In this document: piece after piece, positions 1-64,000 of the stretch
Position numbering within the stretch: position 1 is the stretch's first letter
Layout of the letters: every line of letters starts with the position of its first letter
DNA from: Catenuloplanes atrovinosus
Lineage (GTDB): Bacteria > Actinomycetota > Actinomycetes > Mycobacteriales > Micromonosporaceae
NCBI RefSeq assembly: GCF_031458235.1
Contig: NZ_JAVDYB010000001.1
Coordinates: forward strand, 248,001-312,000
Direction: 5' to 3'
DNA: 64,000 bases
Notes under the pieces: model-generated
Database searches by the model: none
What the model saw: the letters and a program-made list of their open reading frames with translations, nothing else
What the model was told of the DNA's origin: nothing
Program-made: the position numbers and the translations under genes

Positions 1-67
1 GCCACCGCATTGACGTGATCCATTCCCCGGCTACCGTGAATGTCTCTCACCGTGGTCGGGGGTTCTC

Positions 68-1327
68 ATGGGCGGGTCGGTGCGGCGGGTGCAGCGGCGC
101 ACGCTCACGTTGCTGGTCATCACGCAGATCATCGGCGGCATCGGCGTGGCGATCGGCATCACGGTCGGCGCGCTGCTCTCCGCGCGGATGGCCGGCGTGG
201 GGATGTCCGGCCTGCCCGGCAGCGGCGCGGTGATCGGCGGCGCGCTGCTCGCGGTCCCGGTCACCCGCCTCGTGCAGGCACGCGGGCGCCGGCCGGGCAT
301 GGCGCTGGCGTACCTGGTGGGCGCGCTCGGCGCGGTGCTGGTGGTGCTCGCGGCCGTCCTCGGCTCCGTACCACTGCTGTTCCTGGGCATGTTCCTGTTC
401 GGCGGCGGCACGGCGGCGAACCTTCAGGCACGGTACGTCGCGGTGGACCTCGCCGCGCCCGAGCGCCGGGGGCGGGACCTGTCGCTGGTGGTCTGGTCGG
501 CCACGATCGGGTCGGTGGCCGCGCCGAACCTGGCCGACCTCGCGGACCGCGCGGTGGCCGGGCTGCACCTGCCGGTCCTGAGCGGCGCGTTCGTGGTCAG
601 CGGCGTGGCGTTCGCGCTGTCCGCGGCCGCCATCGCGGTGTCGATGCGGCCGGACCCGCTGCTTCTCGCCCGTACCGTCGACGGGTCCTCCACCCCCGCT
701 CCGCACCGGCCGTCCGGGGTGCGGGCCGGCGCGCGCGTGGTGGCCGGGCTGCCCGACGCGCGCCTCGCGATCGCGGCCGTCGCCACCGGGCACCTGGTGA
801 TGGTGGCCGTGATGTCGATGACCCCGGTCCACCTCGGCGAGGGGCATGCGGACGCGGACCTGCTGCGCATCGTCGGAATCGTGCTGAGCGTGCACATCGC
901 CGGCATGTACGGGCTGTCGCCGGTGACCGGGTGGCTCGCCGACCGGTACGGGCGCCGCCCGGTGATCGTCGGCGGGCTCACGCTGCTGATCACCGCGTGC
1001 GCGGTCGCGGGTACGGCCGGGCACGACACCCCGATGCTGACGCTCGGCCTGGCGCTGCTCGGGCTCGGCTGGTCGGGCACGATGGTGGGCGGCTCGACGC
1101 TGCTGTCCGAGTCCGTCCCGCAGGACGGCCGGCCCGCGGTGCAGGGCCTGTCCGACCTGGTCATGGGGGTTGCCGGCGCGGGTGCCGGCGCGCTCAGCGG
1201 CGCGGTCGTGGCGTTCGGGGGATATGGCACGCTGACGGTGCTGGCCGCGATGGCCGCGCTCCCGGTGCTGGCGCTAGCGTTGCGGTCCAGGGGTGTCTCC
1301 ACTCCTGGTTCTGTCGAGGAGATGTGA
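68..1327 (+). CDS. MFS family transporter
   Basis: A 419-residue polytopic membrane protein with about 12 hydrophobic segments. The first half opens with a helix rich in Gly/Ala/Val after a short Arg-rich N-terminus, a central loop lies near residues 200-225, and the second half carries the MFS loop signature GWLADRYGRRPV near residues 288-299. This is typical of a major facilitator exporter acting by proton antiport at the cytoplasmic membrane. The substrate cannot be read from sequence. I chose the ATG at 68 because the protein then starts directly before the first transmembrane helix. The stop lies one base before the TTG of the DUF3046 gene, so the two may be cotranscribed. Confidence 0.85.
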   Translation: MGGSVRRVQRRTLTLLVITQIIGGIGVAIGITVGALLSARMAGVGMSGLPGSGAVIGGALLAVPVTRLVQARGRRPGMALAYLVGALGAVLVVLAAVLGSVPLLFLGMFLFGGGTAANLQARYVAVDLAAPERRGRDLSLVVWSATIGSVAAPNLADLADRAVAGLHLPVLSGAFVVSGVAFALSAAAIAVSMRPDPLLLARTVDGSSTPAPHRPSGVRAGARVVAGLPDARLAIAAVATGHLVMVAVMSMTPVHLGEGHADADLLRIVGIVLSVHIAGMYGLSPVTGWLADRYGRRPVIVGGLTLLITACAVAGTAGHDTPMLTLGLALLGLGWSGTMVGGSTLLSESVPQDGRPAVQGLSDLVMGVAGAGAGALSGAVVAFGGYGTLTVLAAMAALPVLALALRSRGVSTPGSVEEM

Positions 1328-1328
1328 G

Positions 1329-1529
1329 TTGCGGCTGACGGATTTCTGGCAGCGGATGGACGAGGTGTTCGGGGCCGGATACGCGCCGAGCATCGCGAGC
1401 GATCAGGTGCTGACCACGCTGGGTGGCCGGACCGTGCGGGAGGCGCTCGACGCCGGAGTGGCGACCGTCGTGGTCTGGCGGGCCGTTTGCGCTGCTTATC
1501 CGGACCGGGTGCCGTCGAAGCTGCGGTGA
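1329..1529 (+). CDS. DUF3046 family small protein
   Basis: A 66-residue protein beginning LRLTDFWQRMDEVFG and containing GGRTVREALDAG and VWRAVCAA. This is the pattern of DUF3046, a small conserved actinobacterial protein of unknown function usually encoded just upstream of recA, as here. An upstream in-frame start at 1293 exists, but the TTG at 1329 has AGGAG seven bases before it and gives the family's usual N-terminus. The gene starts one base after the MFS stop codon. It is followed at once by the LexA box of recA. Confidence 0.85.
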   Translation: MRLTDFWQRMDEVFGAGYAPSIASDQVLTTLGGRTVREALDAGVATVVVWRAVCAAYPDRVPSKLR

Positions 1530-1531
1530 AT

Positions 1532-1545
1532 AGAACACCCGTTCG
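1532..1545 (+). promoter_or_regulatory. LexA (SOS) box upstream of recA
   Basis: The sequence AGAACACCCGTTCG contains the actinobacterial/Bacillus-type SOS core GAAC-N4-GTTC. It lies three bases after the DUF3046 stop and about 175 bp before the recA start, consistent with LexA repression of recA. Confidence 0.8.
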
Positions 1546-1632
1546 GGCGTGTCGTGTGGATCTCGTACAGGTGTTCGGCTATCGTGCGTTCCCGGGTAAG
1601 GGTTCGGCATCGGCGGCCCCCGGAGGCTGTTT

Positions 1633-1655
1633 TTGTCATACCCAGCGCCTAGCGT
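1633..1655 (+). promoter_or_regulatory. Candidate RecA-NDp (PafBC-type) promoter of recA
   Basis: TTGTCA at 1633-1638 and TAGCGT at 1650-1655 have the spacing of the LexA-independent damage promoter described for mycobacteria, which is a TTGTC-type element followed by TAGNNT. The last three bases of the upstream element (TAC) differ from the usual GTG. It would place the transcript start about 60 bp before the recA start codon. Confidence 0.5.
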
Positions 1656-1719
1656 GTTGCGCGTGACGAAAGGTTCTTCAAAGACGCCCGCGAAGTCGGC
1701 GAATGTAGGGGTGGGGTCA

Positions 1720-2766
1720 ATGGCGGCAGGTCCTGACCGCGAGAAGGCGCTAGAGCTGGCTCTGGCGCAGATCGACAAGCAGTTCGGCAAGGGTTCCGTG
1801 ATGCGGCTGGGCGAGCGCCCGGTCGCCCAGATGGCGGTCATCCCGACCGGGTCCATCGCGCTCGACGTGGCGCTCGGCGTCGGCGGTCTTCCCCGTGGCC
1901 GGGTCGTCGAGGTCTACGGTCCGGAGTCCTCCGGTAAGACCACGGTGGCGCTGCACGCGGTCGCGAACGTGCAGAAGGCCGGCGGCATCGCCGCCTTCAT
2001 CGACGCGGAGCACGCGCTCGACCCGGAGTACGCGCGGGCCCTCGGCGTCGACACCGACGCGCTGCTGGTCTCCCAGCCGGACACCGGTGAGCAGGCGCTC
2101 GAGATCACCGACATGCTGGTGCGCTCCGGCGCGCTCGACATCATCGTCATCGACTCCGTGGCGGCCCTGGTGCCCCGCGCCGAGATCGAGGGCGAGATGG
2201 GCGACAGCCACGTCGGTCTCCAGGCCCGCCTGATGAGCCAGGCGCTGCGGAAGATCACCGGTATTCTGAACAACTCGAACACCACGGCGATCTTCATCAA
2301 CCAGCTCCGCGAGAAGATCGGCGTCATGTTCGGCTCGCCGGAGACCACGACCGGTGGCCGCGCGCTGAAGTTCTACGCCTCGGTCCGGCTCGACGTGCGC
2401 CGCATCGAGAGCCTCAAGGACGGCACGGACGTGGTCGGTAACCGCACCCGCGTCAAGGTCGTGAAGAACAAGGTGGCGGCGCCGTTCAAGCAGGCCGAGT
2501 TCGACATCATGTACGGCAAGGGCATCTCGCGTGAGGGCTCGCTCATCGACGTCGGCGTGGAGCAGAGCATCATCCGCAAGTCCGGTGCGTGGTACACGTA
2601 CGACGGCGACCAGCTCGGCCAGGGCAAGGAGAAGGCCCGCGAGTTCCTGAAGGAGAACCCGGACGTCGCGGCCGAGATCGAGAAGAAGATCCTGGAGAAG
2701 CTCGGTGTGGGCGTGACCAGCGGCGACGCCGCGGGTGGCCCGGAGCTGCCGCCGGTCGACTTCTGA
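1720..2766 (+). CDS. recA: Recombinase RecA
   Basis: RecA polymerises on single-stranded DNA, catalyses strand exchange and stimulates LexA self-cleavage. The 348-residue product has Walker A GPESSGKT at residues 67-74, an intact core, and an acidic C-terminus. The reading frame is open back to 1633, but the extra 29 residues do not resemble RecA. ATG 1720 gives the canonical N-terminus and the usual family length of about 350. It is preceded by a LexA box and a candidate RecA-NDp promoter, so both SOS and LexA-independent damage induction are likely. recX follows 21 bp downstream. Confidence 0.97.
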
Positions 2767-2787
2767 TCGCGGTCGTAAGGTCGTCAC

Positions 2788-3513
2788 ATGGCAGGCCGAC
2801 GCGGAGCGCGCTCGGGGCGGGGCTGGGACGCAGCGCCGCCCCGGACGCGCCGCTCCCCGGGTGCGAAGCCGGAGGAGTTCGAGTCGTTCGGGCACTCGGG
2901 GTCGTCCGGGGAGTCCGTCTCCGACGGTGAGAAGCCCGCGCCGAAGCCGCGCGACGAGGCTGAGGTGGCCCGCGAGATCTGCCTGCGCCAGCTCGCCACC
3001 CGGCCGCGTACCCGTGCGGAGCTGGCGGCGGCGCTGACCAAGCGGGAGATCTCCGCGGAGGTGATCGACTCCGTCCTCGCGCGCTACGACGAGGTCGGCA
3101 TGATCGACGACGCGGCCTTCGCCCGTGAGTGGGTGACCACCCGGCATCGCGGCCGTGGTCTCGCTCGCCGCGCGCTGGCCGACGAACTGCGCCGCCGCGG
3201 CGTCGATGCGGAGACCGCCGGTGCCGCGCTCGACGAGCTCGATCCGGAGACGGAGGAGGAGACCGCCTTCGCCCTGGCCGCCCGCAAGGTCCGCGTGGCC
3301 CGCGGCGAGCCGGACGCGGTGTTCCGCCGCGTGGTGGGCATGCTGGCCCGCAAGGGCTACCCGGCGGGCCTGGCGATCCGCGCGGTCAAGGCGGCGATGG
3401 AGGCGCAGGCGGCCGAGACCGACAACCTCGACGACGGATACGCCGAACTTGTCGACCAGATCGACCCGGACGCGATGGCGGATGCGGCCAGGGGCGACAC
3501 GGACCCGCTCTGA
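2788..3513 (+). CDS. recX: Regulatory protein RecX
   Basis: RecX binds RecA filaments and limits their activity. The 241-residue protein has a charged, probably disordered N-terminal extension of about 55 residues. This is followed by the RecX three-helix repeats, recognisable from CLRQLATRPRTRAEL, VLARYDEVGMIDDAAFAREWV and RRALADELRRRG. It lies 21 bp after recA, the usual actinobacterial arrangement, and is probably cotranscribed. The extension makes it longer than the E. coli protein (166 residues), which is common in Actinobacteria. Confidence 0.93.
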   Translation: MAGRRGARSGRGWDAAPPRTRRSPGAKPEEFESFGHSGSSGESVSDGEKPAPKPRDEAEVAREICLRQLATRPRTRAELAAALTKREISAEVIDSVLARYDEVGMIDDAAFAREWVTTRHRGRGLARRALADELRRRGVDAETAGAALDELDPETEEETAFALAARKVRVARGEPDAVFRRVVGMLARKGYPAGLAIRAVKAAMEAQAAETDNLDDGYAELVDQIDPDAMADAARGDTDPL

Positions 3514-3617
3514 CCGTCGCGGCGGCTCTGCGCGGCGGCGGGGTGCTGGCTTCGGTGACGCATGAGCGGTTCCGGCCCCGTGGTGGCGCCTAGCCCGCCG
3601 CGGGCACGGTGTGCGTC

Positions 3618-3843
3618 GGGCGCCGACGACGCGGAGGCGCGGTCGGTCCTCTAGCCGCCCCGACGATGCTGGGGCGCCTGCCGCGGCGGCGTGGTTACCG
3701 CGCGCCGACGAAGTCGGCTTCACCGTGTGCGGGCGCCGACGACGCGGAGGTGCGGTCGGTCCTCTAGCCGCCCCGACGGTGCTGGGGTGCCTACCGCGGC
3801 GGCGTGGTTACCCGCGCGCCGACGAAGTCGGCTTCACCGCGCG
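3618..3843 (+). repeat. 113-bp tandem duplication
   Basis: The unit starting GGGCGCCGACGACGCGGAGG at 3618 recurs at 3731 with only a few substitutions and one extra C. Both units end in GACGAAGTCGGCTTCACCG. The period of 113 is not a multiple of three and the copies have no coding character. Confidence 0.85.
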
Positions 3844-3898
3844 CCGCAATCGCGAGGGCCGGCGTGCCTTCTCAGCGACATCCTGCCCGGCCCTCGGC

Positions 3899-4750
3899 TC
3901 TGCTGACGCCGCGCCGCTTACCGGCTGCTGCGGCGTCGCCGGCTGTTCGCTGACGCCGCGCCGCTTACCGCCCGTGGCTGACGTCGCGCCGCTTACCGGT
4001 CGTGGCTGGCTGCTGCGGCGCTTACCGGTCAAGGCTGGCTGTTGCGGCGTCGCTGGCTCGTTGCTGGTGCTGTGGTCAGGCGTGCCAGCCGTTGCTGGCC
4101 TCGCCAGCCATTTTTGCTGCCGCGCCGCTTACCGGCGCCCCGGCCGTGTCGGCCGCTGCGATGTGGACACCCGTTCTGATGCGGGGCCGAATGCGGTACC
4201 CCCGGCCGTTGCCGCATCGCCAGCGGTTCGCTGACGCCGCATCGCCTGCCGGCTGCACCGGTCATCGCGGCGCCGCCAGTTTTGCTGATGCGGCGCCGCT
4301 TACCGGCCGTCCTCGGTCACCGCCGCGTCGCAGCAGTTCGCTGATGCGGCGCCGTTCATCGGTCGCGCCGGGCTGTCGCCGCGCCGCCGGAGTTCGGGTG
4401 ATGCCGCGCTGCTTACCGGCCGTCCCGGCTTTCGTCGCGTCCAGCGGTTCGCGGTGCCGCGCCGCTTACTGGGCCGCGCCGGGGGCGTTGCCGGGCCGCG
4501 AGCGGTTTGCCGGTGCCGCGTCGCTTACCGGCCGTGCTGGCTTAGGCGCGTCGGCAGCCGTTTACTGGTGCCGTGCCGCCTGCCGGTCGCGCCGGGTTGT
4601 TGCCGGGCCGTCAGCGGTTTGCCGGTGCCGCGTCGCTCACCGGCCGTCCCGGCTGTAGGCGCGCGGCAGCCGTTCACTGGTGCCGCGCCGCCTACCGACC
4701 GCGCCCGGCTTTCGCCGCGCCGCCAGCCGTTCGCCCACTTACCGGTCCGC
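3899..4750 (+). repeat. Degenerate ~56-bp tandem repeat array
   Basis: The motif GCCGCGCCGCTTACCGG, followed by (C/T)CGT..GG, recurs about 15 times, at roughly 3905, 3955, 3982, 4015, 4119, 4236, 4290, 4346, 4403, 4455, 4514, 4570, 4625, 4682 and 4738. From 4284 onward the spacing is steady at 52-59 bp. The period is not a multiple of three, so it is not a repeated protein domain. Confidence 0.75.
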
Positions 4751-5146
4751 CATCCGTTGCCGCACCCCCATAGCCCCGCGGCTGCCGCGCCAGCCAACCC
4801 TCGCCAATCCCCAACCCCACGCCACATCGCCACGTCGCTCGATTTGTCCATGATCGGCGGAAACCCCCATGAGTGCCCCCGATGACCGCTGGGTAGGATG
4901 AGCTGGGCGTGAGCACACGTGTGCCGTGTGTCCCACCTGCTTCCGGATGAGGTCTTCTTGACCGAACGGCCCTCTGCGACCTAGCCTCGCGTACAAAGAG
5001 GATTGCCCGACCATTGCAGGCTAAGCGCACAACATAGATCGCGTAACAACACGGCATCATTTCAAGGTTGCTGCCCTGTCATGATGCCCTCCACCGCCGG
5101 CCCGGCCGCGCCGACGGTGGCCTGACATACCTCGGCCTGCGGGAGC

Positions 5147-5287
5147 GTGCCCGGAAGGGCGCGGCCGGCGGGGCGAGCCACGGCCAAGCCGCCTCGGTCG
5201 GGCAAGTCCGTGAGCCGCAAGACGGCGCATGAGCCGCTGCAACAGGCGTCCCATGCGGGCGACACGGTGGAGGGGAGGCGGCGGTGA
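5147..5287 (+). CDS. Possible small basic protein upstream of rny
   Basis: A 46-residue basic ORF containing KPPRSGKSVSRKTAHEP. Its TGA overlaps the GTG of the next tiny ORF as GTGA, a typical translational-coupling junction. The GTG at 5147 has a GGGAG too close to it to be an ideal ribosome site, so the start is uncertain; GTG 5210 is an alternative. I do not recognise the family. It may be only a leader. Confidence 0.25.
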   Translation: MPGRARPAGRATAKPPRSGKSVSRKTAHEPLQQASHAGDTVEGRRR

Positions 5288-5358
5288 CGATCGAGACGCA
5301 GGCCGACGGTCACGCCGGAGAGGGCGCCGACGGGGCCGGGAAGCTGGCGCGGCGATGA
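5284..5358 (+). CDS. 24-codon leader ORF coupled to rny
   Basis: A GTG-initiated ORF (VTIETQADGHAGEGADGAGK...) sits behind a strong ribosome site, GGAGGGGAGG, at about 5270-5279. Its stop overlaps the rny ATG as ATGA at 5355-5358. rny itself has no clear Shine-Dalgarno sequence, so ribosomes may reach rny by finishing this ORF. Function otherwise unknown. Confidence 0.4.
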   Translation: MTIETQADGHAGEGADGAGKLARR

Positions 5359-7133
5359 CGGCGCTGTACGTGGGGCTGATCGGCGTCGTGGTCCTGCTGG
5401 TCGTGCTGGGGGCGGTCGGTTTCACCTACCTTCTCCGCGTCATGCGCAGCCTGCAACCGGTTACCCCCGCGAAGCCCGCCGAGGACGATCCCGCGTTCCT
5501 CGCGCAGAAGGACAAGCAGGAGCGCTCGCTCGCCAAGCTGCAGACCGCCGCCGCCGAGGCCACCTCCGCGGTGGAGGAGGCGAAGAACGAGACGGCCGCC
5601 GCCCGTACCGACGCGGCAGCCGCCCGTGCCGAGGCCAGCGCGGCTCGCGCCGAGGCGCGGCGCGTGCTGGACGCGGCGCACGCGGAGGCGGACACGATCC
5701 TGGACCGGGCGCACCGGCAGGCCGAGGCCGACGCGGAGCAGGTCCGGGCGGCGGCGCGGCGCAGCGGTGAGCGCGAGGTCGCGCTGCTCAACGCCACCGT
5801 CAAGGAGCAGGCCGCGGAGGTCGAGCGCCGCGCGGCCCGGATCGACGAGCGGGAACGTCAGCACACCGAGGAGCTGGACCGGCTGATCGAGCGCGAGCGT
5901 CGGCTGGCCGCGCGGGAGAGCGATCTCGCGGCCCGGGAGAGCTCGCTGATCGAGCGCGAGGCCGCGGTCACCGCGGCCGAGGAGGTGCGCCAGCGCGAGC
6001 TGGAGCGCGTCGCCGGCCTCACCGCGGACGCGGCCAAGGCCGAGGTGGTCGAGACGATCGAGGCGCAGGCGAAGCGCGAGGCCGCGATCCTGATCCGCGA
6101 CATCGAGAACGACGCCCGCAACACCGCCGAGGATCGCGCCCGTCACCTGGTGGTCGACGCGATCCAGCGGGTGGCCAGCGAGCAGACCGCGGAGAGCGTG
6201 GTCAGCGTGCTGCACCTGCCCAGCGACGAGATGAAGGGCCGGATCATCGGCCGCGAGGGGCGCAACATCCGCGCGTTCGAGTCGGTCACCGGCGTCAACC
6301 TGATCATCGACGACACGCCCGAGGCCGTACTCCTCTCCTGCTTCGACCCGGTCCGCCGCGAGATCGGCCGTCTCACGCTGGACAAGCTCGTGCTGGACGG
6401 CCGCATCCACCCGCACCGCATCGAGGAGGTCTTCGAGACCGCCAAGGACGAGGTCGAGCGCCTCTGCGTGCGCGCGGCCGAGGATGCGCTGGTCGAGGTC
6501 GGCATCACGGACATCCATCCGGAGCTGCGCACCTACCTGGGCCGGCTGCGCTACCGCACCAGCTACGGGCAGAACGTGCTCAAGCACCTGGTCGAGACCG
6601 CGCACATCGCCGGCGTGATGGCCGCGGAGCTGAAGCTGGACGTACCCACGATCAAGCGCTGCGCGTTCCTGCACGACATCGGCAAGGCGCTCACCCACGA
6701 GGTCGAGGGCAGCCACGCGCTGATCGGCGCGGACCTGGCCCGTAAGTACGGCGAGTCCGAGGACGTCGTCCACGCGATCGAGGCGCACCACAACGAGGTC
6801 GCGCCGCAGACCATCGAGGCCGTCCTCACCCAGGCCTCGGACGCCTGCTCCGGCGGCCGTCCCGGCGCGCGCCGGGAGAGCCTGGAGGCCTACGTCAAGC
6901 GCCTGGAGCGGATCGAGGAGATCGCCGGCGGCAAGCTCGGCGTCGACAAGGTCTTCGCCATGCAGGCCGGCCGCGAGATCCGCGTCATGGTCCGCCCCGA
7001 CGACATCGACGACATCGCCGCCGCCGTCCTCGCCCGCGACGTGGCCAAGCAGATCGAGGAGGAGCTGACCTACCCCGGCCAGATCCGCGTCACGGTCGTT
7101 CGCGAGTCCCGCGTCACCGAGATCGCCCGCTGA
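5355..7133 (+). CDS. rny: Ribonuclease Y
   Basis: A membrane-anchored endoribonuclease that initiates mRNA decay. The 592-residue product has one N-terminal transmembrane helix (residues 5-27) and a long Ala/Glu/Arg coiled coil (about 45-270). A KH domain follows, with GRIIGREGRNI near residue 295, then an HD domain with HDIGK near 440 and the conserved HHNEVAP. An upstream in-frame start at 5229 would put 42 Arg-rich residues before the membrane helix; ATG 5355 gives the normal topology. It is preceded by a coupled leader ORF and followed 13 bp after the stop by dispersed repeat copy A. Confidence 0.93.
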   Translation: MTALYVGLIGVVVLLVVLGAVGFTYLLRVMRSLQPVTPAKPAEDDPAFLAQKDKQERSLAKLQTAAAEATSAVEEAKNETAAARTDAAAARAEASAARAEARRVLDAAHAEADTILDRAHRQAEADAEQVRAAARRSGEREVALLNATVKEQAAEVERRAARIDERERQHTEELDRLIERERRLAARESDLAARESSLIEREAAVTAAEEVRQRELERVAGLTADAAKAEVVETIEAQAKREAAILIRDIENDARNTAEDRARHLVVDAIQRVASEQTAESVVSVLHLPSDEMKGRIIGREGRNIRAFESVTGVNLIIDDTPEAVLLSCFDPVRREIGRLTLDKLVLDGRIHPHRIEEVFETAKDEVERLCVRAAEDALVEVGITDIHPELRTYLGRLRYRTSYGQNVLKHLVETAHIAGVMAAELKLDVPTIKRCAFLHDIGKALTHEVEGSHALIGADLARKYGESEDVVHAIEAHHNEVAPQTIEAVLTQASDACSGGRPGARRESLEAYVKRLERIEEIAGGKLGVDKVFAMQAGREIRVMVRPDDIDDIAAAVLARDVAKQIEEELTYPGQIRVTVVRESRVTEIAR

Positions 7134-7146
7134 CAACCCTTTTCCC

Positions 7147-7220
7147 TATACCCGCTTCCGGCCCGGCCGGGGTCCGCATGCTCCCGCGGGCACCGGTCGG
7201 CCGCGGGCGGCCTCCCTGCC
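7147..7220 (+). repeat. Dispersed 3'-UTR element, copy A
   Basis: Starts TATACCCGCTTCCGGCCCGG and contains the core GCATGCTCCCGCGGGCACCG followed by GTCGGCCGCGGGCGG and CCTCCCTGCC. It matches copies at 12564, 57937 and, on the minus strand, 20981. It lies 13 bp after the rny stop, in the sense direction. The core can form a GTCCGC/GCGGGC hairpin with an 8-nt loop. Confidence 0.8.
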
Positions 7221-7402
7221 GGTCCCGCACCCGGTCACCCTCGCGAATCCCGCTGCCGCCCAGCTACCCACCGCGGCTCCCGCCGCGCGGCCGACAGCCC
7301 CGCGTGTTCCGGCGCCCGGACCACAACGCCGTCAGCCTGCCGGGCCCGCGGCTGGCGACCGGACGCGTAGGCCGCCGCCCTCGCCGATTGCCCGGGAAAC
7401 AG

Positions 7403-7430
7403 GAAGGGCGCCCCCGGAGGGGCGCCCTTC
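7403..7430. terminator. Bidirectional hairpin terminator between rny and gluD
   Basis: Perfect inverted repeat GAAGGGCGCCCC / GGGGCGCCCTTC with a 4-base loop (CGGA). It sits 27 bp after the gluD stop on the minus strand, between convergent transcription units. Apart from repeat copy A, the remaining spacer from 7221 shows nothing else. Confidence 0.85.
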
Positions 7431-7456
7431 GCCGTGTGCGGGGGAGATCGATCCCG

Positions 7457-8371
7457 TCAGCCGCCGCCGAGGCCGCTGGAGACCGTGGTGTTCTGGGCGG
7501 CGGCCGTGGGCTGGACGCCGGTCTGGCCCGGGTTGGCCGACGTGCGCGGCACGCGAATGCCGCGTCGCCGGGTGAGCCGGTCCACCCAGCCCGCCAGCGC
7601 GGTGAGCAGGGAATTGATGATGATGTAGATGATCGCGACCACGATCGCCGCGGCCACCACGTTGGCGTAGTTGGCGGAGAGCACGTTGACGCCGAGCTGG
7701 AGCAGCTCCGGGAAGGAGATGATGTAGCCGAGCGCGGTGTCCTTCACCAGGACGACCAGCTGGCTCACGATCACCGGGAGCATGGCGCGCGCGGCCTGCG
7801 GGATCAGGATGTACCGCATGACCTGGTTCTTGCGCATGCCGATGCCGTACGCCGCTTCGGACTGGCCGCGCGGCACGGCCTGCACGCCGGCCCGGAACGC
7901 CTCCGCGAGCACGGAGCCGTTGTAGAGCGTCAGGCCGGCGACGACCGCCCAGAACGCCTCCATCCGGAGGTCCTCGATGACGTACGGCAGGCCGAAGAAG
8001 ATGAAGAAGATCAACAGCAGCAGCGGTACGGCACGGAAGAACTCGACCACGATGCCGGCCGGCACGCGTACCCACCAGTGGTCGGAGAGCCGGCCGACCG
8101 CGAACAGCACGCCGAACGTCAGCGACAGCACCATGGCGACCAGCGCGGCGCTGAGCGTCTGCTGCAGGCCCGGCAGGATGAAGTCGACCCAGGTGCTCTG
8201 CTCCAGGAACGGCTTCCAGAGCGTGGCCGCCCACTGGCCCTTCTCGTCGAACTTCAGGTAGATCCAGTAGAACAGCGCCAGCAGCCCGGCGCCGAAGACC
8301 GCGGTGAGGATCCAGTTGCGGATCCGCGCGCGCGGGCCGGGGTGGTCGTAGAGGACCGCGTCGGTACTCAT
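7457..8371 (-). CDS. gluD: Glutamate ABC transporter permease GluD
   Basis: Inner-membrane subunit of a polar amino-acid importer, 304 residues. About five to six transmembrane segments are visible. The EAA loop region is readable (ALVAGLTLYNGSVLAEAFRAGVQAVPRGQ, quoted here only in part as AEAFRAGVQAVPRGQ). A proline/alanine-rich C-terminal tail ends the protein. It starts one base after the gluC stop, so the genes are translationally linked. GluC and GluD form the membrane heterodimer, energised by GluA and fed by GluB. Substrate assignment to glutamate rests on the Corynebacterium/Streptomyces gluABCD gene order. Confidence 0.9.
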   Translation of the reverse strand: MSTDAVLYDHPGPRARIRNWILTAVFGAGLLALFYWIYLKFDEKGQWAATLWKPFLEQSTWVDFILPGLQQTLSAALVAMVLSLTFGVLFAVGRLSDHWWVRVPAGIVVEFFRAVPLLLLIFFIFFGLPYVIEDLRMEAFWAVVAGLTLYNGSVLAEAFRAGVQAVPRGQSEAAYGIGMRKNQVMRYILIPQAARAMLPVIVSQLVVLVKDTALGYIISFPELLQLGVNVLSANYANVVAAAIVVAIIYIIINSLLTALAGWVDRLTRRRGIRVPRTSANPGQTGVQPTAAAQNTTVSSGLGGG

Positions 8372-8372
8372 G

Positions 8373-9050
8373 TCAGCGCTTCACCGCCAGTCGGTTCGCG
8401 AGCCAGCCGAAGAAGTAGCCGGTGGGGATCAGGACCGCCGCGAACGTGCCGGCGAAGAGCAGGAAGATGAGGATCGTCTGGCTGCTGTACGTCTCGATCA
8501 TGGTCTTCATGGCCGACGACGACTCGGCGAGCCCGATCGTGCCGACGATCGTCGAGTTCTTCGCCAGCGCGATGAAGATGCTGCCCAGCGGCGCGATCAC
8601 CGCGCGGCCCGCCTGCGGCAGCACGATGATCCGCAGCACCTGGAAGAACGACAGCCCGAGCGCGCGCGCCGCCTCCGCCTGGCCCGGCGGCACCGTGTTG
8701 ATGCCGGAGCGGATCGCCTCGCAGACGAACGCGGCCGTGTAGACGGAGAGGCCGAGCACGCCCAGCCAGAAGTTGTTGAGCGCGATGTCCTCGCTGTCGA
8801 GCGTCAGGCCCAGCGTCGAGTACAGCCCGAAGTAGCAGAAGAAGATGATCAGCGTGAGCGGCGTGTTCCGGAAGGTGTTGACCCAGCCCGCCCCGAAGGC
8901 GCGCAGCACCGGGACGGGGGAGACGCGCATGCCGGCCAGGATCACGCCGAGGACGAGTGCGCCGAGCGCGCCCGCGCCGGTGAGGCGGAGGATCCAGCTG
9001 AAGCCGGTGAGGTACAGATCCACATTGTCGGGATCGCTCAGGAAATCCAT
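8373..9050 (-). CDS. gluC: Glutamate ABC transporter permease GluC
   Basis: A 225-residue HisM/GlnP-type permease with about five membrane helices. Its EAA motif reads CEAIRSGINTVPPGQAEAARA near residues 120-139 (part shown). It lies between gluB and gluD. A strong hairpin in the 75-bp gap after gluB probably makes the permease genes less expressed than the binding-protein gene. Confidence 0.9.
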   Translation of the reverse strand: MDFLSDPDNVDLYLTGFSWILRLTGAGALGALVLGVILAGMRVSPVPVLRAFGAGWVNTFRNTPLTLIIFFCYFGLYSTLGLTLDSEDIALNNFWLGVLGLSVYTAAFVCEAIRSGINTVPPGQAEAARALGLSFFQVLRIIVLPQAGRAVIAPLGSIFIALAKNSTIVGTIGLAESSSAMKTMIETYSSQTILIFLLFAGTFAAVLIPTGYFFGWLANRLAVKR

Positions 9051-9076
9051 ATCTCGCTTCCTGGCCGGGGTACGAC

Positions 9077-9108
9077 GCGGGGCCGGCCAGGAAGTGGGCC
9101 GGCCCCGC
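9077..9108 (-). terminator. Intercistronic hairpin between gluB and gluC
   Basis: Perfect 12-bp inverted repeat GCGGGGCCGGCC / GGCCGGCCCCGC around an 8-base loop. It lies 18 bp after the gluB stop inside the glu operon. Such structures after binding-protein genes usually act as partial terminators or 3' mRNA stabilisers. Confidence 0.75.
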
Positions 9109-9125
9109 GGGAGAACGTGGGGTTG

Positions 9126-9992
9126 TCAGGCAGGGCAGTTGGTCAGCGAGGCGACGGCCAGGTCCTTCGCCGGCGTGCCGCTCTTGCCGAGCGTGGTGTC
9201 CCACGCGGTCTTGTACGTACCGTCGGTCGCCGCGGCCTTGAGGATCTCGTTGATCTTCGCGCAGCCCGCGGTGTCGGTCTTCTTCACCGCGATGCCGTAC
9301 GGCTCCTTGCTGAACGGCTTGCCGATGACCTTCAGCTTGCCCGCGTACTGCGACTGCGCCGCGTACCCGGCGAGGATGATGTCGTCGGTGGTCACCGCGT
9401 CCACCTGGCCACCGTCCAGTGCGGTGACGCACTTGGAGTAGGTGTCGAACTCCTGCAGCTGCGCGTCCGGGTAGTCGCTCTTGATCCGCTTGGCCGGGGT
9501 GGAGCCGGTGACGGAGCAGACCTTCTTGCCGGCCAGCGACTCCGGCCCGGTGATGTCCGTGTTGTCCGCCTTGACCAGCAGGTCCTGGCCGGCCTCGTAG
9601 TACGGCCCGGCGAACGCGACGCGCTTCTTGCGGTCGTCGTTGATCGTGTAGGTGGCGATCACGATGTCGACCTGGCCCTGCTCGATGAAGGACTCACGGT
9701 TGGCCGACGCGGTGGTCTTCCACTCCACCTTCGACGGGTCCAGGCCGAGGCCCTTCGCCACGATCTTGCCGATCTCGATGTCGAAGCCCTCGTACGTGGT
9801 GCCGGTCTGCAGGCCGAGGCCCGGCTGGTCACCCTTGACGCCGATGATCAGCTTGCCGGACGCGGCCTTGCCGATCACGCCGTCGGCGGAACCGCCACTG
9901 CCGGCGTCGCCGCCGTCCCCACCGCCGCAGGCGGCCGCGGACATCGCGAGGACCGCTGCCGTGGCAACCGCCGCAATCCGCGAAAATCGCAT
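9126..9992 (-). CDS. gluB: Glutamate-binding lipoprotein GluB
   Basis: Extracytoplasmic solute-binding subunit of the gluABCD importer, 288 residues. A basic N-terminus and hydrophobic stretch lead to a lipobox ending at Cys22 (MSAAAC), followed by a Gly/Asp-rich linker. The SBP family 3 fold is evident from YEGFDIEIGKIVAKGLG, the region around VDIVIATYTI, and the C-terminal half with YGIAVKK. The mature protein is membrane-anchored by lipid. A good purine-rich ribosome site (GAAGGAGAACGAGAG) precedes the ATG. This supports high expression. Confidence 0.92.
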   Translation of the reverse strand: MRFSRIAAVATAAVLAMSAAACGGGDGGDAGSGGSADGVIGKAASGKLIIGVKGDQPGLGLQTGTTYEGFDIEIGKIVAKGLGLDPSKVEWKTTASANRESFIEQGQVDIVIATYTINDDRKKRVAFAGPYYEAGQDLLVKADNTDITGPESLAGKKVCSVTGSTPAKRIKSDYPDAQLQEFDTYSKCVTALDGGQVDAVTTDDIILAGYAAQSQYAGKLKVIGKPFSKEPYGIAVKKTDTAGCAKINEILKAAATDGTYKTAWDTTLGKSGTPAKDLAVASLTNCPA

Positions 9993-10080
9993 CTCTCGTT
10001 CTCCTTCTTCGTCACGGGGAGCCGCGTCGGCGGCCCCTCCGCAGTGGACGCTCAGCTGTTGGACATCCGGTTGATGGAAC

Positions 10081-10836
10081 TCAGTGGGTCAGGATCTTCG
10101 ACAGGAAGTCCTTGGCCCGGTCGCTCGTGGGGTTGGCGAAGAACTCCGCCGGTGCCGCCTGCTCGACCAGCTGGCCGTCCGCCATGAACACGACCCGGTT
10201 GGCCGCGTGCCGCGCGAAGCCCATCTCGTGCGTGACCACGACCATGGTCATGCCCTCGGCGGCCAGCGACGTCATCACGTCCAGCACCTCGCCGACCATC
10301 TCCGGGTCGAGCGCGCTGGTGGGCTCGTCGAAGAGCATCGCCTTCGGGCGCATGGCCAGTGCGCGCGCGATCGCGGCGCGCTGCTGCTGCCCGCCGGAGA
10401 GCATCGCCGGGTACTTGTCCGCCTGGTTCGCGATGCCGACGCGGTCGAGCAGCGCCATCGCGCGCTCACGGGCCTCCGCCGGCTTCTCCTTGCGGACCTT
10501 GATCGGCCCGAGCGTCACGTTCTCCAGGATCGTCTTGTGCGCGAAGAGGTTGAACGACTGGAACACCATGCCCACGTCGCTGCGCAGCCGTGCCAGCGCG
10601 CGGCCCTCCGCGGGCAGCTCCTGCCCGTCGAACGTGATGGTGCCGGAGTTGATCGGCTCGAGCCGGTTGATCGTGCGGCAGAGCGTCGACTTCCCGGAGC
10701 CCGAAGGACCGATCACCACGACGACCTCGCCCCGGTCGATCGAGAGACTGACGTCCTGCAGCACGTGCAACGGCCCGAAGTGCTTGTTCACCCGGTCCAG
10801 CACGATGAGCGGCTCGCCTTCTGCCACGCTTGTCAC
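10081..10836 (-). CDS. gluA: Glutamate ABC transporter ATP-binding protein GluA
   Basis: A 251-residue ABC ATPase of the polar amino-acid family. It has Walker [10 protein letters not shown], the signature LSGGQQQR, Walker [12 protein letters not shown] and switch VTHEMGFA. The frame is open upstream to 10986, but GTG 10836 ([13 protein letters not shown]) has GAGGGGGAC just before it and gives the usual family length. GTG 10827 is also possible. It is the first gene of the gluABCD operon. Its promoter must lie in 10837-11044, the region shared with divergent miaB. Confidence 0.93.
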
Positions 10837-11044
10837 CGTCCCCCTCGTACCCTCTGATCGCTCTTGACCTTGTGCGTCACTGTAAGGGTGCCCTTGTGTC
10901 AGAAAGCAGCCTGGTTGGTCACGGAGAGGCAACACTTGACCGGTCCCCGACGGCGGCGGCACCGATGGTAACCACAGCGTGCACACATCGAGGGCAGGGC
11001 TCGTTCACGGGCCGGTGGGCGCGCCGGATACGCTGGTCATCGCC

Positions 11045-12550
11045 ATGACTACCGCAGCCACTTCCGCACCGTCCGAGGCCCGCACCTACGAGGTGCGCAC
11101 CTACGGCTGCCAGATGAACGTGCACGATTCGGAGCGCATATCCGGCCTGCTCGAGGCGGCCGGTTACGTGCGCGCGCCGCAGGACGCCGACCCCGATGTG
11201 GTCGTCTTCAACACCTGCGCCGTCCGGGAGAACGCGGACAACCGCCTCTACGGAAACCTCGGCCACCTGCGCCCGGTCAAGGACTCCCGCCCCGGCATGC
11301 AGATCGCGGTCGGCGGCTGCCTCGCGCAGAAGGACCGCGGTGACATCGTGGCCAAGGCGCCCTGGGTCGACGTGGTCTTCGGCACGCACAACATCGGCTC
11401 GCTGCCCGCGCTGCTGGAGCGCGCCCGGCACAACGCCGACGCCGAGGTGGAGATCCTGGAGTCGCTGGAGGTCTTCCCCTCCACGCTGCCCACCCGCCGC
11501 GAGTCGACGTACGCCGGCTGGGTGTCGATCTCGGTCGGCTGCAACAACACCTGCACGTTCTGCATCGTCCCGTCGCTGCGCGGCAAGGAGCGGGACCGCC
11601 GCCCCGGCGACGTGCTCTCCGAGGTGCGCGCGCTGGTCGCGGAGGGCGTGCTGGAGGTGACGCTGCTCGGGCAGAACGTCAACTCCTACGGCGTCGAGTT
11701 CGGCGACCGCTACGCGTTCGGCAAGCTGCTGCGCGCCACCGGCGAGATCGAGGGCCTGGAGCGGGTCCGGTTCACCAGCCCGCACCCGAAGGACTTCACC
11801 GACGACGTGATCGCCGCGATGGCCGAGACGCCGAACGTGTGCCACTCGCTGCACATGCCGTTGCAGTCCGGTTCCGACGCGATGCTCAAGTCGATGCGCC
11901 GTTCGTACCGGCAGGAGCGCTACCTCGGCATCATCGAGAAGGTGCGCGCCGCCATGCCGGACGCCGCGATCACCACGGACATCATCGTCGGCTTCCCCGG
12001 CGAGACCGAGGCCGACTTCCAGGCCACGCTCGACGTGGTCCGCGAGGCCCGCTTCTCCAGCGCGTTCACGTTCCAGTACTCGAAGCGCCCCGGCACCCCC
12101 GCCGCCACCATGGACTCCCAGGTGCCGAAGGACGTGGTCAAGGAGCGCTACGGCCGCCTGATGGAGGTCGTCGAGGAGATCACCTGGGCGGAGAACCGCG
12201 CGCAGGTCGGCCGCGAGGTCGAGCTGCTGGTCGCGGTCGGCGAGGGCCGCAAGGACGAGCGCACCGGCCGGATGTCCGGCCGCGCCCGCGACGGCCGCCT
12301 GGTCCACTTCAACACCGGCGACCTCGGCGCCGCGATCCGCCCCGGCGACATCGTGCACACCGAGATCACCTACGCCGCACCGCACCACCTCAACGCGGAC
12401 GGCACCCCCCTCGGCCACCGCCGCACCCGCGCCGGCGACGCCTGGGCCGCCGGCCGCACCCCCCGCACCCCCGGCGTCAACCTCGGCCTCCCCACCATCG
12501 GGGTCCCGGCACCGCTGCCGGTCCAGGCCGCGGCCTGCCAGACCCACTGA
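11045..12550 (+). CDS. miaB: tRNA-2-methylthio-N6-dimethylallyladenosine synthase
   Basis: Radical-SAM methylthiotransferase that converts i6A37 in tRNA to ms2i6A, acting after MiaA, which is encoded 4 kb away. The 501-residue product has an N-terminal UPF0004 domain with YGCQMN (Cys22). The radical SAM motif is Cys166-x3-Cys170-x2-Cys173 in GCNNTCTFC, followed by a C-terminal TRAM domain. ATG 11045 is chosen over an upstream start at 10979 because the family N-terminus begins about 15 residues before YEVRTYGCQ. The last ~60 residues are an Arg/Pro-rich extension. Repeat copy B follows the stop. Confidence 0.94.
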
Positions 12551-12563
12551 CCCACGATCCCGA

Positions 12564-12636
12564 TATACCCGCTTCCGGCCACCCGGGGTCCGCATGCTCC
12601 CGCGGGCACCGGTCGGCCGTGGCCGGCCTCCCTGCC
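12564..12636 (+). repeat. Dispersed 3'-UTR element, copy B
   Basis: Starts TATACCCGCTTCCGGCC 13 bp after the miaB stop. It contains GCATGCTCCCGCGGGCACCG, then a CGGCC/GGCCG hairpin, and ends CCTCCCTGCC. Best-preserved plus-strand copy. Confidence 0.85.
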
Positions 12637-12726
12637 ACTCCCGTGGCCGCAAGCCCATGCCCGCTCCGCGGCTCGTGGTGAGGCTGATCGGCATCGCCCC
12701 TCCGCGTGACGGTCACCGCCATCCCG

Positions 12727-12744
12727 CGATATAGCGATATATCG
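12727..12744. promoter_or_regulatory. AT-rich palindrome CGATATA-N4-TATATCG
   Basis: Perfect inverted repeat CGATATA-GCGA-TATATCG, an AT-rich island in very GC-rich DNA. It looks like an operator or protein-binding site, but no gene starts close by. Function unknown. Confidence 0.4.
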
Positions 12745-12780
12745 GGCGGCGCGAGCGCGCCCACCGCCGGCTCGGGCGAG

Positions 12781-12963
12781 TTCGCCGGCCTGCGCCGGAC
12801 GTCGCCGGCCTGCGCCGGACGTCGCCGGCCTGCGCCGGACGTCGTCGGCCTGCGCCGGACGTCGTCGGCCTGCGCCGGACGTCGCCGGCCTGCGCCGGAC
12901 GTCGCCGGACGTCGCCGGCCTGCGCCGGACTGCGCCGGACGAGTTCGCTGGCCTGCGCCGGAC
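12781..12963 (+). repeat. 20-bp tandem repeat array
   Basis: The unit GTCGCCGGCCTGCGCCGGAC is repeated as seven full copies from 12781 to 12930 with C/T variation at one site. A 10-bp half unit interrupts at 12901-12910, another follows at 12931-12940, and a final diverged copy ends at 12963. Each unit contains a CCGGCnnGCGCCGG partial palindrome. Confidence 0.9.
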
Positions 12964-13249
12964 CCGGATGCGGCGCTCGCCGGGCAGCGAGACGGTGAGC
13001 GGGGTGAGGCCGATGGCCGGGTTACCGAAACGCCTGCGGTTTTCCCCTGAGCCGTGGGTCAGATAAGCAAGAGCGAAGTCCATTTCGCTAGTGGATCGTC
13101 TCCTCGCTCACCTGATCGACCACTCAGCGCCCAGGAATGCGCATGACGCCCGGTGCCGAACAGATGTCGCGGCACGAGCCGCCCAGTGCCGGTTCTGCGG
13201 TTCGCGGACCGACGTCTCAGTCATTGCGACCCAAGCTTTCGGCGGCCGG

Positions 13250-13475
13250 TGGCCCCGGTGCCCGGTGGTGCCGGTGCCCGGCGGTCCCGGTGCTGGTTGG
13301 TCCCGGGGCTGGGTGGTCCTGGTGCCCGGTGCTGGGTGGCCCTGGTGCTGGGTGGTTCCGGTGCCCGGTGCTGGGTGGCCCTGGTGCTGGGTGGTCCCGG
13401 TGCCCGGTGCCCGGTGGCCCAAGGGCTCGGTGGTTCCGGTGCCCGGCGGCCCCGGTGCCCGGTGGGCGGGGGATC
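13250..13475 (+). repeat. GC-rich minisatellite
   Basis: Runs of GGTGCCCGGTG and GGTGCTGGGTGG(C/T) alternate with a basic unit of about 12-15 bp. A 39-bp higher-order unit beginning GGTGCCCGGTGCTGGGTGGC is repeated twice near 13319-13396. The plus strand is strongly G over C in GGTG context. Confidence 0.75.
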
Positions 13476-13670
13476 TCTCCGGTGTGGGTTCGCTGACCTG
13501 CCGCCTGTGGCTCTCATCGTCGACCGGCCCCACTGTGACCCGCGCCGATGCCCAATATTTCGCGATAGCGGGAAGGCATGGCATACGCGGCCGCCGATGG
13601 GATGTGGTGGGACCCGGCCGTCGCGTCGGTCGGCCCGTCCCCGAACGTGAAGCGGCGCGAGGAGCGGGAA

Positions 13671-13698
13671 CGGGGGTACGCCGTACGGCGTACCCCCG
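13671..13698. terminator. Terminator of the DUF349 gene
   Basis: Perfect inverted repeat with arms GGGGGTACGCCG / CGGCGTACCCCC and a 2-base centre, flanked by a C-G pair. It lies 9 bp after the DUF349 stop on the minus strand. Confidence 0.8.
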
Positions 13699-13707
13699 GA
13701 AGGGTTG

Positions 13708-14916
13708 TCAGCCGGCCTGTTCGGCGAGCTTGAGGAACTGCTGCTTGCCGGCGAGGGCCTTCTCCGCCTCGCGGATGCGCTTGGCGTCGCCGGAGGCCTT
13801 GGCGCGCTCGAGGCGCTGCTCGGCCTCGGCGACCTGGTCGCGCATCTGGGCGAGCAGCGGGTTGGCGGACGGCTCGGTGCGGCGCCAGGCGGAGTCCATG
13901 GCCTGGCGGAGCTTGTCCTCCACGGCGCGCATGCGGCGGTCGAGACTCGCCATGTTCTCCCGGGGGACGCGGCCGATGTCGTGCCACTGGCCCTGGATCT
14001 CGCGGAGCTTGTTCTGCGCGCCCTTGGGGTCGGCGTCGACGTCGACCGCCTCGGCCTCGGCCAGCAGCGCCTGCTTGCGCTCCAGGTTGCCCTTGAGTTC
14101 GGCGTCGCGGGCGGAGAAGACCTCGCTGCGGCGGGAGAAGAACGCGTCCTGCGCGGCGCGGAACCGGTCCCACAGCCGCTGCTCGGCCTCCTTGGAGGCG
14201 CGGGGCGCGGCCTTCCACTGGGCCATCAGGTCCTTCAGCCGGGCGGCGGTGTCGGCCCAGTCCTCGGAGCCGGAGAGCGACTCCGCCTCCTTGACCAGCT
14301 CCTCCTTGGCGGTCTGCGCCTGCTTGCGCTGCCCGTCCAGCGTGGCGAAGTGCGCGCCCCGGCGCCGGGTGAACCCGTCGCGCGCGGCCGCGAACCGCTT
14401 CCACAGCTCGCCGTCGGTCTTCTTGTCGATCCCGCGGATGGTCTTCCACTCGTCGAGGATCTCCTTGAGGCGGTCGCCCGCGGCCTTCCACCCGGTCGAC
14501 TCGGCGGCGATCTTCTCCGCCTCCTCGACCAGCGCGACCTTGCGGGCCTGCGCCTCGTTCCGAGCGGTCTCCTTCGCGGCCTTGGCCGCGGTGGCGCTCT
14601 CCTCGGCGAGCGTGGCCAGCCGGTCGAGGCGGGCCGCGAGCCCGTCGACGTCGCCGACCACGTGCGCCTCGGTCAGCTCGGCGCGAAGCTTCTTCACGCT
14701 GCTCAGCGAGTGCGCCGGGTCGGCCGCGCCGGACTTCAGCCGCGCCTCGATGAGGTCGACCTCGGTGACCTTGTCGGCGAAGCGTCGCGCGAAGTGGGCG
14801 AGGCCCTCCTCGGGCGTGCCCGCCTGCCAGGATCCGACCACGCGCTCGCCGTCGGCGGTCTTGCAGTAGACCGTGCCGTCGGCGTCCACCCGACCGTAGG
14901 CGGTCCAGTCGCTCAT
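13708..14916 (-). CDS. DUF349 domain-containing protein
   Basis: A 402-residue, highly charged, mostly helical protein. A short N-terminal domain (DWTAYGRVDADGTVYCKT) is followed by three to four DUF349 repeats, each with a W-K...I...LW.RF.AARD pattern (for example ELWKRFAAARDGFTRRR and RLWDRFRAAQDAFFSRR). The molecular role is unknown. DUF349 proteins are widespread in Actinobacteria. It is transcribed divergently from miaA. Its leader contains a GGAGGGAAA/TTTCCCTCC hairpin at 14944-14967, 27 bp upstream of the ATG. Confidence 0.88.
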   Translation of the reverse strand: MSDWTAYGRVDADGTVYCKTADGERVVGSWQAGTPEEGLAHFARRFADKVTEVDLIEARLKSGAADPAHSLSSVKKLRAELTEAHVVGDVDGLAARLDRLATLAEESATAAKAAKETARNEAQARKVALVEEAEKIAAESTGWKAAGDRLKEILDEWKTIRGIDKKTDGELWKRFAAARDGFTRRRGAHFATLDGQRKQAQTAKEELVKEAESLSGSEDWADTAARLKDLMAQWKAAPRASKEAEQRLWDRFRAAQDAFFSRRSEVFSARDAELKGNLERKQALLAEAEAVDVDADPKGAQNKLREIQGQWHDIGRVPRENMASLDRRMRAVEDKLRQAMDSAWRRTEPSANPLLAQMRDQVAEAEQRLERAKASGDAKRIREAEKALAGKQQFLKLAEQAG

Positions 14917-15128
14917 CTGCCCATCCTCGTTCTTCCCGGCGCCGGAGGGAAAGTGCGTTTTCCCTCCCGGTCACCGCCGCCGCGCAGTAGGTTGCCTAAG
15001 AACTTCTCCCGGCATTGTCACAGGTACTCCCCCGTGTCCGTCGAGTGCCTGTTGACGACCGTGACCATACGGTGTTCTAGGTCGGCCGTGCGGCGGTTCC
15101 GCACGCCCGTGCAGTTACCGTAGGTCGC

Positions 15129-16082
15129 GTGTCGTCACCCCCCGCATCCAGGGTCTTCCCCCGTACGGGTCGTGTCGTGGCCGTGGTCGGCCCGACCGCG
15201 GCCGGAAAGTCGGATCTCAGCATCGCGCTGGCCGAGGCGCTCGGGGGAGAGGTGGTCAACGCGGACTCCATGCAGCTCTACCGCGGCATGGACATCGGCA
15301 CGGCCAAGCTCACGCCCGAGGAGCGGCGCGGCGTGCCGCACCACCTGCTGGACATCTGGGACGTCACCGAGCCCGCCGCCGTCGCGGAGTACCAGTCGCT
15401 GGCCCGCGCCGCGATCGACGACATCCTGACCCGGGGCCGGGTGCCGCTGCTGGTCGGTGGCTCCGGCCTGTACGTCCAGGCCGTCCTGGAGGAGTTCTCC
15501 TTCCCGGGTACGTCACCCGCGCTACGTGAGTCGCTGGAGGCGGAGCTCGCCGTGGTCGGCCCGGCCGCGCTGCACGACCGGCTGCGCGTGCTCGACCCGG
15601 CCGCGGCGGAGTCGATCCTGCCCAGCAACGGCCGGCGGATCGTGCGCGCGCTGGAGGTGATCGAACTGACCGGCCGGCCGTTCACCGCGTCGCTGCCCAC
15701 CGCGCCCCGGCCGTACTACGACAGCGTGCGGATCGGCGTCGACCGGGACACCGCGGAGCTGGACGCGCGCATCGCCCGGCGGGTGGACCTGATGTGGGAG
15801 CGCGGCCTGGTCGCGGAGGTCGCCGGCCTGCTTCCGCGCGGGCTGCGCGAGGGCCGGACCGCGAGCCGCGCGCTCGGCTACCAGCAGGCGATCGACCAGC
15901 TCGACGGCGTCTGCACCGAGGCGCAGGCGCGGGAGCGCACCACGGCCGCGACCCGCCGCTTCGTCCGCCGCCAGCGCTCCTGGTTCCGCCGCGACGCGTC
16001 CGTGCGCTGGCTGGACGGCGGCGCGGCCGGGCTCGTACCGGAGGCCCTGCGGTTGGTGGATCTTCCGGTGGGTGCGGAATGA
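15129..16082 (+). CDS. miaA: tRNA dimethylallyltransferase
   Basis: Transfers dimethylallyl from DMAPP to N6 of A37 in UNN-reading tRNAs, supplying the substrate of MiaB. The 317-residue protein has a P-loop GPTAAGKS near residue 21, the substrate motif [28 protein letters not shown], and a C-terminal [17 protein letters not shown] 15129 gives the standard N-terminus. dapF starts 7 bp after the stop, forming an operon miaA-dapF-ugpQ. Confidence 0.95.
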
Positions 16083-16089
16083 TGGTCCG

Positions 16090-16917
16090 GTGCAGTTCAC
16101 CAAGGGCCACGGCGCCGGCAACGACTTCGTCATCCTCGAGGACCCGGACGGGCGTCTCGCGCTGACCCCGGAGCTGGTCGCCGCGCTCTGCGACCGGCAC
16201 CGCGGGATCGGCGGCGACGGCGTGCTGCGGGTGATCCGCACCGCCAAGCACCCGGACGCGGTCGGCCGGGCCGCGGACGCCGAGTGGTTCATGGACTACT
16301 GGAACGCGGACGGCTCGATCGCGGAGATGTGCGGCAACGGCGTGCGCGTCTTCGCCCGCTACCTGGCCGGGTCGGGCCTGGCCGGGACCGGGTCCTTCCC
16401 GATCCTCACCCGGGCCGGCCTGGTCCGGGCCGTGATCGACGGCGACACCATCGCGGTCGACATGCCCACGCCGCGGCTGGGCGCCGCCGGCACCGCCACG
16501 ATCGCCCAGCTCACGCTGCCCGGCACCGCGGTCGACGTCGGCAACCCGCACCTGGTCAGCGTGCTCCCGGACAGCATCGACCTGGACTCGCTGGACCTCA
16601 CGCGGGCGCCGGTCGTCGACCCGGCGCTGTTCCCGGCCGGCGTCAACGTCGAGTTCGTGACGCCGCTGCCGCCGCTCGACGGGTTCGACCGGCACGTCCG
16701 CATGCGCGTCCACGAGCGCGGCTCCGGCGAGACGCTGGCCTGCGGCTCCGGCGCGCTGGCGGTCGCGGCGGTCGTGCTGCACGACGCCGGTCTCGCCGTC
16801 GGTACGGTCGCGGTCGACCTGCTCGGCGGCCGTCTGGTCGCCACCCGCGGGGACGCCGGCTGGACGCTGGCCGGCCCGGCGGTGCTGGTCGCGTCCGGCG
16901 AGACGACGCTGGGGTGA
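16090..16917 (+). CDS. dapF: Diaminopimelate epimerase
   Basis: Interconverts LL- and meso-diaminopimelate for lysine and peptidoglycan synthesis, using two catalytic cysteines. The 275-residue protein starts VQFTKGHGAGNDFV, the classic DapF N-terminus. The active-site Cys81 lies in MCGNGVR and Cys218 in ACGSGA. GTG 16090 is preferred to the in-frame GTG 16072, which would overlap miaA. The stop overlaps the next gene as GTGA. Confidence 0.95.
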   Translation: MQFTKGHGAGNDFVILEDPDGRLALTPELVAALCDRHRGIGGDGVLRVIRTAKHPDAVGRAADAEWFMDYWNADGSIAEMCGNGVRVFARYLAGSGLAGTGSFPILTRAGLVRAVIDGDTIAVDMPTPRLGAAGTATIAQLTLPGTAVDVGNPHLVSVLPDSIDLDSLDLTRAPVVDPALFPAGVNVEFVTPLPPLDGFDRHVRMRVHERGSGETLACGSGALAVAAVVLHDAGLAVGTVAVDLLGGRLVATRGDAGWTLAGPAVLVASGETTLG

Positions 16918-17657
16918 CGACCCGGCCCTCGGTCATCGCCCACCGCGGCTACTCGGCGATCGCGCCGGAGAACACGATGGCCGCGCTGGTGGCCGGCCTC
17001 CGTGCCGGGGCGGACCAGCTGGAGGTGGACGTCCACACCAGCGCGGACGGCGTACCCGTGGTGATCCACGACTACACGCTGGAGCGCACCACGGACGGCA
17101 CCGGGCGCGTCGCCGACCACCCGGTCGCGGCGCTGACCGCGCTGGACGCGGGTGGCTGGCATTCGGCCGCGCACCGCGGCGAACCGGTGCCGACGCTCGC
17201 GCGGGTCCTCGACCTGATCGCCGCGCACCCGGGCGTCGGCCTGCTGCTCGAGGTGAAGCCGTCGGCCACCCGCGCGCAGACGGCCACCATGATCGATGAG
17301 ATCGTCGCGCGCGACCTGGCCGGCCGGGTGCTGCTGCAGAGCTTCGACGAGGCGGTGCTCCGCGACGCACGCGACCTGGCCCCGGCCGGGCTCCGGCTCG
17401 GCCTGCTGCGCGAGGCGCTGGACGACGATCCGGTCGCGGCGGCGCGGGACCTCGGCTGCGTCGCGTACAACCCGGGCGTGGACGCGCTGCTGGCGGCGCC
17501 GTCCCGGGCGGTGGCGGCGCTCGATGCGGGCCTGCTCGTGATGGTCTGGACCACGGACGACGAGCGGGAGTGGCGCGCGCTCGCCGACCTCGGCGTCACC
17601 GGCATCATCACCAACCGGCCCGCCGAGCTGCGCGCCTGGCTGTCCGCCACGGGCTGA
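16914..17657 (+). CDS. Glycerophosphodiester phosphodiesterase
   Basis: Hydrolyses glycerophosphodiesters to glycerol-3-phosphate and an alcohol. The 247-residue protein starts VTTRPSVIAHRGYSAIAPEN. Its HRG motif, PENT, EVDVHTSADGVPVVIHD and LLEVKPS are standard GDPD/PLC-like TIM-barrel signatures. No signal peptide, so cytoplasmic. The start overlaps the dapF stop (GTGA), indicating translational coupling. It is similar to UgpQ in size. Confidence 0.88.
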   Translation: MTTRPSVIAHRGYSAIAPENTMAALVAGLRAGADQLEVDVHTSADGVPVVIHDYTLERTTDGTGRVADHPVAALTALDAGGWHSAAHRGEPVPTLARVLDLIAAHPGVGLLLEVKPSATRAQTATMIDEIVARDLAGRVLLQSFDEAVLRDARDLAPAGLRLGLLREALDDDPVAAARDLGCVAYNPGVDALLAAPSRAVAALDAGLLVMVWTTDDEREWRALADLGVTGIITNRPAELRAWLSATG

Positions 17658-17668
17658 CGGGCACGTCG

Positions 17669-18583
17669 TCAGGCGCGGGCGGCCGCGCGGTAGCGGCCCG
17701 GCGGCGTGCCGTGCGCCCGGGTGAACGCGCGGCTGAACGCGGGCACCGAGTGGTATCCGACGGCCGCCGCGATCGACTCGACCGACTGGTCGGTGGCGTG
17801 CAGGCGGGCGGCGGCGAGATCCATCCGCCACTGCGTGAGGTACGTGCCGGGGCTCTGCCCGATCGCGGCCGGGAAGCGCCGGCCGAGCGTGGCCCGGGAG
17901 ACCGCGGTCGCGGCGGCGAGCGTCCCGGTGGTCCAGTCCCGGGCCGGGTCGGCGTGGATGTGCTCCAGCGCGCTGCGCACCACCGGGTCGCCGAGCATGC
18001 CGAACCAGGTGCCGCGGTGCGCCGCCGCCCGCGTGGGCAGCCAGGCACGCAGCAACTGGATCAGCATGATGTCGACCAGGCTGTTCAGGACCGCGGTGGT
18101 GGCGATCCGGGGGTGCGCCAGTTCGCGGCCGAGCATGCGGACGGTGTCGTCGCACTCCGCCCCGGAGCCGGCGCGGACGTGCACGAGGTCGGGGAGCGCG
18201 AAGAGAAGCTGGGTCCGTACCGTGTGGTCGCAGTCGTACTGGATCGTGACGATCCGGACGTCGCCCGGCTCGGTGCCGACCCGGATCGCCTCGCCGGTCC
18301 GCTGGGCACGCGCGGTCGCGGCCCGGTCGCAGCCGTCGCCGCGGGCGTCCGGCGAGCCGGCCAGCGTGTGCGGGACCCGCGCGGCGACCAGCACGACGTC
18401 GCCCGCGGCCAGTTGCACCGGCGGGTGCCCGGGACGGATCAGCCACGCGCCGCCGGCGGTGACCGCGTGCAGCGCGGCGCCCGCCTCGTCGACCGCGACC
18501 GCCCAGTCCCCGCCCGCCTCCATCCGCGCGCCGAGGGAGCCGCGGACACCGGACACCTCGAGTACGTCCGTCACCACGTCCAT
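17669..18583 (-). CDS. AraC family transcriptional regulator (cupin-type)
   Basis: A 304-residue regulator. The N-terminal cupin-like domain (about 1-190) includes AAGDVVLVAARVPHTL. Two C-terminal helix-turn-helix motifs follow: LAAATAVSRATLGRRF and SIAAAVGYHSVPAFSRAFTR, ending GTPPGRYR. It resembles regulators of oxidoreductase genes and is divergent from the dehydrogenase/hydratase pair, with a perfect palindrome in the 71-bp gap, so autoregulation and control of that pair are likely. The inducer is unknown. Confidence 0.88.
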   Translation of the reverse strand: MDVVTDVLEVSGVRGSLGARMEAGGDWAVAVDEAGAALHAVTAGGAWLIRPGHPPVQLAAGDVVLVAARVPHTLAGSPDARGDGCDRAATARAQRTGEAIRVGTEPGDVRIVTIQYDCDHTVRTQLLFALPDLVHVRAGSGAECDDTVRMLGRELAHPRIATTAVLNSLVDIMLIQLLRAWLPTRAAAHRGTWFGMLGDPVVRSALEHIHADPARDWTTGTLAAATAVSRATLGRRFPAAIGQSPGTYLTQWRMDLAAARLHATDQSVESIAAAVGYHSVPAFSRAFTRAHGTPPGRYRAAARA

Positions 18584-18587
18584 GAGG

Positions 18588-18605
18588 CAGAAGGATAACC
18601 TTCTG
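18588..18605. promoter_or_regulatory. Operator-like palindrome CAGAAGG-ATAA-CCTTCTG
   Basis: A perfect 7-bp inverted repeat with a 4-base centre lies 5 bp upstream of the AraC-type regulator start codon and 50 bp before the divergent dehydrogenase. Its position suits an autoregulatory operator. Confidence 0.55.
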
Positions 18606-18654
18606 GCTCAAACGGGCATCGACCGGCGCATTCGCGGTGCATACGGTTGCTGTC

Positions 18655-19671
18655 ATGACCGATCACACGATGCGGGCGCTCGTCGCCACCGGCTACGGCG
18701 AGCCGGAGCGGCTCACCATCGCCGACCTTCCCGTCCCGCGGCCCGGACCGGGGCAGATCCAGGTGCGGACCACCGTCGCGACGATCAACCCACCCGATCT
18801 GCACGCGATCTCGGGCGGGTTCGGGGACGCGCTGCGGCTGGAGTTCCCGTACGTTCCCGGCACCGAGTTCGCCGGCACGGTCACCGAGGCCGGGCCGGGC
18901 GTGACCGCGTACCGGGTCGGTGACGAGGTGTTCGGCTCCGCGCTGCCCCGGCCGTTCGCACCGATCCTCGCCGCGGTTCCGCGCCCGTCGTTGAGCACCG
19001 GCGCGCTCGCCGAGTACCTGGTCTGCGAGGCGGACACGCACCTGATCGGGCTCCGCCCGGCCGGCGTGCCCGCGGAGCAGGCGGCGGCGCTGGCGATCGC
19101 CGGGTCGACCGCGCAGGCGCTGCTGGACGTCACCGCGCTCAAGCCCGGCGAGTCCGTGCTGGTCATCGGCGCGACCGGCGCGGTCGGCACCACCGTGCTG
19201 CCGCTGCTGGCCGCCGCGGGCGCCCGGATCATCGCGACCGCGGCCCGGGAGGCCGGTGCGACGCTGCTCCGGCGGCTCGGCGCGCACGAGATCATCGGGC
19301 ATGATCCGGCCGGGTATCCGTCCGGCGTCGACGCGGTGTTCAACCTGGCGCTGTCCGCCGCCAGGCTGCCGGACGCGGCCCGGGCGCTGCGCCCCGGCGG
19401 CCGGCTGGTGTCGATCATCTATCCGGAGCCGACCGCGGAGCAGGCCGGCCGCGACGACGTGGACCTGCACTTCGTGTGGGACGTGGCGGGCGTGCACGGC
19501 GGCATGCCCCGGGTCGCGGAGGCGGCCTCGGCCGGCGAACTGACGGCCGTGATCGCGGGCCGGTACCCGCTGGCCGACGGCGTGCGGGCGGTCGTCGACT
19601 ACGCCCGCACACATCCGCTCGGCAAGATCGTCGTCACGTTCCCGGCGCCGGGAACAGAGGCCACGGCATGA
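18655..19671 (+). CDS. Zinc-type alcohol dehydrogenase-like NADPH:quinone oxidoreductase
   Basis: A 338-residue medium-chain dehydrogenase/reductase. The N-terminal GroES-like domain (ALVATGYGEPERLTIADLPV, INPPDLH, VPGTEFAGTV) precedes a Rossmann domain with VLVIGATGAVGTTVLPL. Catalytic zinc ligands are not evident, which points to the quinone-oxidoreductase branch. ATG 18655 is chosen over an in-frame start six codons upstream. The stop overlaps the next start as ATGA, so the pair is coupled. The divergent AraC regulator probably controls it. Substrate unknown. Confidence 0.85.
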   Translation: MTDHTMRALVATGYGEPERLTIADLPVPRPGPGQIQVRTTVATINPPDLHAISGGFGDALRLEFPYVPGTEFAGTVTEAGPGVTAYRVGDEVFGSALPRPFAPILAAVPRPSLSTGALAEYLVCEADTHLIGLRPAGVPAEQAAALAIAGSTAQALLDVTALKPGESVLVIGATGAVGTTVLPLLAAAGARIIATAAREAGATLLRRLGAHEIIGHDPAGYPSGVDAVFNLALSAARLPDAARALRPGGRLVSIIYPEPTAEQAGRDDVDLHFVWDVAGVHGGMPRVAEAASAGELTAVIAGRYPLADGVRAVVDYARTHPLGKIVVTFPAPGTEATA

Positions 19672-20507
19672 GCGAGTCATCGGTCGCGGGCACGCTGCGG
19701 GTGACGCGGGACCGCGGGGTCGTCACGGTCGTCATCGACAATCCACCGGTCAACGTGCTCAGCCTGCCGATGATGGGCGAGTTGGGGACGCTGTTCGCCG
19801 CGCTGCGCGAGGACGACACCGCCCGCGTCGTGGTCTTCGAGAGCGCCGACCCGGAGTACTTCATCGCGCACGTCGACATGACGCTCGCGGACGACCCGGA
19901 GGTGGTGGCCGACCCGACCGCCGGCGCGCCGGCGGGGCTCAACGTGTTCCAGGCACTCGGCGAGGCGCTGCGCACGCTGCCGCAGGTGTCGATCGTCAAG
20001 CTGGCCGGGCTCGCCCGGGGCGGCGGCGCCGAGTTCGTCGCCGCGGCCGACCTGACGTTCGCCGCGATCGGCCCGGCCGGGCTCGGCCAGATGGAGGTGC
20101 TGGGCGGCATCGTCCCCGGTGGCGGCGGCACGCAATATCTGCTGCACCGGACCGGCCGCAACCGGGCACTGGAGATCGTCCTCGGCGCGGACCTCTTCGA
20201 TGCCGAGACCGCCGAGCGGTACGGATGGATCAACCGCGCCCTGCCCGCCGACCGGCTCGACGCGTTCGTCGACCGGCTCGCCCGCAACATCGCCGCACTG
20301 CCGGACGGCTCGATCGCCGCGATCAAGCACGCCCTCCCACCCCAGGACCTGTCCACCGGCATGCTGCGCGAACACGAGGCGTGGTCCACCCAGTTCACCC
20401 GCCCCGCCGCGGAGCGCCTGCTGCGCGCCGCCCTGGCCGCCGGCGCCCAAACCCGTGACGGCGAGCGCAACCTGGAGGACCTGCTGCGCGCCATCGATCC
20501 GGCATGA
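19668..20507 (+). CDS. Enoyl-CoA hydratase/isomerase family protein
   Basis: A 279-residue crotonase-fold protein. It begins TVVIDNPPVNVLSLPMMGEL and has the oxyanion-hole region KLAGLARGGGAEFVAAADLTF and the loop MEVLGGIVPGGGGTQYLLHRTGRNRALEI (each quoted in part as GGGAEFVAAADL and GGIVPGGGGTQYL). Family reactions act on acyl-CoA thioesters; the exact substrate cannot be inferred. It overlaps the upstream reductase gene by 4 bp and is probably made in fixed ratio with it. A decayed copy of the dispersed element follows 21 bp after the stop. Confidence 0.88.
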   Translation: MSESSVAGTLRVTRDRGVVTVVIDNPPVNVLSLPMMGELGTLFAALREDDTARVVVFESADPEYFIAHVDMTLADDPEVVADPTAGAPAGLNVFQALGEALRTLPQVSIVKLAGLARGGGAEFVAAADLTFAAIGPAGLGQMEVLGGIVPGGGGTQYLLHRTGRNRALEIVLGADLFDAETAERYGWINRALPADRLDAFVDRLARNIAALPDGSIAAIKHALPPQDLSTGMLREHEAWSTQFTRPAAERLLRAALAAGAQTRDGERNLEDLLRAIDPA

Positions 20508-20528
20508 CGCCGGCTTGGGGCGGCGGGC

Positions 20529-20566
20529 GGCCCGCATGGTCCCGCAGAGGCGGCCGGGTGGCCGGC
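20529..20566 (+). repeat. Dispersed 3'-UTR element, decayed copy E
   Basis: GGCCCGCATGGTCCCGCAGA followed by GGCGGCCGGGTGGCCGGC aligns to the core of copies A-D with about eight differences. It lacks the CCCGCTTCCGG left end. It lies 21 bp after the enoyl-CoA hydratase stop in sense orientation. Confidence 0.45.
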
Positions 20567-20980
20567 TGACCCGCCGGAGCGTGGCCGCCTGACGATCGGC
20601 GCGAGCCGCCGGCCGGCTGGCTGTCACCTGCCGGCCCGGAGAAGCCGCCGGGTGGCCGACGGCCGGCCGGAGTGTGGTGGCCGCCCGCCGGTTCGCAGGC
20701 GCAGCAGCATGACCGGCGAGGTGCGAAGACGCCGGAGATCATCGCCAGCGTGGCGAGAGTCCTCCCGAAGGGTGGTGGCCGGCCGCTGGAAACACCGCGC
20801 GACCGACTCGGTCGGACGGTCCCTCGGCAGACAGTGGTGGCCGGCCGCCGAGCCGGAGACGCCGCCGGACGAGTCGGCGAGTGCGAAGCGGCAACCGCCG
20901 CACCTCTGAGCGGAACGCGGCGCGCCGGCCGGGGACGACGGGGACCGGGCCGGGGTTTGTGGTGACCAGCCTCGGATCGG
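20567..20980. other. Non-coding GC-rich spacer between convergent genes
   Basis: No gene is supported. Short imperfect repeats of GTGGTGGCCGGCCGC recur near 20673, 20771 and 20836, each followed by related sequence. Nothing else recognisable. Confidence 0.5.
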
Positions 20981-21053
20981 ACAGGGAGGCCGGCCACGGC
21001 CGACCGGTGCCCGCGGGAGCATGCGGGCCGGACCACGCCGGAAGCGGGAAGAT
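20981..21053 (-). repeat. Dispersed 3'-UTR element, copy D (minus strand)
   Basis: On the minus strand the copy reads TTCCCGCTTCCGG, then GGCCCGCATGCTCCCGCGGG, CACCGGTCGGCCGTGGCCGG and CCTCCCTGT. It starts 56 bp downstream of the malic enzyme stop and is in sense with that minus-strand gene. GCCCGC/GCGGGC forms a perfect 6-bp stem here. Confidence 0.85.
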
Positions 21054-21109
21054 CAGAATTGGCGGAACCGGGCGCGGTCGCCAGGAACTCGGCGACCGCG
21101 CCCGGCGCG

Positions 21110-22573
21110 TCACTGCTCCGGTGCGCCGAAGCTGGTGTCCTCGCCGGCGTCGACGCCGCCGAAGTCGGCGCTGGGGGCGGTCGAGTCGGCGGCGGCGCGT
21201 CGGACGGCGGCGGCGACCGCGGGGGCGACGCGGGTGTCGAAGACGCTCGGCACGATGACCGTTGGGTTAATCTTGTCGTGGCCGACGACGTCGGCGATGG
21301 CGCGGGCGGCGGCGAGCGCCATCTCCTCGGTGAAGTTCTCCGCGTGGGCGTCGAGCATGCCGCGGAAGACGCCGGGGAACGCCAGCACGTTGTTGATCTG
21401 GTTGGGCTGGTCGCTGCGGCCGGTGGCGACGATGGCCGCGTGCTCGCGGGCCGCCCGCGGGTCGACCTCAGGGTCCGGGTTGGCCAGCGCGAACACGATC
21501 GAGTCGTTCGCCATGGTGGCGATGTCGTCGCCGGTGAGCAGGTTGGGCGCGGACACGCCGATGAACACGTCGGCGCCGCGGATCGCTCCGCGCAGATCTC
21601 CGACATATCCGGACTTGTTGGTGTTCTCGGCGAGCCACTGCCAGGTCGGGTTCAGGTCGGCCAGGCCGCGGTGCAGCGCGCCGGGCCGGTCGTACGCGAT
21701 GATGTCGCCCACGCCCTGCCGGAGCAGCAGCTTCATGATGGCGGTGCCGGCGGCGCCCGCGCCCGAGACGACCACCCGCACGTCCGCCAGGTTCTTGCCG
21801 ACCACGCGCAGCGCGTTGGTCAGCGCGGCCAGCACGCAGATCGCGGTGCCGTGCTGGTCGTCGTGGAAGACCGGGATGTCTAGCAGCTCACGCAGCCGCG
21901 CCTCGATCTCGAAACACCGCGGCGCCGCGATGTCCTCGAGGTTGATGCCGCCGTAGCCGGGCGCGATCGCCTTGACGATGTTGACGATCTCGTCGGTGTC
22001 CTGGGTGTCCAGCACGACCGGCCACGCGTCGACGCCGCCGAACCGCTTGAACAGCGCGGCCTTGCCCTCCATCACCGGCAGCGCGGCGGCCGGGCCGATG
22101 TTCCCCAGGCCGAGGACCGCGGAGCCGTCGGTGACGACCGCGACCGTGTTGCGCTTGATGGTGAGACGCCGGGCGTCCTCGGGGTTCTCCGCGATCGCGA
22201 GGCAGACCCGGGCGACACCCGGCGTGTACGCCCGGGACAGCTCGTCACGGTTGCGCAGCGCGACCTTGGACGTGACCTCGATCTTGCCGCCCAGGTGCAG
22301 CAGGAACGTGCGGTCGGAGACCTTCCGGACCTCGACGCCGTCCAGCTCCTCCAGGGCCTTGACGACCTGGTCCGCGTGGGTGGAGTCGGCGGTGTCGCAG
22401 GTGAGGTCGACGGTGACGCGCGAGGGGTCGGAGTCGACCACGTCGAGCGCGGTGACGATCGCGCCGGCCTCGCCGACGCACGTGGTCAGCCGGCCGATCG
22501 CGGAGGCGTCGGCGATGACGCTAACCCGGATGGTGATCGAGAACCCTGCGCTCGGCAGGCGGGTCGGGGACAA
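21110..22573 (-). CDS. NAD-dependent malic enzyme with N-terminal ACT domain
   Basis: Oxidatively decarboxylates malate to pyruvate. The 487-residue protein has an ACT regulatory domain (residues 12-90, [18 protein letters not shown]), the malic N-domain ([42 protein letters not shown]) and the NAD-binding domain ([17 protein letters not shown]). The ACT domain suggests amino-acid feedback, though the ligand is unknown. The TTG start is supported by GGGAGGA four bases upstream. The C-terminal ~30 residues are acidic and poorly conserved in look. Dispersed element copy D lies in its 3' region. Confidence 0.92.
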
Positions 22574-22734
22574 CGGTCCTCCCAGGTTGTACGGCGATGT
22601 ACCAGTCCTGATTCTTGTCTCCTACCCGAAGAGTGCCGTTTCGGGGTCGTACCCGCGGGTAGACGCGCAGGGGCGATTTGTGAGTGCGCCCGGGCGGCGA
22701 GCGTGCAACCATCGAGGTCTGAGGAGGGAAATAC

Positions 22735-24198
22735 TTGCCTAGCAACCGCGCAGCATCAACCTCGGATCCCGACTTCGACGAGATCGATCTCTGGGACGAC
22801 GAGGAGCAGAGCACCGACGACGATGTGACGACCGGTGAGCTGGAGCTGGAGGACAGGCACGCCCTGCGCCGCGTGGCGGGTCTCAGCACCGAGCTCACGG
22901 ACATCACCGAGGTCGAGTACCGGCAGCTCCGGCTGGAGCGCGTCGTGCTCGTCGGCGTCTGGACCGGCGGGTCCGTCACCGACGCGGAGAATTCGCTGAC
23001 CGAGCTGGCCGCGCTCGCCGAGACCGCCGGGTCGCAGATCCTGGAGGGTCTGATCCAGCGCCGCGGCCGCCCCGACCCGGCCACGTTCATCGGCCGTGGA
23101 AAGGTCGAGGAGCTGGGCGCGGTGGTCCGCGACACCGGCGCCGACACCGTCATCTGCGACGGTGAGCTGTCGCCGTCCCAGCTGCGCAACCTGGAGCAGC
23201 AGGTCAAGGTCAAGGTCGTCGACCGGACGGCGCTGATCCTGGACATCTTCGCGCAGCACGCCAAGAGCAAGGAGGGCAAGGCGCAGGTCGAGCTGGCCCA
23301 GCTCGAGTACCTGGTGCCGCGCCTCCGAGGCTGGGGTGAGTCGCTGTCCCGCCAGGCCGGTGGCGCCGGTGGCGGCGCGAGCGGCGGCGGCGTGGGCCTG
23401 CGCGGTCCCGGTGAGACGAAGCTGGAGATCGACCGCCGGCGCATCCGCACCCGCATCGCCCGCCTGCGGCGGGAGATCAAGGCCATGAAGACGGTACGGG
23501 AGACCAAGCGCGCCCGCCGCACGCGGCGCTCGGTGCCGGCCGTCGCGATCGCCGGTTACACCAACGCCGGAAAGTCCAGCCTGCTGAACCGGCTGACCAA
23601 CGCGGGCGTCCTGGTGGAGAACGCGCTGTTCGCCACGCTGGACCCGACCACCCGCCGGGCGTACGCGTCCGACGGCCGGGTCTACACGCTCTCCGACACG
23701 GTCGGCTTCGTCCGGCACCTGCCGCACCAGATCGTGGAGGCGTTCCGCTCCACGCTCGAGGAGGTCGCGGAGGCGGACGTGGTGCTGCACGTGGTGGACG
23801 GCTCGCACCCGGACCCGGAGGAGCAGCTGCGCGCGGTACGCGAGGTGCTGGCCGAGGTCGGCGCGGACCGGCTGCCCGAGTTGCTGGTGGTCAACAAGGT
23901 CGACGCCGCGGACGAGGAGACGCTGCTCCGCCTCAAGCGCGAGTGGCCGGACGCGATGTTCGTGTCCGCGCACACCGGCCGGGGGATCGACGAGCTGCGC
24001 GCCGCGATCGAGGCGCGCCTGCCGCGGCCGGCCGTGGAGATCCGCGTCACGGTGCCGTACGACCGGGGTGACCTGGTGGCGCAGGTGCACCGGCGCGGCG
24101 AGGTGCTGAGCACCGCGCACACCGGCGAGGGCACCGAGCTGCACGTCCGGGTCGACGAGGCGCTCGCCGCCGAGCTGTCACCGTGGGTAACCGGCTGA
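22735..24198 (+). CDS. hflX: GTPase HflX
   Basis: A ribosome-associated GTPase that splits stalled 70S ribosomes. The 487-residue product has an acidic N-terminal extension and the HflX N-domain (TFIGRGKVEEL, DGELSPSQLRNLE). The Gly-rich linker GGAGGGASGGGVGLRGPGE precedes the G domain, with G1 GYTNAGKSSLLNR near residue 273, DTVGFVRHLP and NKVD. TTG 22735 is the start; AGGAGGG lies eight bases before it. Monocistronic, with a terminator just after. Confidence 0.95.
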   Translation: MPSNRAASTSDPDFDEIDLWDDEEQSTDDDVTTGELELEDRHALRRVAGLSTELTDITEVEYRQLRLERVVLVGVWTGGSVTDAENSLTELAALAETAGSQILEGLIQRRGRPDPATFIGRGKVEELGAVVRDTGADTVICDGELSPSQLRNLEQQVKVKVVDRTALILDIFAQHAKSKEGKAQVELAQLEYLVPRLRGWGESLSRQAGGAGGGASGGGVGLRGPGETKLEIDRRRIRTRIARLRREIKAMKTVRETKRARRTRRSVPAVAIAGYTNAGKSSLLNRLTNAGVLVENALFATLDPTTRRAYASDGRVYTLSDTVGFVRHLPHQIVEAFRSTLEEVAEADVVLHVVDGSHPDPEEQLRAVREVLAEVGADRLPELLVVNKVDAADEETLLRLKREWPDAMFVSAHTGRGIDELRAAIEARLPRPAVEIRVTVPYDRGDLVAQVHRRGEVLSTAHTGEGTELHVRVDEALAAELSPWVTG

Positions 24199-24230
24199 CG
24201 TTCGGTATTGTCCTGGTTCGCAGTTGTTTG

Positions 24231-24266
24231 GGGTGCGGTGCGGCGCGTAAGGGCGGCATCGCACCC
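24231..24266 (+). terminator. Probable hflX terminator
   Basis: GGGTGCGGTGC pairs with GCATCGCACCC (one G-U pair) around a 14-base loop, 32 bp after the hflX stop. Confidence 0.6.
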
Positions 24267-24312
24267 GGTGTGTGCCAGCGTGCTTTGATCGGCGTGTAAC
24301 CAAGGTCCGAGG

Positions 24313-26568
24313 ATGACGTGCGAGACTAGCCGGATGCGGCGTGCGGTTTCTTCGATTGTTGTGGCGTTCGGGCTGGTCGCTGCCATGCCGTCGAGCGCCA
24401 TCGCGGCAGCGGCCGCGGAGCCCGCGAAGGGCCAGGAGGTCTGCAAACTCTCGGACGACGTGCTCGCCGAGCTGTCCGGCATCGCCGCCTACGAGGACGG
24501 CTACTTCGTCATCAACGACAGCTCGGACAACCCCGAGGCGAGCAAGGTCTTCTACCTCGACGGCAAGTGCAAGCTCCAGGGCGGGCGCGCCATCGAGTAC
24601 CCGGGAGCGCCGTCCGACACCGAGGACATGGCGCTCTCCCCGGACGGCAAGACGCTCTGGGTCGGCGACATCGGCGACAACGAGGGCAAGCGCGCGACGA
24701 TCGGCCTCTTCAAGATCGACCTCGCGGCCGAGGACCCGAAGGCGGTCTACTACCCGCTGCGCTACCCCGGCGACAACGCGCCCAATGCCGAGGCGCTGCT
24801 GGTCAACGGCGACGGCACGCCGATCGTGGTGACCAAGGAGGCGGCGATCGCGCACCTCTGGGTCCCGTCCGCGCCGCTCGAGAAGACCGAGAACGGCATC
24901 GAACTCAAAGAGGCCGGCGAGTGGAAGATCCCGCTGACCGAGACCAGCACCTGGCTCGGCGTGCCGGGCCGGCTCGCGGTCACCGGCGGCGCGGTGGCGC
25001 CCGGCGGCGCGAAGGTGACCCTCCGGACGTACGCGGACGCCTTCGAGTGGGAGGTGCAGAACGGCGACGTCATCGCGGCCGTGACCTCGGGTGAACCGCG
25101 GATCACCGGGCTGCCCGACGAGTCGTTCGGTGAGGCGATCACGTACAACGGGGACGGCTCCTCGTACGTGACGGTGTCCGAGGTGTCGCCCGGCCAGCAG
25201 TTCGCGAAGGACACGCCCAAGCTGCTCAAGTACGCGCCGGCGGACAACGCGGTGCAGGCGGACGCCGCGGGTGGCGACGGCCAGGGCGACGACCGGGCGT
25301 TCTGGGAGAAGCTCTCGCTCGGCCAGATCACGGCCGCGGTCGCGTCGGTCGGCATCGTCGGCCTGCTCATGCTCGGCGGCGGCATCGCGGGCATCGTGAT
25401 GTTCCGGCGCCGCAACCCGGAGCCGATCGAGGACGAGTCGCCGCTCAAGAGCAAGGCGGCCGAGGGCTCCGGCGACGGCGACCCGGAGCGGAGCGGCGGC
25501 ATCGGCCCGGAGTCCTCCGGGGCGAACCGGCGGGAGCCGGCCGCCGCGGGCGCGGGGTACGGCGGTGCCGCCCGGTCCGGTGGCGTCTACGGCGGCGGCC
25601 CGGCGGGCATGAGCGGCGGCGGGTCCGGCGCGGTGTACGGCGGCAACGGCTCGGGCAGCGGCGCGGCGCGCAGCGGTGGCGTGTACGGCGGCGGCCCGGC
25701 CGGGATGAACGGTGGCGGGTCCGGCGCGGTCTCGGGCGCGGTCTACGGCGCCGGCGGCAAGGCCGAGGGCCCGGGCGGCGGCAAGGCCGGCGGAGGCAAG
25801 GCCGGCGGCGTGTACGGCGGTGGCCCGGCCGGGATGAACGGCGGCGGGTCCGGCGCGGTCTACGGCGCCGGCGGACGCGGTGCCGCTCCCGGAGGTCCCG
25901 GCGGTGGCCAGGGCCGTGGCGGTCAGGGCGGTCCCCGTGGCGGTCGTGGTCCGCAGGATCCGCAGCAGAGCGGTGGCGTGTACGGCGGCGGCCCGGCCGG
26001 GATGAACGGTGGCGGGTCCGGCGCGGTCTACGGCGCGGGCGGGCAGAGCGGCGGCGGCCAGGGCCGAGGCGGTCAGGGCGGCCCTCGCGGCGGCGGCCCC
26101 GGTGGCGGCGGCCCGCGCGGCGGCGGTTCAGGCGCTCAGGGCGGTGGCCCGCGCGGCGGCGGTCAGGGCGGTCCCGGCGCTCAGGGGGGACCGGGCGGTC
26201 CGCGCGGCGGCCAGGGCGGAGCTCCCGGTGGCGGCCCGCGCGCCGGCGGTCCCGGCGGCCCGCGCGCCGGGAGTTCCGGCGGCCCGCGTGGCGGCGCGCC
26301 TCGCGGCCCGCAGCAGAGCGGCGGCAATCCGGTGCAGAGCGGCGGAAATCCGATGCAGTCCGGTGGTCATCCGCAGGGCGGCGGGCGCGGTCGTCCCCCG
26401 CGCCAGGGCGGCGGTGGCGGCGTGTACGGCGGCGGCCCGGCCGGCATGAACGGCGGCGGCTCCGGCGCGGTCTACGGCGGTGCCGAGGACAGCGGCGGTC
26501 ACGACCGCCGGGACGGCCGGCGCGGCGACTATCCGCAGAACCCGCCGTACGACGATCGCCGGCGCTGA
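24313..26568 (+). CDS. Membrane-anchored protein with secreted domain and Gly/Arg-rich repeat tail
   Basis: A 751-residue protein I cannot assign to a characterised family. A signal peptide (about residues 1-35, ending near AIAAAAAEPA) leads to an extracytoplasmic domain of about 290 residues. Its motifs SGIAAYEDGYFVINDSSDN and MALSPDGKTLWVGDIGDN suggest a beta-propeller. A transmembrane helix follows at residues 338-361, then RRR. The remaining ~380 residues are Gly-rich. Five copies of VYGGGPAGM(N/S)GGGSGAV occur (from 25585, 25681, 25810, 25978 and 26422), with GGPRGG/RGG-like runs between the fourth and fifth. Predicted topology puts the tail in the cytoplasm. ATG 24334 is an alternative start. 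Confidence 0.75.
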   Translation: MTCETSRMRRAVSSIVVAFGLVAAMPSSAIAAAAAEPAKGQEVCKLSDDVLAELSGIAAYEDGYFVINDSSDNPEASKVFYLDGKCKLQGGRAIEYPGAPSDTEDMALSPDGKTLWVGDIGDNEGKRATIGLFKIDLAAEDPKAVYYPLRYPGDNAPNAEALLVNGDGTPIVVTKEAAIAHLWVPSAPLEKTENGIELKEAGEWKIPLTETSTWLGVPGRLAVTGGAVAPGGAKVTLRTYADAFEWEVQNGDVIAAVTSGEPRITGLPDESFGEAITYNGDGSSYVTVSEVSPGQQFAKDTPKLLKYAPADNAVQADAAGGDGQGDDRAFWEKLSLGQITAAVASVGIVGLLMLGGGIAGIVMFRRRNPEPIEDESPLKSKAAEGSGDGDPERSGGIGPESSGANRREPAAAGAGYGGAARSGGVYGGGPAGMSGGGSGAVYGGNGSGSGAARSGGVYGGGPAGMNGGGSGAVSGAVYGAGGKAEGPGGGKAGGGKAGGVYGGGPAGMNGGGSGAVYGAGGRGAAPGGPGGGQGRGGQGGPRGGRGPQDPQQSGGVYGGGPAGMNGGGSGAVYGAGGQSGGGQGRGGQGGPRGGGPGGGGPRGGGSGAQGGGPRGGGQGGPGAQGGPGGPRGGQGGAPGGGPRAGGPGGPRAGSSGGPRGGAPRGPQQSGGNPVQSGGNPMQSGGHPQGGGRGRPPRQGGGGGVYGGGPAGMNGGGSGAVYGGAEDSGGHDRRDGRRGDYPQNPPYDDRRR

Positions 26569-26584
26569 GCCGGAACGGCGGAAA

Positions 26585-26627
26585 TCCGGGGTGTGGTCCC
26601 CACGGCCAACGGAGCCCACACCCCGGA
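26585..26627. terminator. Bidirectional terminator between convergent genes
   Basis: TCCGGGGTGTGG / CCACACCCCGGA form a perfect 12-bp stem with a 19-base loop. It lies 16 bp after one stop and 7 bp after the lexA stop on the other strand. Confidence 0.8.
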
Positions 26628-26634
26628 CGTTCCC

Positions 26635-27414
26635 TCAGATGCGGCGCAGCACCGCCACGACGCGGCCGATGATGGACGCGTCGTCGCCCGGGATCGGGTC
26701 GAACGCCGGGTTCGCCGGCATCAGCCACACGTGCCCGTCGCGGCGGCGGTAGGTCTTCACCGTCGCCTCGCCGTCCAGCATGGCGGCGACGATCTCACCG
26801 GAGTCCGCGGTCGGCTGCTGCCGGACCACGACCCAGTCACCGTCGCAGATCGCGGCGTCGATCATCGAGTCGCCCTTGACCTTCAGCATGAAGACCTCGC
26901 CCTCGCCGACCAGCTCGCGCGGCAGCGGGAAGACCTCCTCGACCGCCTGCTCCGCGAGGATCGGGCCACCGGCGGCGATCCGGCCCAGCATCGGCACGAA
27001 CGCGGGCGTGGGCCGCTGCGCGCGGGCCGCCTCGTCGTCCATCAGGTCGCTGGGCGGGCGCACGTCCACGGCGCGCGGCCGGTTCGGGTCGCGGCGCAGG
27101 AAGCCCTTCCGCTCGAGCTCCTTCAGCTGGTACGCCACGGAGGACGGGGAGACGAGCCCGACCGCCTCGCCGATCTCGCGCACGCTCGGCGGGTAGCCGT
27201 ACTTCTCCACCCACTCGCGGATGAACTCGAGGATTTTGCGCTGCCGCGCGGTCAGGTCGGCGGAGACCAGGTCGGGAAAGCTGCTGACCGGCTGCACCGG
27301 CCGCAGGTGCGGGGCCGAGGCCCGTTGCCGCCCGGCGCCGCGCTTGCCCCCGGAGGGCGCGCTCTTGCCCTGCTGCTCCTGCTCCGGATGCTTGCTCCGG
27401 TCGTCGGTTGACAC
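26635..27414 (-). CDS. lexA: LexA repressor
   Basis: SOS repressor, 259 residues. A disordered N-terminus of about 50 residues precedes the winged helix-turn-helix (residues 54-115, [19 protein letters not shown]). The S24 peptidase domain follows, with the Ala148-Gly149 cleavage site in RIAAGGP, catalytic Ser183 in KGDSMID and Lys220 in TVKTY. The frame stays open upstream to 27642, but GTG 27414 has GGGAGGA seven bases before it and gives the usual actinobacterial N-terminus. It is divergent from a LysM gene, with LexA-like boxes nearer the LysM side. Confidence 0.95.
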
Positions 27415-27692
27415 GTCCGTCCTCCCTGGTCGGTGAGTGCCTCGCGGCACCTGGTGCTGAATGCGCGGTTGGGGAAGTGCGCACAAACCACCACTCGGTA
27501 GGGGAGTAGCCCGACGATCCGCAACCGGCGAGCGCCGGGCGCGGGTCGGCGGAACAGTCCCGCCGGAACCGGATTGGGGAAGCCGGTCGGCGTGGTGACC
27601 CCTCTGTGCGCAAACGGTAGTGGTGAAATCCCACTTCTTCAAACATCTGTACGAGATCGGTGCGGCGTGTCGCGCTTTCGAGTCTCGACATC

Positions 27693-27706
27693 CGTACGCA
27701 TGTTCT
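27693..27706 (+). promoter_or_regulatory. LexA-like box 1 (one mismatch)
   Basis: CGTACGCATGTTCT: GTAC-GCAT-GTTC differs from the GAAC-N4-GTTC core at one base. It lies 40 bp upstream of the perfect box. Confidence 0.45.
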
Positions 27707-27716
27707 GGTAGACCTT

Positions 27717-27730
27717 CGTACGTCCGTTCT
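27717..27730 (+). promoter_or_regulatory. LexA-like box 2 (one mismatch)
   Basis: CGTACGTCCGTTCT: GTAC-GTCC-GTTC, again one mismatch at the second base of the core. It lies 16 bp upstream of the perfect box. Confidence 0.45.
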
Positions 27731-27731
27731 A

Positions 27732-27747
27732 TCGAACCCTTGTTCGA
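27732..27747 (+). promoter_or_regulatory. LexA box, perfect
   Basis: TCGAACCCTTGTTCGA is a complete CGAAC-N4-GTTCG palindrome, 27 bp before the LysM gene start. It must control that gene and probably lexA. Confidence 0.88.
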
Positions 27748-27774
27748 GTAAGATCATCTTTGCTGGGGGGTCCC

Positions 27775-28182
27775 GTGGCCGGGACGGTTTCCACCTCGGC
27801 GTTCTCCGCGTCCGCGGTGAGCGCCCCCACCAGGGCGGCGATCGGTTGGGGGACCGAGCGCCAGGCCCGTCCGCGTCGCGCTCCGGGGAAGAGGCCGTTG
27901 CGCCTCACCCGGCGCGGCCGGATCGTCCGCATGATCGCGCTGATCGCACTGGCCTGGGTGGCGGTCGGCGTGCTCGCCGCCACCGCGTCGCACGCGGAGC
28001 GCGAGACCGGCCCGCTGCCGACCGCGGTGGTGGGTCGGCACGACACGCTGTGGGACATCGCGGCGCGGCACCGTCCCAGCCGCGATCCGTTCGCCATGGT
28101 GGAGGAGATCCGGAAGCTCAACGATCTGCCCGACTACACCGTTCATCCCGGCCAGGAACTGCGACTTCCGCGCGGGCGGTAA
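27775..28182 (+). CDS. LysM-domain membrane protein, probable SOS cell-division inhibitor
   Basis: A 135-residue protein with a basic N-terminus of about 50 residues, one transmembrane helix (MIALIALAWVAVGVLAATA, about residues 53-71) and an extracytoplasmic LysM domain (VVGRHDTLWDIAARHRPSRD...YTVHPGQELRLP). Position and domains match Mycobacterium Rv2719c, next to lexA, and are analogous to Bacillus YneA and Corynebacterium DivS. These proteins delay septation during DNA damage. GTG 27775 has GGGGGG five bases before it and is preferred to TTG 27760. A perfect LexA box lies 27 bp upstream. Confidence 0.82.
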   Translation: MAGTVSTSAFSASAVSAPTRAAIGWGTERQARPRRAPGKRPLRLTRRGRIVRMIALIALAWVAVGVLAATASHAERETGPLPTAVVGRHDTLWDIAARHRPSRDPFAMVEEIRKLNDLPDYTVHPGQELRLPRGR

Positions 28183-28242
28183 CCGGGGTCCCACGAGGCG
28201 TGTTGAGACCGCAGGCACAGTTGTGACCGATGCGGCGGGTGA

Positions 28243-28289
28243 GCTTGCATCTGTGGCGTGGGGGGCCTACGGTCACAACATCTAGTAGT
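28243..28289 (+). promoter_or_regulatory. Candidate paired NrdR boxes upstream of nrdRJ
   Basis: CACAACATCTAGTAGTG at 28273-28289 resembles an NrdR box. A weaker GCTTGCATCTGTGGCG lies at 28243-28258, so the ATCT cores are 30 bp apart, about three helical turns as NrdR needs. The match is partial. The rest of the 28183-28453 spacer shows only a Gly-rich/GC-rich leader. Confidence 0.4.
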
Positions 28290-28453
28290 GACACGGGTGT
28301 AAGTCATCAACTGGTAGGGGTCCTCGCCCTCACCTTCCCGGCCTGTTCACCACAGCGGCCGCCCGGCGCAACCGGGCGTTTCGCTGCGGTTCGGCGTGCG
28401 CGGGGTAAGGCTGGAGGGGAGCCGGCCCGACCGCGGGGGAGGGGGCGCTCGAC

Positions 28454-28990
28454 ATGCGCTGTCCGTATTGCCGGCACGCCGACTCCCGGGTGGTCGACTC
28501 CCGCGAGGCCGATGACGGGCAACTGATCCGCAGGCGGCGGTCGTGCCCGGAGTGCGGCAAGCGGTTCACCACGGTCGAGGAGGCGGTTCTCGCGGTGGTG
28601 AAGCGCAGCGGCGTGACCGAGCCGTTCAGCCGGACGAAGATCGCTAACGGCGTGCGCAAGGCCTGCCAGGGCCGCCCGGTCACGGAGGACGCGCTGGCGC
28701 TGCTCGCCCAGCGGGTGGAGGACGCGGTGCGGTCGCGCGGTGCGGCCGAGATCCCGAGCAACGAGGTCGGTCTCGCGATCCTCGGCCCGCTCCGGGAGCT
28801 TGACGTGGTGGCCTACCTGCGGTTCGCCAGCGTCTACCGGTCGTTCGACTCGCTGGGGGACTTCGAGCGGGAGATCGAGGCGCTGCGCGCGGAGGCGTTG
28901 GCGCGCGAGGCCGAGATCGAGCAGGGCGCGGACGGCGGCGCAGCCACGACGGGCACCGATCGGGAGCCGGTCGTCAGCCGTACCGTCTGA
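28454..28990 (+). CDS. nrdR: Transcriptional repressor NrdR
   Basis: Nucleotide-sensing repressor of ribonucleotide reductase genes. The 178-residue protein has a zinc ribbon with Cys3, Cys6, Cys31 and Cys34 ([14 protein letters not shown]). The ATP-cone domain begins [16 protein letters not shown] and continues to [13 protein letters not shown]. The C-terminal ~25 residues are extended and Ala/Glu-rich. It is cotranscribed with nrdJ 60 bp downstream, the standard actinobacterial nrdRJ pair. Candidate NrdR boxes lie upstream, suggesting autoregulation. Confidence 0.95.
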
Positions 28991-29050
28991 GGGTTTTCGA
29001 GGTTTGAGAAAGTCGCGGCGACGGGCCGCGCCAACCGAGGGGGAAGCACA

Positions 29051-31993
<2,943 letters not shown>

Positions 31994-32014
31994 ACCAGCA
32001 CGTCGTAACACCTA

Positions 32015-32050
32015 AGATGCCTCCCACCCGCTTCCGGGTGGGAGGCATCT
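32015..32050 (+). terminator. nrdJ terminator
   Basis: Perfect 15-bp stem AGATGCCTCCCACCC / GGGTGGGAGGCATCT with a 6-base loop, 21 bp after the nrdJ stop, without a T-run. The following 32051-32303 shows no gene I can support. Confidence 0.9.
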
Positions 32051-32303
32051 GCCTTCCGGGTGTGCGTCGTCCTTCTCGCCCGCCGAGGAGCTCTCTCGCG
32101 CAGAGGCGATCTCCGTTTGACCCGCGGGCGGCGGCGCGGCGCGCGGCGGCCGGATCGTGCGCGGTGCTCGAAGGGAACCGCCTGCGGTGCCGGTTCCCGG
32201 CCTCGCACGTCAGTGCCCACGCCTCACCGAGGGTGACCGTGGTTGCGCGACTGATCTAGCCTGCGTTGCGTTGATCGAGGTCCTGCTACCGAAAGTGACG
32301 CAC

Positions 32304-33107
32304 GTGAAGTCTGTGAAGATCACCATCGCCATCCTGTCCGCGGCCACCGTCCTGGGCGTCGCCGCCGGGTGCGGGGGGAGCGGTGACGCCGGTGGAACGG
32401 GTACGCCGGCGGCGGGCGGGACGACCGCGGCCGCGCCCGCGACCACGCCGGCCGATCCGAAGGAGGCGTTCCTCGGCGCGTTCGCGGCGCTGAACGAGCG
32501 GCACTTCGCGTACACGCTGACGCTGGACGAGACGAAGGCCTCCGGCGTCATGCACGCGCCGTCGACGTCGTCGCGCAGCGTGTCCGAGGGCGAGCTGGAG
32601 GGCACGAAGTTCAGCACCGAGACCGTGTACGCGGGCGGCAAGGCGTTCGTGAAGCTGGACTTCGGCGCGGCCAACGCCAACATCGGCATCGACCCGGCGA
32701 CCTGGTACGAGCTGGACCTGAACGTGGCCAAGCAGCTGAACTACACGTTCGAGCAGCAGTCGCCGATCCAGCCGAGCTTCTCCACGTCGATCGCCTCGGT
32801 GGAGCGGGACGGGGACGACGCGTTCACCGGCGCGTTCGACTTCGCGGCCGCCACGAAGGGCAACCCGAGCGCGCAGACCAAGTCGCTGGTGCAGATGCTC
32901 GGCGACGCCGCGAAGTCGGCGACGTTCGACGCGCACCTGGACGACCAGGGGCGCATCGCCGAACTGGTGTTCACGATCGCGAAGACGGACAAGACGCCGG
33001 AGATCAAGCAGACGCTGACGTTCACCGAGTACGGCACGGCCGCGGCGCCCGAGGTGCCGACGAACGCGCAGCCCGCCCCGGCCTCGCTGAACAACCTCTA
33101 CAAGTGA
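32304..33107 (+). CDS. Secreted lipoprotein of unknown function
   Basis: A 267-residue lipoprotein. A basic/hydrophobic signal ends in the lipobox GVAAGC (Cys23), followed by a Gly/Thr/Ala/Pro linker. The roughly 200-residue domain has alternating hydrophobic strands (FAYTLTLDE, TWYELDLNV, RIAELVFTI). The pattern recalls the LppX/LprG-like beta-sheet lipoproteins of Actinobacteria, but no diagnostic motif is visible, so I leave the function open. GTG 32295 is an alternative start. It is followed by its own terminator and is probably monocistronic. Confidence 0.8.
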   Translation: MKSVKITIAILSAATVLGVAAGCGGSGDAGGTGTPAAGGTTAAAPATTPADPKEAFLGAFAALNERHFAYTLTLDETKASGVMHAPSTSSRSVSEGELEGTKFSTETVYAGGKAFVKLDFGAANANIGIDPATWYELDLNVAKQLNYTFEQQSPIQPSFSTSIASVERDGDDAFTGAFDFAAATKGNPSAQTKSLVQMLGDAAKSATFDAHLDDQGRIAELVFTIAKTDKTPEIKQTLTFTEYGTAAAPEVPTNAQPAPASLNNLYK

Positions 33108-33114
33108 CCCCTGC

Positions 33115-33148
33115 GGTGGCGGAGGCGGCACGGGCGGCCTCCGCCACC
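33115..33148 (+). terminator. Lipoprotein gene terminator
   Basis: GGTGGCGGAGGC / GCCTCCGCCACC, a perfect 12-bp stem with a 10-base loop, 7 bp after the stop. Confidence 0.85.
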
Positions 33149-33409
33149 TCGGCATTGCATAAAGATTCGATGACGAACCATTACGACAAATCGTCCAGAT
33201 AACGCGTAAAGGCCGCGGCGCATCACGGATCGTGGCCGTGATTTGACGCTCTGACGAATTATCGAGGCTCGATGCTCGGAGCCGGTCGACCGGGACGGTT
33301 ACCCTCGTGCGGAACCGTGGCACGGCATCAAGGCAGGCGAAAAGCGCGACGATGCCGCACGGTCGCTATCGGCGGGCCAGACGGGGGCCCCCGCTCGGTA
33401 AAGGTGACC
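33149..33409 (+). promoter_or_regulatory. AT-rich promoter and structured leader of the polysaccharide operon
   Basis: From 33155 to 33260 the DNA is markedly AT-richer than its surroundings. It contains ATCACGG-N7-CCGTGAT (33222-33242), a possible operator. The leader near 33320-33357 can pair CGGCATC with GATGCCG around GGCAGGCGAAAAGCGCG. It does not match a riboswitch I know. Confidence 0.4.
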
Positions 33410-34957
33410 ATGCAGAACAGCGATCAGGACACCGTTCTTCTGCCGAAGATACGGTTCCCGGACCTCGATGAGGACGGCGACGGAGACGAGCGCCCGGACG
33501 CCTGGTCGGCGCCGGACGGCGAGGGACCGGCACGGCGCGCGCTGACCACGGTCGCGTGGCTGCTGCCGATGCTCGCCATGGCGGCGCTCGGCATGGTCCG
33601 GCTCACGTGGAGCAGCCTCTCCGCGGACGAGCTCGGCTACTGGGCGTTCGTGACCACGCCCTGGGACGAGGCGCTGGACCTGCTCGGCGAGCTGGACTCC
33701 GGCACCGTCCCGTACCACGTGGCGCTCAAGGCGTACGCGATGGCCGCCGGCACCTCGGATCTGGCGCTGCGCGCGCCGTCGGCGCTGTTCATGGCGCTGG
33801 CCGCGGCGCTGGTGGCGGGCCTCGGCGCGCGCCTGACCCGGCCGCGCACCGGCTTCACCGCGGGCATCCTGTTCGTGATCGTGCCGGGCGTGACCCGGTT
33901 CGGCCAGGAGATCGGCCCGACCGCGGCCGCGGCGTTCCTGACCGCACTGAGCACGTTGTTGCTGGTCCTGGTGCTGGACCGGGGGACCGGCTGGCGCTAC
34001 ACCGGGTACGCGTTCACCGTCCTGCTGCTCGGCCTGACGCTGCCGGTCGCGCTGCTCGTCCTGGCGGGGCACGGCTTCGCGGTGCTGATGATGCGCCGCC
34101 GCGCGCTGCTCGGCTGGCTGCTCGCCACCGTGCTGGGCCTGGTCCCGGCGATCGGCTCGATCGTCTACCTCGGCCTGCCGACCGTCCGCATCGGACTGGA
34201 CACCTCCACCGAACTGCTGGACGTGACCACGGTCGCGAGCGCGCTGTTCGGCACCGCGCTGGTCGGCGGCGCGCTGGTCGGGCTGGGCCTGATCAGCGTC
34301 TCGTTCCGCAAGCCGTCCGTCATCTACAGCTGCTGGGCGGTGATCCCGGTCGTGCTGCTCTACGCGCTGAGCCGGGTCGGCCTGAGCTGGGAGGCGCCCG
34401 CGCTCGCGTTCACGCTGGGCGGCTGGGCGCTGCTCGGCGCGCACGCGCTGCACCGCGCGCCGGTGGTGCGCGGCGTGGCGGCCGGGCTGATCCTGGCCGC
34501 GTTCTGCGTGCCGAGTCAGATCGCGGTCCGGCAGCGCGACGGGCACGGCCTGGCCAGCGCGGAACTCGGCGCGATCATCACCGGTCAGGCGCTGCGCGGC
34601 GACGTCGCGGTCTACGGCCCGGGCCCGAAGAGCGGCGCGGTCGGCCGGGACGTGGTCGCCCGATACGTACCGGCGGACATCCGCCCGGCGGACGTGCTCG
34701 CGCTGACGCCGCCGCGCACCGACGGCCGGATCGTGGTGGACGAGTGCGCGGACGTGGCGCGCTGTCTCGACGGCGCGCTGCGCGTGTGGCTGATCCGCAC
34801 GGACCGCCCGGAGTCGCCGCTGACCGGCCTGCCCGCGGCCAAGGCGAACCCGCTCGGCGACCTGTACGACGTGGACCGCACGTGGTACCTGTCCGGGCTG
34901 ATGCTGGTGCGGTTCACGCTCAAGCCGACCGGGCCGGACCAGGTGCGGGTCGGATAG
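33410..34957 (+). CDS. GT39-like polytopic membrane glycosyltransferase
   Basis: A 515-residue integral membrane protein with an acidic cytoplasmic N-terminus (about 45 residues) and roughly 10-11 transmembrane helices. The first periplasmic loop, LSADELGYWAFVTTPWDEAL, carries the acidic residues expected at the active site of GT-C glycosyltransferases (dolichyl/polyprenyl phosphate-mannose type). This is followed by a large extracytoplasmic C-terminal part. ATG 33410 lies shortly before the first helix region. The next gene, a GT2 synthase, starts 3 bp after the stop. Likely role: sugar transfer to, or modification of, the polymer made by the operon. Confidence 0.72.
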   Translation: MQNSDQDTVLLPKIRFPDLDEDGDGDERPDAWSAPDGEGPARRALTTVAWLLPMLAMAALGMVRLTWSSLSADELGYWAFVTTPWDEALDLLGELDSGTVPYHVALKAYAMAAGTSDLALRAPSALFMALAAALVAGLGARLTRPRTGFTAGILFVIVPGVTRFGQEIGPTAAAAFLTALSTLLLVLVLDRGTGWRYTGYAFTVLLLGLTLPVALLVLAGHGFAVLMMRRRALLGWLLATVLGLVPAIGSIVYLGLPTVRIGLDTSTELLDVTTVASALFGTALVGGALVGLGLISVSFRKPSVIYSCWAVIPVVLLYALSRVGLSWEAPALAFTLGGWALLGAHALHRAPVVRGVAAGLILAAFCVPSQIAVRQRDGHGLASAELGAIITGQALRGDVAVYGPGPKSGAVGRDVVARYVPADIRPADVLALTPPRTDGRIVVDECADVARCLDGALRVWLIRTDRPESPLTGLPAAKANPLGDLYDVDRTWYLSGLMLVRFTLKPTGPDQVRVG

Positions 34958-34959
34958 CC

Positions 34960-36279
34960 ATGCTCGCCTTCCTGCTGCAACTCAACGCGTGGGCGACGAC
35001 CGGGCAGCTCTACCTGTTCGCGCTCTTCATGATCATGGTCTGGGGGCTGTGGCTGCTGCGCATCACGCTCGCGCGCTATTACAAGCCCTGGACCAGGCCG
35101 TACGGTACGACCACCTCCGTGATCATCCCGGTCGTGGACGAGCCGGAGCAGCTGTTCCGGGCCGTGCTGGAGCGCATCGTGGAGCAGCGGCCCACCGAGA
35201 TCATCGTGGTGATCAACGGGCCGCGGAACGAGCTGCTGGAGAAGATCTGCGGGTCGATGGACGTACGGTGGGCGTGGACCGAGACGCCCGGCAAACGCAA
35301 CGCGCTGCGCATCGGCGTCGGGCTGATGACCTCGGACATCGCGGTCCTGGTCGACTCCGACACGGTGTGGACGCGGGACACGCTGTCCGAGCTGATCAAG
35401 CCGTTCGCGGACGCGCGGGTCGGCGGCGTCACCACGCGCCAGCGCATCCTCGACCCCGGCCGTAGCCTGCTGACCCGCTGGGCGGACTGGCTGGAGAACG
35501 TGCGCAACGAGTACTCGATGCCGGCCATGAGCGTGCTCGGCACCGTCGGCTGCCTGCCCGGCCGGACCATCGCGTTCCGCCGGTCGATCCTGGTGCGCTC
35601 GATGGACAAGTTCCTGAGCGAGCGGTTCCTCGGCGTGTTCCTCGAGGTCAGCGACGACCGCACGCTGACCAACTACACGCTGCGGGCCGGGTACCGCACG
35701 GTCTACCAGTCGACGTCGCTGGTCTACACGGACGCGCCGACGCGGCTGGGCAAGCTGGTCCGGCAGCAGTACCGGTGGGCGCGCGGCTCGCAGTACAACA
35801 CGCTGCGCATGCTGCCCTGGATGGCGCGGCACACGCCGCTGCTGGCCCTCTTCTACCTCGCCGACATCGTGGTGCCGTTCGTGCTGGTCGGCTCGTTCGT
35901 GTCGTGGGGCGTCACACTGGTCACCGGCCGGGAGGCCGCGCTCTACGACGCGCTGCCGCTGCCCGCGTCGCGGTGGGCCGCGCTCGGGATGATCCTGGCG
36001 CTCAGCGGCGTGCTCACCACGCTGTCGCTCGGGCTGCGGTTCGGGCGCCACTTCGCGTACCGGCCGAACGACCTGGCTCATCTGCCGGCGTTCATGCTGA
36101 TCAACACGTTCGTGCTGATCCCGGTCCGGGTGCTCGGCTTCTTCCGGATGGCGCACAACGCGGGCTGGGGCACGCGGGCCGGCGGCTTCGCGGGGGAGAA
36201 GCGCCGCAGCCCGCTGCTGGTCGTCCCTTACCTGCTGGGCGTCCTGCTGCTCGGGATCTCGGTGGTGATCGGTGTCTGA
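34960..36279 (+). CDS. GT2 family processive-type glycosyltransferase
   Basis: A 439-residue membrane glycosyltransferase of the hyaluronan/cellulose-synthase type. One N-terminal helix (about 15-35) is followed by a GT-A domain with SVIIPVVDEPEQL and VDSDTVW (DxD), an acceptor/base region LEVSDDRTLTNY, and QQYRWARGSQ (the Q-x-x-R-W motif of processive synthases). Four C-terminal helices complete it. Such proteins polymerise and extrude a beta-linked polysaccharide. It sits in an operon with a GT39-like protein and two glycoside hydrolases. The polymer identity is unknown. Confidence 0.85.
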   Translation: MLAFLLQLNAWATTGQLYLFALFMIMVWGLWLLRITLARYYKPWTRPYGTTTSVIIPVVDEPEQLFRAVLERIVEQRPTEIIVVINGPRNELLEKICGSMDVRWAWTETPGKRNALRIGVGLMTSDIAVLVDSDTVWTRDTLSELIKPFADARVGGVTTRQRILDPGRSLLTRWADWLENVRNEYSMPAMSVLGTVGCLPGRTIAFRRSILVRSMDKFLSERFLGVFLEVSDDRTLTNYTLRAGYRTVYQSTSLVYTDAPTRLGKLVRQQYRWARGSQYNTLRMLPWMARHTPLLALFYLADIVVPFVLVGSFVSWGVTLVTGREAALYDALPLPASRWAALGMILALSGVLTTLSLGLRFGRHFAYRPNDLAHLPAFMLINTFVLIPVRVLGFFRMAHNAGWGTRAGGFAGEKRRSPLLVVPYLLGVLLLGISVVIGV

Positions 36280-37384
36280 CGGGGCCGACGTCTTCAAACT
36301 CTCCGACCTGTCCCGGACGGCGCGGGAGGAGCGGCGGGGCCGCATCCGGTTCCGGGTCTGGATGACCGTGCACACGATCGCGCTGCTCGGGCTGGCCGGC
36401 TGGGTCCTGCTGCCGGAGTCGACCGGCTCCGACCTGAAGCCGATCGACTCCCGCGCCGCCGCGGCGGCCGCGATGGAGACGACGGCACCGCCCACCAAGG
36501 AGGACGTCCTCGCGATCCCGGGCGTCCGCTTCGGGCTGAGCGCGCCGCAGGTGCCGTACTCGGCCACCGAGTTGGAGCGGATCAGCGAGGCGGCCGGGTC
36601 CCGGCCCACGATGCTCCAGTTCTTCGTGAAGTGGACCGAGACGCTGCGCCCGGAGAGCATCGAGCTGGCGTACCTGGAGAACGCGCTGCCGGTCGTCTCC
36701 TGGGAGCCCTGGGCCGGGTCCGGCGCGGGCGAGGACCAGCCGGAGTACGCGCTGGCCAGGATCGCGTCCGGCGCGCACGACGACTACATCCGCGCCTTCG
36801 CCACCACGGTCCGGGACAGCGGCCTGCCGGTGGCGCTACGGTTCGCGCACGAGATGAACGGCACCTGGTACCCGTGGTCCGAGCGCCACTCCGGCAACGC
36901 CGCCGGCGACTACGTGAAGGCGTGGCGGCACGTGCACGACACGTTCCGCGAGGTCGGCGCGGACAACGTCATCTGGGTGTGGAGCCCGAACATCCTGCGC
37001 CCGGTGCCGAACGTCAGCCTGGCCGCGCTCTACCCCGGGGACGAGTACGTGGACTGGGCCGGCCTGGTCGGATACGCGGTGCGGGAGAAGACCGCGCGCG
37101 AGGTCTTCGAGCCCACGATCACCGCGATCCGGAAGATCACCGACAAGCCGTTCCTGATCACGGAGACCGGCGCGGTGGCGAGCGACCGCAAGGTCGGCTG
37201 GATCACCGACTTCTTCACCTGGCTGCCGACCCAGGAGGGACTGGTCGGCTTCGTCTGGTTCGAGTTCAGCGACGACGAGGGCGGCACCGAGGACTGGCGG
37301 TTCAGCGCGGACAGCCGGTGCGCCGCGGCGTTCAGCGCGGGAATGTCGACGTTGACGCCGGCCGCCCCGCCGCTGGGGTCCTGA
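36272..37384 (+). CDS. Membrane-anchored glycoside hydrolase family 26 protein
   Basis: A 370-residue type-II membrane protein: cytoplasmic N-terminus, one helix at about residues 31-48, then an extracytoplasmic GH26 domain. GH26 members are mostly beta-mannanases. The acid/base Glu194 lies in HEMNGTWYPW and the nucleophile Glu298 in LITETGAV; the barrel strands VVSWEPW and VIWVWSPN are also present. The GTG start overlaps the GT2 gene by 8 bp. A hydrolase in a synthase operon commonly trims or releases the polymer, hinting at a mannose-containing product. Confidence 0.85.
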   Translation: MSDGADVFKLSDLSRTAREERRGRIRFRVWMTVHTIALLGLAGWVLLPESTGSDLKPIDSRAAAAAAMETTAPPTKEDVLAIPGVRFGLSAPQVPYSATELERISEAAGSRPTMLQFFVKWTETLRPESIELAYLENALPVVSWEPWAGSGAGEDQPEYALARIASGAHDDYIRAFATTVRDSGLPVALRFAHEMNGTWYPWSERHSGNAAGDYVKAWRHVHDTFREVGADNVIWVWSPNILRPVPNVSLAALYPGDEYVDWAGLVGYAVREKTAREVFEPTITAIRKITDKPFLITETGAVASDRKVGWITDFFTWLPTQEGLVGFVWFEFSDDEGGTEDWRFSADSRCAAAFSAGMSTLTPAAPPLGS

Positions 37385-37407
37385 TAAAGCACATGATGGA
37401 GAGTTCC

Positions 37408-38919
37408 GTGGACCCTGGCGCCCGCGCCGTGAGCCGCCGCGCCGTCGCCCTGATCGCCGCCGCGGTCGTGGCCGTGCTGGCCGGTGGCCTGGCCGTGATC
37501 GTGTTGGTGAACCGCCCGGACGACGACCCCCCGCCGCAGCCCGTGATCGCCGGGGGCAGCACCGTGACGGTCGACGCCGCGCGGGACCTGGGGCCGTTCG
37601 GCAACCCGGCCGGCTTCCAGAACCAGAGCGGGCCCGAGGAGCCGCTCGGCTCGGCCGACCTGGACCGGGTCGCGCGGCTGGAGCCGCAGGTGGTGCGCGC
37701 GTGGTTCAAGCCGCACATGTACTACGACCACGAGGCGACGACGTTCGACTTCGACTTCGCCACCGGCAACGGCGACAGCGCCTACGACTACTACGACCAG
37801 GTCGCCGCGCAGGGCGAGTCGATCATCGGCAACTTCGACCAGTGCGACCAGGTGCTGATGCGGCTGGACCGCACCGAGGACTGCCGCTGGGTGCTGAAGG
37901 CCGGCCTGCTCCACTACAAGAAGCGGTACCCGTCGCTGCGGTACATCGAGGTGTTCAACGAGCCGGACAAGACCTGGAAGCCGAGCGCGATCGAGCAGCC
38001 GGCGATGTCGCTGGACGACTACTACCGCTGGTACCAGGTCGCGTACCGGGTGGTGAACGAGGTCAACGACGAGCTGGCGCCGGACGTGCCGCTGGAGATC
38101 GGCGGTCCCTCGTCGTACACGTTCAACGAGGACTTCCTGACCGGCTTCCTCGACCGGTACGTCCGGGACGGCGACCCGGACAAGAGGTTCGCGTTCATCT
38201 CCTATCACCAGTACGCCCAGCGTGAGCGCCCGGCGACGGTGGCCCGGGAGCGCGAGATCGTCCGCGGCTGGATGCGGGAGCGGAAGCTGGACGAGGACCG
38301 GCCGGTGTTCGTCACCGAGTACGGCATCTTCCCCGGTGCGAACACCGGCACCACGTTCGAGGCGGACCTGCTCACGCACGCCGCCGGCATGGCCACGCTG
38401 GGCCGCTACTACGCGTACAGCGGCACCGACATGTACCTGCACTGGGTGTACGACCACCTGGAGAACGAGCGGAAGTCGATGTTCGTGGACGACGTCGACG
38501 GCGGCGTCTACCCGTACTACAACCTGGTCCTGATGCAGCGCATGCTGGCCACCCGGCTGGTGCCGGCCGAGTCCGACGCGGTGACGGACACCGGCATCGG
38601 CGTGTCCGCGGTCGCCACCACCGAGGACCGGAAGGTGGCGGTGCTGCTGACCAACTACCAGTGGACGACCGGCGCGGCCGAGCACGACGTGACGCTCGCG
38701 CTGCGGAACCTGCCGGCCACGCTGACCGCGGGCGAGGTCACGGTGGAGCGGTACCTGGTCGACGCGCGGACCAGCAACCGCACGTCCAACCCGCTGGGTC
38801 AGGACCTGCAGCGGGTGGAGCGGTACGACACCAGGCTCACCGCGTCCGCGGACCTGGGCCTGCACCTCGGCGTCAACGCCATGTCGCTGGTGGTGATCAC
38901 GCCCAAGGGCGCTCGGTAA
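37408..38919 (+). CDS. Membrane-anchored clan GH-A glycoside hydrolase (GH39/GH5-like)
   Basis: A 503-residue protein with an N-terminal membrane helix (about residues 10-33) and an extracytoplasmic TIM-barrel. The acid/base Glu185 is in VFNEPDK and the nucleophile Glu304 in FVTEYGIF, the clan GH-A pair. A C-terminal beta-rich domain (KVAVLLTNYQW, VERYLVDA) fits GH39. I chose GTG 37408 because GGAGAG lies four bases before it; ATG 37393 or 37396 would add four or five residues. PslG, the Psl polysaccharide hydrolase, has a similar anchored GH39 layout, so a role in polymer release is plausible. Confidence 0.78.
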   Translation: MDPGARAVSRRAVALIAAAVVAVLAGGLAVIVLVNRPDDDPPPQPVIAGGSTVTVDAARDLGPFGNPAGFQNQSGPEEPLGSADLDRVARLEPQVVRAWFKPHMYYDHEATTFDFDFATGNGDSAYDYYDQVAAQGESIIGNFDQCDQVLMRLDRTEDCRWVLKAGLLHYKKRYPSLRYIEVFNEPDKTWKPSAIEQPAMSLDDYYRWYQVAYRVVNEVNDELAPDVPLEIGGPSSYTFNEDFLTGFLDRYVRDGDPDKRFAFISYHQYAQRERPATVAREREIVRGWMRERKLDEDRPVFVTEYGIFPGANTGTTFEADLLTHAAGMATLGRYYAYSGTDMYLHWVYDHLENERKSMFVDDVDGGVYPYYNLVLMQRMLATRLVPAESDAVTDTGIGVSAVATTEDRKVAVLLTNYQWTTGAAEHDVTLALRNLPATLTAGEVTVERYLVDARTSNRTSNPLGQDLQRVERYDTRLTASADLGLHLGVNAMSLVVITPKGAR

Positions 38920-39008
38920 CGTTCGCGCACCTGGACGGGCGGTCGACCGCGATCACGGCGTACCCCCGGCGGCTCGTCAGGTGCGGCCTGGGACTCGGCG
39001 CGCTGCTG

Positions 39009-39347
39009 GTGCTCGTGATGGCCGTGCTCGCGCCGGACCTGCTGGCCGTGCGGCGCGGACTGCCCGGCGCGATCCCGGTCGCGGTGATCTGCGGCGCCGC
39101 CGGGACCGCGCTGCCGGTGGTCGTGCCGCGCGCGGCCGCGTGCTGGCAACCCGGCGGCCCGCCCTGGCCCGCGCTGGCGCGCGCCGCCGCGTCCCGGTCC
39201 GGCACCGACCCGCGCGGCTCACTGCTGCCGGTGGCCGGGCTCGGCGTGGCCGGGGCGTGCACCTGGCAGCTGCCGCCGCCGGCGATTCCCGCGTTCGGCT
39301 GCCTGCTGATCGCCGCGCTCGCGGTGGAACGCCGGCCACGTCTCTAG
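39009..39347 (+). CDS. Possible small membrane protein, start uncertain
   Basis: The frame is hydrophobic and protein-like, with two to three membrane segments (LLVLVMAVLAPDLLAV, IPVAVICGAAGTALPVVV, FGCLLIAALAVE). It is open from within the end of the upstream hydrolase gene to TAG at 39345. The first in-frame start codon after that gene is GTG 39009, which falls inside the first hydrophobic segment and lacks a ribosome site. The gene may have lost its start or may not be expressed. Confidence 0.35.
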   Translation: MLVMAVLAPDLLAVRRGLPGAIPVAVICGAAGTALPVVVPRAAACWQPGGPPWPALARAAASRSGTDPRGSLLPVAGLGVAGACTWQLPPPAIPAFGCLLIAALAVERRPRL

Positions 39348-39357
39348 GCTGGACGCC

Positions 39358-39915
39358 GTGCCCACACTGACCGTGATCATCGCCAGCACCCGCCCCGGCC
39401 GCGCCGGCACGCCCGTCGCCCGCTGGGTCGTCGACCGCGCCGAGGCGCACGGCGGCTTCGACGTCCGCGTCGCCGACCTCGCGGAGATCAACCTGCCGCT
39501 GCTGGACGAGCCGAACCACCCCCGCCTCCGCCGGTACGAGCACGAGCACACCAGGGCGTGGAGCGCGCTCGTCGACGCCTCCGACGCGTTCGTGATCGTC
39601 ACGCCGGAGTACAACCACGGGTATCCCGCGCCGCTCAAGAACGCGCTCGACTACCTGCACGCGGAGTGGGCGCACAAGGCGGTCGGCCTGGTCAGCTACG
39701 GCGCCGTGGCCGGTGGCGTGCGATCGGTGCAGGCGCTGAAGCCGGTGCTGCAGTACCTGAAGATGATCCCGGCCGGCGAAGGCGTGATCATCCCGTTCGT
39801 GGCCCGGCACATCGTCGACGGTGCGCTGCAGCCGACGCCCGCGCTCGAGCAGTCCGCGACCGCGATGCTGGACGAGCTGCGGCGCCTGGAGGCCACGCTG
39901 CGCCCGCTGCGCTGA
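39358..39915 (+). CDS. NADPH-dependent FMN reductase family protein
   Basis: A 185-residue flavodoxin-fold oxidoreductase. IIASTRPGRAGTPVARWV forms the phosphate-binding loop of FMN. TPEYNHGYPAPLKNALDYL is the hallmark of the NADPH-dependent FMN reductase/SsuE-like family. YGAVAGGVRSVQAL completes the flavin site. It reduces flavins or quinones with NADPH; the physiological acceptor is unknown. GTG 39358 is the only sensible start. It appears monocistronic. Confidence 0.9.
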   Translation: MPTLTVIIASTRPGRAGTPVARWVVDRAEAHGGFDVRVADLAEINLPLLDEPNHPRLRRYEHEHTRAWSALVDASDAFVIVTPEYNHGYPAPLKNALDYLHAEWAHKAVGLVSYGAVAGGVRSVQALKPVLQYLKMIPAGEGVIIPFVARHIVDGALQPTPALEQSATAMLDELRRLEATLRPLR

Positions 39916-39978
39916 CGCGCCGGCCACCTGGTGAAATCCGGCTGCGGCGCCGGCCGGAGATCGCCTACCGTGCCGGTC

Positions 39979-40017
39979 ATGCGTTTGTACCCGTGTTCCC
40001 CGCCGGTCGCCCGCTGA
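39979..40017 (+). CDS. 12-residue leader peptide upstream of the EamA exporter
   Basis: ATG CGT TTG TAC CCG TGT ... TGA encodes MRLYPCSPPVAR. Its stop codon is the loop of a perfect 10-bp hairpin (40005-40027). This arrangement resembles ribosome-mediated attenuators. No good Shine-Dalgarno sequence is seen, so translation is unproven. Confidence 0.35.
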   Translation: MRLYPCSPPVAR

Positions 40018-40027
40018 GCGGGCGACC
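40005..40027 (+). promoter_or_regulatory. Attenuator-like hairpin before EamA gene
   Basis: GGTCGCCCGC / GCGGGCGACC with loop TGA. The loop is the leader-peptide stop codon. A second GC-rich structure follows (CCGGCCCCGG region, 40040-40060). It lies 114 bp before the exporter start. Confidence 0.45.
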
Positions 40028-40140
40028 CTAAGGGCCTCTCCGGCCCCGGCCCGCCGCGAGCGCCTTCGGCGTGCGCGCGGCGGATGGTCGCTGCCCTCGT
40101 TTCGCAGCCCTGATCCGACCATCCGCAGTGGAGCATCCGC

Positions 40141-41085
40141 ATGTCCTGCACACAGACGTCCCACATGTCCACCCCTTCGCCGATGCCGCGGGTCCCGGCC
40201 TGGCGCGGCATGGCGCTGATCGCGCTGGCCGCCGTCGCCTGGGGAACCGGTGGCGCGGTCGCCGCCGTCCTCTACCGCACCAGCGGCCTCGGTCCGATCG
40301 CCGTCTCCTACTGGCGCTTCCTCATCGGCGCCGTCGCGCTCGCGGTCTACGTGAGCCTCCGCCGCACGCGCCGCGTGCCGCGCGATCCCGCCCGGCGGTA
40401 CCGGCGGCTGCTCGCGGTGCTCGCCACCGGCGCCGGGCTCGCCGTCTACCAGTCCGCGTTCTACCTCTCCATCGCGCACTCCGGCCTGGCCGTGGCCACC
40501 GTGGTCACGCTCGGCGCCGGCCCGATCCTGATCGCCATCGGCGCCCGCGCGTTCCTCGCCGAGCGCCTCGGCCACGCCGGCGCCGCCGCCATCACGCTGG
40601 CCCTCTCCGGCCTGGTCGCGCTCTCCCTGGACGGCGGCGCCACCGGCCCGAACCCCGCGCTCGGCCTCGCCTGCGCGCTGCTCTCCGCGCTCGGCTACGC
40701 CGTGGTCACCCTGGTCGGCCGCACCGCGGACGCCGCCGGCGACCCGTTCCGGACGTCACTGTCCGGCTTCCTGGTCGGCGGCGTGGTGCTGACCCCGTTC
40801 GCGCTGGCCGAGGGCGTGCTCCCCACGGCCGGCGGGCTCGGGGTGACCATCGGCTGGCTGCTCTACCTGGGCGTGGTCGCCAGCGCGCTGGCCTACGGCC
40901 TGTTCTTCGCCGGCCTGGCCCACGTCAGCGCCACCACCGCCGCGATCGTCACGCTGCTCGAACCGGTCGCGGCGGCGATCCTCGCGGTCGGCTTCCTCGG
41001 CGAGCACCTGTCGCCCGCGGTCCTGACCGGCATGCTCCTCCTGGTCGGCGCCGTGGCGGTGCTCACCCGCCCGGCCCGCCGCTGA
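40141..41085 (+). CDS. EamA/DMT family exporter
   Basis: A 314-residue drug/metabolite transporter with two EamA domains and about ten membrane helices. The first has AVAWGTGGAVAAVLYRTSGLGP and SYWRFLIGAVAL; the second has GWLLYLGVVASALAYGLFFAGLAHVSATTAAIVTLLEPV (quoted in part as ALAYGLFFAGLAHV and TAAIVTLLEPV). Members export amino acids or other metabolites; the substrate is unknown. ATG 40141 has GGAG seven bases upstream; ATG 40165 is possible. The leader peptide and hairpin upstream suggest attenuation control. Confidence 0.88.
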   Translation: MSCTQTSHMSTPSPMPRVPAWRGMALIALAAVAWGTGGAVAAVLYRTSGLGPIAVSYWRFLIGAVALAVYVSLRRTRRVPRDPARRYRRLLAVLATGAGLAVYQSAFYLSIAHSGLAVATVVTLGAGPILIAIGARAFLAERLGHAGAAAITLALSGLVALSLDGGATGPNPALGLACALLSALGYAVVTLVGRTADAAGDPFRTSLSGFLVGGVVLTPFALAEGVLPTAGGLGVTIGWLLYLGVVASALAYGLFFAGLAHVSATTAAIVTLLEPVAAAILAVGFLGEHLSPAVLTGMLLLVGAVAVLTRPARR

Positions 41086-41096
41086 CGCGCGCCGAC

Positions 41097-41122
41097 GGCG
41101 GAGCCGCCCCGGCGGCTCCGCC
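41097..41122. terminator. Bidirectional terminator, EamA / sulfurtransferase
   Basis: GGCGGAGCCGCC / GGCGGCTCCGCC, a perfect 12-bp stem with a 2-base loop, between convergent genes, 11 bp after one stop and 3 bp after the other. Confidence 0.88.
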
Positions 41123-41125
41123 TTC

Positions 41126-41974
41126 TCACTCCGCGCCCGTGGCCCGCGGCCGCGCCGAATCCGTGATCCACTCGCTCCACGAGCCCACGTAGAGCGCCGC
41201 GTCCGGCCGCCCGGCCAGATGCAGCGCCAGCACCGTGTGCGCGGCCGTGACACCGCTGCCGCAGTACGCCCCGACCGCGCCGGCGTCCGCCGTCACGCCG
41301 GCCGCCGCGAACCGGTCCCGCAACCGGCCGGGCGCCAGGAACCGGCCGTCCGCACCGGTGTTCCCCGCGGTCGGCACGTTGACCGCGCCCGGGATGTGCC
41401 CGGCCGCCGCGTCCACCGGCTCCACCTCGCCGCGGTACCGCTCCGGCGCCCGCGCGTCGATCAGCACGCCACCCGCCGCGACCGTGGCCGCGCCGGCCGC
41501 GTCCAGCACCGGCAGGCCACCGGGCCGTACCGTGAAGTCCCCGGCGTCCACGGCCGGCTCCTCCGACGTGACCTCGAACCCGCCGGACCGCCATGCCCGG
41601 AAGCCGCCGTCCAGTACCCGTACGTCCGGATGCCCGGCCCAGCGCAGCGTCCACCAGGTGCGGGCCGCCGCCCACTGGTCGCCGTCGTCGTAGACCACCA
41701 CCGGCCGGGAACCGGACACCCCGGCCGCGCGCAGCACGTCCTGCAACGCGGCGGGCGCGGGCAGCGGATGGCGGCCCTGCTCGCCGGGCGGCCCGCAGAG
41801 CGAGGTGTCCAGATCGACGAAGACCGCGCCGGGCGCGTGCCCGGCCAGGTAGTCGTCGTGGCCGGGCGGTCCGGCGAGACGCCAGCGCACGTCCAGCAGC
41901 GTCGGAGCCGCCCCGGAACGCAGCAGCGCCGCGAGGGCCGGGGCATCGATGAGGAGATCGTCCGGTAGGGTCAC
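41126..41974 (-). CDS. sseA: Sulfurtransferase (two-domain rhodanese)
   Basis: A 282-residue thiosulfate/3-mercaptopyruvate sulfurtransferase with two rhodanese domains. The inactive N-terminal domain carries LLDVRWRL, GHAPGAVFVDLDT and VVYDDGDQWAAARTWW. The C-terminal domain has LIDARAPERYRGEVEPVD, GHIPGAVNVP and the catalytic loop YCGSGVTA. It transfers sulfane sulfur to cyanide or thiols. The GTG start has AGGAG three bases upstream. It is separated by a short divergent region from the IdeR-type regulator. Confidence 0.9.
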   Translation of the reverse strand: MTLPDDLLIDAPALAALLRSGAAPTLLDVRWRLAGPPGHDDYLAGHAPGAVFVDLDTSLCGPPGEQGRHPLPAPAALQDVLRAAGVSGSRPVVVYDDGDQWAAARTWWTLRWAGHPDVRVLDGGFRAWRSGGFEVTSEEPAVDAGDFTVRPGGLPVLDAAGAATVAAGGVLIDARAPERYRGEVEPVDAAAGHIPGAVNVPTAGNTGADGRFLAPGRLRDRFAAAGVTADAGAVGAYCGSGVTAAHTVLALHLAGRPDAALYVGSWSEWITDSARPRATGAE

Positions 41975-42081
41975 AATCTCCTAGTCAACACCACCTTCGG
42001 CACTTGCCCCCACCATTCCGCGGCCGAGTCCGGTGCCGGGTTCGCAAGGTAGAATCGCCACCCACAGGGAGGGCTGCCGTC

Positions 42082-42759
42082 GTGAACGACCTTGTCGACA
42101 CCACCGAGATGTATCTGAAGACCATCCTCGAACTCGAGGAGGAGGGCGTTCCCGCGTTGCGTGCGCGGATCGCGGAGCGCCTGCACCAGAGCGGCCCCAC
42201 CGTCAGCCAGACCGTTGCCCGCATGGAGCGGGACGGGCTGCTGCGGGTCGAGAACGATCGTCATCTGCACCTGACCGAGGCGGGGCGCCTGCACGCCGTG
42301 TCGGTCATGCGCAAGCACCGCCTTGCCGAGCTTCTGCTGGTCAATGTCATCGGCATGCCCTACGAGGAGGCCCACGAGGAGGCCTGCCGGTGGGAGCACG
42401 TGATGAGCGACTCGGTGGAGAAGCGGGTCTACGAGCTGCTGAACCGGCCGAGTCGCTCGCCGTACGGTAACCCGATCCCCGGCCTGGAGGCGCTGGGTGA
42501 CGGACCGTCCACGGAGGAGCGTCCGGGAGAGCGCAACCTCGCGTTCCCGGGCCTGTCCGGCGACGTGGTGGTCTCCCGCATCTGCGAGAGCGTCCAGACG
42601 AACGCGGACGTGCTGCGTCAGCTGCACGCGGCGGGCGTCGACCCGGGCGCGATCGTGACCGTGGCGCAGGAGCGCGACGCGGTGACGATCGACCGCTCCG
42701 GTGACAAGATCAAGCTTCCGCGCGAGGTCGCGTCCCGGGTCTTCGTGGCCGCGGCGTGA
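42082..42759 (+). CDS. DtxR/IdeR family metal-dependent regulator
   Basis: Metal-activated repressor of 225 residues. From GTG 42082 every DtxR metal ligand falls at the reference position: Met10, Cys102, Glu105 and His106 at the primary site, and His79, Glu83 and His98 at the ancillary site. The winged helix (residues 25-60, ARIAERLHQSGPTVSQTVARM) and a C-terminal SH3-like domain are present. These residues indicate an iron-responsive IdeR/DtxR, though a manganese role cannot be excluded. AGGGAGGG precedes the start. The frame is open further upstream, but without similarity. Confidence 0.93.
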   Translation: MNDLVDTTEMYLKTILELEEEGVPALRARIAERLHQSGPTVSQTVARMERDGLLRVENDRHLHLTEAGRLHAVSVMRKHRLAELLLVNVIGMPYEEAHEEACRWEHVMSDSVEKRVYELLNRPSRSPYGNPIPGLEALGDGPSTEERPGERNLAFPGLSGDVVVSRICESVQTNADVLRQLHAAGVDPGAIVTVAQERDAVTIDRSGDKIKLPREVASRVFVAAA

Positions 42760-42784
42760 GCTGAGCGGTCCGTTTCATTCCGAG

Positions 42785-42820
42785 AAACCCCCGGCCCGCG
42801 TGCGGAGCGGCCGGGGGTTT
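42785..42820. terminator. Bidirectional terminator after the DtxR-type gene
   Basis: AAACCCCCGGCC / GGCCGGGGGTTT stem with a 12-base loop and terminal T-run, between convergent genes. Confidence 0.9.
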
Positions 42821-42828
42821 GCCGTTTC

Positions 42829-43398
42829 TCAGGTGGCGACGAGCGTCGCGTCGAGGTCTTTCGCCATGTCGACGAGCACCGGCGCGAGATCGGTCGCGGC
42901 GGCCTTCTGCTGATCCTTGGCGAACGTGTACCGCAGCATGAGAATGCGCCCGTTCGACGAGAGCCAGCCGATCTCCGCGGACGGCCCGTGATCCTTGGTG
43001 CCGTCCGAGACGAGCTTATAGGCGGCCTTTCCCAGGTCCTTGACCGCTTCCGCGCCCTCGGGCTTCACGTCCGACCCGAAGACCTCCGCGTCCGCCGAGG
43101 TCTCGCTCACCGCGAGGCTCAGATCCGGCCACGGGGCGTCACCCTGCTGCAGCACGCAGGTGATGGTCTCCTTCTGCTCGCCGGCCGCGGCCACGTTGAA
43201 CTCCACGTCCAGGAAGTCGTGCACCACGCCGAAGTTGAGCAGCTCGCAGGCGCCGCCGGCGATCTCCGCCTGGGTGTCCTCGACCCGTGCCCGCACCGGC
43301 GGGCCGGCGTCGGTCTCGGTCTCGGCGTTGTTACAGCCGGTGAGCAGGGATCCGGCCAGAATGATGCCCAGCGTCGCCGCCGTCAGCCGGTCACGCAC
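42829..43398 (-). CDS. Lipoprotein, DUF3558-like
   Basis: A 189-residue lipoprotein with signal and lipobox GSLLTGC (Cys22), followed by NNAETETDAGPP. The domain has ACELLNFGVVHDFL and an internal second cysteine in ITCVLQQ. That pattern, C-x-LL and a later C, resembles DUF3558 lipoproteins of Actinobacteria, which have no established function. The GTG start has GAGGAG seven bases upstream. It shares a terminator with the DtxR-type gene. Confidence 0.78.
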   Translation of the reverse strand: MRDRLTAATLGIILAGSLLTGCNNAETETDAGPPVRARVEDTQAEIAGGACELLNFGVVHDFLDVEFNVAAAGEQKETITCVLQQGDAPWPDLSLAVSETSADAEVFGSDVKPEGAEAVKDLGKAAYKLVSDGTKDHGPSAEIGWLSSNGRILMLRYTFAKDQQKAAATDLAPVLVDMAKDLDATLVAT

Positions 43399-43475
43399 GG
43401 TTCCACTCCTCGAATTCGGGTCTGACGCGGAAACCGTACGGGCTGAGCGCCCCGGACGAAAGCCCCGCCACTCCG

Positions 43476-44660
43476 CTAATTCGGCGAAACCGCAGCGAGA
43501 CGCGCGACGATATGTTTTGCGATCTCCAATGAACTGGTCGCGGCCGGTGACGGAGCGTTCAGCACATGCACCTGTCCGTCGCGCGACTCGATGAGGAAGT
43601 CGTCGACCAACTCGCCGCTCGGCAGAATCGCCTGCGCCCGGACGCCCGCCTCGGCCGGCACCAGATCCGCCTCGGTGATCTCCGGGACCAGTCGCGCGAG
43701 GCCGCGCGCGAACAGCGGCCGGGACAGCGACCGGCGCACCTCGGCCAGCCCGTAGCCCAGATGCCGCCGGGCCAGCCGCCACATGCCGGGGAACGCGGCC
43801 ACCTCGGCCAGGTCGCGCGCGCTGAACCGGCCCCACGAGTAGCCCTCGCGCGCGGTGGCCAGCACCGCGTTCGGCCCCGCGTGCACGCTGCCGTCGATCA
43901 TCCGGGTCAGGTGCACGCCCAGGAACGGGAAGCGTGGGTCCGGCACCGGGTAGATCAGCCCCTTGACCAGGTGCCGCCGGTCCTCGCGCAGTTCGTAGTA
44001 CTCGCCGCGGAACGGCACGATCCGCGCGGCCGTCCGGATGCCCGCCAGCCGCGCGATCCGGTCCGACTGCAACCCGGCGCAGTTGATCACGAAGTCCGCC
44101 GGGACGTCGCCGGCGCCGGTCTCCACCACGCCGTCGCGGAAGCCGGTGACCGCGGTGCCCAGCATGATCCGTCCGCCGCCGGCCGCGATCAGCGACGCGA
44201 GCACCTCGCACACCGCCCGGTAGTCGACGATCCCGGTCGAGGCCACGTGCATCGCCGCCACCGCGGCCACGTGCGGCTCGTGCTCCCGCGCCGCCGCGCC
44301 GGACAGCATGCGCACCGGCAGCCCGTTCGCGGTCGCGCGCGCGAACAGCGCGTCCAGGCGCGGCAACTCGTCCGCGGAGGTCGCCACGATCAGCTTGCCG
44401 CACGTCTCCACCGGGATGCCGTGCTGCTCCGCGAACGCGACCATCGACGCGCTGCCCGCCCGGCACAGCGTGGCCTTGAGGCTGCCCGGCTTGTAGTAGA
44501 CGCCCGCGTGGATCACGCCGGAGTTGTGGCCGGTCTGGTGCGCCGCGACCCGCGGCTCCTTGTCGATCACGGTGACCGTGGCGTCCGGGTGGTCGAGCGT
44601 CAGCCGATGCGCGGTCGCCAGCCCGACGATCCCCGCGCCGATCACCACGTACCGTGCCAT
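43476..44660 (-). CDS. lhgO: L-2-hydroxyglutarate oxidase
   Basis: An FAD-dependent enzyme that oxidises L-2-hydroxyglutarate to 2-oxoglutarate and passes electrons to the quinone pool. The 394-residue protein has the FAD motif VIGAGIVGLATAHRL at residues 6-20, TGHNSGVIHAGVYYKPGSLK (a signature of LhgO within the DAO family), FVINCAGLQSD, PFRGEYYEL and a C-terminal LGVHLTRMIDGSVHAGPNAV. No signal peptide. It appears monocistronic. Confidence 0.92.
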   Translation of the reverse strand: MARYVVIGAGIVGLATAHRLTLDHPDATVTVIDKEPRVAAHQTGHNSGVIHAGVYYKPGSLKATLCRAGSASMVAFAEQHGIPVETCGKLIVATSADELPRLDALFARATANGLPVRMLSGAAAREHEPHVAAVAAMHVASTGIVDYRAVCEVLASLIAAGGGRIMLGTAVTGFRDGVVETGAGDVPADFVINCAGLQSDRIARLAGIRTAARIVPFRGEYYELREDRRHLVKGLIYPVPDPRFPFLGVHLTRMIDGSVHAGPNAVLATAREGYSWGRFSARDLAEVAAFPGMWRLARRHLGYGLAEVRRSLSRPLFARGLARLVPEITEADLVPAEAGVRAQAILPSGELVDDFLIESRDGQVHVLNAPSPAATSSLEIAKHIVARLAAVSPN

Positions 44661-44731
44661 GCCGTTCCCCGTCCGATCGCGTCCCGCACCGCGACGCTAC
44701 CCGCGCCGACCCGCCCCGAACAGGCAAAAGA

Positions 44732-46003
44732 TCAATCAGCGGTACGTACGCCCACCGTCCACCCGCGGCCCGGCGTCACGAGCGGATCCGCCTGGCCCGG
44801 ATGCGAGGACTCGGCCACGGTCAGCTCCCCGTCCACGGCCGGGAACCGGTACGGCACGTCGTCCAGGTTCAGCGACGTCACCACCACCTGCCCGCCGTGC
44901 GCCGCCCGCAGCGCGATCTGCCGGTTCGTCAGGTGCGTCACCGTCGTCTCCGCCCGGGCCAGCCACGGGAACCGCCGCCGCAGCCCGATCAGCCGCTGGT
45001 GCGTCCGCAGCACCTCCGCCCCGAACGGCGCCAACTCCGCCGGTGACGCCGGGAACGCGGGCCGGACGTCGTCGTCCCCACCGGCCCGGTCGTACTTCAC
45101 GCCGCGGAACGCCTGCTCGTCCCCGTAGTACACGCTCGGCACCCCGGCCACCGTGAACAGCACGGCCAGCGCGTGCCCCAGGTGTCCCGGATCGTCGAGG
45201 CGCGAGGCGATCCGCGTCACATCGTGGTTCCCGACGAACGTCAGCGTGTCCGGCGAGTGCCGCCCCAGCGCCCAGGCCAGCTCGAACAGGTTCGCGTCGT
45301 TGAGCGCGCTCCAGATCGCCTTCCACAGCTCGTACTGGGTGACCGCGTCCAGGCCCGCCTTCTCCCGGTACTCCAGCCCGTGGATCACCTCGCCGACGAT
45401 CCACGCGGACGGGTGGCGCTCCCGGACCGCGGGCAGCACCGCCTGCCAGAACTCCGGCGGCACCGCGTACGCCGCGTCCAGCCGCCACCCGGCCGCGCCC
45501 CGGTCCAGCCAGTGGTTCATCACGGTGGTGACGTGCTCGCGTACCGCCTCGGCGCCGTGATCGAGCGCGACCAGCGCGTCGTGCCCCTCGAACGTCGCCC
45601 ACCCGCCGTCGCCCGTGCGCCGGAACCACGCCGCCGCCTCCGCCGCGCCGCGCTCCGCGGCCCGGAACCTCGGAAAGTCCCGCCCCACGTGGTGGAAGAC
45701 GCCGTCCAGCAGGACCGCGATCCCGCGCTCCCGGCAGGCCGCGATCAGCCGGTCGAAATCCGCGTCGTCGCCCAGCCGGGGATCGATCCGGAGGTGGTCG
45801 ACCGTGTCGTAGCCGTGCGTCGACGAGGCGAAGACCGGGCCCAGCTGGAGCCCGTTGCAGCCCAGCTCGATCAGGTAGTCCAGCCACGCCTCGACGTGCC
45901 GCAGCCGGTGCGTGACCGGCTCGTCCGGCCCGGCCGCGCGCGGTGCCCCGGTGAAGCCGAGCGGGTAGACGTGCCAGAAGATCGCGTGCTCGACCCGGCC
46001 CAT
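44732..46003 (-). CDS. Alpha-amylase family (GH13) glycosidase
   Basis: A 423-residue cytoplasmic GH13 enzyme. The four conserved regions are visible: LLDGVFHHVGRDF, GWRLDAAYAV (nucleophile Asp), WIVGEVIHG (acid/base Glu) and FVGNHDVTR (stabilising Asp). A beta-sandwich C-domain follows (VVVTSLNLDDVPYRF). No signal peptide, so it probably acts on intracellular alpha-glucans or maltosyl sugars. ATG 46003 begins MGRVEHAIFWHVYPLGFTG; an upstream open frame overlapping the divergent TetR gene is rejected. Control by the divergent TetR gene is plausible. Confidence 0.9.
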   Translation of the reverse strand: MGRVEHAIFWHVYPLGFTGAPRAAGPDEPVTHRLRHVEAWLDYLIELGCNGLQLGPVFASSTHGYDTVDHLRIDPRLGDDADFDRLIAACRERGIAVLLDGVFHHVGRDFPRFRAAERGAAEAAAWFRRTGDGGWATFEGHDALVALDHGAEAVREHVTTVMNHWLDRGAAGWRLDAAYAVPPEFWQAVLPAVRERHPSAWIVGEVIHGLEYREKAGLDAVTQYELWKAIWSALNDANLFELAWALGRHSPDTLTFVGNHDVTRIASRLDDPGHLGHALAVLFTVAGVPSVYYGDEQAFRGVKYDRAGGDDDVRPAFPASPAELAPFGAEVLRTHQRLIGLRRRFPWLARAETTVTHLTNRQIALRAAHGGQVVVTSLNLDDVPYRFPAVDGELTVAESSHPGQADPLVTPGRGWTVGVRTAD

Positions 46004-46031
46004 GCGCCTTCTCCCAAAGATGAGCGGTTTT

Positions 46032-46048
46032 ACTGAGCCTAACTCACT
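46032..46048. promoter_or_regulatory. Candidate TetR operator
   Basis: ACTGAG-CCTAA-CTCACT, an imperfect inverted repeat (5 of 6 positions), lies in the 64-bp gap between divergent amylase and TetR genes, in a locally AT-rich patch. Confidence 0.4.
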
Positions 46049-46067
46049 AACGCGGTACGATGGACGC

Positions 46068-46685
46068 GTGACCCGCACCGATCGACGCCCCCGGCAGCGG
46101 CTCGGCGAGGCGGCCCGCCGCGAGGCGATCCTCACCGCGGCCGGCCGAGCCTTCGCCGACCGGCCGTACGACCAGGTCGCCGTGGCCCGCGTGGCCGAGG
46201 AGGCGGGCGCGTCCGAGGCGCTCGTGCACCGCTACTTCGGCAGCAAGAGCGGCCTCTACCTGGCCACCGTCCGCGGCTCGGTCAAGCTGCTGCTCGACCG
46301 CCAGCGCGCCGCCGACGCGGCGCTGCCCGCGGACGCCACGCCGCGCGACCGGCTCGCCGAGAGCGTCCGCGTCTACCTGGACTCGGTGACCACCTGGGCG
46401 GTCGGCTGGCTGGCGCCGCTGCAGTCGCCCGGCGGCGAGCCGCCCACCGCGGCCGAGCTGCGCACCGAGACCCGGGCGTACTACGTGCGCCTGATGCGCA
46501 CCATGCTCGGCACCGAGGACGGGAGCTGCGACTACGCGCTGCACGGCTACCTCGGCTTCCTGGACGCGGCGTGCCTGGCCTGGGCCGCGCGCGGCTACCC
46601 CGACGCCGACCGGGCGCTCATCACCGGCCAGGCGCTGAACGCGCTCGACGGCGCCCTGCGCGCGGCGGGGCATCGGGGGCTGTAG
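46068..46685 (+). CDS. TetR family transcriptional regulator
   Basis: A 205-residue regulator. The helix-turn-helix domain (residues 15-60) reads REAILTAAGRAFADRPYDQV, VARVAEEAGASEALVHRYF, GSKSGLYLATV. The C-terminal ligand domain has no recognised ligand signature. GTG 46068 gives VTRTDRRPRQRLG, the normal basic N-terminus; the longer frame upstream crosses the operator region. It is divergent from the amylase gene and probably regulates it and itself. Confidence 0.88.
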   Translation: MTRTDRRPRQRLGEAARREAILTAAGRAFADRPYDQVAVARVAEEAGASEALVHRYFGSKSGLYLATVRGSVKLLLDRQRAADAALPADATPRDRLAESVRVYLDSVTTWAVGWLAPLQSPGGEPPTAAELRTETRAYYVRLMRTMLGTEDGSCDYALHGYLGFLDAACLAWAARGYPDADRALITGQALNALDGALRAAGHRGL

Positions 46686-46741
46686 ATAGAAGTCTCACAG
46701 CTGGTCCGCTGAGCGGCCGATCCGCGTGCGACGATGGCCGC

Positions 46742-47956
46742 ATGGAGAGCCCGACATCAGGTTCAGCCGGCACGGTCGTCGTCTGGGACGAGTCCCTCCT
46801 GCAGTACGACCTCGGCGACCACCCGCTCAACCCGGTCCGGGTGGAACTCACCATGGCCCTCGCCCGCGAGTTCGGCATCCTCCGCCGCCCCGGTGTCCGC
46901 GTGATCCCGCCCGTCATCGCGGAGGACGCGCTGATCGAGCGCGTGCACAGCCGCGACTACCTGGAAGCGGTCCGCACCGCCATCAACGACCCGTTCTTCT
47001 CCGGGTACGGACTGAACAGCCCGGACAACCCGGTCTTCGAGAACATGCACGAGGCCAGCGCGCGCATCGCGGGCGCCACCGTCGCCGCGGCGGAGGCGAT
47101 CTGGAAGGGCGAGGCCGTCCGCGCGGTCAACGTGGCCGGCGGCCTGCACCACGCGATGCCGTCCCGCGCCGCCGGCTTCTGCGTCTACAACGACCCGGCC
47201 ATCGCGATCGCCCGCCTGCTGGACCTGGGCGCGGAGCGGATCGCGTACGTCGACGTGGACGTGCACCACGGCGACGGCGTGCAGGCCGCGTTCTACGACG
47301 ACCCGCGCGTGCTCACCATCAGCCTGCACGAGACGCCGCTCGCGCTGTTCCCCAACACCGGCTTCCCGGACGAGACCGGCGCGCCCGGCGCGGAGGGCTA
47401 CGCGGTCAACGTCGCGCTGCCGCCCGGCACCACCGATCCGGGCTGGCAGCGGGCCTTCCACGCGGTCGTGCCCGGGCTGCTCCGCGCGTTCCGGCCGCAG
47501 ATCCTCATCACCCAGTGCGGCGCGGACGCGCACCGGCTCGACCCGCTCGCCGACCTGCGCCTCTCGGTGGACGGGCAGCGAGCGACGTACCTGGCGTTCC
47601 GCGCGCTCGCCGACGAACTCTGCGGCGGGCGCTGGCTGGCCACCGGCGGCGGCGGATACGCGCTGGTCGAGGTGGTGCCGCGGGCGTGGACCCACCTGCT
47701 GGCGATCGCCACCGGCGAGCCGCTCGACCCGGCGCGGCCCACGCCGCCGGACTGGCGCGCGTTCGCGCGGCAGCGCATCGCGCAGGGTCACCTGGGCGAC
47801 GCGGACATCCCGTCGCGGATGACGGACGAGGTCGACCCGAGTCACGTGCCGTGGGAGCCGGAGGGCGAGCCGGACGCGGTGGACCGGGCCGTGATGGCCA
47901 CCCGCCGCGCCGTGTTCCCGCTGCACGGCCTGGACCCGCACGATCCGAGGGACTGA
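46742..47956 (+). CDS. acuC: Acetoin utilization protein AcuC / class I histone deacetylase-like deacetylase
   Basis: A zinc-dependent protein deacetylase, 404 residues. Active-site features are GGLHHAMPSRAAGFCVYND (tandem His), DVDVHHGDGVQ (metal ligands) and GGGGYAL near the C-terminus. Bacterial AcuC removes acetyl groups from acyl-CoA synthetases such as AcsA. Its stop overlaps the next start (TGATG), and that gene encodes a GNAT-acyl-CoA synthetase-type acetyltransferase, so eraser and writer are made from one coupled operon. Confidence 0.93.
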   Translation: MESPTSGSAGTVVVWDESLLQYDLGDHPLNPVRVELTMALAREFGILRRPGVRVIPPVIAEDALIERVHSRDYLEAVRTAINDPFFSGYGLNSPDNPVFENMHEASARIAGATVAAAEAIWKGEAVRAVNVAGGLHHAMPSRAAGFCVYNDPAIAIARLLDLGAERIAYVDVDVHHGDGVQAAFYDDPRVLTISLHETPLALFPNTGFPDETGAPGAEGYAVNVALPPGTTDPGWQRAFHAVVPGLLRAFRPQILITQCGADAHRLDPLADLRLSVDGQRATYLAFRALADELCGGRWLATGGGGYALVEVVPRAWTHLLAIATGEPLDPARPTPPDWRAFARQRIAQGHLGDADIPSRMTDEVDPSHVPWEPEGEPDAVDRAVMATRRAVFPLHGLDPHDPRD

Positions 47957-50547
47957 TGACCGAGATCGCGGCCCGGACCGCGCGCGACGCGGACGTGCTG
48001 CTCAGCGACGGCAGCACGGCCCACCTGCGGCAGATCAGGCCGGAGGACGCGCCGGCGATCGTGGCGATGCACTCCCGCTTCTCCGAGCGCACCCGCTACC
48101 TGCGCTACTTCAGCCCGTACCCGCGAATCCCGGAACGCGACCTGCGCCGATTCGTGGTGGTGGACCACCGCGACCGGGAGGCGCTGGTGGTGACCAGCGG
48201 CGACAAGATCTTCGCGGTCGGCCGGTACGAGCGTCTCGGCGCGGACTCCCCGGAGGCCGAGGTCGCGTTCGTGGTCGAGGACGCGCACCAGGGCCGCGGC
48301 ATCGGGTCCGTGCTGCTGGAACACCTGGCCGCGGCCGCCCGGCAGGAGGGCATCACCCGGTTCGTGGCCGAGGTGCTGCCGGCGAACGGCGCGATGCTGC
48401 GCGTCTTCGCGGACGCCGGCTACTCGATTCAGCGCAAGTACGAGGACGGCGTCGTCCACCTGACGTTCCCGATCGCGCCCACCGAGCTCTCCCGCGAGGT
48501 GCAGGAGCGCCGCGAGCACCGTACCGAGGCCCGCTCGATCGTGCCGCTGCTCTCCCCGCGCGCGGTCGCGGTCTACGGCGCCAGCGCCAGCGGCCAGGGC
48601 ATCGGCGCCGCGCTCCTGGCGCACCTGCGCGACGGCGGCTTCACCGGCCCGGTGCTGCCGATCCACCCCACGGCCGGGCGGGTGGCCGGGCTGCCCGCGC
48701 TGCGCAGCGCCGTGGACGCGGGCACCGAGATCGACCTGGCGCTGGTCGCGGTGCCGCCGGGCGCGGTCGGCGAGGTGGTGGCGGACGCGGCCCGGGCCGG
48801 CGTGCGCGGCCTGGTCGTGGTGTCGGCCGGCTTCGCGGAGACCGGACCGGCGGGCGCCGCCGCCGAACGCGACCTGCTGCGCGGAGCCCGCGACGCCGGC
48901 ATGCGGCTGATCGGCCCGAACTGTCTCGGCATCGCGAACACGTCCTCGGACGTCCGGCTGAACGCCACGCTCGCGCCGCGCCTGCCCACCGCGGGCCGGG
49001 TCGGCTTCTTCAGCCAGTCCGGCGCGCTCGGCGTGGCGCTGCTGGACGCGGCGGACCGGCGCGGGCTGGGCCTGTCCAGCTTCGTCTCGGCCGGTAACCG
49101 CGCGGACGTCTCCGGCAACGACCTGCTCCAGTACTGGCAGGACGACCCCGCGACCGACGTGATCCTGCTCTACCTGGAGACGTTCGGTAATCCGCGCAAG
49201 TTCGCCCGGCTGGCGCGCCGGATCGGCCGTACCAAGCCGGTGGTGGCGGTGGCGTCGTCCGCGCGCCCGGCCTCGCTCGCGCCGTCCGCGTCCGACGTGC
49301 CGGGCCTGGACCCGGCCGCGGTCACCGCGCTGTTCGCCCGTTCCGGCGTGATCCGCGTCGACACGGTCGCGGAGATGTTCGACGTGGGCGTCCTGCTCGC
49401 GCACCAGCCGCTCCCGGCCGGCCGGCGGATCGGCGTGGTCGGCAACTCCTCCGCGCTGACCGCGCTCGCGGCCGCGGCCGTGCACACGTCCGGGCTGACG
49501 CTGGCGGAGAGCTACCCGCACGACGTGCCGCCGGTGTCCGGCGCGCACGACTTCGCGGACGCGCTGGCCGACGCGGCCATCGACGAGCGGGTGGACGCGC
49601 TGGTCGCGGTGTTCGCGCCGCCGCTGCCCGGCCAGCACGCGGACGAGGACGTGGATTTCGCCTCGGCGGTGGCGAGCGTGGCGCTGGCGGGGGAGAAGCC
49701 CACGGTCGCGATGTTCCTCGCCGGCACGCTGCCGGAGCGCATCCCGTCGTACCCGTCGGTGGAGGAGGCGGTGCGCGCGCTCGCCCGGGTCGCCACCTAC
49801 GCCGACTGGCTGCGCCGCCCGCCCGGCGCGGTCCCCGACCTGTCCGGCATCGACCGCCCACGCGCCGCGGAGATCATCAAGAACGGCCCGGTGGACGCGG
49901 CCGAGCTGCTCGCCGCGTACGGCATCCCGGTCGTCCCGTCCACGACGGTGCACGCCGCGCCGGATGCGGTCGCCGCCGCGGACGCGCACGGCTACCCGGT
50001 GGCGCTGAAGGCGGCCGGCGGCGGGCTGCGGCACCGCATCGACCTGGGCGCGGTGCGGCTCGACCTGGGCTCCGCGGCCGAGGTGGAGCGCGCCTACCGC
50101 GAGCTGTCCCCGTTCGGCGCCGGCGTGATCGTGCAGCCGATGGTGGCGCCCGGCGTCGCGTGCGTGGTCGAGATGGTGGAGGACCCGCAGTTCGGCCCGA
50201 TCGTCGGCTTCGGGCTCGGCGGCGTGGCGATGGAGCTGATCGGGGACCGGGCCTGGCGCGCCGCCCCGCTCACCGACCTGGACGCGGACGCGCTGATCGG
50301 CGAGCCGCGGAGCGCACCGCTGCTGCGCGGGTTCCGCGGTGCCGCGCCGGTGGACCGGGCCGCGCTGGCCGAGCTGCTGGTCCGCGTGGGCCGGCTGGTC
50401 GACGAGCACCCGGAGATCCGCGCGCTCTCGCTCAACCCGGTGCTCGCCCGCCCGGACGGCTTCGCCGTGCTGCACGGTTCGGTGCGGGTGGGTAGCCCGG
50501 GGGAGCGCGGCGACCCGGGCCCGCGACGGTTGCGCGGTGGATCGTGA
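47956..50547 (+). CDS. GNAT-fused NDP-forming acyl-CoA synthetase-like protein acetyltransferase
   Basis: An 863-residue Pat-type enzyme. The N-terminal GNAT domain (about residues 10-180) has LRQIRPEDAPAIVAMHSRFS and the acetyl-CoA loop DAHQGRGIGSVLLEHL. The remainder resembles NDP-forming acyl-CoA synthetases: CoA-binding (AVAVYGASASGQGIGAAL), ligase-CoA (GFFSQSGALGVALLDAA) and ATP-grasp (YPVALKAAGGGLRHR). The GNAT-first order matches Streptomyces lividans PatA, the reverse of Salmonella Pat. It likely acetylates and inactivates AMP-forming acyl-CoA synthetases, opposed by AcuC. The ATG overlaps the acuC stop by one base. Confidence 0.9.
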   Translation: MTEIAARTARDADVLLSDGSTAHLRQIRPEDAPAIVAMHSRFSERTRYLRYFSPYPRIPERDLRRFVVVDHRDREALVVTSGDKIFAVGRYERLGADSPEAEVAFVVEDAHQGRGIGSVLLEHLAAAARQEGITRFVAEVLPANGAMLRVFADAGYSIQRKYEDGVVHLTFPIAPTELSREVQERREHRTEARSIVPLLSPRAVAVYGASASGQGIGAALLAHLRDGGFTGPVLPIHPTAGRVAGLPALRSAVDAGTEIDLALVAVPPGAVGEVVADAARAGVRGLVVVSAGFAETGPAGAAAERDLLRGARDAGMRLIGPNCLGIANTSSDVRLNATLAPRLPTAGRVGFFSQSGALGVALLDAADRRGLGLSSFVSAGNRADVSGNDLLQYWQDDPATDVILLYLETFGNPRKFARLARRIGRTKPVVAVASSARPASLAPSASDVPGLDPAAVTALFARSGVIRVDTVAEMFDVGVLLAHQPLPAGRRIGVVGNSSALTALAAAAVHTSGLTLAESYPHDVPPVSGAHDFADALADAAIDERVDALVAVFAPPLPGQHADEDVDFASAVASVALAGEKPTVAMFLAGTLPERIPSYPSVEEAVRALARVATYADWLRRPPGAVPDLSGIDRPRAAEIIKNGPVDAAELLAAYGIPVVPSTTVHAAPDAVAAADAHGYPVALKAAGGGLRHRIDLGAVRLDLGSAAEVERAYRELSPFGAGVIVQPMVAPGVACVVEMVEDPQFGPIVGFGLGGVAMELIGDRAWRAAPLTDLDADALIGEPRSAPLLRGFRGAAPVDRAALAELLVRVGRLVDEHPEIRALSLNPVLARPDGFAVLHGSVRVGSPGERGDPGPRRLRGGS

Positions 50548-50782
50548 CACGAAGGTGTGAGTGCAACTTGCAACTTCCACACTTTGTGTGCACCAGGCGC
50601 TCAAAGTCGCATTGATCGACTCATGGTGACCACTTGTTTACTCGTCAGAGTCAGTCAATAGTGGACGGAGAGATCCCCGCCGTACCGTGACGATCGTGCC
50701 GACGCCGGCAATCCCGGCCACGCCCGGTCCCTCCCCTCACGGACAACATCGACTTTCCTCGGCCTGCCCGAAGGACGACGCG

Positions 50783-51082
50783 ATGATTGACCATGATGTC
50801 CGGATCGAGATCGACCTGTTCCTGCCGGCCACCGACCATGCGCTGGGTGCGGGCGACATCCTCCGGATCGCGCAGACGGACTACTGCTACGGCAACGGTC
50901 CACTGACGCTGCGCATCACCCGGCTGGGCGCCGACCCGGCCGCGTACCCCGCGCTCGAGTGGCTCGGCCTCACCGGCGTCGAGCTCACCCCGGACGGCGC
51001 GGAGGGCGACGTCCGCCACGTCCTGGTCCGCGCCGACGTGATCCGCGGCGTCCGCGTCCCCGGCCCGCCACGCACCGGCTGA
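50783..51082 (+). CDS. Small hypothetical protein
   Basis: A 99-residue acidic protein (MIDHDVRIEIDLFLPATDHAL...), probably all-beta by its alternating pattern (ILRIAQTDYCYGNGPLTLRI, VRHVLVRADVIRG). I do not recognise the family. AAGGA lies about eight bases before ATG 50783. It has no signal peptide or membrane segment. The 235-bp gap before it is AT-richer than average and includes GTGCAACTTGCAACTTCC and TCGTCAGAGTCAGTCAATAG, presumably its promoter. Confidence 0.65.
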   Translation: MIDHDVRIEIDLFLPATDHALGAGDILRIAQTDYCYGNGPLTLRITRLGADPAAYPALEWLGLTGVELTPDGAEGDVRHVLVRADVIRGVRVPGPPRTG

Positions 51083-51274
51083 CCCCCGCCCCGAGCGGGC
51101 GCCGGTCCCCCCAGACCCGCACTCTCCGCAACCGCGGCCCCCGGGCGCCTCGCCTCCCCCCGCGACCCCACCCGGGACGCCGCACCCCGCGCCGGCCGCC
51201 GACCCGATCACTCCCCCCCGATCGGTCCGGCGGCCGGCGCGTCCCTCCCCCGCCCCCGCCCCCGCCGCCCCCCT

Positions 51275-51342
51275 CGCGTCGATCTAGGGCATTTTCCTGC
51301 GTTTCGATCTCCATTTACGTGAATACGGCCTAGATCGACGCG
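51275..51342. repeat. Inverted repeat with AT-rich loop
   Basis: CGCGTCGATCTAGG / CCTAGATCGACGCG are perfect 14-bp arms around a 40-base AT-rich centre (GCATTTTCCTGCGTTTCGAT...). The central composition differs sharply from its surroundings. It could be a bidirectional terminator or a small palindromic repeat element. Confidence 0.65.
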
Positions 51343-51450
51343 GCGGCGCGGTGTGCGCGGCGCGGTGTGCGCGGCGCGGTGTGCGCGGTGTGCGCGGTGT
51401 GCGCGGTGTGCGCGGTGCGGGCGGCGCGGTGCGGGCGCCGCGGGCGGCGC
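51343..51450 (+). repeat. GTGTGCGCG/GCGCGGTG minisatellite
   Basis: GCGGCGCGGTGTGCGC is repeated about three times, then the 9-bp unit GTGTGCGCG about four times, then GCGGGCGGCGCGGT. Alternating purine-pyrimidine content (GTGTGCGCG) is Z-DNA-prone. Confidence 0.75.
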
Positions 51451-51466
51451 GGCGGCGCGGGGGTGA

Positions 51467-52489
<1,023 letters not shown>

Positions 52490-52676
52490 CGTGCGTCCCC
52501 TCCCCGCTTCCAACAAGTGGCGCGTTACCAACACGTCGTGCCGGTGAGAGACAGCTTTCTCCAAACCCCGTTAAGCGGAGGTAAGGCGAACCCCTTGTGG
52601 CACTAATCCGGGAGATGGTCTCTGCGTCGGGGGCGGATGAGGAGTGCTCAGTCAGGTTTATGGCAGGGTGGCGGCC

Positions 52677-53099
52677 ATGCGAGCGGTGATTCAGACGGTC
52701 AGTAGGGCCAGCGTGACGGTGGGTGGAGAGGTGGTCGGCTCCATCGGCGAGGGCCTGCTGGTGCTGCTCGGCGTGACGCACACGGACACGCCGGCGATCG
52801 CGGAGACCATGGCCCGGAAGATCCATGAGGTACGGCTGCTGCCCGGGGAGCGGTCCGCGGCCGAGCTGGCGGCGGGGATCCTGGTGGTCAGTCAGTTCAC
52901 GCTGTACGGCGACGCGCGCAAGGGACGGCGGCCCACCTGGTCGGCCGCGGCGCCGGCCGAGGTCGCGGAGCCGCTGTTCACCGCCGTGGTGGAGGCGCTG
53001 CGCGGGCGGGGCGCCAAGGTCGAGACCGGCCGGTTCCGCACCCACATGCTGGTGGAGAGCGTCAACGCCGGGCCGAACACCCTGATCCTCGATCTGTGA
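52677..53099 (+). CDS. dtd: D-aminoacyl-tRNA deacylase
   Basis: Hydrolyses D-aminoacyl-tRNAs to prevent D-amino acid incorporation. The 140-residue protein begins MRAVIQTVSRASVTVGGEVVG. It contains the SQFTLYGD active-site motif and the C-terminal NAGPNT, corresponding to the cross-subunit Gly-cisPro loop. The cisPro motif proper reads GPNT rather than GPVT, a minor variant. ATG 52677 is preferred over an upstream frame at 52644. It is divergent from the sigma factor gene. Confidence 0.95.
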   Translation: MRAVIQTVSRASVTVGGEVVGSIGEGLLVLLGVTHTDTPAIAETMARKIHEVRLLPGERSAAELAAGILVVSQFTLYGDARKGRRPTWSAAAPAEVAEPLFTAVVEALRGRGAKVETGRFRTHMLVESVNAGPNTLILDL

Positions 53100-53121
53100 C
53101 CAGGGTGTCCGGGCGCGGTGG

Positions 53122-53910
53122 TCAGAAGAACAGGCCGCGGCGCTGGGCGGACTGCCGCAGCCAGTTGTCCAGCTGTGCCGTCCAGTTCGTCTGGTCCGCG
53201 GTGGCCCAGTCGACCGTGAACCGGCCGAACGCGTCGTGGCCCTCGGTGAAGAGGCCGCCACGCTTGTCGATCTCCAGCACCACCTGGAGGTGCCGGGCGG
53301 TGGCCACGAAGGTCAGCTCCAGCTGGTTGATGCCGGACGCGTACTGCGGCGGCGGGTAGAACTCGATCTCCTGGTAGAACGGCAGCGTCTGCTCGACACC
53401 GTAGATGCGGCCGCGCTCCACGTCCGCCCGGGTGAAGCGGAAGCCGAGCTGCTGCAACGCGTCCAGGATGCGCTCCTGGGCCGGCAGCGGGAAGATCGCC
53501 ACCTGGTCCAGGTCGCCCTTGTCCACCGCGCGCGCCACCTCCAGCTCGGTGCGCAGGCCCATGGTCATGCCGTGCAGGTACTGGTTGTAGACGTGCGTGA
53601 TCGGGGTCTCCCACGGCACGTCGAAGCGGAACGGGATGTCGTGGCGCTGCCCCGGCTCCAGGCGGAACGCGCCGGTCAGCCGCACCCGGTGGAACTCCTG
53701 CGTGGTGTCGTACTCGCTGTCGCCGCTCTCCACCTCCACGCGGGTGACCAGGCCGAGCGATACGTACTCGATGTCGGTGGCGTGATCGCCGCCCTGGACG
53801 TGCACCTGGCCCTCCAGGTAACCACCGGGACGGGCGTTGGGGTTGGCGAGCACCGTCTCCACCGACGGGCCGCCCACGCCAAGGGCCTGCATGAACCGCT
53901 TGAAGACCAC
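53122..53910 (-). CDS. Sporulation-control protein Spo0M-like
   Basis: A 262-residue arrestin-like beta protein of the Spo0M family. It starts MVFKRFMQALGVGGPSVETVL, followed by YLEGQVHVQGG, IPFRFDVPWETPIT and a C-terminal GLFTEGHDAFGRFTVD. In Bacillus Spo0M affects sporulation and divisome behaviour; the actinobacterial role is not established. No signal peptide. A short gap separates it from the methyltransferase gene on the same strand. Confidence 0.88.
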   Translation of the reverse strand: MVFKRFMQALGVGGPSVETVLANPNARPGGYLEGQVHVQGGDHATDIEYVSLGLVTRVEVESGDSEYDTTQEFHRVRLTGAFRLEPGQRHDIPFRFDVPWETPITHVYNQYLHGMTMGLRTELEVARAVDKGDLDQVAIFPLPAQERILDALQQLGFRFTRADVERGRIYGVEQTLPFYQEIEFYPPPQYASGINQLELTFVATARHLQVVLEIDKRGGLFTEGHDAFGRFTVDWATADQTNWTAQLDNWLRQSAQRRGLFF

Positions 53911-54011
53911 GACGTCCTCCGTAGGATCTCTGTCTGGCTCGGGCCCGGGACCGTCCCCCGGGGTGGCTCAGCCTCAGGGACAGTATCCGCCGGTGGCAAG
54001 GCCCGCGCTCG

Positions 54012-55490
54012 TCACGCGGCGGGGACGACCAGCCCGCGTTCGACCAGGTGACCGATCAGCGGCAGCGCGGCATCGACGAGATCGTCCTCCGGTGCGTCGT
54101 GCGCGATCGCCAGCACGGACAGCTGCTCGCGCAGCGGCACCCGGCCGTCCGCGCCGCTGACCAGCGCCAGCACCAGCGGGTCCACCTCCTCGGACCAGCG
54201 CAGCCCGTGCGTCATCCGCAGCACCTGCCGGTCGACCAGCCAGCCCTCCTCGCCCATGGTCGCCTCCTGGAGAAGCTGTACCCCGTCCGCCAGCGCGTAC
54301 CGCGCGGCGAGCAGCCCCTCCCGGTCGTGCGCGCGCAGCCAGTCCTGCCGGCCGAACCACTCCCGGACGCGCTCGCCCAGCGTGCCCTCGACCTGCTGGC
54401 GGAGGTCCTCGACCCGGACCACCGGGTCGGCCGCGCCGGTGTGCCGCAAGCTGATCAGGCCGAACCCGACGGCCTCGATCCGGTGCTCGTCGAACCAGTC
54501 CAGCCACGCGGCCTTGCGGTGCGGGTCGGCACCGTCGGACGCGTCGGCCAGCCACAGGTCCACGTACGCCATCGGGTCCGCCACCTCGCGCTGGATCACC
54601 CACCCGTCCAGCCCGGTGCCGGCCAGCCAGCCCGCGACCCGGTCCTCCCACTCCTCGCCGGCCACGTGCACCCAGTTCGCCAGGAACTGCATGGTGCCGC
54701 CCTCGGTCAGCAGGCCCGGGGCGGCCTGGGCCAGCTCCGCGCAGACCGCGTCGCCCGGCCGGCCCGAGTCCCGGTAGGTGTGCGTGGCCACGCCCGGCCC
54801 GACCACGAACGGCGGGTTGCTGACCACCAGGTCGAAGCGCCGACCGCGGACCGGCTCGATCAGGTCGCCGCGGAGCAGCTCCCAGCTCTGCCCGTTCAGC
54901 GCGGCCGTGGTGGCGGCGAAGCGCAGCGCGCGCTCGCTCAGATCGGTGGCGGTGACGTGCTCGGCGTGCTCGTTGAGGTGCAGCGCCTGGATGCCGCAGC
55001 CGGTGCCGAGGTCGAGCGCGGAGCCGACCCGGCGGCGCACGGTCGCGGCCGCCAGCGTGGTCGAGGCGCCGCCGACGCCCAGCACGTGATCGGCCGGGAG
55101 TGGACGGCCCGGGCGCGCCGGCACGTCCGACACGATCCACCAGTCGTCGCCGTACGGCTCCAGGTCCACGCCTTGGCGGAAGCCGTCGCCGTGCCGCTCC
55201 ACCAGCCCCGCCTCGATCGCGTCGGCCAGCGGCAGCGGCGACAGCGCGTCCGCGACGTCCCGCTCCGGCTCGGTCTGCGCGCAGACGAACAGCCGGATCA
55301 GCGTCGCCAGCGGGTCACGCTCCTCCGTGGCGCGCAGCGCGGCCCGGAAGTCGTTGCGCCCGACCCCGGCCGTCGCGACCGGGCCGAGCCGGTCCGCGAT
55401 GCCCTTGGCGGTGTAGCCGGTGCGGGTGAGCGCCTCGCGGAGCCGCCGGACGCCGTCGTCGGAGAGGAGCATGTCGGTCACGGCGCCCAT
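54012..55490 (-). CDS. SAM-dependent methyltransferase with N5-glutamine-type catalytic motif
   Basis: A 492-residue protein. Residues about 1-140 form a helical N-domain (AKGIADRLGPVATAGVGRNDF). The central methyltransferase has LDLGTGCGIQALHLNEHAEHV for SAM binding and the catalytic VSNPPFV. A long C-terminal domain (about 300-490) follows. The NPPF motif is shared by enzymes that methylate glutamine in release factors/ribosomal proteins or exocyclic amines of nucleobases; the substrate is unknown. The three-domain architecture is typical of an actinobacterial-specific group. Confidence 0.85.
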   Translation of the reverse strand: MGAVTDMLLSDDGVRRLREALTRTGYTAKGIADRLGPVATAGVGRNDFRAALRATEERDPLATLIRLFVCAQTEPERDVADALSPLPLADAIEAGLVERHGDGFRQGVDLEPYGDDWWIVSDVPARPGRPLPADHVLGVGGASTTLAAATVRRRVGSALDLGTGCGIQALHLNEHAEHVTATDLSERALRFAATTAALNGQSWELLRGDLIEPVRGRRFDLVVSNPPFVVGPGVATHTYRDSGRPGDAVCAELAQAAPGLLTEGGTMQFLANWVHVAGEEWEDRVAGWLAGTGLDGWVIQREVADPMAYVDLWLADASDGADPHRKAAWLDWFDEHRIEAVGFGLISLRHTGAADPVVRVEDLRQQVEGTLGERVREWFGRQDWLRAHDREGLLAARYALADGVQLLQEATMGEEGWLVDRQVLRMTHGLRWSEEVDPLVLALVSGADGRVPLREQLSVLAIAHDAPEDDLVDAALPLIGHLVERGLVVPAA

Positions 55491-55512
55491 TGTTCCCTAT
55501 GCGAGATTTGCG

Positions 55513-55944
55513 CTACGCCAGGCGCCAGTCCTCGTACTCGAATCCCGGCGCCACGATGCAGGTGACCAGCGCCGGCTCGTGCCCCGCCGGCGCCGCCGCC
55601 TGCCACGTCCCGGCCGGCACCAGCCCCTGCGGTCGCTGCCCCGCCGCCAGGTCCGCGCCCAGCACCAGCGACCGCACGAACTCGCTCGGCCGATCCCCGT
55701 CCCCGCCCATCCGCAGCGTCAGCGGCCCGCCCGAGTGCCACAGCCACAGCTCGTCCGAGCGCACCTGATGCCAGCGCGCCTCCTCACCCGGATGCAGCAG
55801 GAAGTAGATCGCGGTCGCGGCCGCCCGCACCCCCGGATATCCCTCCGGCGCGAACTCGTGCCCGCTGCGCCAGGTCTGCCGATACCAGCCCCCCTCCGGG
55901 TGCGGCGAAAGATCCAGCTCCTCGGCGATCGACGGCCTGCTCAT
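55513..55944 (-). CDS. Cupin domain protein, DUF985
   Basis: A 143-residue protein: IAEELDLSPHPEGGWYRQTW, AIYFLLHPGEEARWHQV, SDELWLWHSGGPL and CIVAPGFEYEDWRL are the DUF985 cupin signatures. The function is not established; the family has a single beta-barrel resembling RmlC-like cupins. ATG 55944 is preferred because the longer frame lacks similarity. It lies divergent from a glycosylase gene with an 80-bp gap. Confidence 0.88.
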   Translation of the reverse strand: MSRPSIAEELDLSPHPEGGWYRQTWRSGHEFAPEGYPGVRAAATAIYFLLHPGEEARWHQVRSDELWLWHSGGPLTLRMGGDGDRPSEFVRSLVLGADLAAGQRPQGLVPAGTWQAAAPAGHEPALVTCIVAPGFEYEDWRLA

Positions 55945-56023
55945 CCCGCCATTCTCCACCACCGCGACGTCCTTTACCGGCCCCTCGCCGGCGCGCCCGG
56001 CCATCGGGTAGCAAGATGGCGGT

Positions 56024-56599
56024 ATGACGTTCTCGCTGCCCATCGACGCCGAGGCCAACGCGCTGCTGGACCGCGATCCGCTGGCGATGGTGATCGGCCT
56101 GACGCTCGATCAGCAGATCACCATGGAGAAGGCGTTCACGTCCCCGTGGGTGCTGGCACAGCGGCTCGGCCATGAGCCGACCGCGACCGAACTGGCCGAG
56201 TTCGACCCGGACGAGCTGATCGCGATCTTCGCGGAGCCGCCCGCGCTGCACCGCTTCCCGAAGGCGATGGCCGCCCGCGTGCAGGAGGTGTGCCGGGCGA
56301 TCGTCGAGCGGTACGACGGCGACGCCACCGCCATCTGGCGCGACGTGCCCACCGGCGCGGAGCTCTACCAGCGGGTCGTGGCGCTGCCCGGCTTCGGCAA
56401 GCAGAAGGCGCAGATCCTGGTGGCCCTGCTCGGCAAGCAGTGCGACGTGCGCCCGCCGGGCTGGCGCGAGGCCGCGGGCGGCTACGGCGAGGAGAACGCC
56501 TACCGCTCCGTCGCCGACATCACCGACGACGACTCCCTGGCGAAGGTCCGCGAGTACAAGAAGCAGGCGAAGGCCGCGGCCAAGGCCGCCAAGCCCTGA
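56024..56599 (+). CDS. HhH-GPD-type base-excision repair protein
   Basis: A 191-residue protein of the DNA-3-methyladenine glycosylase/endonuclease III superfamily. It has LDQQITMEKAFTSP, a helix-hairpin-helix LYQRVVALPGFGKQKAQILVALLGKQ, and RPPGWREAAGGYG, ending in a Lys/Ala-rich tail. No iron-sulfur cluster cysteines are present. The expected catalytic Asp after the hairpin is not obvious, so glycosylase activity is inferred from the family only. Confidence 0.85.
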   Translation: MTFSLPIDAEANALLDRDPLAMVIGLTLDQQITMEKAFTSPWVLAQRLGHEPTATELAEFDPDELIAIFAEPPALHRFPKAMAARVQEVCRAIVERYDGDATAIWRDVPTGAELYQRVVALPGFGKQKAQILVALLGKQCDVRPPGWREAAGGYGEENAYRSVADITDDDSLAKVREYKKQAKAAAKAAKP

Positions 56600-56838
56600 C
56601 CGGCGGCCCGTCCCCGCCGGCCCGCTCCCACAGCGCCGCGTCCGGGCTCGCCTCCCACTCCCGCGCGGCCTCCGCGTAGGCACCGCGAAGCCCGGCCTGC
56701 CCGTCCATCAGGCCCAGCTCGATCCGCGACGTCGATGCCGCAGTCGGCGGTGACCTCCTCGGGGCCGAAGCCGTTCAGGTGCGGCCAATGGACGAGGCGG
56801 GACACGATCAGCGCATGCTCCGGCGACGCGGGCAGCAT
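56600..56838 (-). pseudogene. Possible frameshifted gene remnant
   Basis: On the minus strand, from 56838 the frame reads MLPASPEHALIVSRLVHWPH, then NGFGPEEVTADCGIDV, and loses protein character. One base out of frame from 56729 it continues SRIELGLMDGQAGLRGAYAE and AAREWEASPDAALWERAG. Joining them needs a single-base deletion near 56728. Family unknown. It overlaps the 3' end of the glycosylase gene. It could also be chance. Confidence 0.35.
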
Positions 56839-56902
56839 GATCGCGGTACCGACGATTGCCGGTTCTCGCGGTCCCGTACCACCCTTTCGGTGGCCACGAA
56901 GG

Positions 56903-56939
56903 CCGGCGGCCCCGGCACGCGAGGTGCCGGAGCCGCCGG
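56903..56939. terminator. Terminator of the small secreted protein gene
   Basis: CCGGCGGCCCCGGCAC / GTGCCGGAGCCGCCGG stem with one mismatch and a 5-base loop, 38 bp beyond the stop on the minus strand. Confidence 0.75.
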
Positions 56940-56952
56940 TGGGGGGATGCGA

Positions 56953-56979
56953 TGATCACTCGGGGGATACGAGTGATCA
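56953..56979. promoter_or_regulatory. Inverted repeat overlapping a stop codon
   Basis: TGATCACTCG / CGAGTGATCA, 10-bp perfect arms with a 7-base loop. On the minus strand it begins with the TGA stop codon of the small secreted protein, so the transcript 3' end folds right at the stop. Confidence 0.6.
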
Positions 56980-57282
56980 GTGCTTCTTGATGTACGCCTT
57001 CTTGACCAGCGGGATGCTGGCGGCCTTGCAGTCGGTGACCGACGTGTTGTTGAGGATGTTCGACAGCACGTTCACGTTGATGCCGCAGAAGACGGCCGCG
57101 ACCGGCACGGTCACGTTCTCCAGCACGGTCACCTCGTTGCCGGTGAGCACGTCCTGGACGGTGACGTCGACCAGCGTCGGGCTGGTGGAGCCGGTCGCCA
57201 TCGCCGGGCCGGCCATGGTCAGACCGCCGAAGGTGGCGACGCCTGCCAGTGCGACACCGGCGACGAACTTCGAGATACGCAT
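56977..57282 (-). CDS. Small secreted protein, chaplin-like
   Basis: A 101-residue exported protein. The signal peptide (residues 1-29) ends GPAMA. The mature part has VTVLENVTVPVAAVF, CGINVNVLSNILNNT and VTDC, with two cysteines (Cys66 and Cys85). The pattern V-x-V-P-V...CGxxVNVL...N...C recalls the hydrophobic chaplin domain of Streptomyces aerial-hypha coats, but spacing is not identical and the C-terminus is basic (KKAYIKKH). A surface-active coat or structural role is inferred only. GGGAGTAGTAC precedes the ATG. Confidence 0.65.
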   Translation of the reverse strand: MRISKFVAGVALAGVATFGGLTMAGPAMATGSTSPTLVDVTVQDVLTGNEVTVLENVTVPVAAVFCGINVNVLSNILNNTSVTDCKAASIPLVKKAYIKKH

Positions 57283-57569
57283 GTACTACTCCCAATTTAT
57301 GTGATTGCGGCCCTTTCTTACGGCCGTGCCAAATTTGTACTCAATTGCCCACCATGATCGGAATGCCGAAACACGCGTAAATCGGGTGAGTCGGTTTTTA
57401 TACAGGCAAAAGGAATTGCGTTCGGAATTCATCGGAAGGCGTCGGGACGAAGAAAAGTTTCAGTCCCGACGTGTCCCGCGCCCCATCGCGCACGCCCGCC
57501 CGGTGGTCCGGTGGAGAAAGTGCGAGGATGGGACATCGGGGGCGCGAAGGCCCCGGAAATGAGGAATCG

Positions 57570-57914
57570 GTGAGACGCCCCGAGCACAGGCCCAGCCTGA
57601 TCACCGACGCGCCGCGCAGCCCCGAGGAGGAGCTGCGCAGCCGCCAGATCCGCTACGTCGTGATGATGCTGATCCGCACCCTCTGCCTGATCATCGGCGG
57701 CATCCTGCTCAGCGTGCGCGCCCCGTGGCTGCCGCTCTGGCTCTCGCTCTGCGCCGCCGGCATGGTCATCCTGCCCTGGCTCGCGGTCATCCTCGCCAAC
57801 GACCGCCCGCCCAAGGACAAGCACCGCCTCCGCCGCCCCACCGCACGCGTCGACCCGGGCCCACCCGCACTCCCCGCCCAGCAGGCCCCGCCCACCATCG
57901 ACCACGAGCCCTGA
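57570..57914 (+). CDS. DUF3099 membrane protein
   Basis: A 114-residue membrane protein. PSLITDAPRSPEEELRSRQI (quoted to its 20th residue) leads into two transmembrane helices (YVVMMLIRTLCLIIGGILLS and PLWLSLCAAGMVILPWLAVI), then a basic/Pro-rich tail. This is the DUF3099 pattern, an actinobacterial family of unknown function. GTG 57570 has GAGGA four bases upstream. The preceding 57283-57569 spacer is AT-rich near 57300-57450 and should hold promoters for this gene and the secreted protein. Dispersed element copy C follows the stop. Confidence 0.85.
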   Translation: MRRPEHRPSLITDAPRSPEEELRSRQIRYVVMMLIRTLCLIIGGILLSVRAPWLPLWLSLCAAGMVILPWLAVILANDRPPKDKHRLRRPTARVDPGPPALPAQQAPPTIDHEP

Positions 57915-57936
57915 CCCCGAGAACCTCAGAAGCGGA

Positions 57937-58000
57937 TATTCCCGCTTCCGGCCCGGTCCGGCCCGCATGCTCCCGCGGGCAAACCTCCGGCTTCCCTCCG
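57937..58000 (+). repeat. Dispersed 3'-UTR element, copy C
   Basis: TATTCCCGCTTCCGGCCCGG, then GGCCCGCATGCTCCCGCGGG, CAAACCTCCGG and TTCCCTCCGAC. The right half is diverged from copies A and B. It begins 22 bp after the DUF3099 gene stop, in sense orientation. Confidence 0.8.
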
Positions 58001-58551
58001 ACTCCGCTGGCGCTCCGCTCCGGTCCGCCGGTCGGAGCCGGTGTCCGTGTGGTCACCCGAGACCCCGCCACCCGGCGCCGCCGGTCACCTCCCGGCCGCC
58101 GTCCCGTCCCGTCCCGTCCGCGCCGCTCGCCGCTTCCCGAACCGCCCCGCGGAACCGCCCCGCGGAACCGCCCCGCGGAACCGCCCCGCGGAACCGCCCC
58201 GCGGCTGAGCGGAGAACATGGTGACCGGCACTGAAGACGGTCCAGCGACGATTCCCGGCGGTCCCCTCGGCGTCCTGCCTGCCCTGGCCCACGACCGCGC
58301 CGCCGGCCGTGGTGCTTGATAGCTTCGGCGGCGACCTCGTCGCCTGCCACCGATGCGGGCCGCAGCGGGCACGCCGCGCGGGAGCAGGGCCGCGGTCGGT
58401 CGGTGGCGTCGCCGGCCGGCCGGAAGGGTGGGCGTCGATCACGGCCACCACACGGGTGCCGACCGCATCCCCCACGTCAGCCGCGCCGCCCGCCGTCGCG
58501 ACGTGAGGGCCGGAGGGCGGGTGCGACGCGCGTGACCGAGGCCCCGATCCG
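58001..58551. other. Non-coding spacer
   Basis: No gene is supported between the DUF3099 gene and psuK. It contains a 13-bp tandem repeat and otherwise GC-rich sequence with no ribosome sites or conserved-looking frames. Confidence 0.55.
58139..58203 (+). repeat. 13-bp tandem repeat, five perfect copies
   Basis: GAACCGCCCCGCG is repeated five times without a mismatch, and CGGCTGAGCGG follows. Each unit contains the palindrome CCGCGG at the junction. Confidence 0.95.
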
Positions 58552-59451
58552 TCAGTGACGCTCCCGGACGGCCGGAGGGCGGGCGCCGATCATGGCTACC
58601 GCGCGGGCGCCGAGCGCATGGCCCGCGGCGAGCGCGTCCAGCGGCGCTGCACCGCGAAGGAGGGCCGCGAGAAGACCCGCCGCGAACGCGTCTCCCGCCC
58701 CCGTGGGGTCCGCCGGGTCGACGGCGACGGCCAGTTCCGGCGGCAGCGCGATCGCCGTGCCGTCCGCCGACGCCCACACCGCCCCTGCCGCGCCGCGCTT
58801 CACCACCGCGTTTCCGCCGGTGGCGGCGGCGAGGCGGCGGGCCTGGTCCGGTGGTGTGCCGGGGCCGGCCAGCGCCTCGGCCTCGTCCGCGTTGGCCAAC
58901 AGGAGGTCGCAGCCGCGTACCCACTCCAGGAAGGTCTTCGCGCCCACCTGCCGCAGCGGGGCCGCGGAGGCCGCGTCGACGCTGGCCGGGATGCCACGGG
59001 AGAGCGCGTGCCGCGCGGCCGGGCGGGTGGCCGGGTCGAGCAGCGCGTAGCCGGACAGGTGCAGGCGGGCCACGTCCGGCGTGTGCGCCGCGTCCACGTC
59101 GGCCGGGGAGAGCAGCAGGTTCGCGCCCCGGTCGGTGATCATCGAGCGCTCTCCGCCGCCGCTCAGCACGATGATCGTGCCGGTGACCGCGCCGGCGGCC
59201 CGCCGCACCGCGGTGGTCACGCCCGCGGCGGTCAGCTCCGCCAGCCGCGCGTCCCCGGCCGGGTCGTCGCCGGCCACGCCGGCCAGCGTCACGGGTACGC
59301 CCGCGGCGGCGAGCCAGGCGGCCGTGTTCGCGGCCTGGCCGCCCCCGGCGACGCGGACCGCCGCCGGGGTGTCGGAGCCGGGCGCGAGCGGACCGCCGAG
59401 CACGGCCACGACGTCGGTGATCACGTCGCCGACGACGAGGACGCGGCCCAC
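58552..59451 (-). CDS. psuK: PfkB family kinase, probable pseudouridine kinase
   Basis: A 299-residue ribokinase-family enzyme: VVGDVITDVVAVLGG, AGGGQAANTAAWLAAAGVPV and the catalytic DPTGAGDAFAAGLLAAL. It starts 2 bp after the stop of a pseudouridine-5'-phosphate glycosidase gene, so phosphorylation of pseudouridine to the 5'-phosphate is its likely role. The pathway gives uracil and ribose-5-phosphate. Substrate assignment rests on this neighbour; other nucleosides or sugars are possible. GTG start. Confidence 0.85.
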   Translation of the reverse strand: MGRVLVVGDVITDVVAVLGGPLAPGSDTPAAVRVAGGGQAANTAAWLAAAGVPVTLAGVAGDDPAGDARLAELTAAGVTTAVRRAAGAVTGTIIVLSGGGERSMITDRGANLLLSPADVDAAHTPDVARLHLSGYALLDPATRPAARHALSRGIPASVDAASAAPLRQVGAKTFLEWVRGCDLLLANADEAEALAGPGTPPDQARRLAAATGGNAVVKRGAAGAVWASADGTAIALPPELAVAVDPADPTGAGDAFAAGLLAALLRGAAPLDALAAGHALGARAVAMIGARPPAVRERH

Positions 59452-59453
59452 GG

Positions 59454-60383
59454 TCAGGACCGCGCGGCGGCGGCGACCGCGACCTGCCCGGCCAGCGTGG
59501 CGTTGCGCAGGATGATCCGGATGTTGGTCGCCAGGCTGGCGCCCTCGGTCGCGGAGTGGAAGTAGGAGAGGAGGAACGGCGTCACGGCCTTGCCGGTGAC
59601 CTTGTTCTGCTCCAGCAGCGCCAGGCCGTCCGCGAGCGTGCGGTCGTGCAGCGCGGTGTCCAGCTGCTCGTCCACCGGCAGCGGGTTCGCCACCACGGTG
59701 GCACCCTCGGTCGCGCCGAGCGCGGCCTGCGCGGCGATCATCTCGGCGATCTGCTCCGGCGAGTCGACGGACCAGTCCAGCTCGTACCCGCTGTCGGTGA
59801 TGAAGAAGCCGGGGAACCGGCGCGTGCGGTAGCCGACCACGGTCACCCCGAGCGTCTCCATCCGCTCCAGCGTGGCGCTCACGTCCAGGATCGACTTCAC
59901 GCCGGCGCAGACCACCACGATCGGTGTGCGGGCCAGCGTGGTGAGGTCCGCGGACTCGTCGAACGTGATGTTCGCCTCGCGGTGCACGCCGCCGAGGCCG
60001 CCGGTGGCGAACACGCCGATCCCGGCCGCGGCCGCCACCGCGCTGGTCGCCGCCACCGTGGTGGCGCCGTCCGCGCGCCGCGCCGCCGCCACGGCGAGGT
60101 CGCGGACCGAGAGTTTCGCCACGCCCTCCGCGCTCGCCAGGTGGGCGACCCGCGCGTCGTCCAGGCCCACGACCAGCTCACCGGCGATCATGCCGATGGT
60201 CGCGGGTACGGCCCCGGTGGCCCGCACCGCGTCCTCGATCTCGCGCGCCACGCGAATGTTGTCCGGATGCGGCAGCCCGTGCGAGATGATCGTGCTCTCC
60301 AGTGCCACCACCGGGCGGCCGTCGCGGAGCGCGTCCGCCACCTCGGCGCCGTAGCGGAGTGATGAGTTTTTCACGATCACCAC
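59454..60383 (-). CDS. psuG: Pseudouridine-5'-phosphate glycosidase
   Basis: Cleaves pseudouridine-5'-phosphate to uracil and ribose-5-phosphate, a manganese-dependent reaction. The 309-residue protein has VALESTIISHGLPHPDN, GMIAGELVVGL, ATGGLGGVHRE and PVDEQLDTALHDRTL, all PsuG signatures. The start is uncertain among GTGs at 60383, 60380 and 60374; the earlier frame to 60500 crosses the neighbouring promoter region. It is coupled to psuK. Confidence 0.92.
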   Translation of the reverse strand: MVIVKNSSLRYGAEVADALRDGRPVVALESTIISHGLPHPDNIRVAREIEDAVRATGAVPATIGMIAGELVVGLDDARVAHLASAEGVAKLSVRDLAVAAARRADGATTVAATSAVAAAAGIGVFATGGLGGVHREANITFDESADLTTLARTPIVVVCAGVKSILDVSATLERMETLGVTVVGYRTRRFPGFFITDSGYELDWSVDSPEQIAEMIAAQAALGATEGATVVANPLPVDEQLDTALHDRTLADGLALLEQNKVTGKAVTPFLLSYFHSATEGASLATNIRIILRNATLAGQVAVAAAARS

Positions 60384-60465
60384 GGTACGGACCTGCGGTT
60401 GCGCGGAGTCCGGTGGACCGGTGCCGAGTGAGCTGTCAAACTGGGACCTTTGGAGGTGTGAGGCT

Positions 60466-60684
60466 ATGACGACCCAGATCCTTGAGCGTCCGGAGATCAA
60501 GGAATCCGATACCGGACCCGAGATGTTCCACTACGTCCGGAAAGAGAAGATCGCGGAGAGTGCTGTGATGGGCACCTTCGTCATCGCGCTGTGTGGAGAG
60601 AAGTTTCCGGTCACCAAGGCGCCCAAGCCGGGTTCCCCGGTGTGCCCCGCGTGCAAAGAGATCTACGACTCGCTGCAGGACTGA
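60466..60684 (+). CDS. DUF3039 family protein
   Basis: A 72-residue protein ending FVIALCGEKFPVTKAPKPGS and VCPACKEIYDSL. The family is small, conserved in Actinobacteria, and of unknown function. The C-x(n)-CPAC arrangement could bind a metal. ATG 60466 follows GGAGG; an upstream in-frame start lacks one. It is divergent from psuG. Confidence 0.88.
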   Translation: MTTQILERPEIKESDTGPEMFHYVRKEKIAESAVMGTFVIALCGEKFPVTKAPKPGSPVCPACKEIYDSLQD

Positions 60685-60718
60685 CGTTCACCCGACCGCG
60701 CCGATTCGCCGGGGGGCG

Positions 60719-60757
60719 ATGAGCGGTTCCCGGCAGGCCCAGGCCGGGAGGGCTCAT
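60719..60757 (+). terminator. DUF3039 gene terminator
   Basis: Nested stem: outer ATGAGC / GCTCAT, inner TCCCGGC / GCCGGGA with an 8-base loop, 34 bp after the stop. Confidence 0.7.
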
Positions 60758-60813
60758 TCGTGACCGGCGCGGTTCCCCGGTGCCGCCCCGCAGCGGTCAT
60801 CTAACCTGCGGCG

Positions 60814-61434
60814 GTGAGCACCCCCAGCGCCCTTCTGATCGCCGACCTGGCCGGCGTGGCCGTCTTCGCCGCGTCCGGGGCCTCGGCGGCGATCGTCAAG
60901 CGCCTCGATCTCTTCGGCCTCATCTTCGTCGGCTTCGTCGCCGCGCTCGGCGGCGGCATCGTGCGTGACCTGATCATCGGCGCCGTACCGCCGCTGGCCT
61001 TCGCGGACTGGCGGTACGCGATCACCGCCGCGGTCGCCTCCGGCGCAACCTTCTGGCTGCACCCGCAGTTCTCCCGGCTGCGCTGGTCCGTGCTGCTGCT
61101 GGACGCGGCCGGGCTCGGGCTGATCACCGTCACCGGCACGCTCAAGGCGCTGGAGGCCGGGCTCCCCGCGGTCGGCGCCTGCCTGGCCGGCATGATCACC
61201 GGCATCGGCGGCGGCGTCGGGCGCGACCTGCTGCTCGGCGAGATCCCGGTGGTGCTCCGGCGGGAGATCTACGCGGTCGCCTCGCTGGCCGGGGCCGTGC
61301 TGGTGGCCGTGCTGGTCGGGACCGGCGTGCACGACGGGCTCGCGCTGGCCGTACCCGCGGTGCTGATCTTCGTGATCCGCGTGATCGCGCTGCTTCGCTC
61401 CTGGTCGGCACCGGTGCCGCCGGCGCTCACCTGA
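60814..61434 (+). CDS. TRIC-type (UPF0126) cation channel membrane protein
   Basis: A 206-residue protein with about seven helices arranged as two repeats. The paired motifs are GLIFVGFVAALGGGIVRDLI and CLAGMITGIGGGVGRDLLLG, the glycine-rich G-G-G-x-x-R-D signature of prokaryotic TRIC channels. These form trimeric cation-permeable pores; the bacterial role is not defined. GTG start. No coupling to neighbours. Confidence 0.9.
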   Translation: MSTPSALLIADLAGVAVFAASGASAAIVKRLDLFGLIFVGFVAALGGGIVRDLIIGAVPPLAFADWRYAITAAVASGATFWLHPQFSRLRWSVLLLDAAGLGLITVTGTLKALEAGLPAVGACLAGMITGIGGGVGRDLLLGEIPVVLRREIYAVASLAGAVLVAVLVGTGVHDGLALAVPAVLIFVIRVIALLRSWSAPVPPALT

Positions 61435-61570
61435 CCGGGCCGGTGATCTGTCTCCTTCCGGCCAACCGCGATCCTGGCGCGCGGCTATGCTGGATCGGGC
61501 CTCCGCGCCGTACGTCTTGACGCGGAGGCATTTCTGTGTAAGCACATCGTCACGGAGGGGGAGCGAGCGG

Positions 61571-63298
61571 GTGAGTCCGACGGCGCCGGTGCTGGAGACC
61601 TTCCCCCCGCTGCGAGCCTGGCAGCGCAAGGCGCTGGTCAAGTACCTCCGGCAGGGCTCCGAGGATTTCCTGGCGGTCGCCACGCCGGGTGCCGGCAAGA
61701 CCACGTTCGCGCTGCGCATCGCGGCCGAGCTGCTGGTCGACGGCACGGTCGAGGCGGTCACCGTGGTGGCGCCGACCGAGCACCTGAAGACCCAGTGGGC
61801 GCAGGCCGCGGCCCGGGTCGGCATCCACCTGGACGCCGCGTTCCGCAACGCCGACCTGCACTCCGCCTCCGACTTCCACGGCGCGGTCGTGACCTACGCG
61901 CAGGTCGGCATGGCTCCGCACGTGCACCGCCGGCGCACCATGACCCGGCGGACGCTGGTCATCCTGGACGAGATCCACCACGCCGGCGACTCGCGCACCT
62001 GGGGTGACGGCGTGAAGGCCGCGTTCGAGCCCGCGGTCCGCCGCCTGGCGCTCACCGGCACGCCGTTCCGCTCCGACGAGAACCCGATCCCGTTCGTGCT
62101 CTACGAGCGCAACGACGCCGGCCTGCAGCAGTCCCGCTCCGACGCCTCCTACGGGTACGCGGACGCGCTGCGCGACGGCGTGGTCCGGCCGGTCATCTTC
62201 CTCGCCTACTCCGGCGAGACGCGGTGGCGGACCAACGCGGGCGACGAACTGGCCGCGCGCCTCGGCGAGCCGATGACGCAGGACCTGGTCGCGCAGGCCT
62301 GGCGCACCGCGCTGGACCCGGCCGGCGACTGGATGCCGCAGGTGCTGCGCGCCGCGGACAACCGGCTGTCGGTGATCCGAAAGCACGGCATCACGGACGC
62401 GGGCGGCCTGGTCATCGCCAGCGACCAGCAGACCGCCCGGTCGTACGCGAAGCTGCTGGAGAAGATCACCGGCGAGCGCGCCACCGTCGTCCTCTCCGAC
62501 GACGTGGACGCCTCGAAGCGGATCGCCACGTTCTCCGCCGGTGACCAGCGCTGGCTGGTCGCGGTGCGAATGGTGTCCGAGGGCGTCGACATCCCGCGGT
62601 TGTCCGTCGGCGTCTACGCCACCAGTGCGTCCACGCCGCTCTACTTCGCGCAGGCGATCGGCCGGTTCGTGCGCGCCCGGAAGCAGGGCGAGACCGCGAG
62701 CGTCTTCCTGCCCAGCGTGCCGCACCTGCTCGGCCTGGCCAGCGAGATGGAGGTCCAGCGCGACCACGTCCTCGGCGCGCCGAAGGAGAAGGACGGCCTC
62801 GACGACGAGCTGCTGGAGCGGGCGAACAAGAAGGAGGACGCGTCCGGCGAGCTGGAGAAGCGCTTCCAGGCACTGTCCGCCTCGGCCGAGCTGGACCAGG
62901 TCATCTACGACGGCGCCTCGTTCGGCACCGGCGCCCAGGCCGGCACGCCCGAGGAGGAGGAGTACCTCGGACTGCCCGGCCTGCTCAGCCCGGAGCAGGT
63001 CACCACGCTGCTGAACAAGCGGCAGGCCGAGCAGCTCGCCGCGCAGAAGCGGCGCAAGGCCGCGCAGCGGGACGATGAACCGAAGGTGCCGGCGCAGGCC
63101 GCGCCGCTCACCGCCGGCGAGCGGCGGGTGACGCTGCGCCGCAAGCTGAACACGCTCGTCGCCGCGCACCACCACCGCACCGGGCTGCCGCACGGCAAGA
63201 TCCATGCGGAGCTGCGCCGGCTCTGCGGCGGCCCGCCGAGCGCTCAGGCGACCATCGAGCAGCTCGAAGAGCGCATCGCCACCATTCAGTCGTTCTGA
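61571..63298 (+). CDS. DEAD/DEAH-box superfamily 2 helicase
   Basis: A 575-residue helicase. Motif I is ATPGAGKTTFALRIAAEL near residue 40, motif II LDEIHHAG, motif III LTGTPF. The second RecA domain has VRMVSEGVDIPRLSVGVY and QAIGRFVRARK (motif VI). A C-terminal charged region ends in LEERIATIQSF. The overall form matches an actinobacterial RadD/SSL2-like helicase, but the specific role in DNA repair or RNA processing is not determinable. GTG 61571 follows GGAGGGGGAG. The upstream frame to 61487 is not needed. Confidence 0.9.
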   Translation: MSPTAPVLETFPPLRAWQRKALVKYLRQGSEDFLAVATPGAGKTTFALRIAAELLVDGTVEAVTVVAPTEHLKTQWAQAAARVGIHLDAAFRNADLHSASDFHGAVVTYAQVGMAPHVHRRRTMTRRTLVILDEIHHAGDSRTWGDGVKAAFEPAVRRLALTGTPFRSDENPIPFVLYERNDAGLQQSRSDASYGYADALRDGVVRPVIFLAYSGETRWRTNAGDELAARLGEPMTQDLVAQAWRTALDPAGDWMPQVLRAADNRLSVIRKHGITDAGGLVIASDQQTARSYAKLLEKITGERATVVLSDDVDASKRIATFSAGDQRWLVAVRMVSEGVDIPRLSVGVYATSASTPLYFAQAIGRFVRARKQGETASVFLPSVPHLLGLASEMEVQRDHVLGAPKEKDGLDDELLERANKKEDASGELEKRFQALSASAELDQVIYDGASFGTGAQAGTPEEEEYLGLPGLLSPEQVTTLLNKRQAEQLAAQKRRKAAQRDDEPKVPAQAAPLTAGERRVTLRRKLNTLVAAHHHRTGLPHGKIHAELRRLCGGPPSAQATIEQLEERIATIQSF

Positions 63299-63323
63299 CC
63301 GACGACCCACGCCGGCCGCTCAC

Positions 63324-63515
63324 TCATGACGTGCGGTCGGACTCCAGCGTGCCGCCGTTCGCCACGTCCTCCCGCTCGATCTCGTCGAAGCGGATGCGGA
63401 CCGAGGCGCGCCGCGCCTTGAGGATGTCGACCGCGGCCGCGGTCACGGCCTCGGCGAACTCGCGCCGCTGATCCAGCGTGCGGCCGGACAGAAGCTCCAC
63501 GGTGATGTTCGGCAT
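63324..63515 (-). CDS. Tautomerase family protein (4-oxalocrotonate tautomerase-like)
   Basis: A 63-residue protein beginning MPNITVELLSGRTLDQRREF, with the catalytic Pro2 exposed after Met removal. RIRFDEI, in the second half, supplies the basic residues typical of the family. ATG 63515 is preferred to 63536 because Pro must follow the start and AGGGAGGG lies just upstream. Substrate unknown; the family acts on enol/keto isomerisations. Confidence 0.88.
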   Translation of the reverse strand: MPNITVELLSGRTLDQRREFAEAVTAAAVDILKARRASVRIRFDEIEREDVANGGTLESDRTS

Positions 63516-63609
63516 GAGCCCTCCCTGTTTCGTCAACGAGAACCATGTCCCATGACGCGGAACGCCGTCAAGGCCTTCGTCGATTCTTATGATCGACCGT
63601 AATCGCTGC

Positions 63610-63650
63610 GTTCCATGTATTGACAGCCCGTTCCGTGTAGCAGAACATCT
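63610..63650 (+). promoter_or_regulatory. Candidate promoter/operator of the symporter gene
   Basis: TTGACA at 63620-63625 could be a -35 element, with a weak -10 (GAACAT) 17 bp downstream. It is overlapped by the direct repeat GTTCCATGTA / GTTCCGTGTA (63610 and 63630) and by GTTC-N9-GAAC (63630-63646). Confidence 0.35.
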
Positions 63651-63685
63651 GTAACGCCCGCGTTACGGCACCGGAGGGAGGGCAT

Positions 63686-64000
63686 GTGACCCCGCTCGAT
63701 TGGATCGTTATCGGTGGATACTTCGTGGTGATGGTCGGCATCGGCCTGTGGGCCAAGCAGCGCATCCACAGCGTTGCCGACTTCTTCACCGCGCGCGGCA
63801 TGGTGCCCTGGTGGCTATCAGGGATTTCTCACCATATGTCGGGCTATAGCGCGGTCATGTTCGTCGCCTTCGCCGCGGTGGCGTACAACTACGGCCTCGC
63901 GATGTACGTCTGGTGGGCGCTCACCATCGGCCTCGGCGTCGGCATCGGCGCGTTCGTCTTCGCCGCCCGGTGGAACCGGCTGCGCTCCAAGCACGGTGTG
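63686..64000 (+). CDS. Sodium:solute symporter family protein (partial, runs off the window)
   Basis: The first 105 residues of an SSS-family transporter. GTG 63686 follows GGAGGGAGG five bases upstream. The product starts VTPLDWIVIGGYFVVMVGIG (helix 1), then SVADFFTARGMVPWWLSGI, a classic SSS motif, and a second helix SGYSAVMFVAFAAVAYNYGL. Substrate cannot be assigned from this part. The gene continues beyond 64000. Confidence 0.88.
   Translation, partial: MTPLDWIVIGGYFVVMVGIGLWAKQRIHSVADFFTARGMVPWWLSGISHHMSGYSAVMFVAFAAVAYNYGLAMYVWWALTIGLGVGIGAFVFAARWNRLRSKHGV

Follow-up and report, generated by a model that had tools for sequence, protein, structure and literature searches.

What is a short sequence, repeated almost unchanged, doing behind genes that have nothing to do with one another? 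The question is raised by a stretch of 64,000 nucleotides of the Catenuloplanes atrovinosus chromosome (hereafter, the window; C1:248001-312000 of a single-contig 8.9 Mb genome), in which an earlier note, made from the letters alone, had described four copies of such an element lying 13, 13, 22, and 56 nt after the stops of rny, miaB, a DUF3099 gene, and malic enzyme. The four copies are there as described, with exact GCATGCTCCCGCGGGCA matches at 7176+, 12592+, 21008-, and 57965+; the distances are correct, and Pfam agrees with the gene names (RNase Y, MiaB-type radical SAM, DUF3099, and malic enzyme). With up to 3 mismatches allowed, GCATGCTCCCGCGGGCA has 5 matches in the window, a number reached by 0 of 100 dinucleotide shuffles. 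All four copies (4/4) lie in gaps between convergent genes, and their parts are as follows.

7134..7150, + strand: AT-rich patch of copy 1, from the rny stop to the element (from the sequence and the AT enrichment upstream of copies)
7151..7161, + strand: block 1 of copy 1, CCCGCTTCCGG
7174..7192, + strand: core of copy 1, CCGCATGCTCCCGCGGGCA, with the invariant GCTCCCGCGGGC at 7180-7191
7193..7227, + strand: 3' module of copy 1, class B
12551..12567, + strand: AT-enriched patch of copy 2, after the miaB stop (from the sequence)
12568..12578, + strand: block 1 of copy 2
12590..12608, + strand: core of copy 2
12609..12643, + strand: 3' module of copy 2, class B
20973..21007, - strand: 3' module of copy 3, class B
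21008..21026, - strand: core of copy 3
21038..21048, - strand: block 1 of copy 3, behind malic enzyme
21066..21106 (plus or minus a few bases), - strand: 17-bp hairpin GCCGGGCGCGGTCGCC..GGCGACCGCGCCCGGT, after the malic enzyme stop and ahead of copy 3
57941..57951, + strand: block 1 of copy 4, behind the DUF3099 gene
57963..57981, + strand: core of copy 4
57982..58046, + strand: 3' module of copy 4, class C, a long hairpin

Read from 5' to 3', the element is made of an AT-rich patch, a first block (TTCCCGCTTCCGG), a variable spacer of about 10 nt, the core GCTCCCGCGGGC, and an exchangeable 3' module. The patch occupies the stop codon and the bases after it, has no common sequence, and stands out from surrounding DNA of about 75% GC, and the homology between copies starts sharply at GATNTTCCCGCTTCCGG. 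The spacer is free in sequence and varies in length by one or two nucleotides, and GCTCCCGCGGGC is conserved at 98% or more at each position. Several 3' modules follow the core, namely class A (CCGGTCGTCGCTGGCGCTCCTCCCTG), class B (CCGGTCGGCCG..CGGCCTCCCTG), and class C (AACCTC.., a long hairpin of about 65 nt).

A genome-wide search bore out the proposal that these copies belong to a repeat family, which numbers about 276 dispersed copies. This count comes from the 19-mer core at up to 2 mismatches (276 copies, 2 in the control); both blocks match exactly in 89 copies (0 in the reversed control). A profile HMM run on 1.6 Mb of the same genome, 0.8 Mb of two congeners, and C. japonicus loci gave 219 matches, 91 of them in the 1.6 Mb, and none in reversed sequence, and in a de novo 14-mer search the element was the dominant intergenic repeat of the 1.6 Mb sample. 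One tandem array of four copies with a period of about 78 bp was found at G000:C1 165031-165380 (-), where the class C hairpin follows only the last copy, and a similar composite stretch lies at 6.25 Mb. Long intergenic gaps in the window (3890-4660, 12742-12971, 13231-13480, and 51332-51461) consist of short-unit GC-rich repeats in tandem or near tandem, and many large convergent gaps elsewhere in the genome resemble them.

Genes were called by codon usage, and gene context was read from the 1.6 Mb sample (18% of the genome) together with 1.2 Mb of sequence of three relatives. The 91 copies of the 1.6 Mb fall in convergent gaps (70) or in tandem gaps, in sense (14) or antisense (7) to the genes; divergent gaps and gene interiors have 0 each. 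About a quarter of the intergenic DNA lies in divergent gaps, and the 175 of these that measure at least 120 bp hold 0 copies. The earlier note had the element always in sense with the gene upstream, which is overstated because tandem-antisense copies occur: sense and antisense stand at 14 to 7 in this genome and at 11 to 9 in two congeners, so that across the three genomes 16 of 138 copies are antisense and 25 sense in tandem gaps. Any copy in a convergent gap is in sense with one of the two genes; orientation is therefore no proof there, and proximity is the fairer test. By this measure the family is tied to gene 3' ends, since 66 of the 70 convergent-gap copies lie nearer the stop of the gene with which they share sense (P = 2e-15), as do 26/27 in the two congeners and 26/30 in the sister genus g31.

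The coupling is close, with 29 of the 70 copies starting within 25 nt of the same-sense stop, against 12.5% expected under uniform placement (P = 1e-9). The classes differ in this respect: the median start is 13 nt after the stop for class A/B and 68.5 nt for class C (P = 1e-4), and in tandem gaps class C shows no preferred orientation (8 sense, 10 antisense). Convergent gene ends are occupied more often the longer the gap (19/46 at 500 to 1000 bp), and in gaps of 300 to 1000 bp the occupied gene ends are 9/74 for tandem versus 31/88 for convergent genes. Where one gap holds both orientations, the copies face inward and never outward. A terminator role after tRNA genes was considered and rejected, with just two copies within 300 nt of a tRNA.

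When we carried out the presence/absence check in sister strains that had been suggested for this element, copies proved to be retained behind the same genes, both between species and between two genera. Orthologous ends are shared with the congener G047 in 10/19 cases against 5/270 (odds ratio, 59), with G067 in 12/21 against 7/279 (odds ratio, 52), and with the sister genus in 4/10 against 6/131 (P = 0.002; odds ratio, about 14). Turnover is nevertheless high, with 9/19 and 9/21 of the element positions of this genome empty in G047 and G067, respectively. The rny end carries the element in 5/5 Catenuloplanes genomes, with different spacers and modules and, in G084, an altered core; the rny 3' end of the genus-mate G006 is the same as that of C. 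japonicus, the species to which all exact matches elsewhere in the GTDB species collection belong (our own genome was possibly left out of that collection). Only two sister genera of Micromonosporaceae show a strong over-representation of the core pattern, with up to 266 matches in a genome, compared with 0 to 4 in genomes of 42 other genera sampled. Elements of the sister genus g31 have the same TGCTCCCGCGG core with different flanks, and one g31 genome (G077) has only 13 core-pattern matches.

Between orthologous copies, block 1 and core are 88 to 90% identical and the spacer 55%, with 78% at the fourfold-degenerate sites of the genes. At orthologous ends picked by block 1 alone, the core 12-mer was perfect in 20/24, had one mismatch in 1, and was absent from 3, and the probability of at most one mismatch at fourfold-site divergence is 0.22. 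The core is thus all or none at these ends, which points to constraint or whole-copy replacement rather than neutral decay.

Two hairpins, GCCCGC/GCGGGC and CGGCC/GGCCG, had been named as possible in the element, but as conserved structures they did not survive comparison: in three alternative pairings of the conserved part, the arms showed no both-side change in any pair among 89 sequences. The 3' hairpin of class C is the only element hairpin that does covary, with 40 both-side changes in its outer stem versus 20.5 in shuffles (0/500 as high), a count of the kind that kinship among copies inflates. Elements cut at 95 nt have only a small folding advantage over dinucleotide shuffles (mean z, -0.86), and the sense strand has none over the antisense. 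Pair-compatible changes occur in the sister genus at the positions that flank the core loop (GTT/GGC, GCT/AGC, and GTC/GGC), which is weakly suggestive of a small GC-UCCC-GC hairpin. The C-rich UCCC segments of the core and 3' module are predicted to be mostly unpaired. Judging from these alignments, sequence rather than structure is the conserved feature of the element.

The earlier note had also taken the element for a transcript 3'-end element, be it terminator, stabilizer, or processing site. The attachment to gene ends stands; the plain intrinsic terminator finds no support. The T-rich run lies upstream of the element and the DNA after the 3' hairpins is C-rich, and with the run on the wrong side a plain intrinsic terminator is unlikely. 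Moreover, behind two genes (C1:316802- and 216328+) the copies follow a canonical terminator-like hairpin that is conserved among congeners with or without the element. The element is therefore not the only terminator there, nor is it simply the terminator that those genes would otherwise miss. A comparable case is the hairpin between malic enzyme and copy 3, which has counterparts at the same place in two congeners, one of them without the element. Insertion behind terminator hairpins as a general rule was rejected, a strong hairpin preceding 12/32 distant copies versus 65/160 other convergent ends. A terminator scan of this GC-rich DNA, run to see whether elements and canonical terminators stand in for one another, found almost as many sites in shuffled as in real sequence.

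Known families did not account for the element. In Rfam, the window has no match at the gathering score, and eight element-bearing or orthologous loci gave only chance-level miRNA matches (E of 0.3 or worse), so a known RNA family was set aside. A REP sequence driven by a RAYT transposase was rejected on the absence of PF01797 (Y1) from the genome, the same search being positive in 5 control genomes, and a viral or plasmid origin on the lack of a match in the viral contigs and plasmids searched. As for MITEs, which are marked by terminal inverted repeats and a target-site duplication, the homology between copies has a sharp 5' edge and variable 3' ends, and no clean empty site could be aligned in the congeners. 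In the open-access literature we found no description of such an element, and the RepRanger survey covers few other actinomycetes and no Micromonosporaceae (PMC12306157).

Its nearest likenesses are partial. Like the REP, BIME, and REPIN sequences of E. coli and Pseudomonas, the element is short, dispersed, present in hundreds of copies, lineage-specific, and found chiefly at gene 3' ends and in convergent gaps (PMC1525189, PMC3116915). Unlike them, it is not a single palindrome, having instead two conserved blocks without covariation, and it sits close to the same-sense stop in a genome that has no Y1/RAYT gene. With the intrinsic and U-poor (I-shaped) terminators of GC-rich actinobacteria it shares the position after stops and the GC-rich stem-loops possible in its 3' module (PMC8269248), but it has a long invariant primary sequence, carries its T-rich run upstream, and coexists with canonical terminators. 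Its C-rich, mostly unpaired (by prediction) UCCC segments recall the UCCCC motif in the 3'-UTR of icaR in Staphylococcus aureus, which base-pairs with the Shine-Dalgarno region of the 5'-UTR (PMC3868564); icaR, however, is a single gene, and the element stands behind hundreds of unrelated ones.

Placed behind hundreds of genes, the element probably serves as a functional gene-end signal of a type that has yet to be described. A transcript 3'-end element read by a factor fits best with the constraint without covariation, the close tie to the same-sense stop, and the 3' hairpin that can be exchanged, and we tentatively favor a lineage-specific, bipartite family that acts at the transcript level and is recognized by sequence, for which we infer the following mechanism. 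After the stop, the mRNA would present an AU-rich linker and then the blocks UUCCCGCUUCCGG and GCUCCCGCGGGC at nearly fixed spacing, followed by a hairpin or C-rich module as a swappable structural part. A protein or another RNA would recognize the two blocks, and recognition would fix the mRNA 3' end by factor-assisted termination, processing, or end protection, keeping converging transcripts from running into each other. Some copying route would spread the copies and homogenize them within the genome. The anatomy, the placement, the constraint on two blocks, and the compensatory change in the class C hairpin are direct observations on the side of this reading. Against it count the sense RNA that folds no better than the antisense, the 25 sense to 16 antisense copies in tandem gaps, an occupancy of tandem ends below that of convergent ones, which a general 3'-end signal does not predict, the high turnover, and the copies behind conserved canonical terminators.

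Somewhat less probable is a selfish REP-like or MITE-like repeat, copied by an enzyme and surviving where it does least harm, past stops and chiefly between convergent genes, with the conserved blocks reflecting the needs of the copying machinery. Hundreds of copies in lineage-specific subfamilies, the differences in presence and absence between congeners, the array with its period of about 78 bp, the mosaic 3' ends, and the sharp 5' boundary all suit it, as do the greater distance of class C from stops (P = 1e-4), its neutral orientation in tandem gaps, and the convergent-gap preference of REPs elsewhere (PMC1525189). It has to reckon, however, with a genome lacking the Y1/RAYT transposase, with no match in the viral contigs and plasmids searched, with a core under constraint at orthologous sites where the spacer has decayed, and with placement within about 15 nt of stops, tighter than uniform placement in gaps predicts. 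The distribution along the chromosome also speaks against it. Two regions, at G000:C1 2.22-3.17 Mb and 4.01-5.15 Mb, are nearly free of elements (three looser matches only) and lie on either side of the inferred replication terminus (dnaA at 7.667 Mb; chromosome assumed circular). This suggests that elements follow the ends of old core genes and not DNA acquired more lately, a pattern that fits long-standing vertical inheritance better than active spread. Class A/B resemble a 3'-UTR element most closely and class C a mobile repeat; the family may combine the two.

Less probable again, though still a serious rival, is that the element works as double-stranded DNA, with a chromosomal protein (a nucleoid protein, gyrase, or a sequence-specific roadblock) binding both blocks and insulating converging genes or blocking polymerase between them. 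Conservation of sequence and not structure, the fixed spacing of the blocks, convergent ends occupied several times more often than tandem ends of similar gaps, the inward-facing pairs, and the tolerance of antisense copies in tandem gaps would be in keeping with such a site, but a DNA site would give no obvious reason for the AT-rich linker or for the tight coupling to the same-sense stop, and the core is not a simple dyad. Least credible is an ordinary intrinsic terminator (GC hairpin plus U-tract) spread as a repeat: its location at gene ends and the possible GC-rich hairpins would fit, and in Streptomyces clavuligerus transcripts commonly end in U-poor stem-loops (PMC8269248), but the T-rich run comes before and not after the hairpins, the conserved hairpins lack covariation, and copies lie behind intact canonical terminators.

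Dispersed repeats in bacteria are mostly taken for selfish palindromes. In this family a short sequence is strongly constrained at orthologous ends, even across genera, while the rest turns over, and a host function at 3' ends thereby becomes directly testable. If a factor does read the element, a GC-rich bacterium, in which the ending of transcripts is poorly explained, would have a 3'-end code based on sequence. The boldest version, a dedicated signal in which a factor of the two sister genera reads the 12-nt core, as RNA or as a polar DNA roadblock, and so sets where hundreds of converging transcripts end, in addition to the hairpin-and-U code or in its place, strikes us as unlikely.

Related repeats were seen in the relatives. 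In the sister genus, G057 (L228-L247) has a gene-end repeat of its own, GAGCTACCGCGACGTCCGCGGTGGTCCGGACCGTTGCTCCCGCGGCCTCACC, which shares the core; there are also a second, minor subfamily and another repeat, which contains GATCGTGGTATGAA. In G047, the orthologues of C1:324887+/326934- (L188-L207) enclose a convergent gap of 85 bp with one inverted repeat, AAACCCGATCTTCCCG..CGGGAAGATCGGGTTT, apparently made of two inward-facing element 5' ends.

Follow-up and report, generated by a model that had tools for sequence, protein, structure and literature searches.

A conserved GT2–GH26 gene pair in Catenuloplanes atrovinosus and other Actinomycetota, a candidate synthase-dependent exopolysaccharide module

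What polymer would be made by a compact gene unit that encodes two glycosyltransferases and two membrane-anchored hydrolases side by side, and do those hydrolases cut it? The unit lies in a 64,000 nucleotide stretch of the Catenuloplanes atrovinosus genome (contig NZ_JAVDYB010000001.1, positions 248,001 to 312,000), which we call the window and in which all coordinates below are given. We consider it slightly better than an even bet (about 0.5) that the unit is a synthase-dependent exopolysaccharide module whose product is an acidic, glucuronate-containing polymer that is extruded by the GT2 protein, cut by the GH26 protein and decorated by the GT-C protein, possibly with mannose.

The four-gene unit

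All four genes are intact, lie on the + strand and are closely packed:

33410..34957, + strand, GT-C membrane glycosyltransferase, PMT_2/GT39-like (515 aa)
34960..36279, + strand, processive GT2 synthase with a hyaluronan-synthase-like fold (439 aa)
36272..37384, + strand, membrane-anchored GH26 hydrolase, lichenase (CtLic26A)-type (370 aa, GTG start)
37408..38919, + strand, membrane-anchored GH39-like clan-A hydrolase, an accessory gene (503 aa, GTG start)

A first-pass annotation had described a GT-C, a GT2 and two membrane-anchored hydrolases with intact Glu pairs, and these genes were found again, with a hydrophobic helix and a conserved Glu pair in each hydrolase. The 8 bp GT2/GH26 overlap and the 23 bp GH26/GH39-like gap are also as it gave them, but the GT-C/GT2 gap is 2 nt rather than 3 bp. 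No start codon lies at 33149, where it began the unit; the earliest start downstream of a stop is at 33272, and the GT-C gene likely begins at ATG 33410, because its closest relative (locus L051) aligns from that methionine. A lipoprotein-like gene upstream (32262-33107) and a small ORF (38920-39347) and FMN reductase gene (39358-39915) downstream were considered as extensions of the operon. They are near the unit in the sister genome L051, where the downstream pair sits 3.7 kb past the GH39-like gene, and none was found in the other loci (tblastn, E ≤ 1e-6 to 1e-8), so the three were excluded.

Conservation and linkage to a dehydrogenase gene

A contig scan with two short peptide patterns gave 79 loci; because it rested on these patterns the locus list is incomplete. 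Forty-three loci at ≥53% identity were counted, and 36 at ≤30% (L137-L172) were left out before neighbours were tallied; with the window and the Micromonosporaceae loci included and duplicates (L095, L096, L116 and L121) removed, 50 distinct loci result. The GT2 gene is followed by the GH26 gene in 49 of them, the window included, and the contig of the remaining one stops 8 bp past GT2. This conservation of order is far beyond chance, and the pair spans Streptomyces and Micromonosporaceae to Acidimicrobiia. Among 300 Micromonosporaceae genomes, all 11 carriers have GT-C, GT2 and GH26 in that order with GT-C immediately 5' of GT2, so that an order not conserved in relatives, which the first-pass annotation had named as grounds for refutation, is not what is seen. 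The GH26 frame opens inside the 8 bp overlap in 45 of 52 loci (46 have a start codon at that position, that of L118 being out of frame with its GH26). At least two hydrolases are encoded in 38 of the 50 loci, so that two of them in one locus, at first thought unusual, are not exceptional here.

Additional GH26 genes (a second or a third) differ from locus to locus, as does the GH39-like gene, and free-standing GH39-like relatives occur elsewhere (L054 and L055, with a CBM35-like match), as might be expected if the hydrolases fed on outside plant polymers and their adjacency to a synthase were accidental. Against this, GT2 and GH26 adjoin in 49 of 50 loci with a conserved overlap, from Streptomyces to Acidimicrobiia, and a membrane anchor is predicted in 43 of 48 GH26 proteins; we consider it the least probable of the readings weighed here.

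A UDP-glucose 6-dehydrogenase gene lies within 8 kb of the pair in 23 of the 50 loci, where about 0.4 would be expected (from four dehydrogenase copies in 8.9 Mb, the 50 loci not being independent of one another). All 23 are among the 39 loci outside the Micromonosporaceae. None of the 11 Micromonosporaceae loci, including the window, has the gene within 8 kb, and they thus lack this operon feature of class I hyaluronan synthases; the dehydrogenase copies of the window's genome are located elsewhere. The gene precedes the pair in Streptomyces and follows it in Nocardioides, Georgenia and other loci; on a Curtobacterium plasmid the order is GT2-GH26-dehydrogenase, with the dehydrogenase gene overlapping GH26 by 4 bp. 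Five copies that were scanned score 347–389 bits on the TuaD/AglM UDP-glucose dehydrogenase models versus 152–190 bits on ManNAc dehydrogenase models, and plasmids of Lactococcus and Enterococcus carry a more distant GT2 and a nucleotide sugar dehydrogenase as a two-gene set. The linkage in relatives therefore suggests that the polymer contains glucuronic acid. A glmS neighbour in the Kitasatospora loci was not used as evidence, because it lies in what looks like a fixed housekeeping region.

The glycosyltransferases

The GT2 protein is a clear member of its family (Pfam PF13641, 87 bits) and has the DxD, DD and QxxRW motifs of a membrane GT2 of synthase-dependent exopolysaccharide systems; its DSD, SDDR, QQxRW and WGTR motifs are invariant (except x) in 39 of 39 sequences. 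A sequence profile matches hyaluronan synthase in the PDB at 9e-22. The AlphaFold2 model (pLDDT 89) matches hyaluronan synthases with Z scores of 31.9–35.5 (Chlorella virus synthase: Z 35.5, rmsd 2.4, 359 residues aligned), followed by the archaeal mannosyltransferase PcManGT at Z 30.2; chitin and cellulose synthases reach at most 27.2 (cellulose synthase 26.8) and barley CslF6 18.6. Judged from this model and from sequence, its best match is hyaluronan synthase, and the model alignment gives it the class I architecture of a cytosolic catalytic domain and a transmembrane channel. A Pfam scan of the 439 aa found no PilZ domain of the BcsA type.

The GKR and QxxRW motifs are common to related synthases with other products, so the invariance (39 of 39) of the GT2 equivalents of K177 and R341, which lie in these motifs in the Chlorella virus synthase, does not discriminate between products. 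Those two residues hold the glucuronic acid carboxylate in that enzyme, and according to the same excerpted text (PMC12987647) Arg348 is kept in bacterial and eukaryotic hyaluronan synthases and Gly300 belongs to the GDD motif. The GT2 protein has Ser231 in place of Gly300 and Tyr279 in place of Arg348, both in 39 of 39 sequences. Two residues conserved in hyaluronan synthases are thus replaced, and the enzyme is not a hyaluronan synthase in the plain sense.

Among NCBIfam models GT2 fits NodC best (TIGR04242, 100 bits), and NodC proteins are matched by it in tblastn, which would suit a NodC-type enzyme that makes an N-acetylglucosamine homopolymer, chitin- or PNAG-like. The scores are nevertheless far under the curated cut-offs of both NodC (550) and PgaC (TIGR03937, 42.9 bits versus 422.3), and membership in either was rejected; moreover, the annotated neighbours included no deacetylase gene, and the linked dehydrogenase would be left unexplained. 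We regard such a homopolymer as decidedly unlikely.

The GT-C protein of the window scores 22.9 bits on Pfam PMT_2 (PF13231), below the cut-off of 26.1, but of 27 relatives aligned with it all except one give a PMT_2 match (E ≤ 0.001, best 2.3e-12). It has eight hydrophobic stretches, its E74 is conserved in 26 of 27 sequences and R163 in 27 of 27, and by sequence it has no match in the PDB up to E 1. It may use a polyprenyl-phosphate donor to attach a side-chain sugar at the outer face of the membrane.

The hydrolases and the nature of the polymer

The GH26 protein belongs clearly to its family (Pfam PF02156, 61.7 bits versus a cut-off of 20.2), and an N-terminal hydrophobic helix spans residues 29–47. 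Its predicted catalytic pair, E194/E298, is present in 38 of 38 aligned sequences. By PDB profile its best match, among the few GH26 enzymes of solved structure, is the lichenase CtLic26A (2.6e-50, 175 bits); the next GH26 match is at 2e-17, and no characterised mannanase exceeds about 64 bits. On this ranking a mannan was rejected as the best guess. The first-pass annotation had proposed a surface-polymer operon with anchored hydrolases, a mannanase-type GH26 and a mannose-containing, perhaps branched, product. The synthase-type operon is supported, but the mannan part does not fare well, since among solved structures CtLic26A is closer than the mannanases, GT2 is nearest to hyaluronan synthases and the linked UDP-glucose dehydrogenase would have no explanation. 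That GH26 includes mannanases and that PcManGT ranks next in fold among the GT2 matches speak for a mannose backbone; the PMT_2-like GT-C, and the gene for GH92, a family known as alpha-mannosidases, which adjoins the module in four of the 11 Micromonosporaceae loci (all of one genus), bear on side chains rather than on the backbone. A mannose backbone is thus very unlikely, and mannose is possibly a side chain.

The lichenase-type GH26 would fit a chain of mixed linkages. Such a chain could be a neutral mixed-linkage beta-1,3/1,4-glucan made by GT2 and trimmed by GH26, as CcsZ and BcsZ trim cellulose; a GH12 gene behind GH26 in one locus (L122) agrees with this, and Gram-positives have GT2-type mixed-linkage glucan synthases (excerpted text of PMC10374906). 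The dehydrogenase would then have no role, and the fold of GT2 is nearer to hyaluronan synthase than to cellulose synthase or CslF6, so we think a neutral glucan unlikely, and favour the acidic, glucuronate-containing polymer.

The GH39-like protein is below the Pfam GH39 cut-off (PF01229, 17.5 bits versus 26), and nine of 12 relatives match that family at E ≤ 0.01; its profile matches a GH39 beta-xylosidase in the PDB at 1.3e-9. Its model (pLDDT 86) has the GH39-type (beta/alpha)8 fold, with GH39 structures at Z of about 29–31 (2bfg: Z 30.1, 2.9 Å, 404 residues). GH30 and GH51 are not far behind (Z 28 and 26, versus 30), and Foldseek places iduronidases high as well; for these reasons we assign it no substrate. 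The glutamates of its predicted catalytic pair, E185/E304, are present in 12 of 12 aligned sequences, and its N-terminal hydrophobic helix is at residues 16–34. The gene is found in five of the 50 distinct loci, is the fourth gene in four of the 11 Micromonosporaceae loci and was detected in three of 394 genomes of the class in a wider search (E ≤ 1e-30).

A proposed mechanism and its known counterparts

We propose that GT2 polymerises UDP-sugars in the cell and extrudes the polymer by way of a membrane channel that the enzyme itself forms, like hyaluronan synthase. Glucuronic acid would most likely be part of the product; glucose or N-acetylglucosamine may alternate with it, in a mixture of beta-1,3 and beta-1,4 linkages. 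GH26, translated with GT2 and tethered outside the membrane, would cut the emerging chain and so set its length or release it; in the window organism a side sugar (possibly alpha-mannose) would be attached by GT-C on the external side of the membrane, and the GH39-like protein may be a second, optional trimming enzyme.

Processive GT2 enzymes with a hydrolase encoded alongside are known in BcsA-BcsZ and CcsA-CcsZ. The general design is the same here, but GT2 has no PilZ match, is nearer to hyaluronan than to cellulose synthase and is paired with a hydrolase of another family. PslG (GH39) is a clan-A enzyme that serves export of Psl, a polymer made by a different pathway; its GH39-type fold is shared by the GH39-like protein, whose gene is optional here. 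PslG is absent among the fold matches listed for our model, to which we give no weight. The class I hyaluronan synthase operons (hasA-hasB-hasC), to which the pneumococcal type 3 pair Cps3D-Cps3S is comparable, share a single GT2 of the same fold and, in the 23 dehydrogenase-linked relatives, the UDP-glucose dehydrogenase. The unit described here differs in its GH26 coupled to the synthase, its GT-C gene, the absence of a dehydrogenase from the window operon and the Ser and Tyr at Gly300 and Arg348; the role of hasB and hasC is given in PMC4443731 (excerpted text). In the same bacterial family, the wps-1 exopolysaccharide cluster of Actinoplanes missouriensis likewise includes a GH26 protein, WpsE, among 11 genes of a Wzx/Wzy-type system with sulfotransferases, and the excerpted text describes no synthase-type GT2-GH26 pair (PMC13390465); that on the sporangium matrix hydrolases of the same species does not mention GH26 (PMC12691653).

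Literature searches found no description of the GT2-GH26 pair. We tentatively suggest, at somewhat less than even odds, that Actinomycetota make an undescribed glycosaminoglycan-like surface polymer: an atypical hyaluronan-synthase-like GT2 would be co-translated with a tethered GH26 of the lichenase type, and the latter would cut the acidic mixed-linkage product as it emerges, with GT-C side chains and interchangeable GH39-like or GH92 trimming in the Micromonosporaceae. Surface sugars are poorly charted in filamentous actinomycetes, and the two-gene synthase-hydrolase core would, if this is true, be a tractable entry to one of them. It would also extend hyaluronan-synthase-type export to a group for which the literature searches gave no report of it. 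The system offers a direct test of whether an acidic polymer can be a substrate for a GH26 enzyme of the bacterium that makes it, and it may be a source of new pairs of polymer-making and polymer-cutting enzymes.

Organization and conservation of the module

The module under study comprises four intact genes, listed here with their window coordinates.

33410-34957, + strand, GT-C gene (PMT_2/GT39-like membrane glycosyltransferase), intact
34960-36279, + strand, GT2 synthase gene, intact
36272-37384, + strand, GH26 gene, intact
37408-38919, + strand, GH39-like gene, intact

The 8-bp GT2/GH26 overlap and the 23 nt between the GH26 and GH39-like genes are as the first-pass annotation had them; the GT-C/GT2 gap is 2 nt rather than 3, and the GT-C start that it placed at 33149 is not a start codon, alignment to the closest relative beginning at Met 33410. 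A simple hydropathy scan finds one N-terminal hydrophobic helix in each of the two hydrolases, five hydrophobic stretches in GT2 and eight in GT-C. One 8.9-Mb contig contains the whole window; at window positions 24313-26568 the C-terminal part of a membrane protein consists of low-complexity repeats of the GGVYGGGPAGMNGGGSGAVYG type.

Eleven of 300 Micromonosporaceae genomes carry this GT2 (matches at E<=1e-60), and in all eleven GT-C lies directly before it and GH26 directly after. The gene 3' of GH26 is GH39-like in four (the window and genomes G004, G321 and G123), GH92 in four, all of one genus (g12, putatively Actinocatenispora), and neither in three. Because this fourth gene varies, the fixed unit in the family is GT-C, GT2, GH26. 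The complete four-gene order occurs in three family genera and one actinomycete MAG (locus L094), and in one of these genera (G004) an extra gene separates GH26 from the GH39-like gene. The GH39-like protein is rare, with matches over most of its length in 8 of 300 family genomes (six others have weak matches to its N-terminal part only) and in 3 of 394 genomes of the class; some copies stand alone and have additional domains. Its Pfam match is weak, its predicted model (pLDDT 86) adopts a GH39-type fold (Z about 30), and both glutamates are kept in 12 of 12 sequences.

Other Micromonosporaceae loci (L060-L066, L086-L093) group GT-C, a longer GT2 and GH26 in at least two orders (GT-C, GT2, GH26 and GT2, GH26, GT-C) and may represent a second, parallel module family. 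The GT2 gene of an Actinocatenispora-group genome (L084:8237-9551) is split across two frames by a frameshift or sequencing error.

Scanning the phylum with each species represented by one genome yielded 43 loci at >=53% identity; adding the window and the family loci and removing four duplicates leaves 50 distinct loci. The hosts include Streptomyces, Kitasatospora, Streptacidiphilus, Actinacidiphila, Actinospica, Actinocrinis, Georgenia, Nocardioides and others, as well as Acidimicrobiia and Pseudonocardiales MAGs. GH26 is immediately 3' of GT2 in 49 of the 50, and in the last (L128) the contig stops 8 bp past the GT2 match. The first-pass observation holds, and its order is kept far beyond the window. 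Counting duplicates, 45 of 52 loci open the GH26 frame with the same 8-bp overlap (46 have a start codon at that position, one of them out of frame). GT-C is present in 25 of the 50 loci (upstream in 12; elsewhere, 3' of GH26, in 13), 38 have at least two hydrolase genes within 8 kb, and clustering of all neighbours recovered the same recurrent families. An acyltransferase-SGNH protein in 8/50 loci suggests O-acylation in some lineages, and GH12 follows GH26 in one locus.

Two further neighbours were noted. A 366-aa proline-rich single-helix membrane protein with no Pfam match (L109:6504-7604) recurs in 14 loci in all, encoded on the opposite strand some 1.6 kb upstream. A 435-aa secreted protein with no convincing Pfam match (L051:8535-9842, L117:13550-14734), by eye like repeat-rich tail-fibre-like proteins, lies within or beside the module in two distant actinomycetes.

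Relationships of the GT2 and GH26 proteins

The top PDB sequence matches of a 39-sequence GT2 profile are hyaluronan synthases (9e-22), and the predicted GT2 model (pLDDT 89) matches the hyaluronan synthases of Chlorella virus and Xenopus at Z 31.9-35.5, ahead of the archaeal mannosyltransferase PcManGT (30.2), chitin synthase (<=27.2) and cellulose synthase (<=26.8). NodC and PgaC membership was rejected, scores being far under both cut-offs. In the Chlorella virus synthase, E93, K177, D201, D203, R341 and W342 are ligands of metal, UDP and the GlcA carboxylate, and changing D302 to Asn inactivates the enzyme (PMC12987647). Equivalents of all seven, matched by eye on the profile alignment, are invariant in 39/39 GT2s; Gly300 and Arg348 are replaced by Ser and Tyr in 39/39, and Tyr91 by Val in 38/39. 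By fold and core motifs the GT2 thus probably works like a hyaluronan synthase, yet with Ser and Tyr at those two positions it is not classed as one.

The window's genome has a more hyaluronan-synthase-like locus at 8.26 Mb (L177, 8258000-8277000), whose GT2 paralogue (8385-9668 in the locus; 33% identical to the window GT2) has GDD and the Arg348 equivalent and lies near genes for a UDP-glucose dehydrogenase (12602-13924) and, by eye, a GalU-like protein.

A profile of 38 GH26 sequences, ranked against solved structures, which cover GH26 thinly, best matches the lichenase CtLic26A of Clostridium thermocellum (deposited as Endoglucanase H) across the whole domain (2.6e-50, 175 bits); the next GH26 structure reaches 67 bits (2e-17), and mannanases no more than about 64 bits. 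The window protein alone gives an identical ranking.

Linked dehydrogenase and the putative polymer

Of the 50 loci, 23 have a UDP-glucose 6-dehydrogenase gene within 8 kb: upstream in Streptomyces and Streptacidiphilus, and directly 3' of GH26 in Nocardioides and Georgenia as well as in several MAGs. A Curtobacterium plasmid carries GT2, GH26 and the dehydrogenase as a single operon of overlapping genes. With four dehydrogenase matches in the window's 8.9-Mb genome, about 0.4 per 50 loci would be expected by chance, although the loci share ancestry and a binomial value is therefore no true probability. Five sampled dehydrogenases score 347-389 bits against the TuaD/AglM UDP-glucose dehydrogenases of NCBIfam versus 152-190 against ManNAc dehydrogenases, under the equivalog cut-offs. 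No dehydrogenase was found in 22 control loci centred on longer GT2s, GH26 without this GT2, or free GH39-like genes (L054-L057, L060-L069, L086-L093), a weak control, since most of them belong to the family of the window itself and the short-GT2 loci of that family have none either (0/11). GT-C and the dehydrogenase occur together in nine loci, so the two are not alternatives. GT2s on Firmicute plasmids (the one compared is 28% identical to the window GT2) also adjoin a nucleotide sugar dehydrogenase.

We found no description of the GT2-GH26 pair in the open literature, subscription journals being mostly outside the search. The nearest report, from 2026, concerns an Actinoplanes missouriensis GH26 within a Wzx/Wzy cluster (PMC13390465), and its authors state that they are aware of no other such cluster carrying GH26.

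The GT2 would polymerise and extrude UDP-sugars, probably UDP-GlcA among them; the tethered GH26 would cleave the chain, GT-C may attach a side sugar, and the GH39-like enzyme may trim further. The weakest step is GlcA in this organism's polymer, which derives from the dehydrogenase linkage in relatives. The first-pass annotation had proposed a mannose-containing polymer with a mannanase-type GH26; we replace this by an acidic polymer, a reading of moderate confidence.
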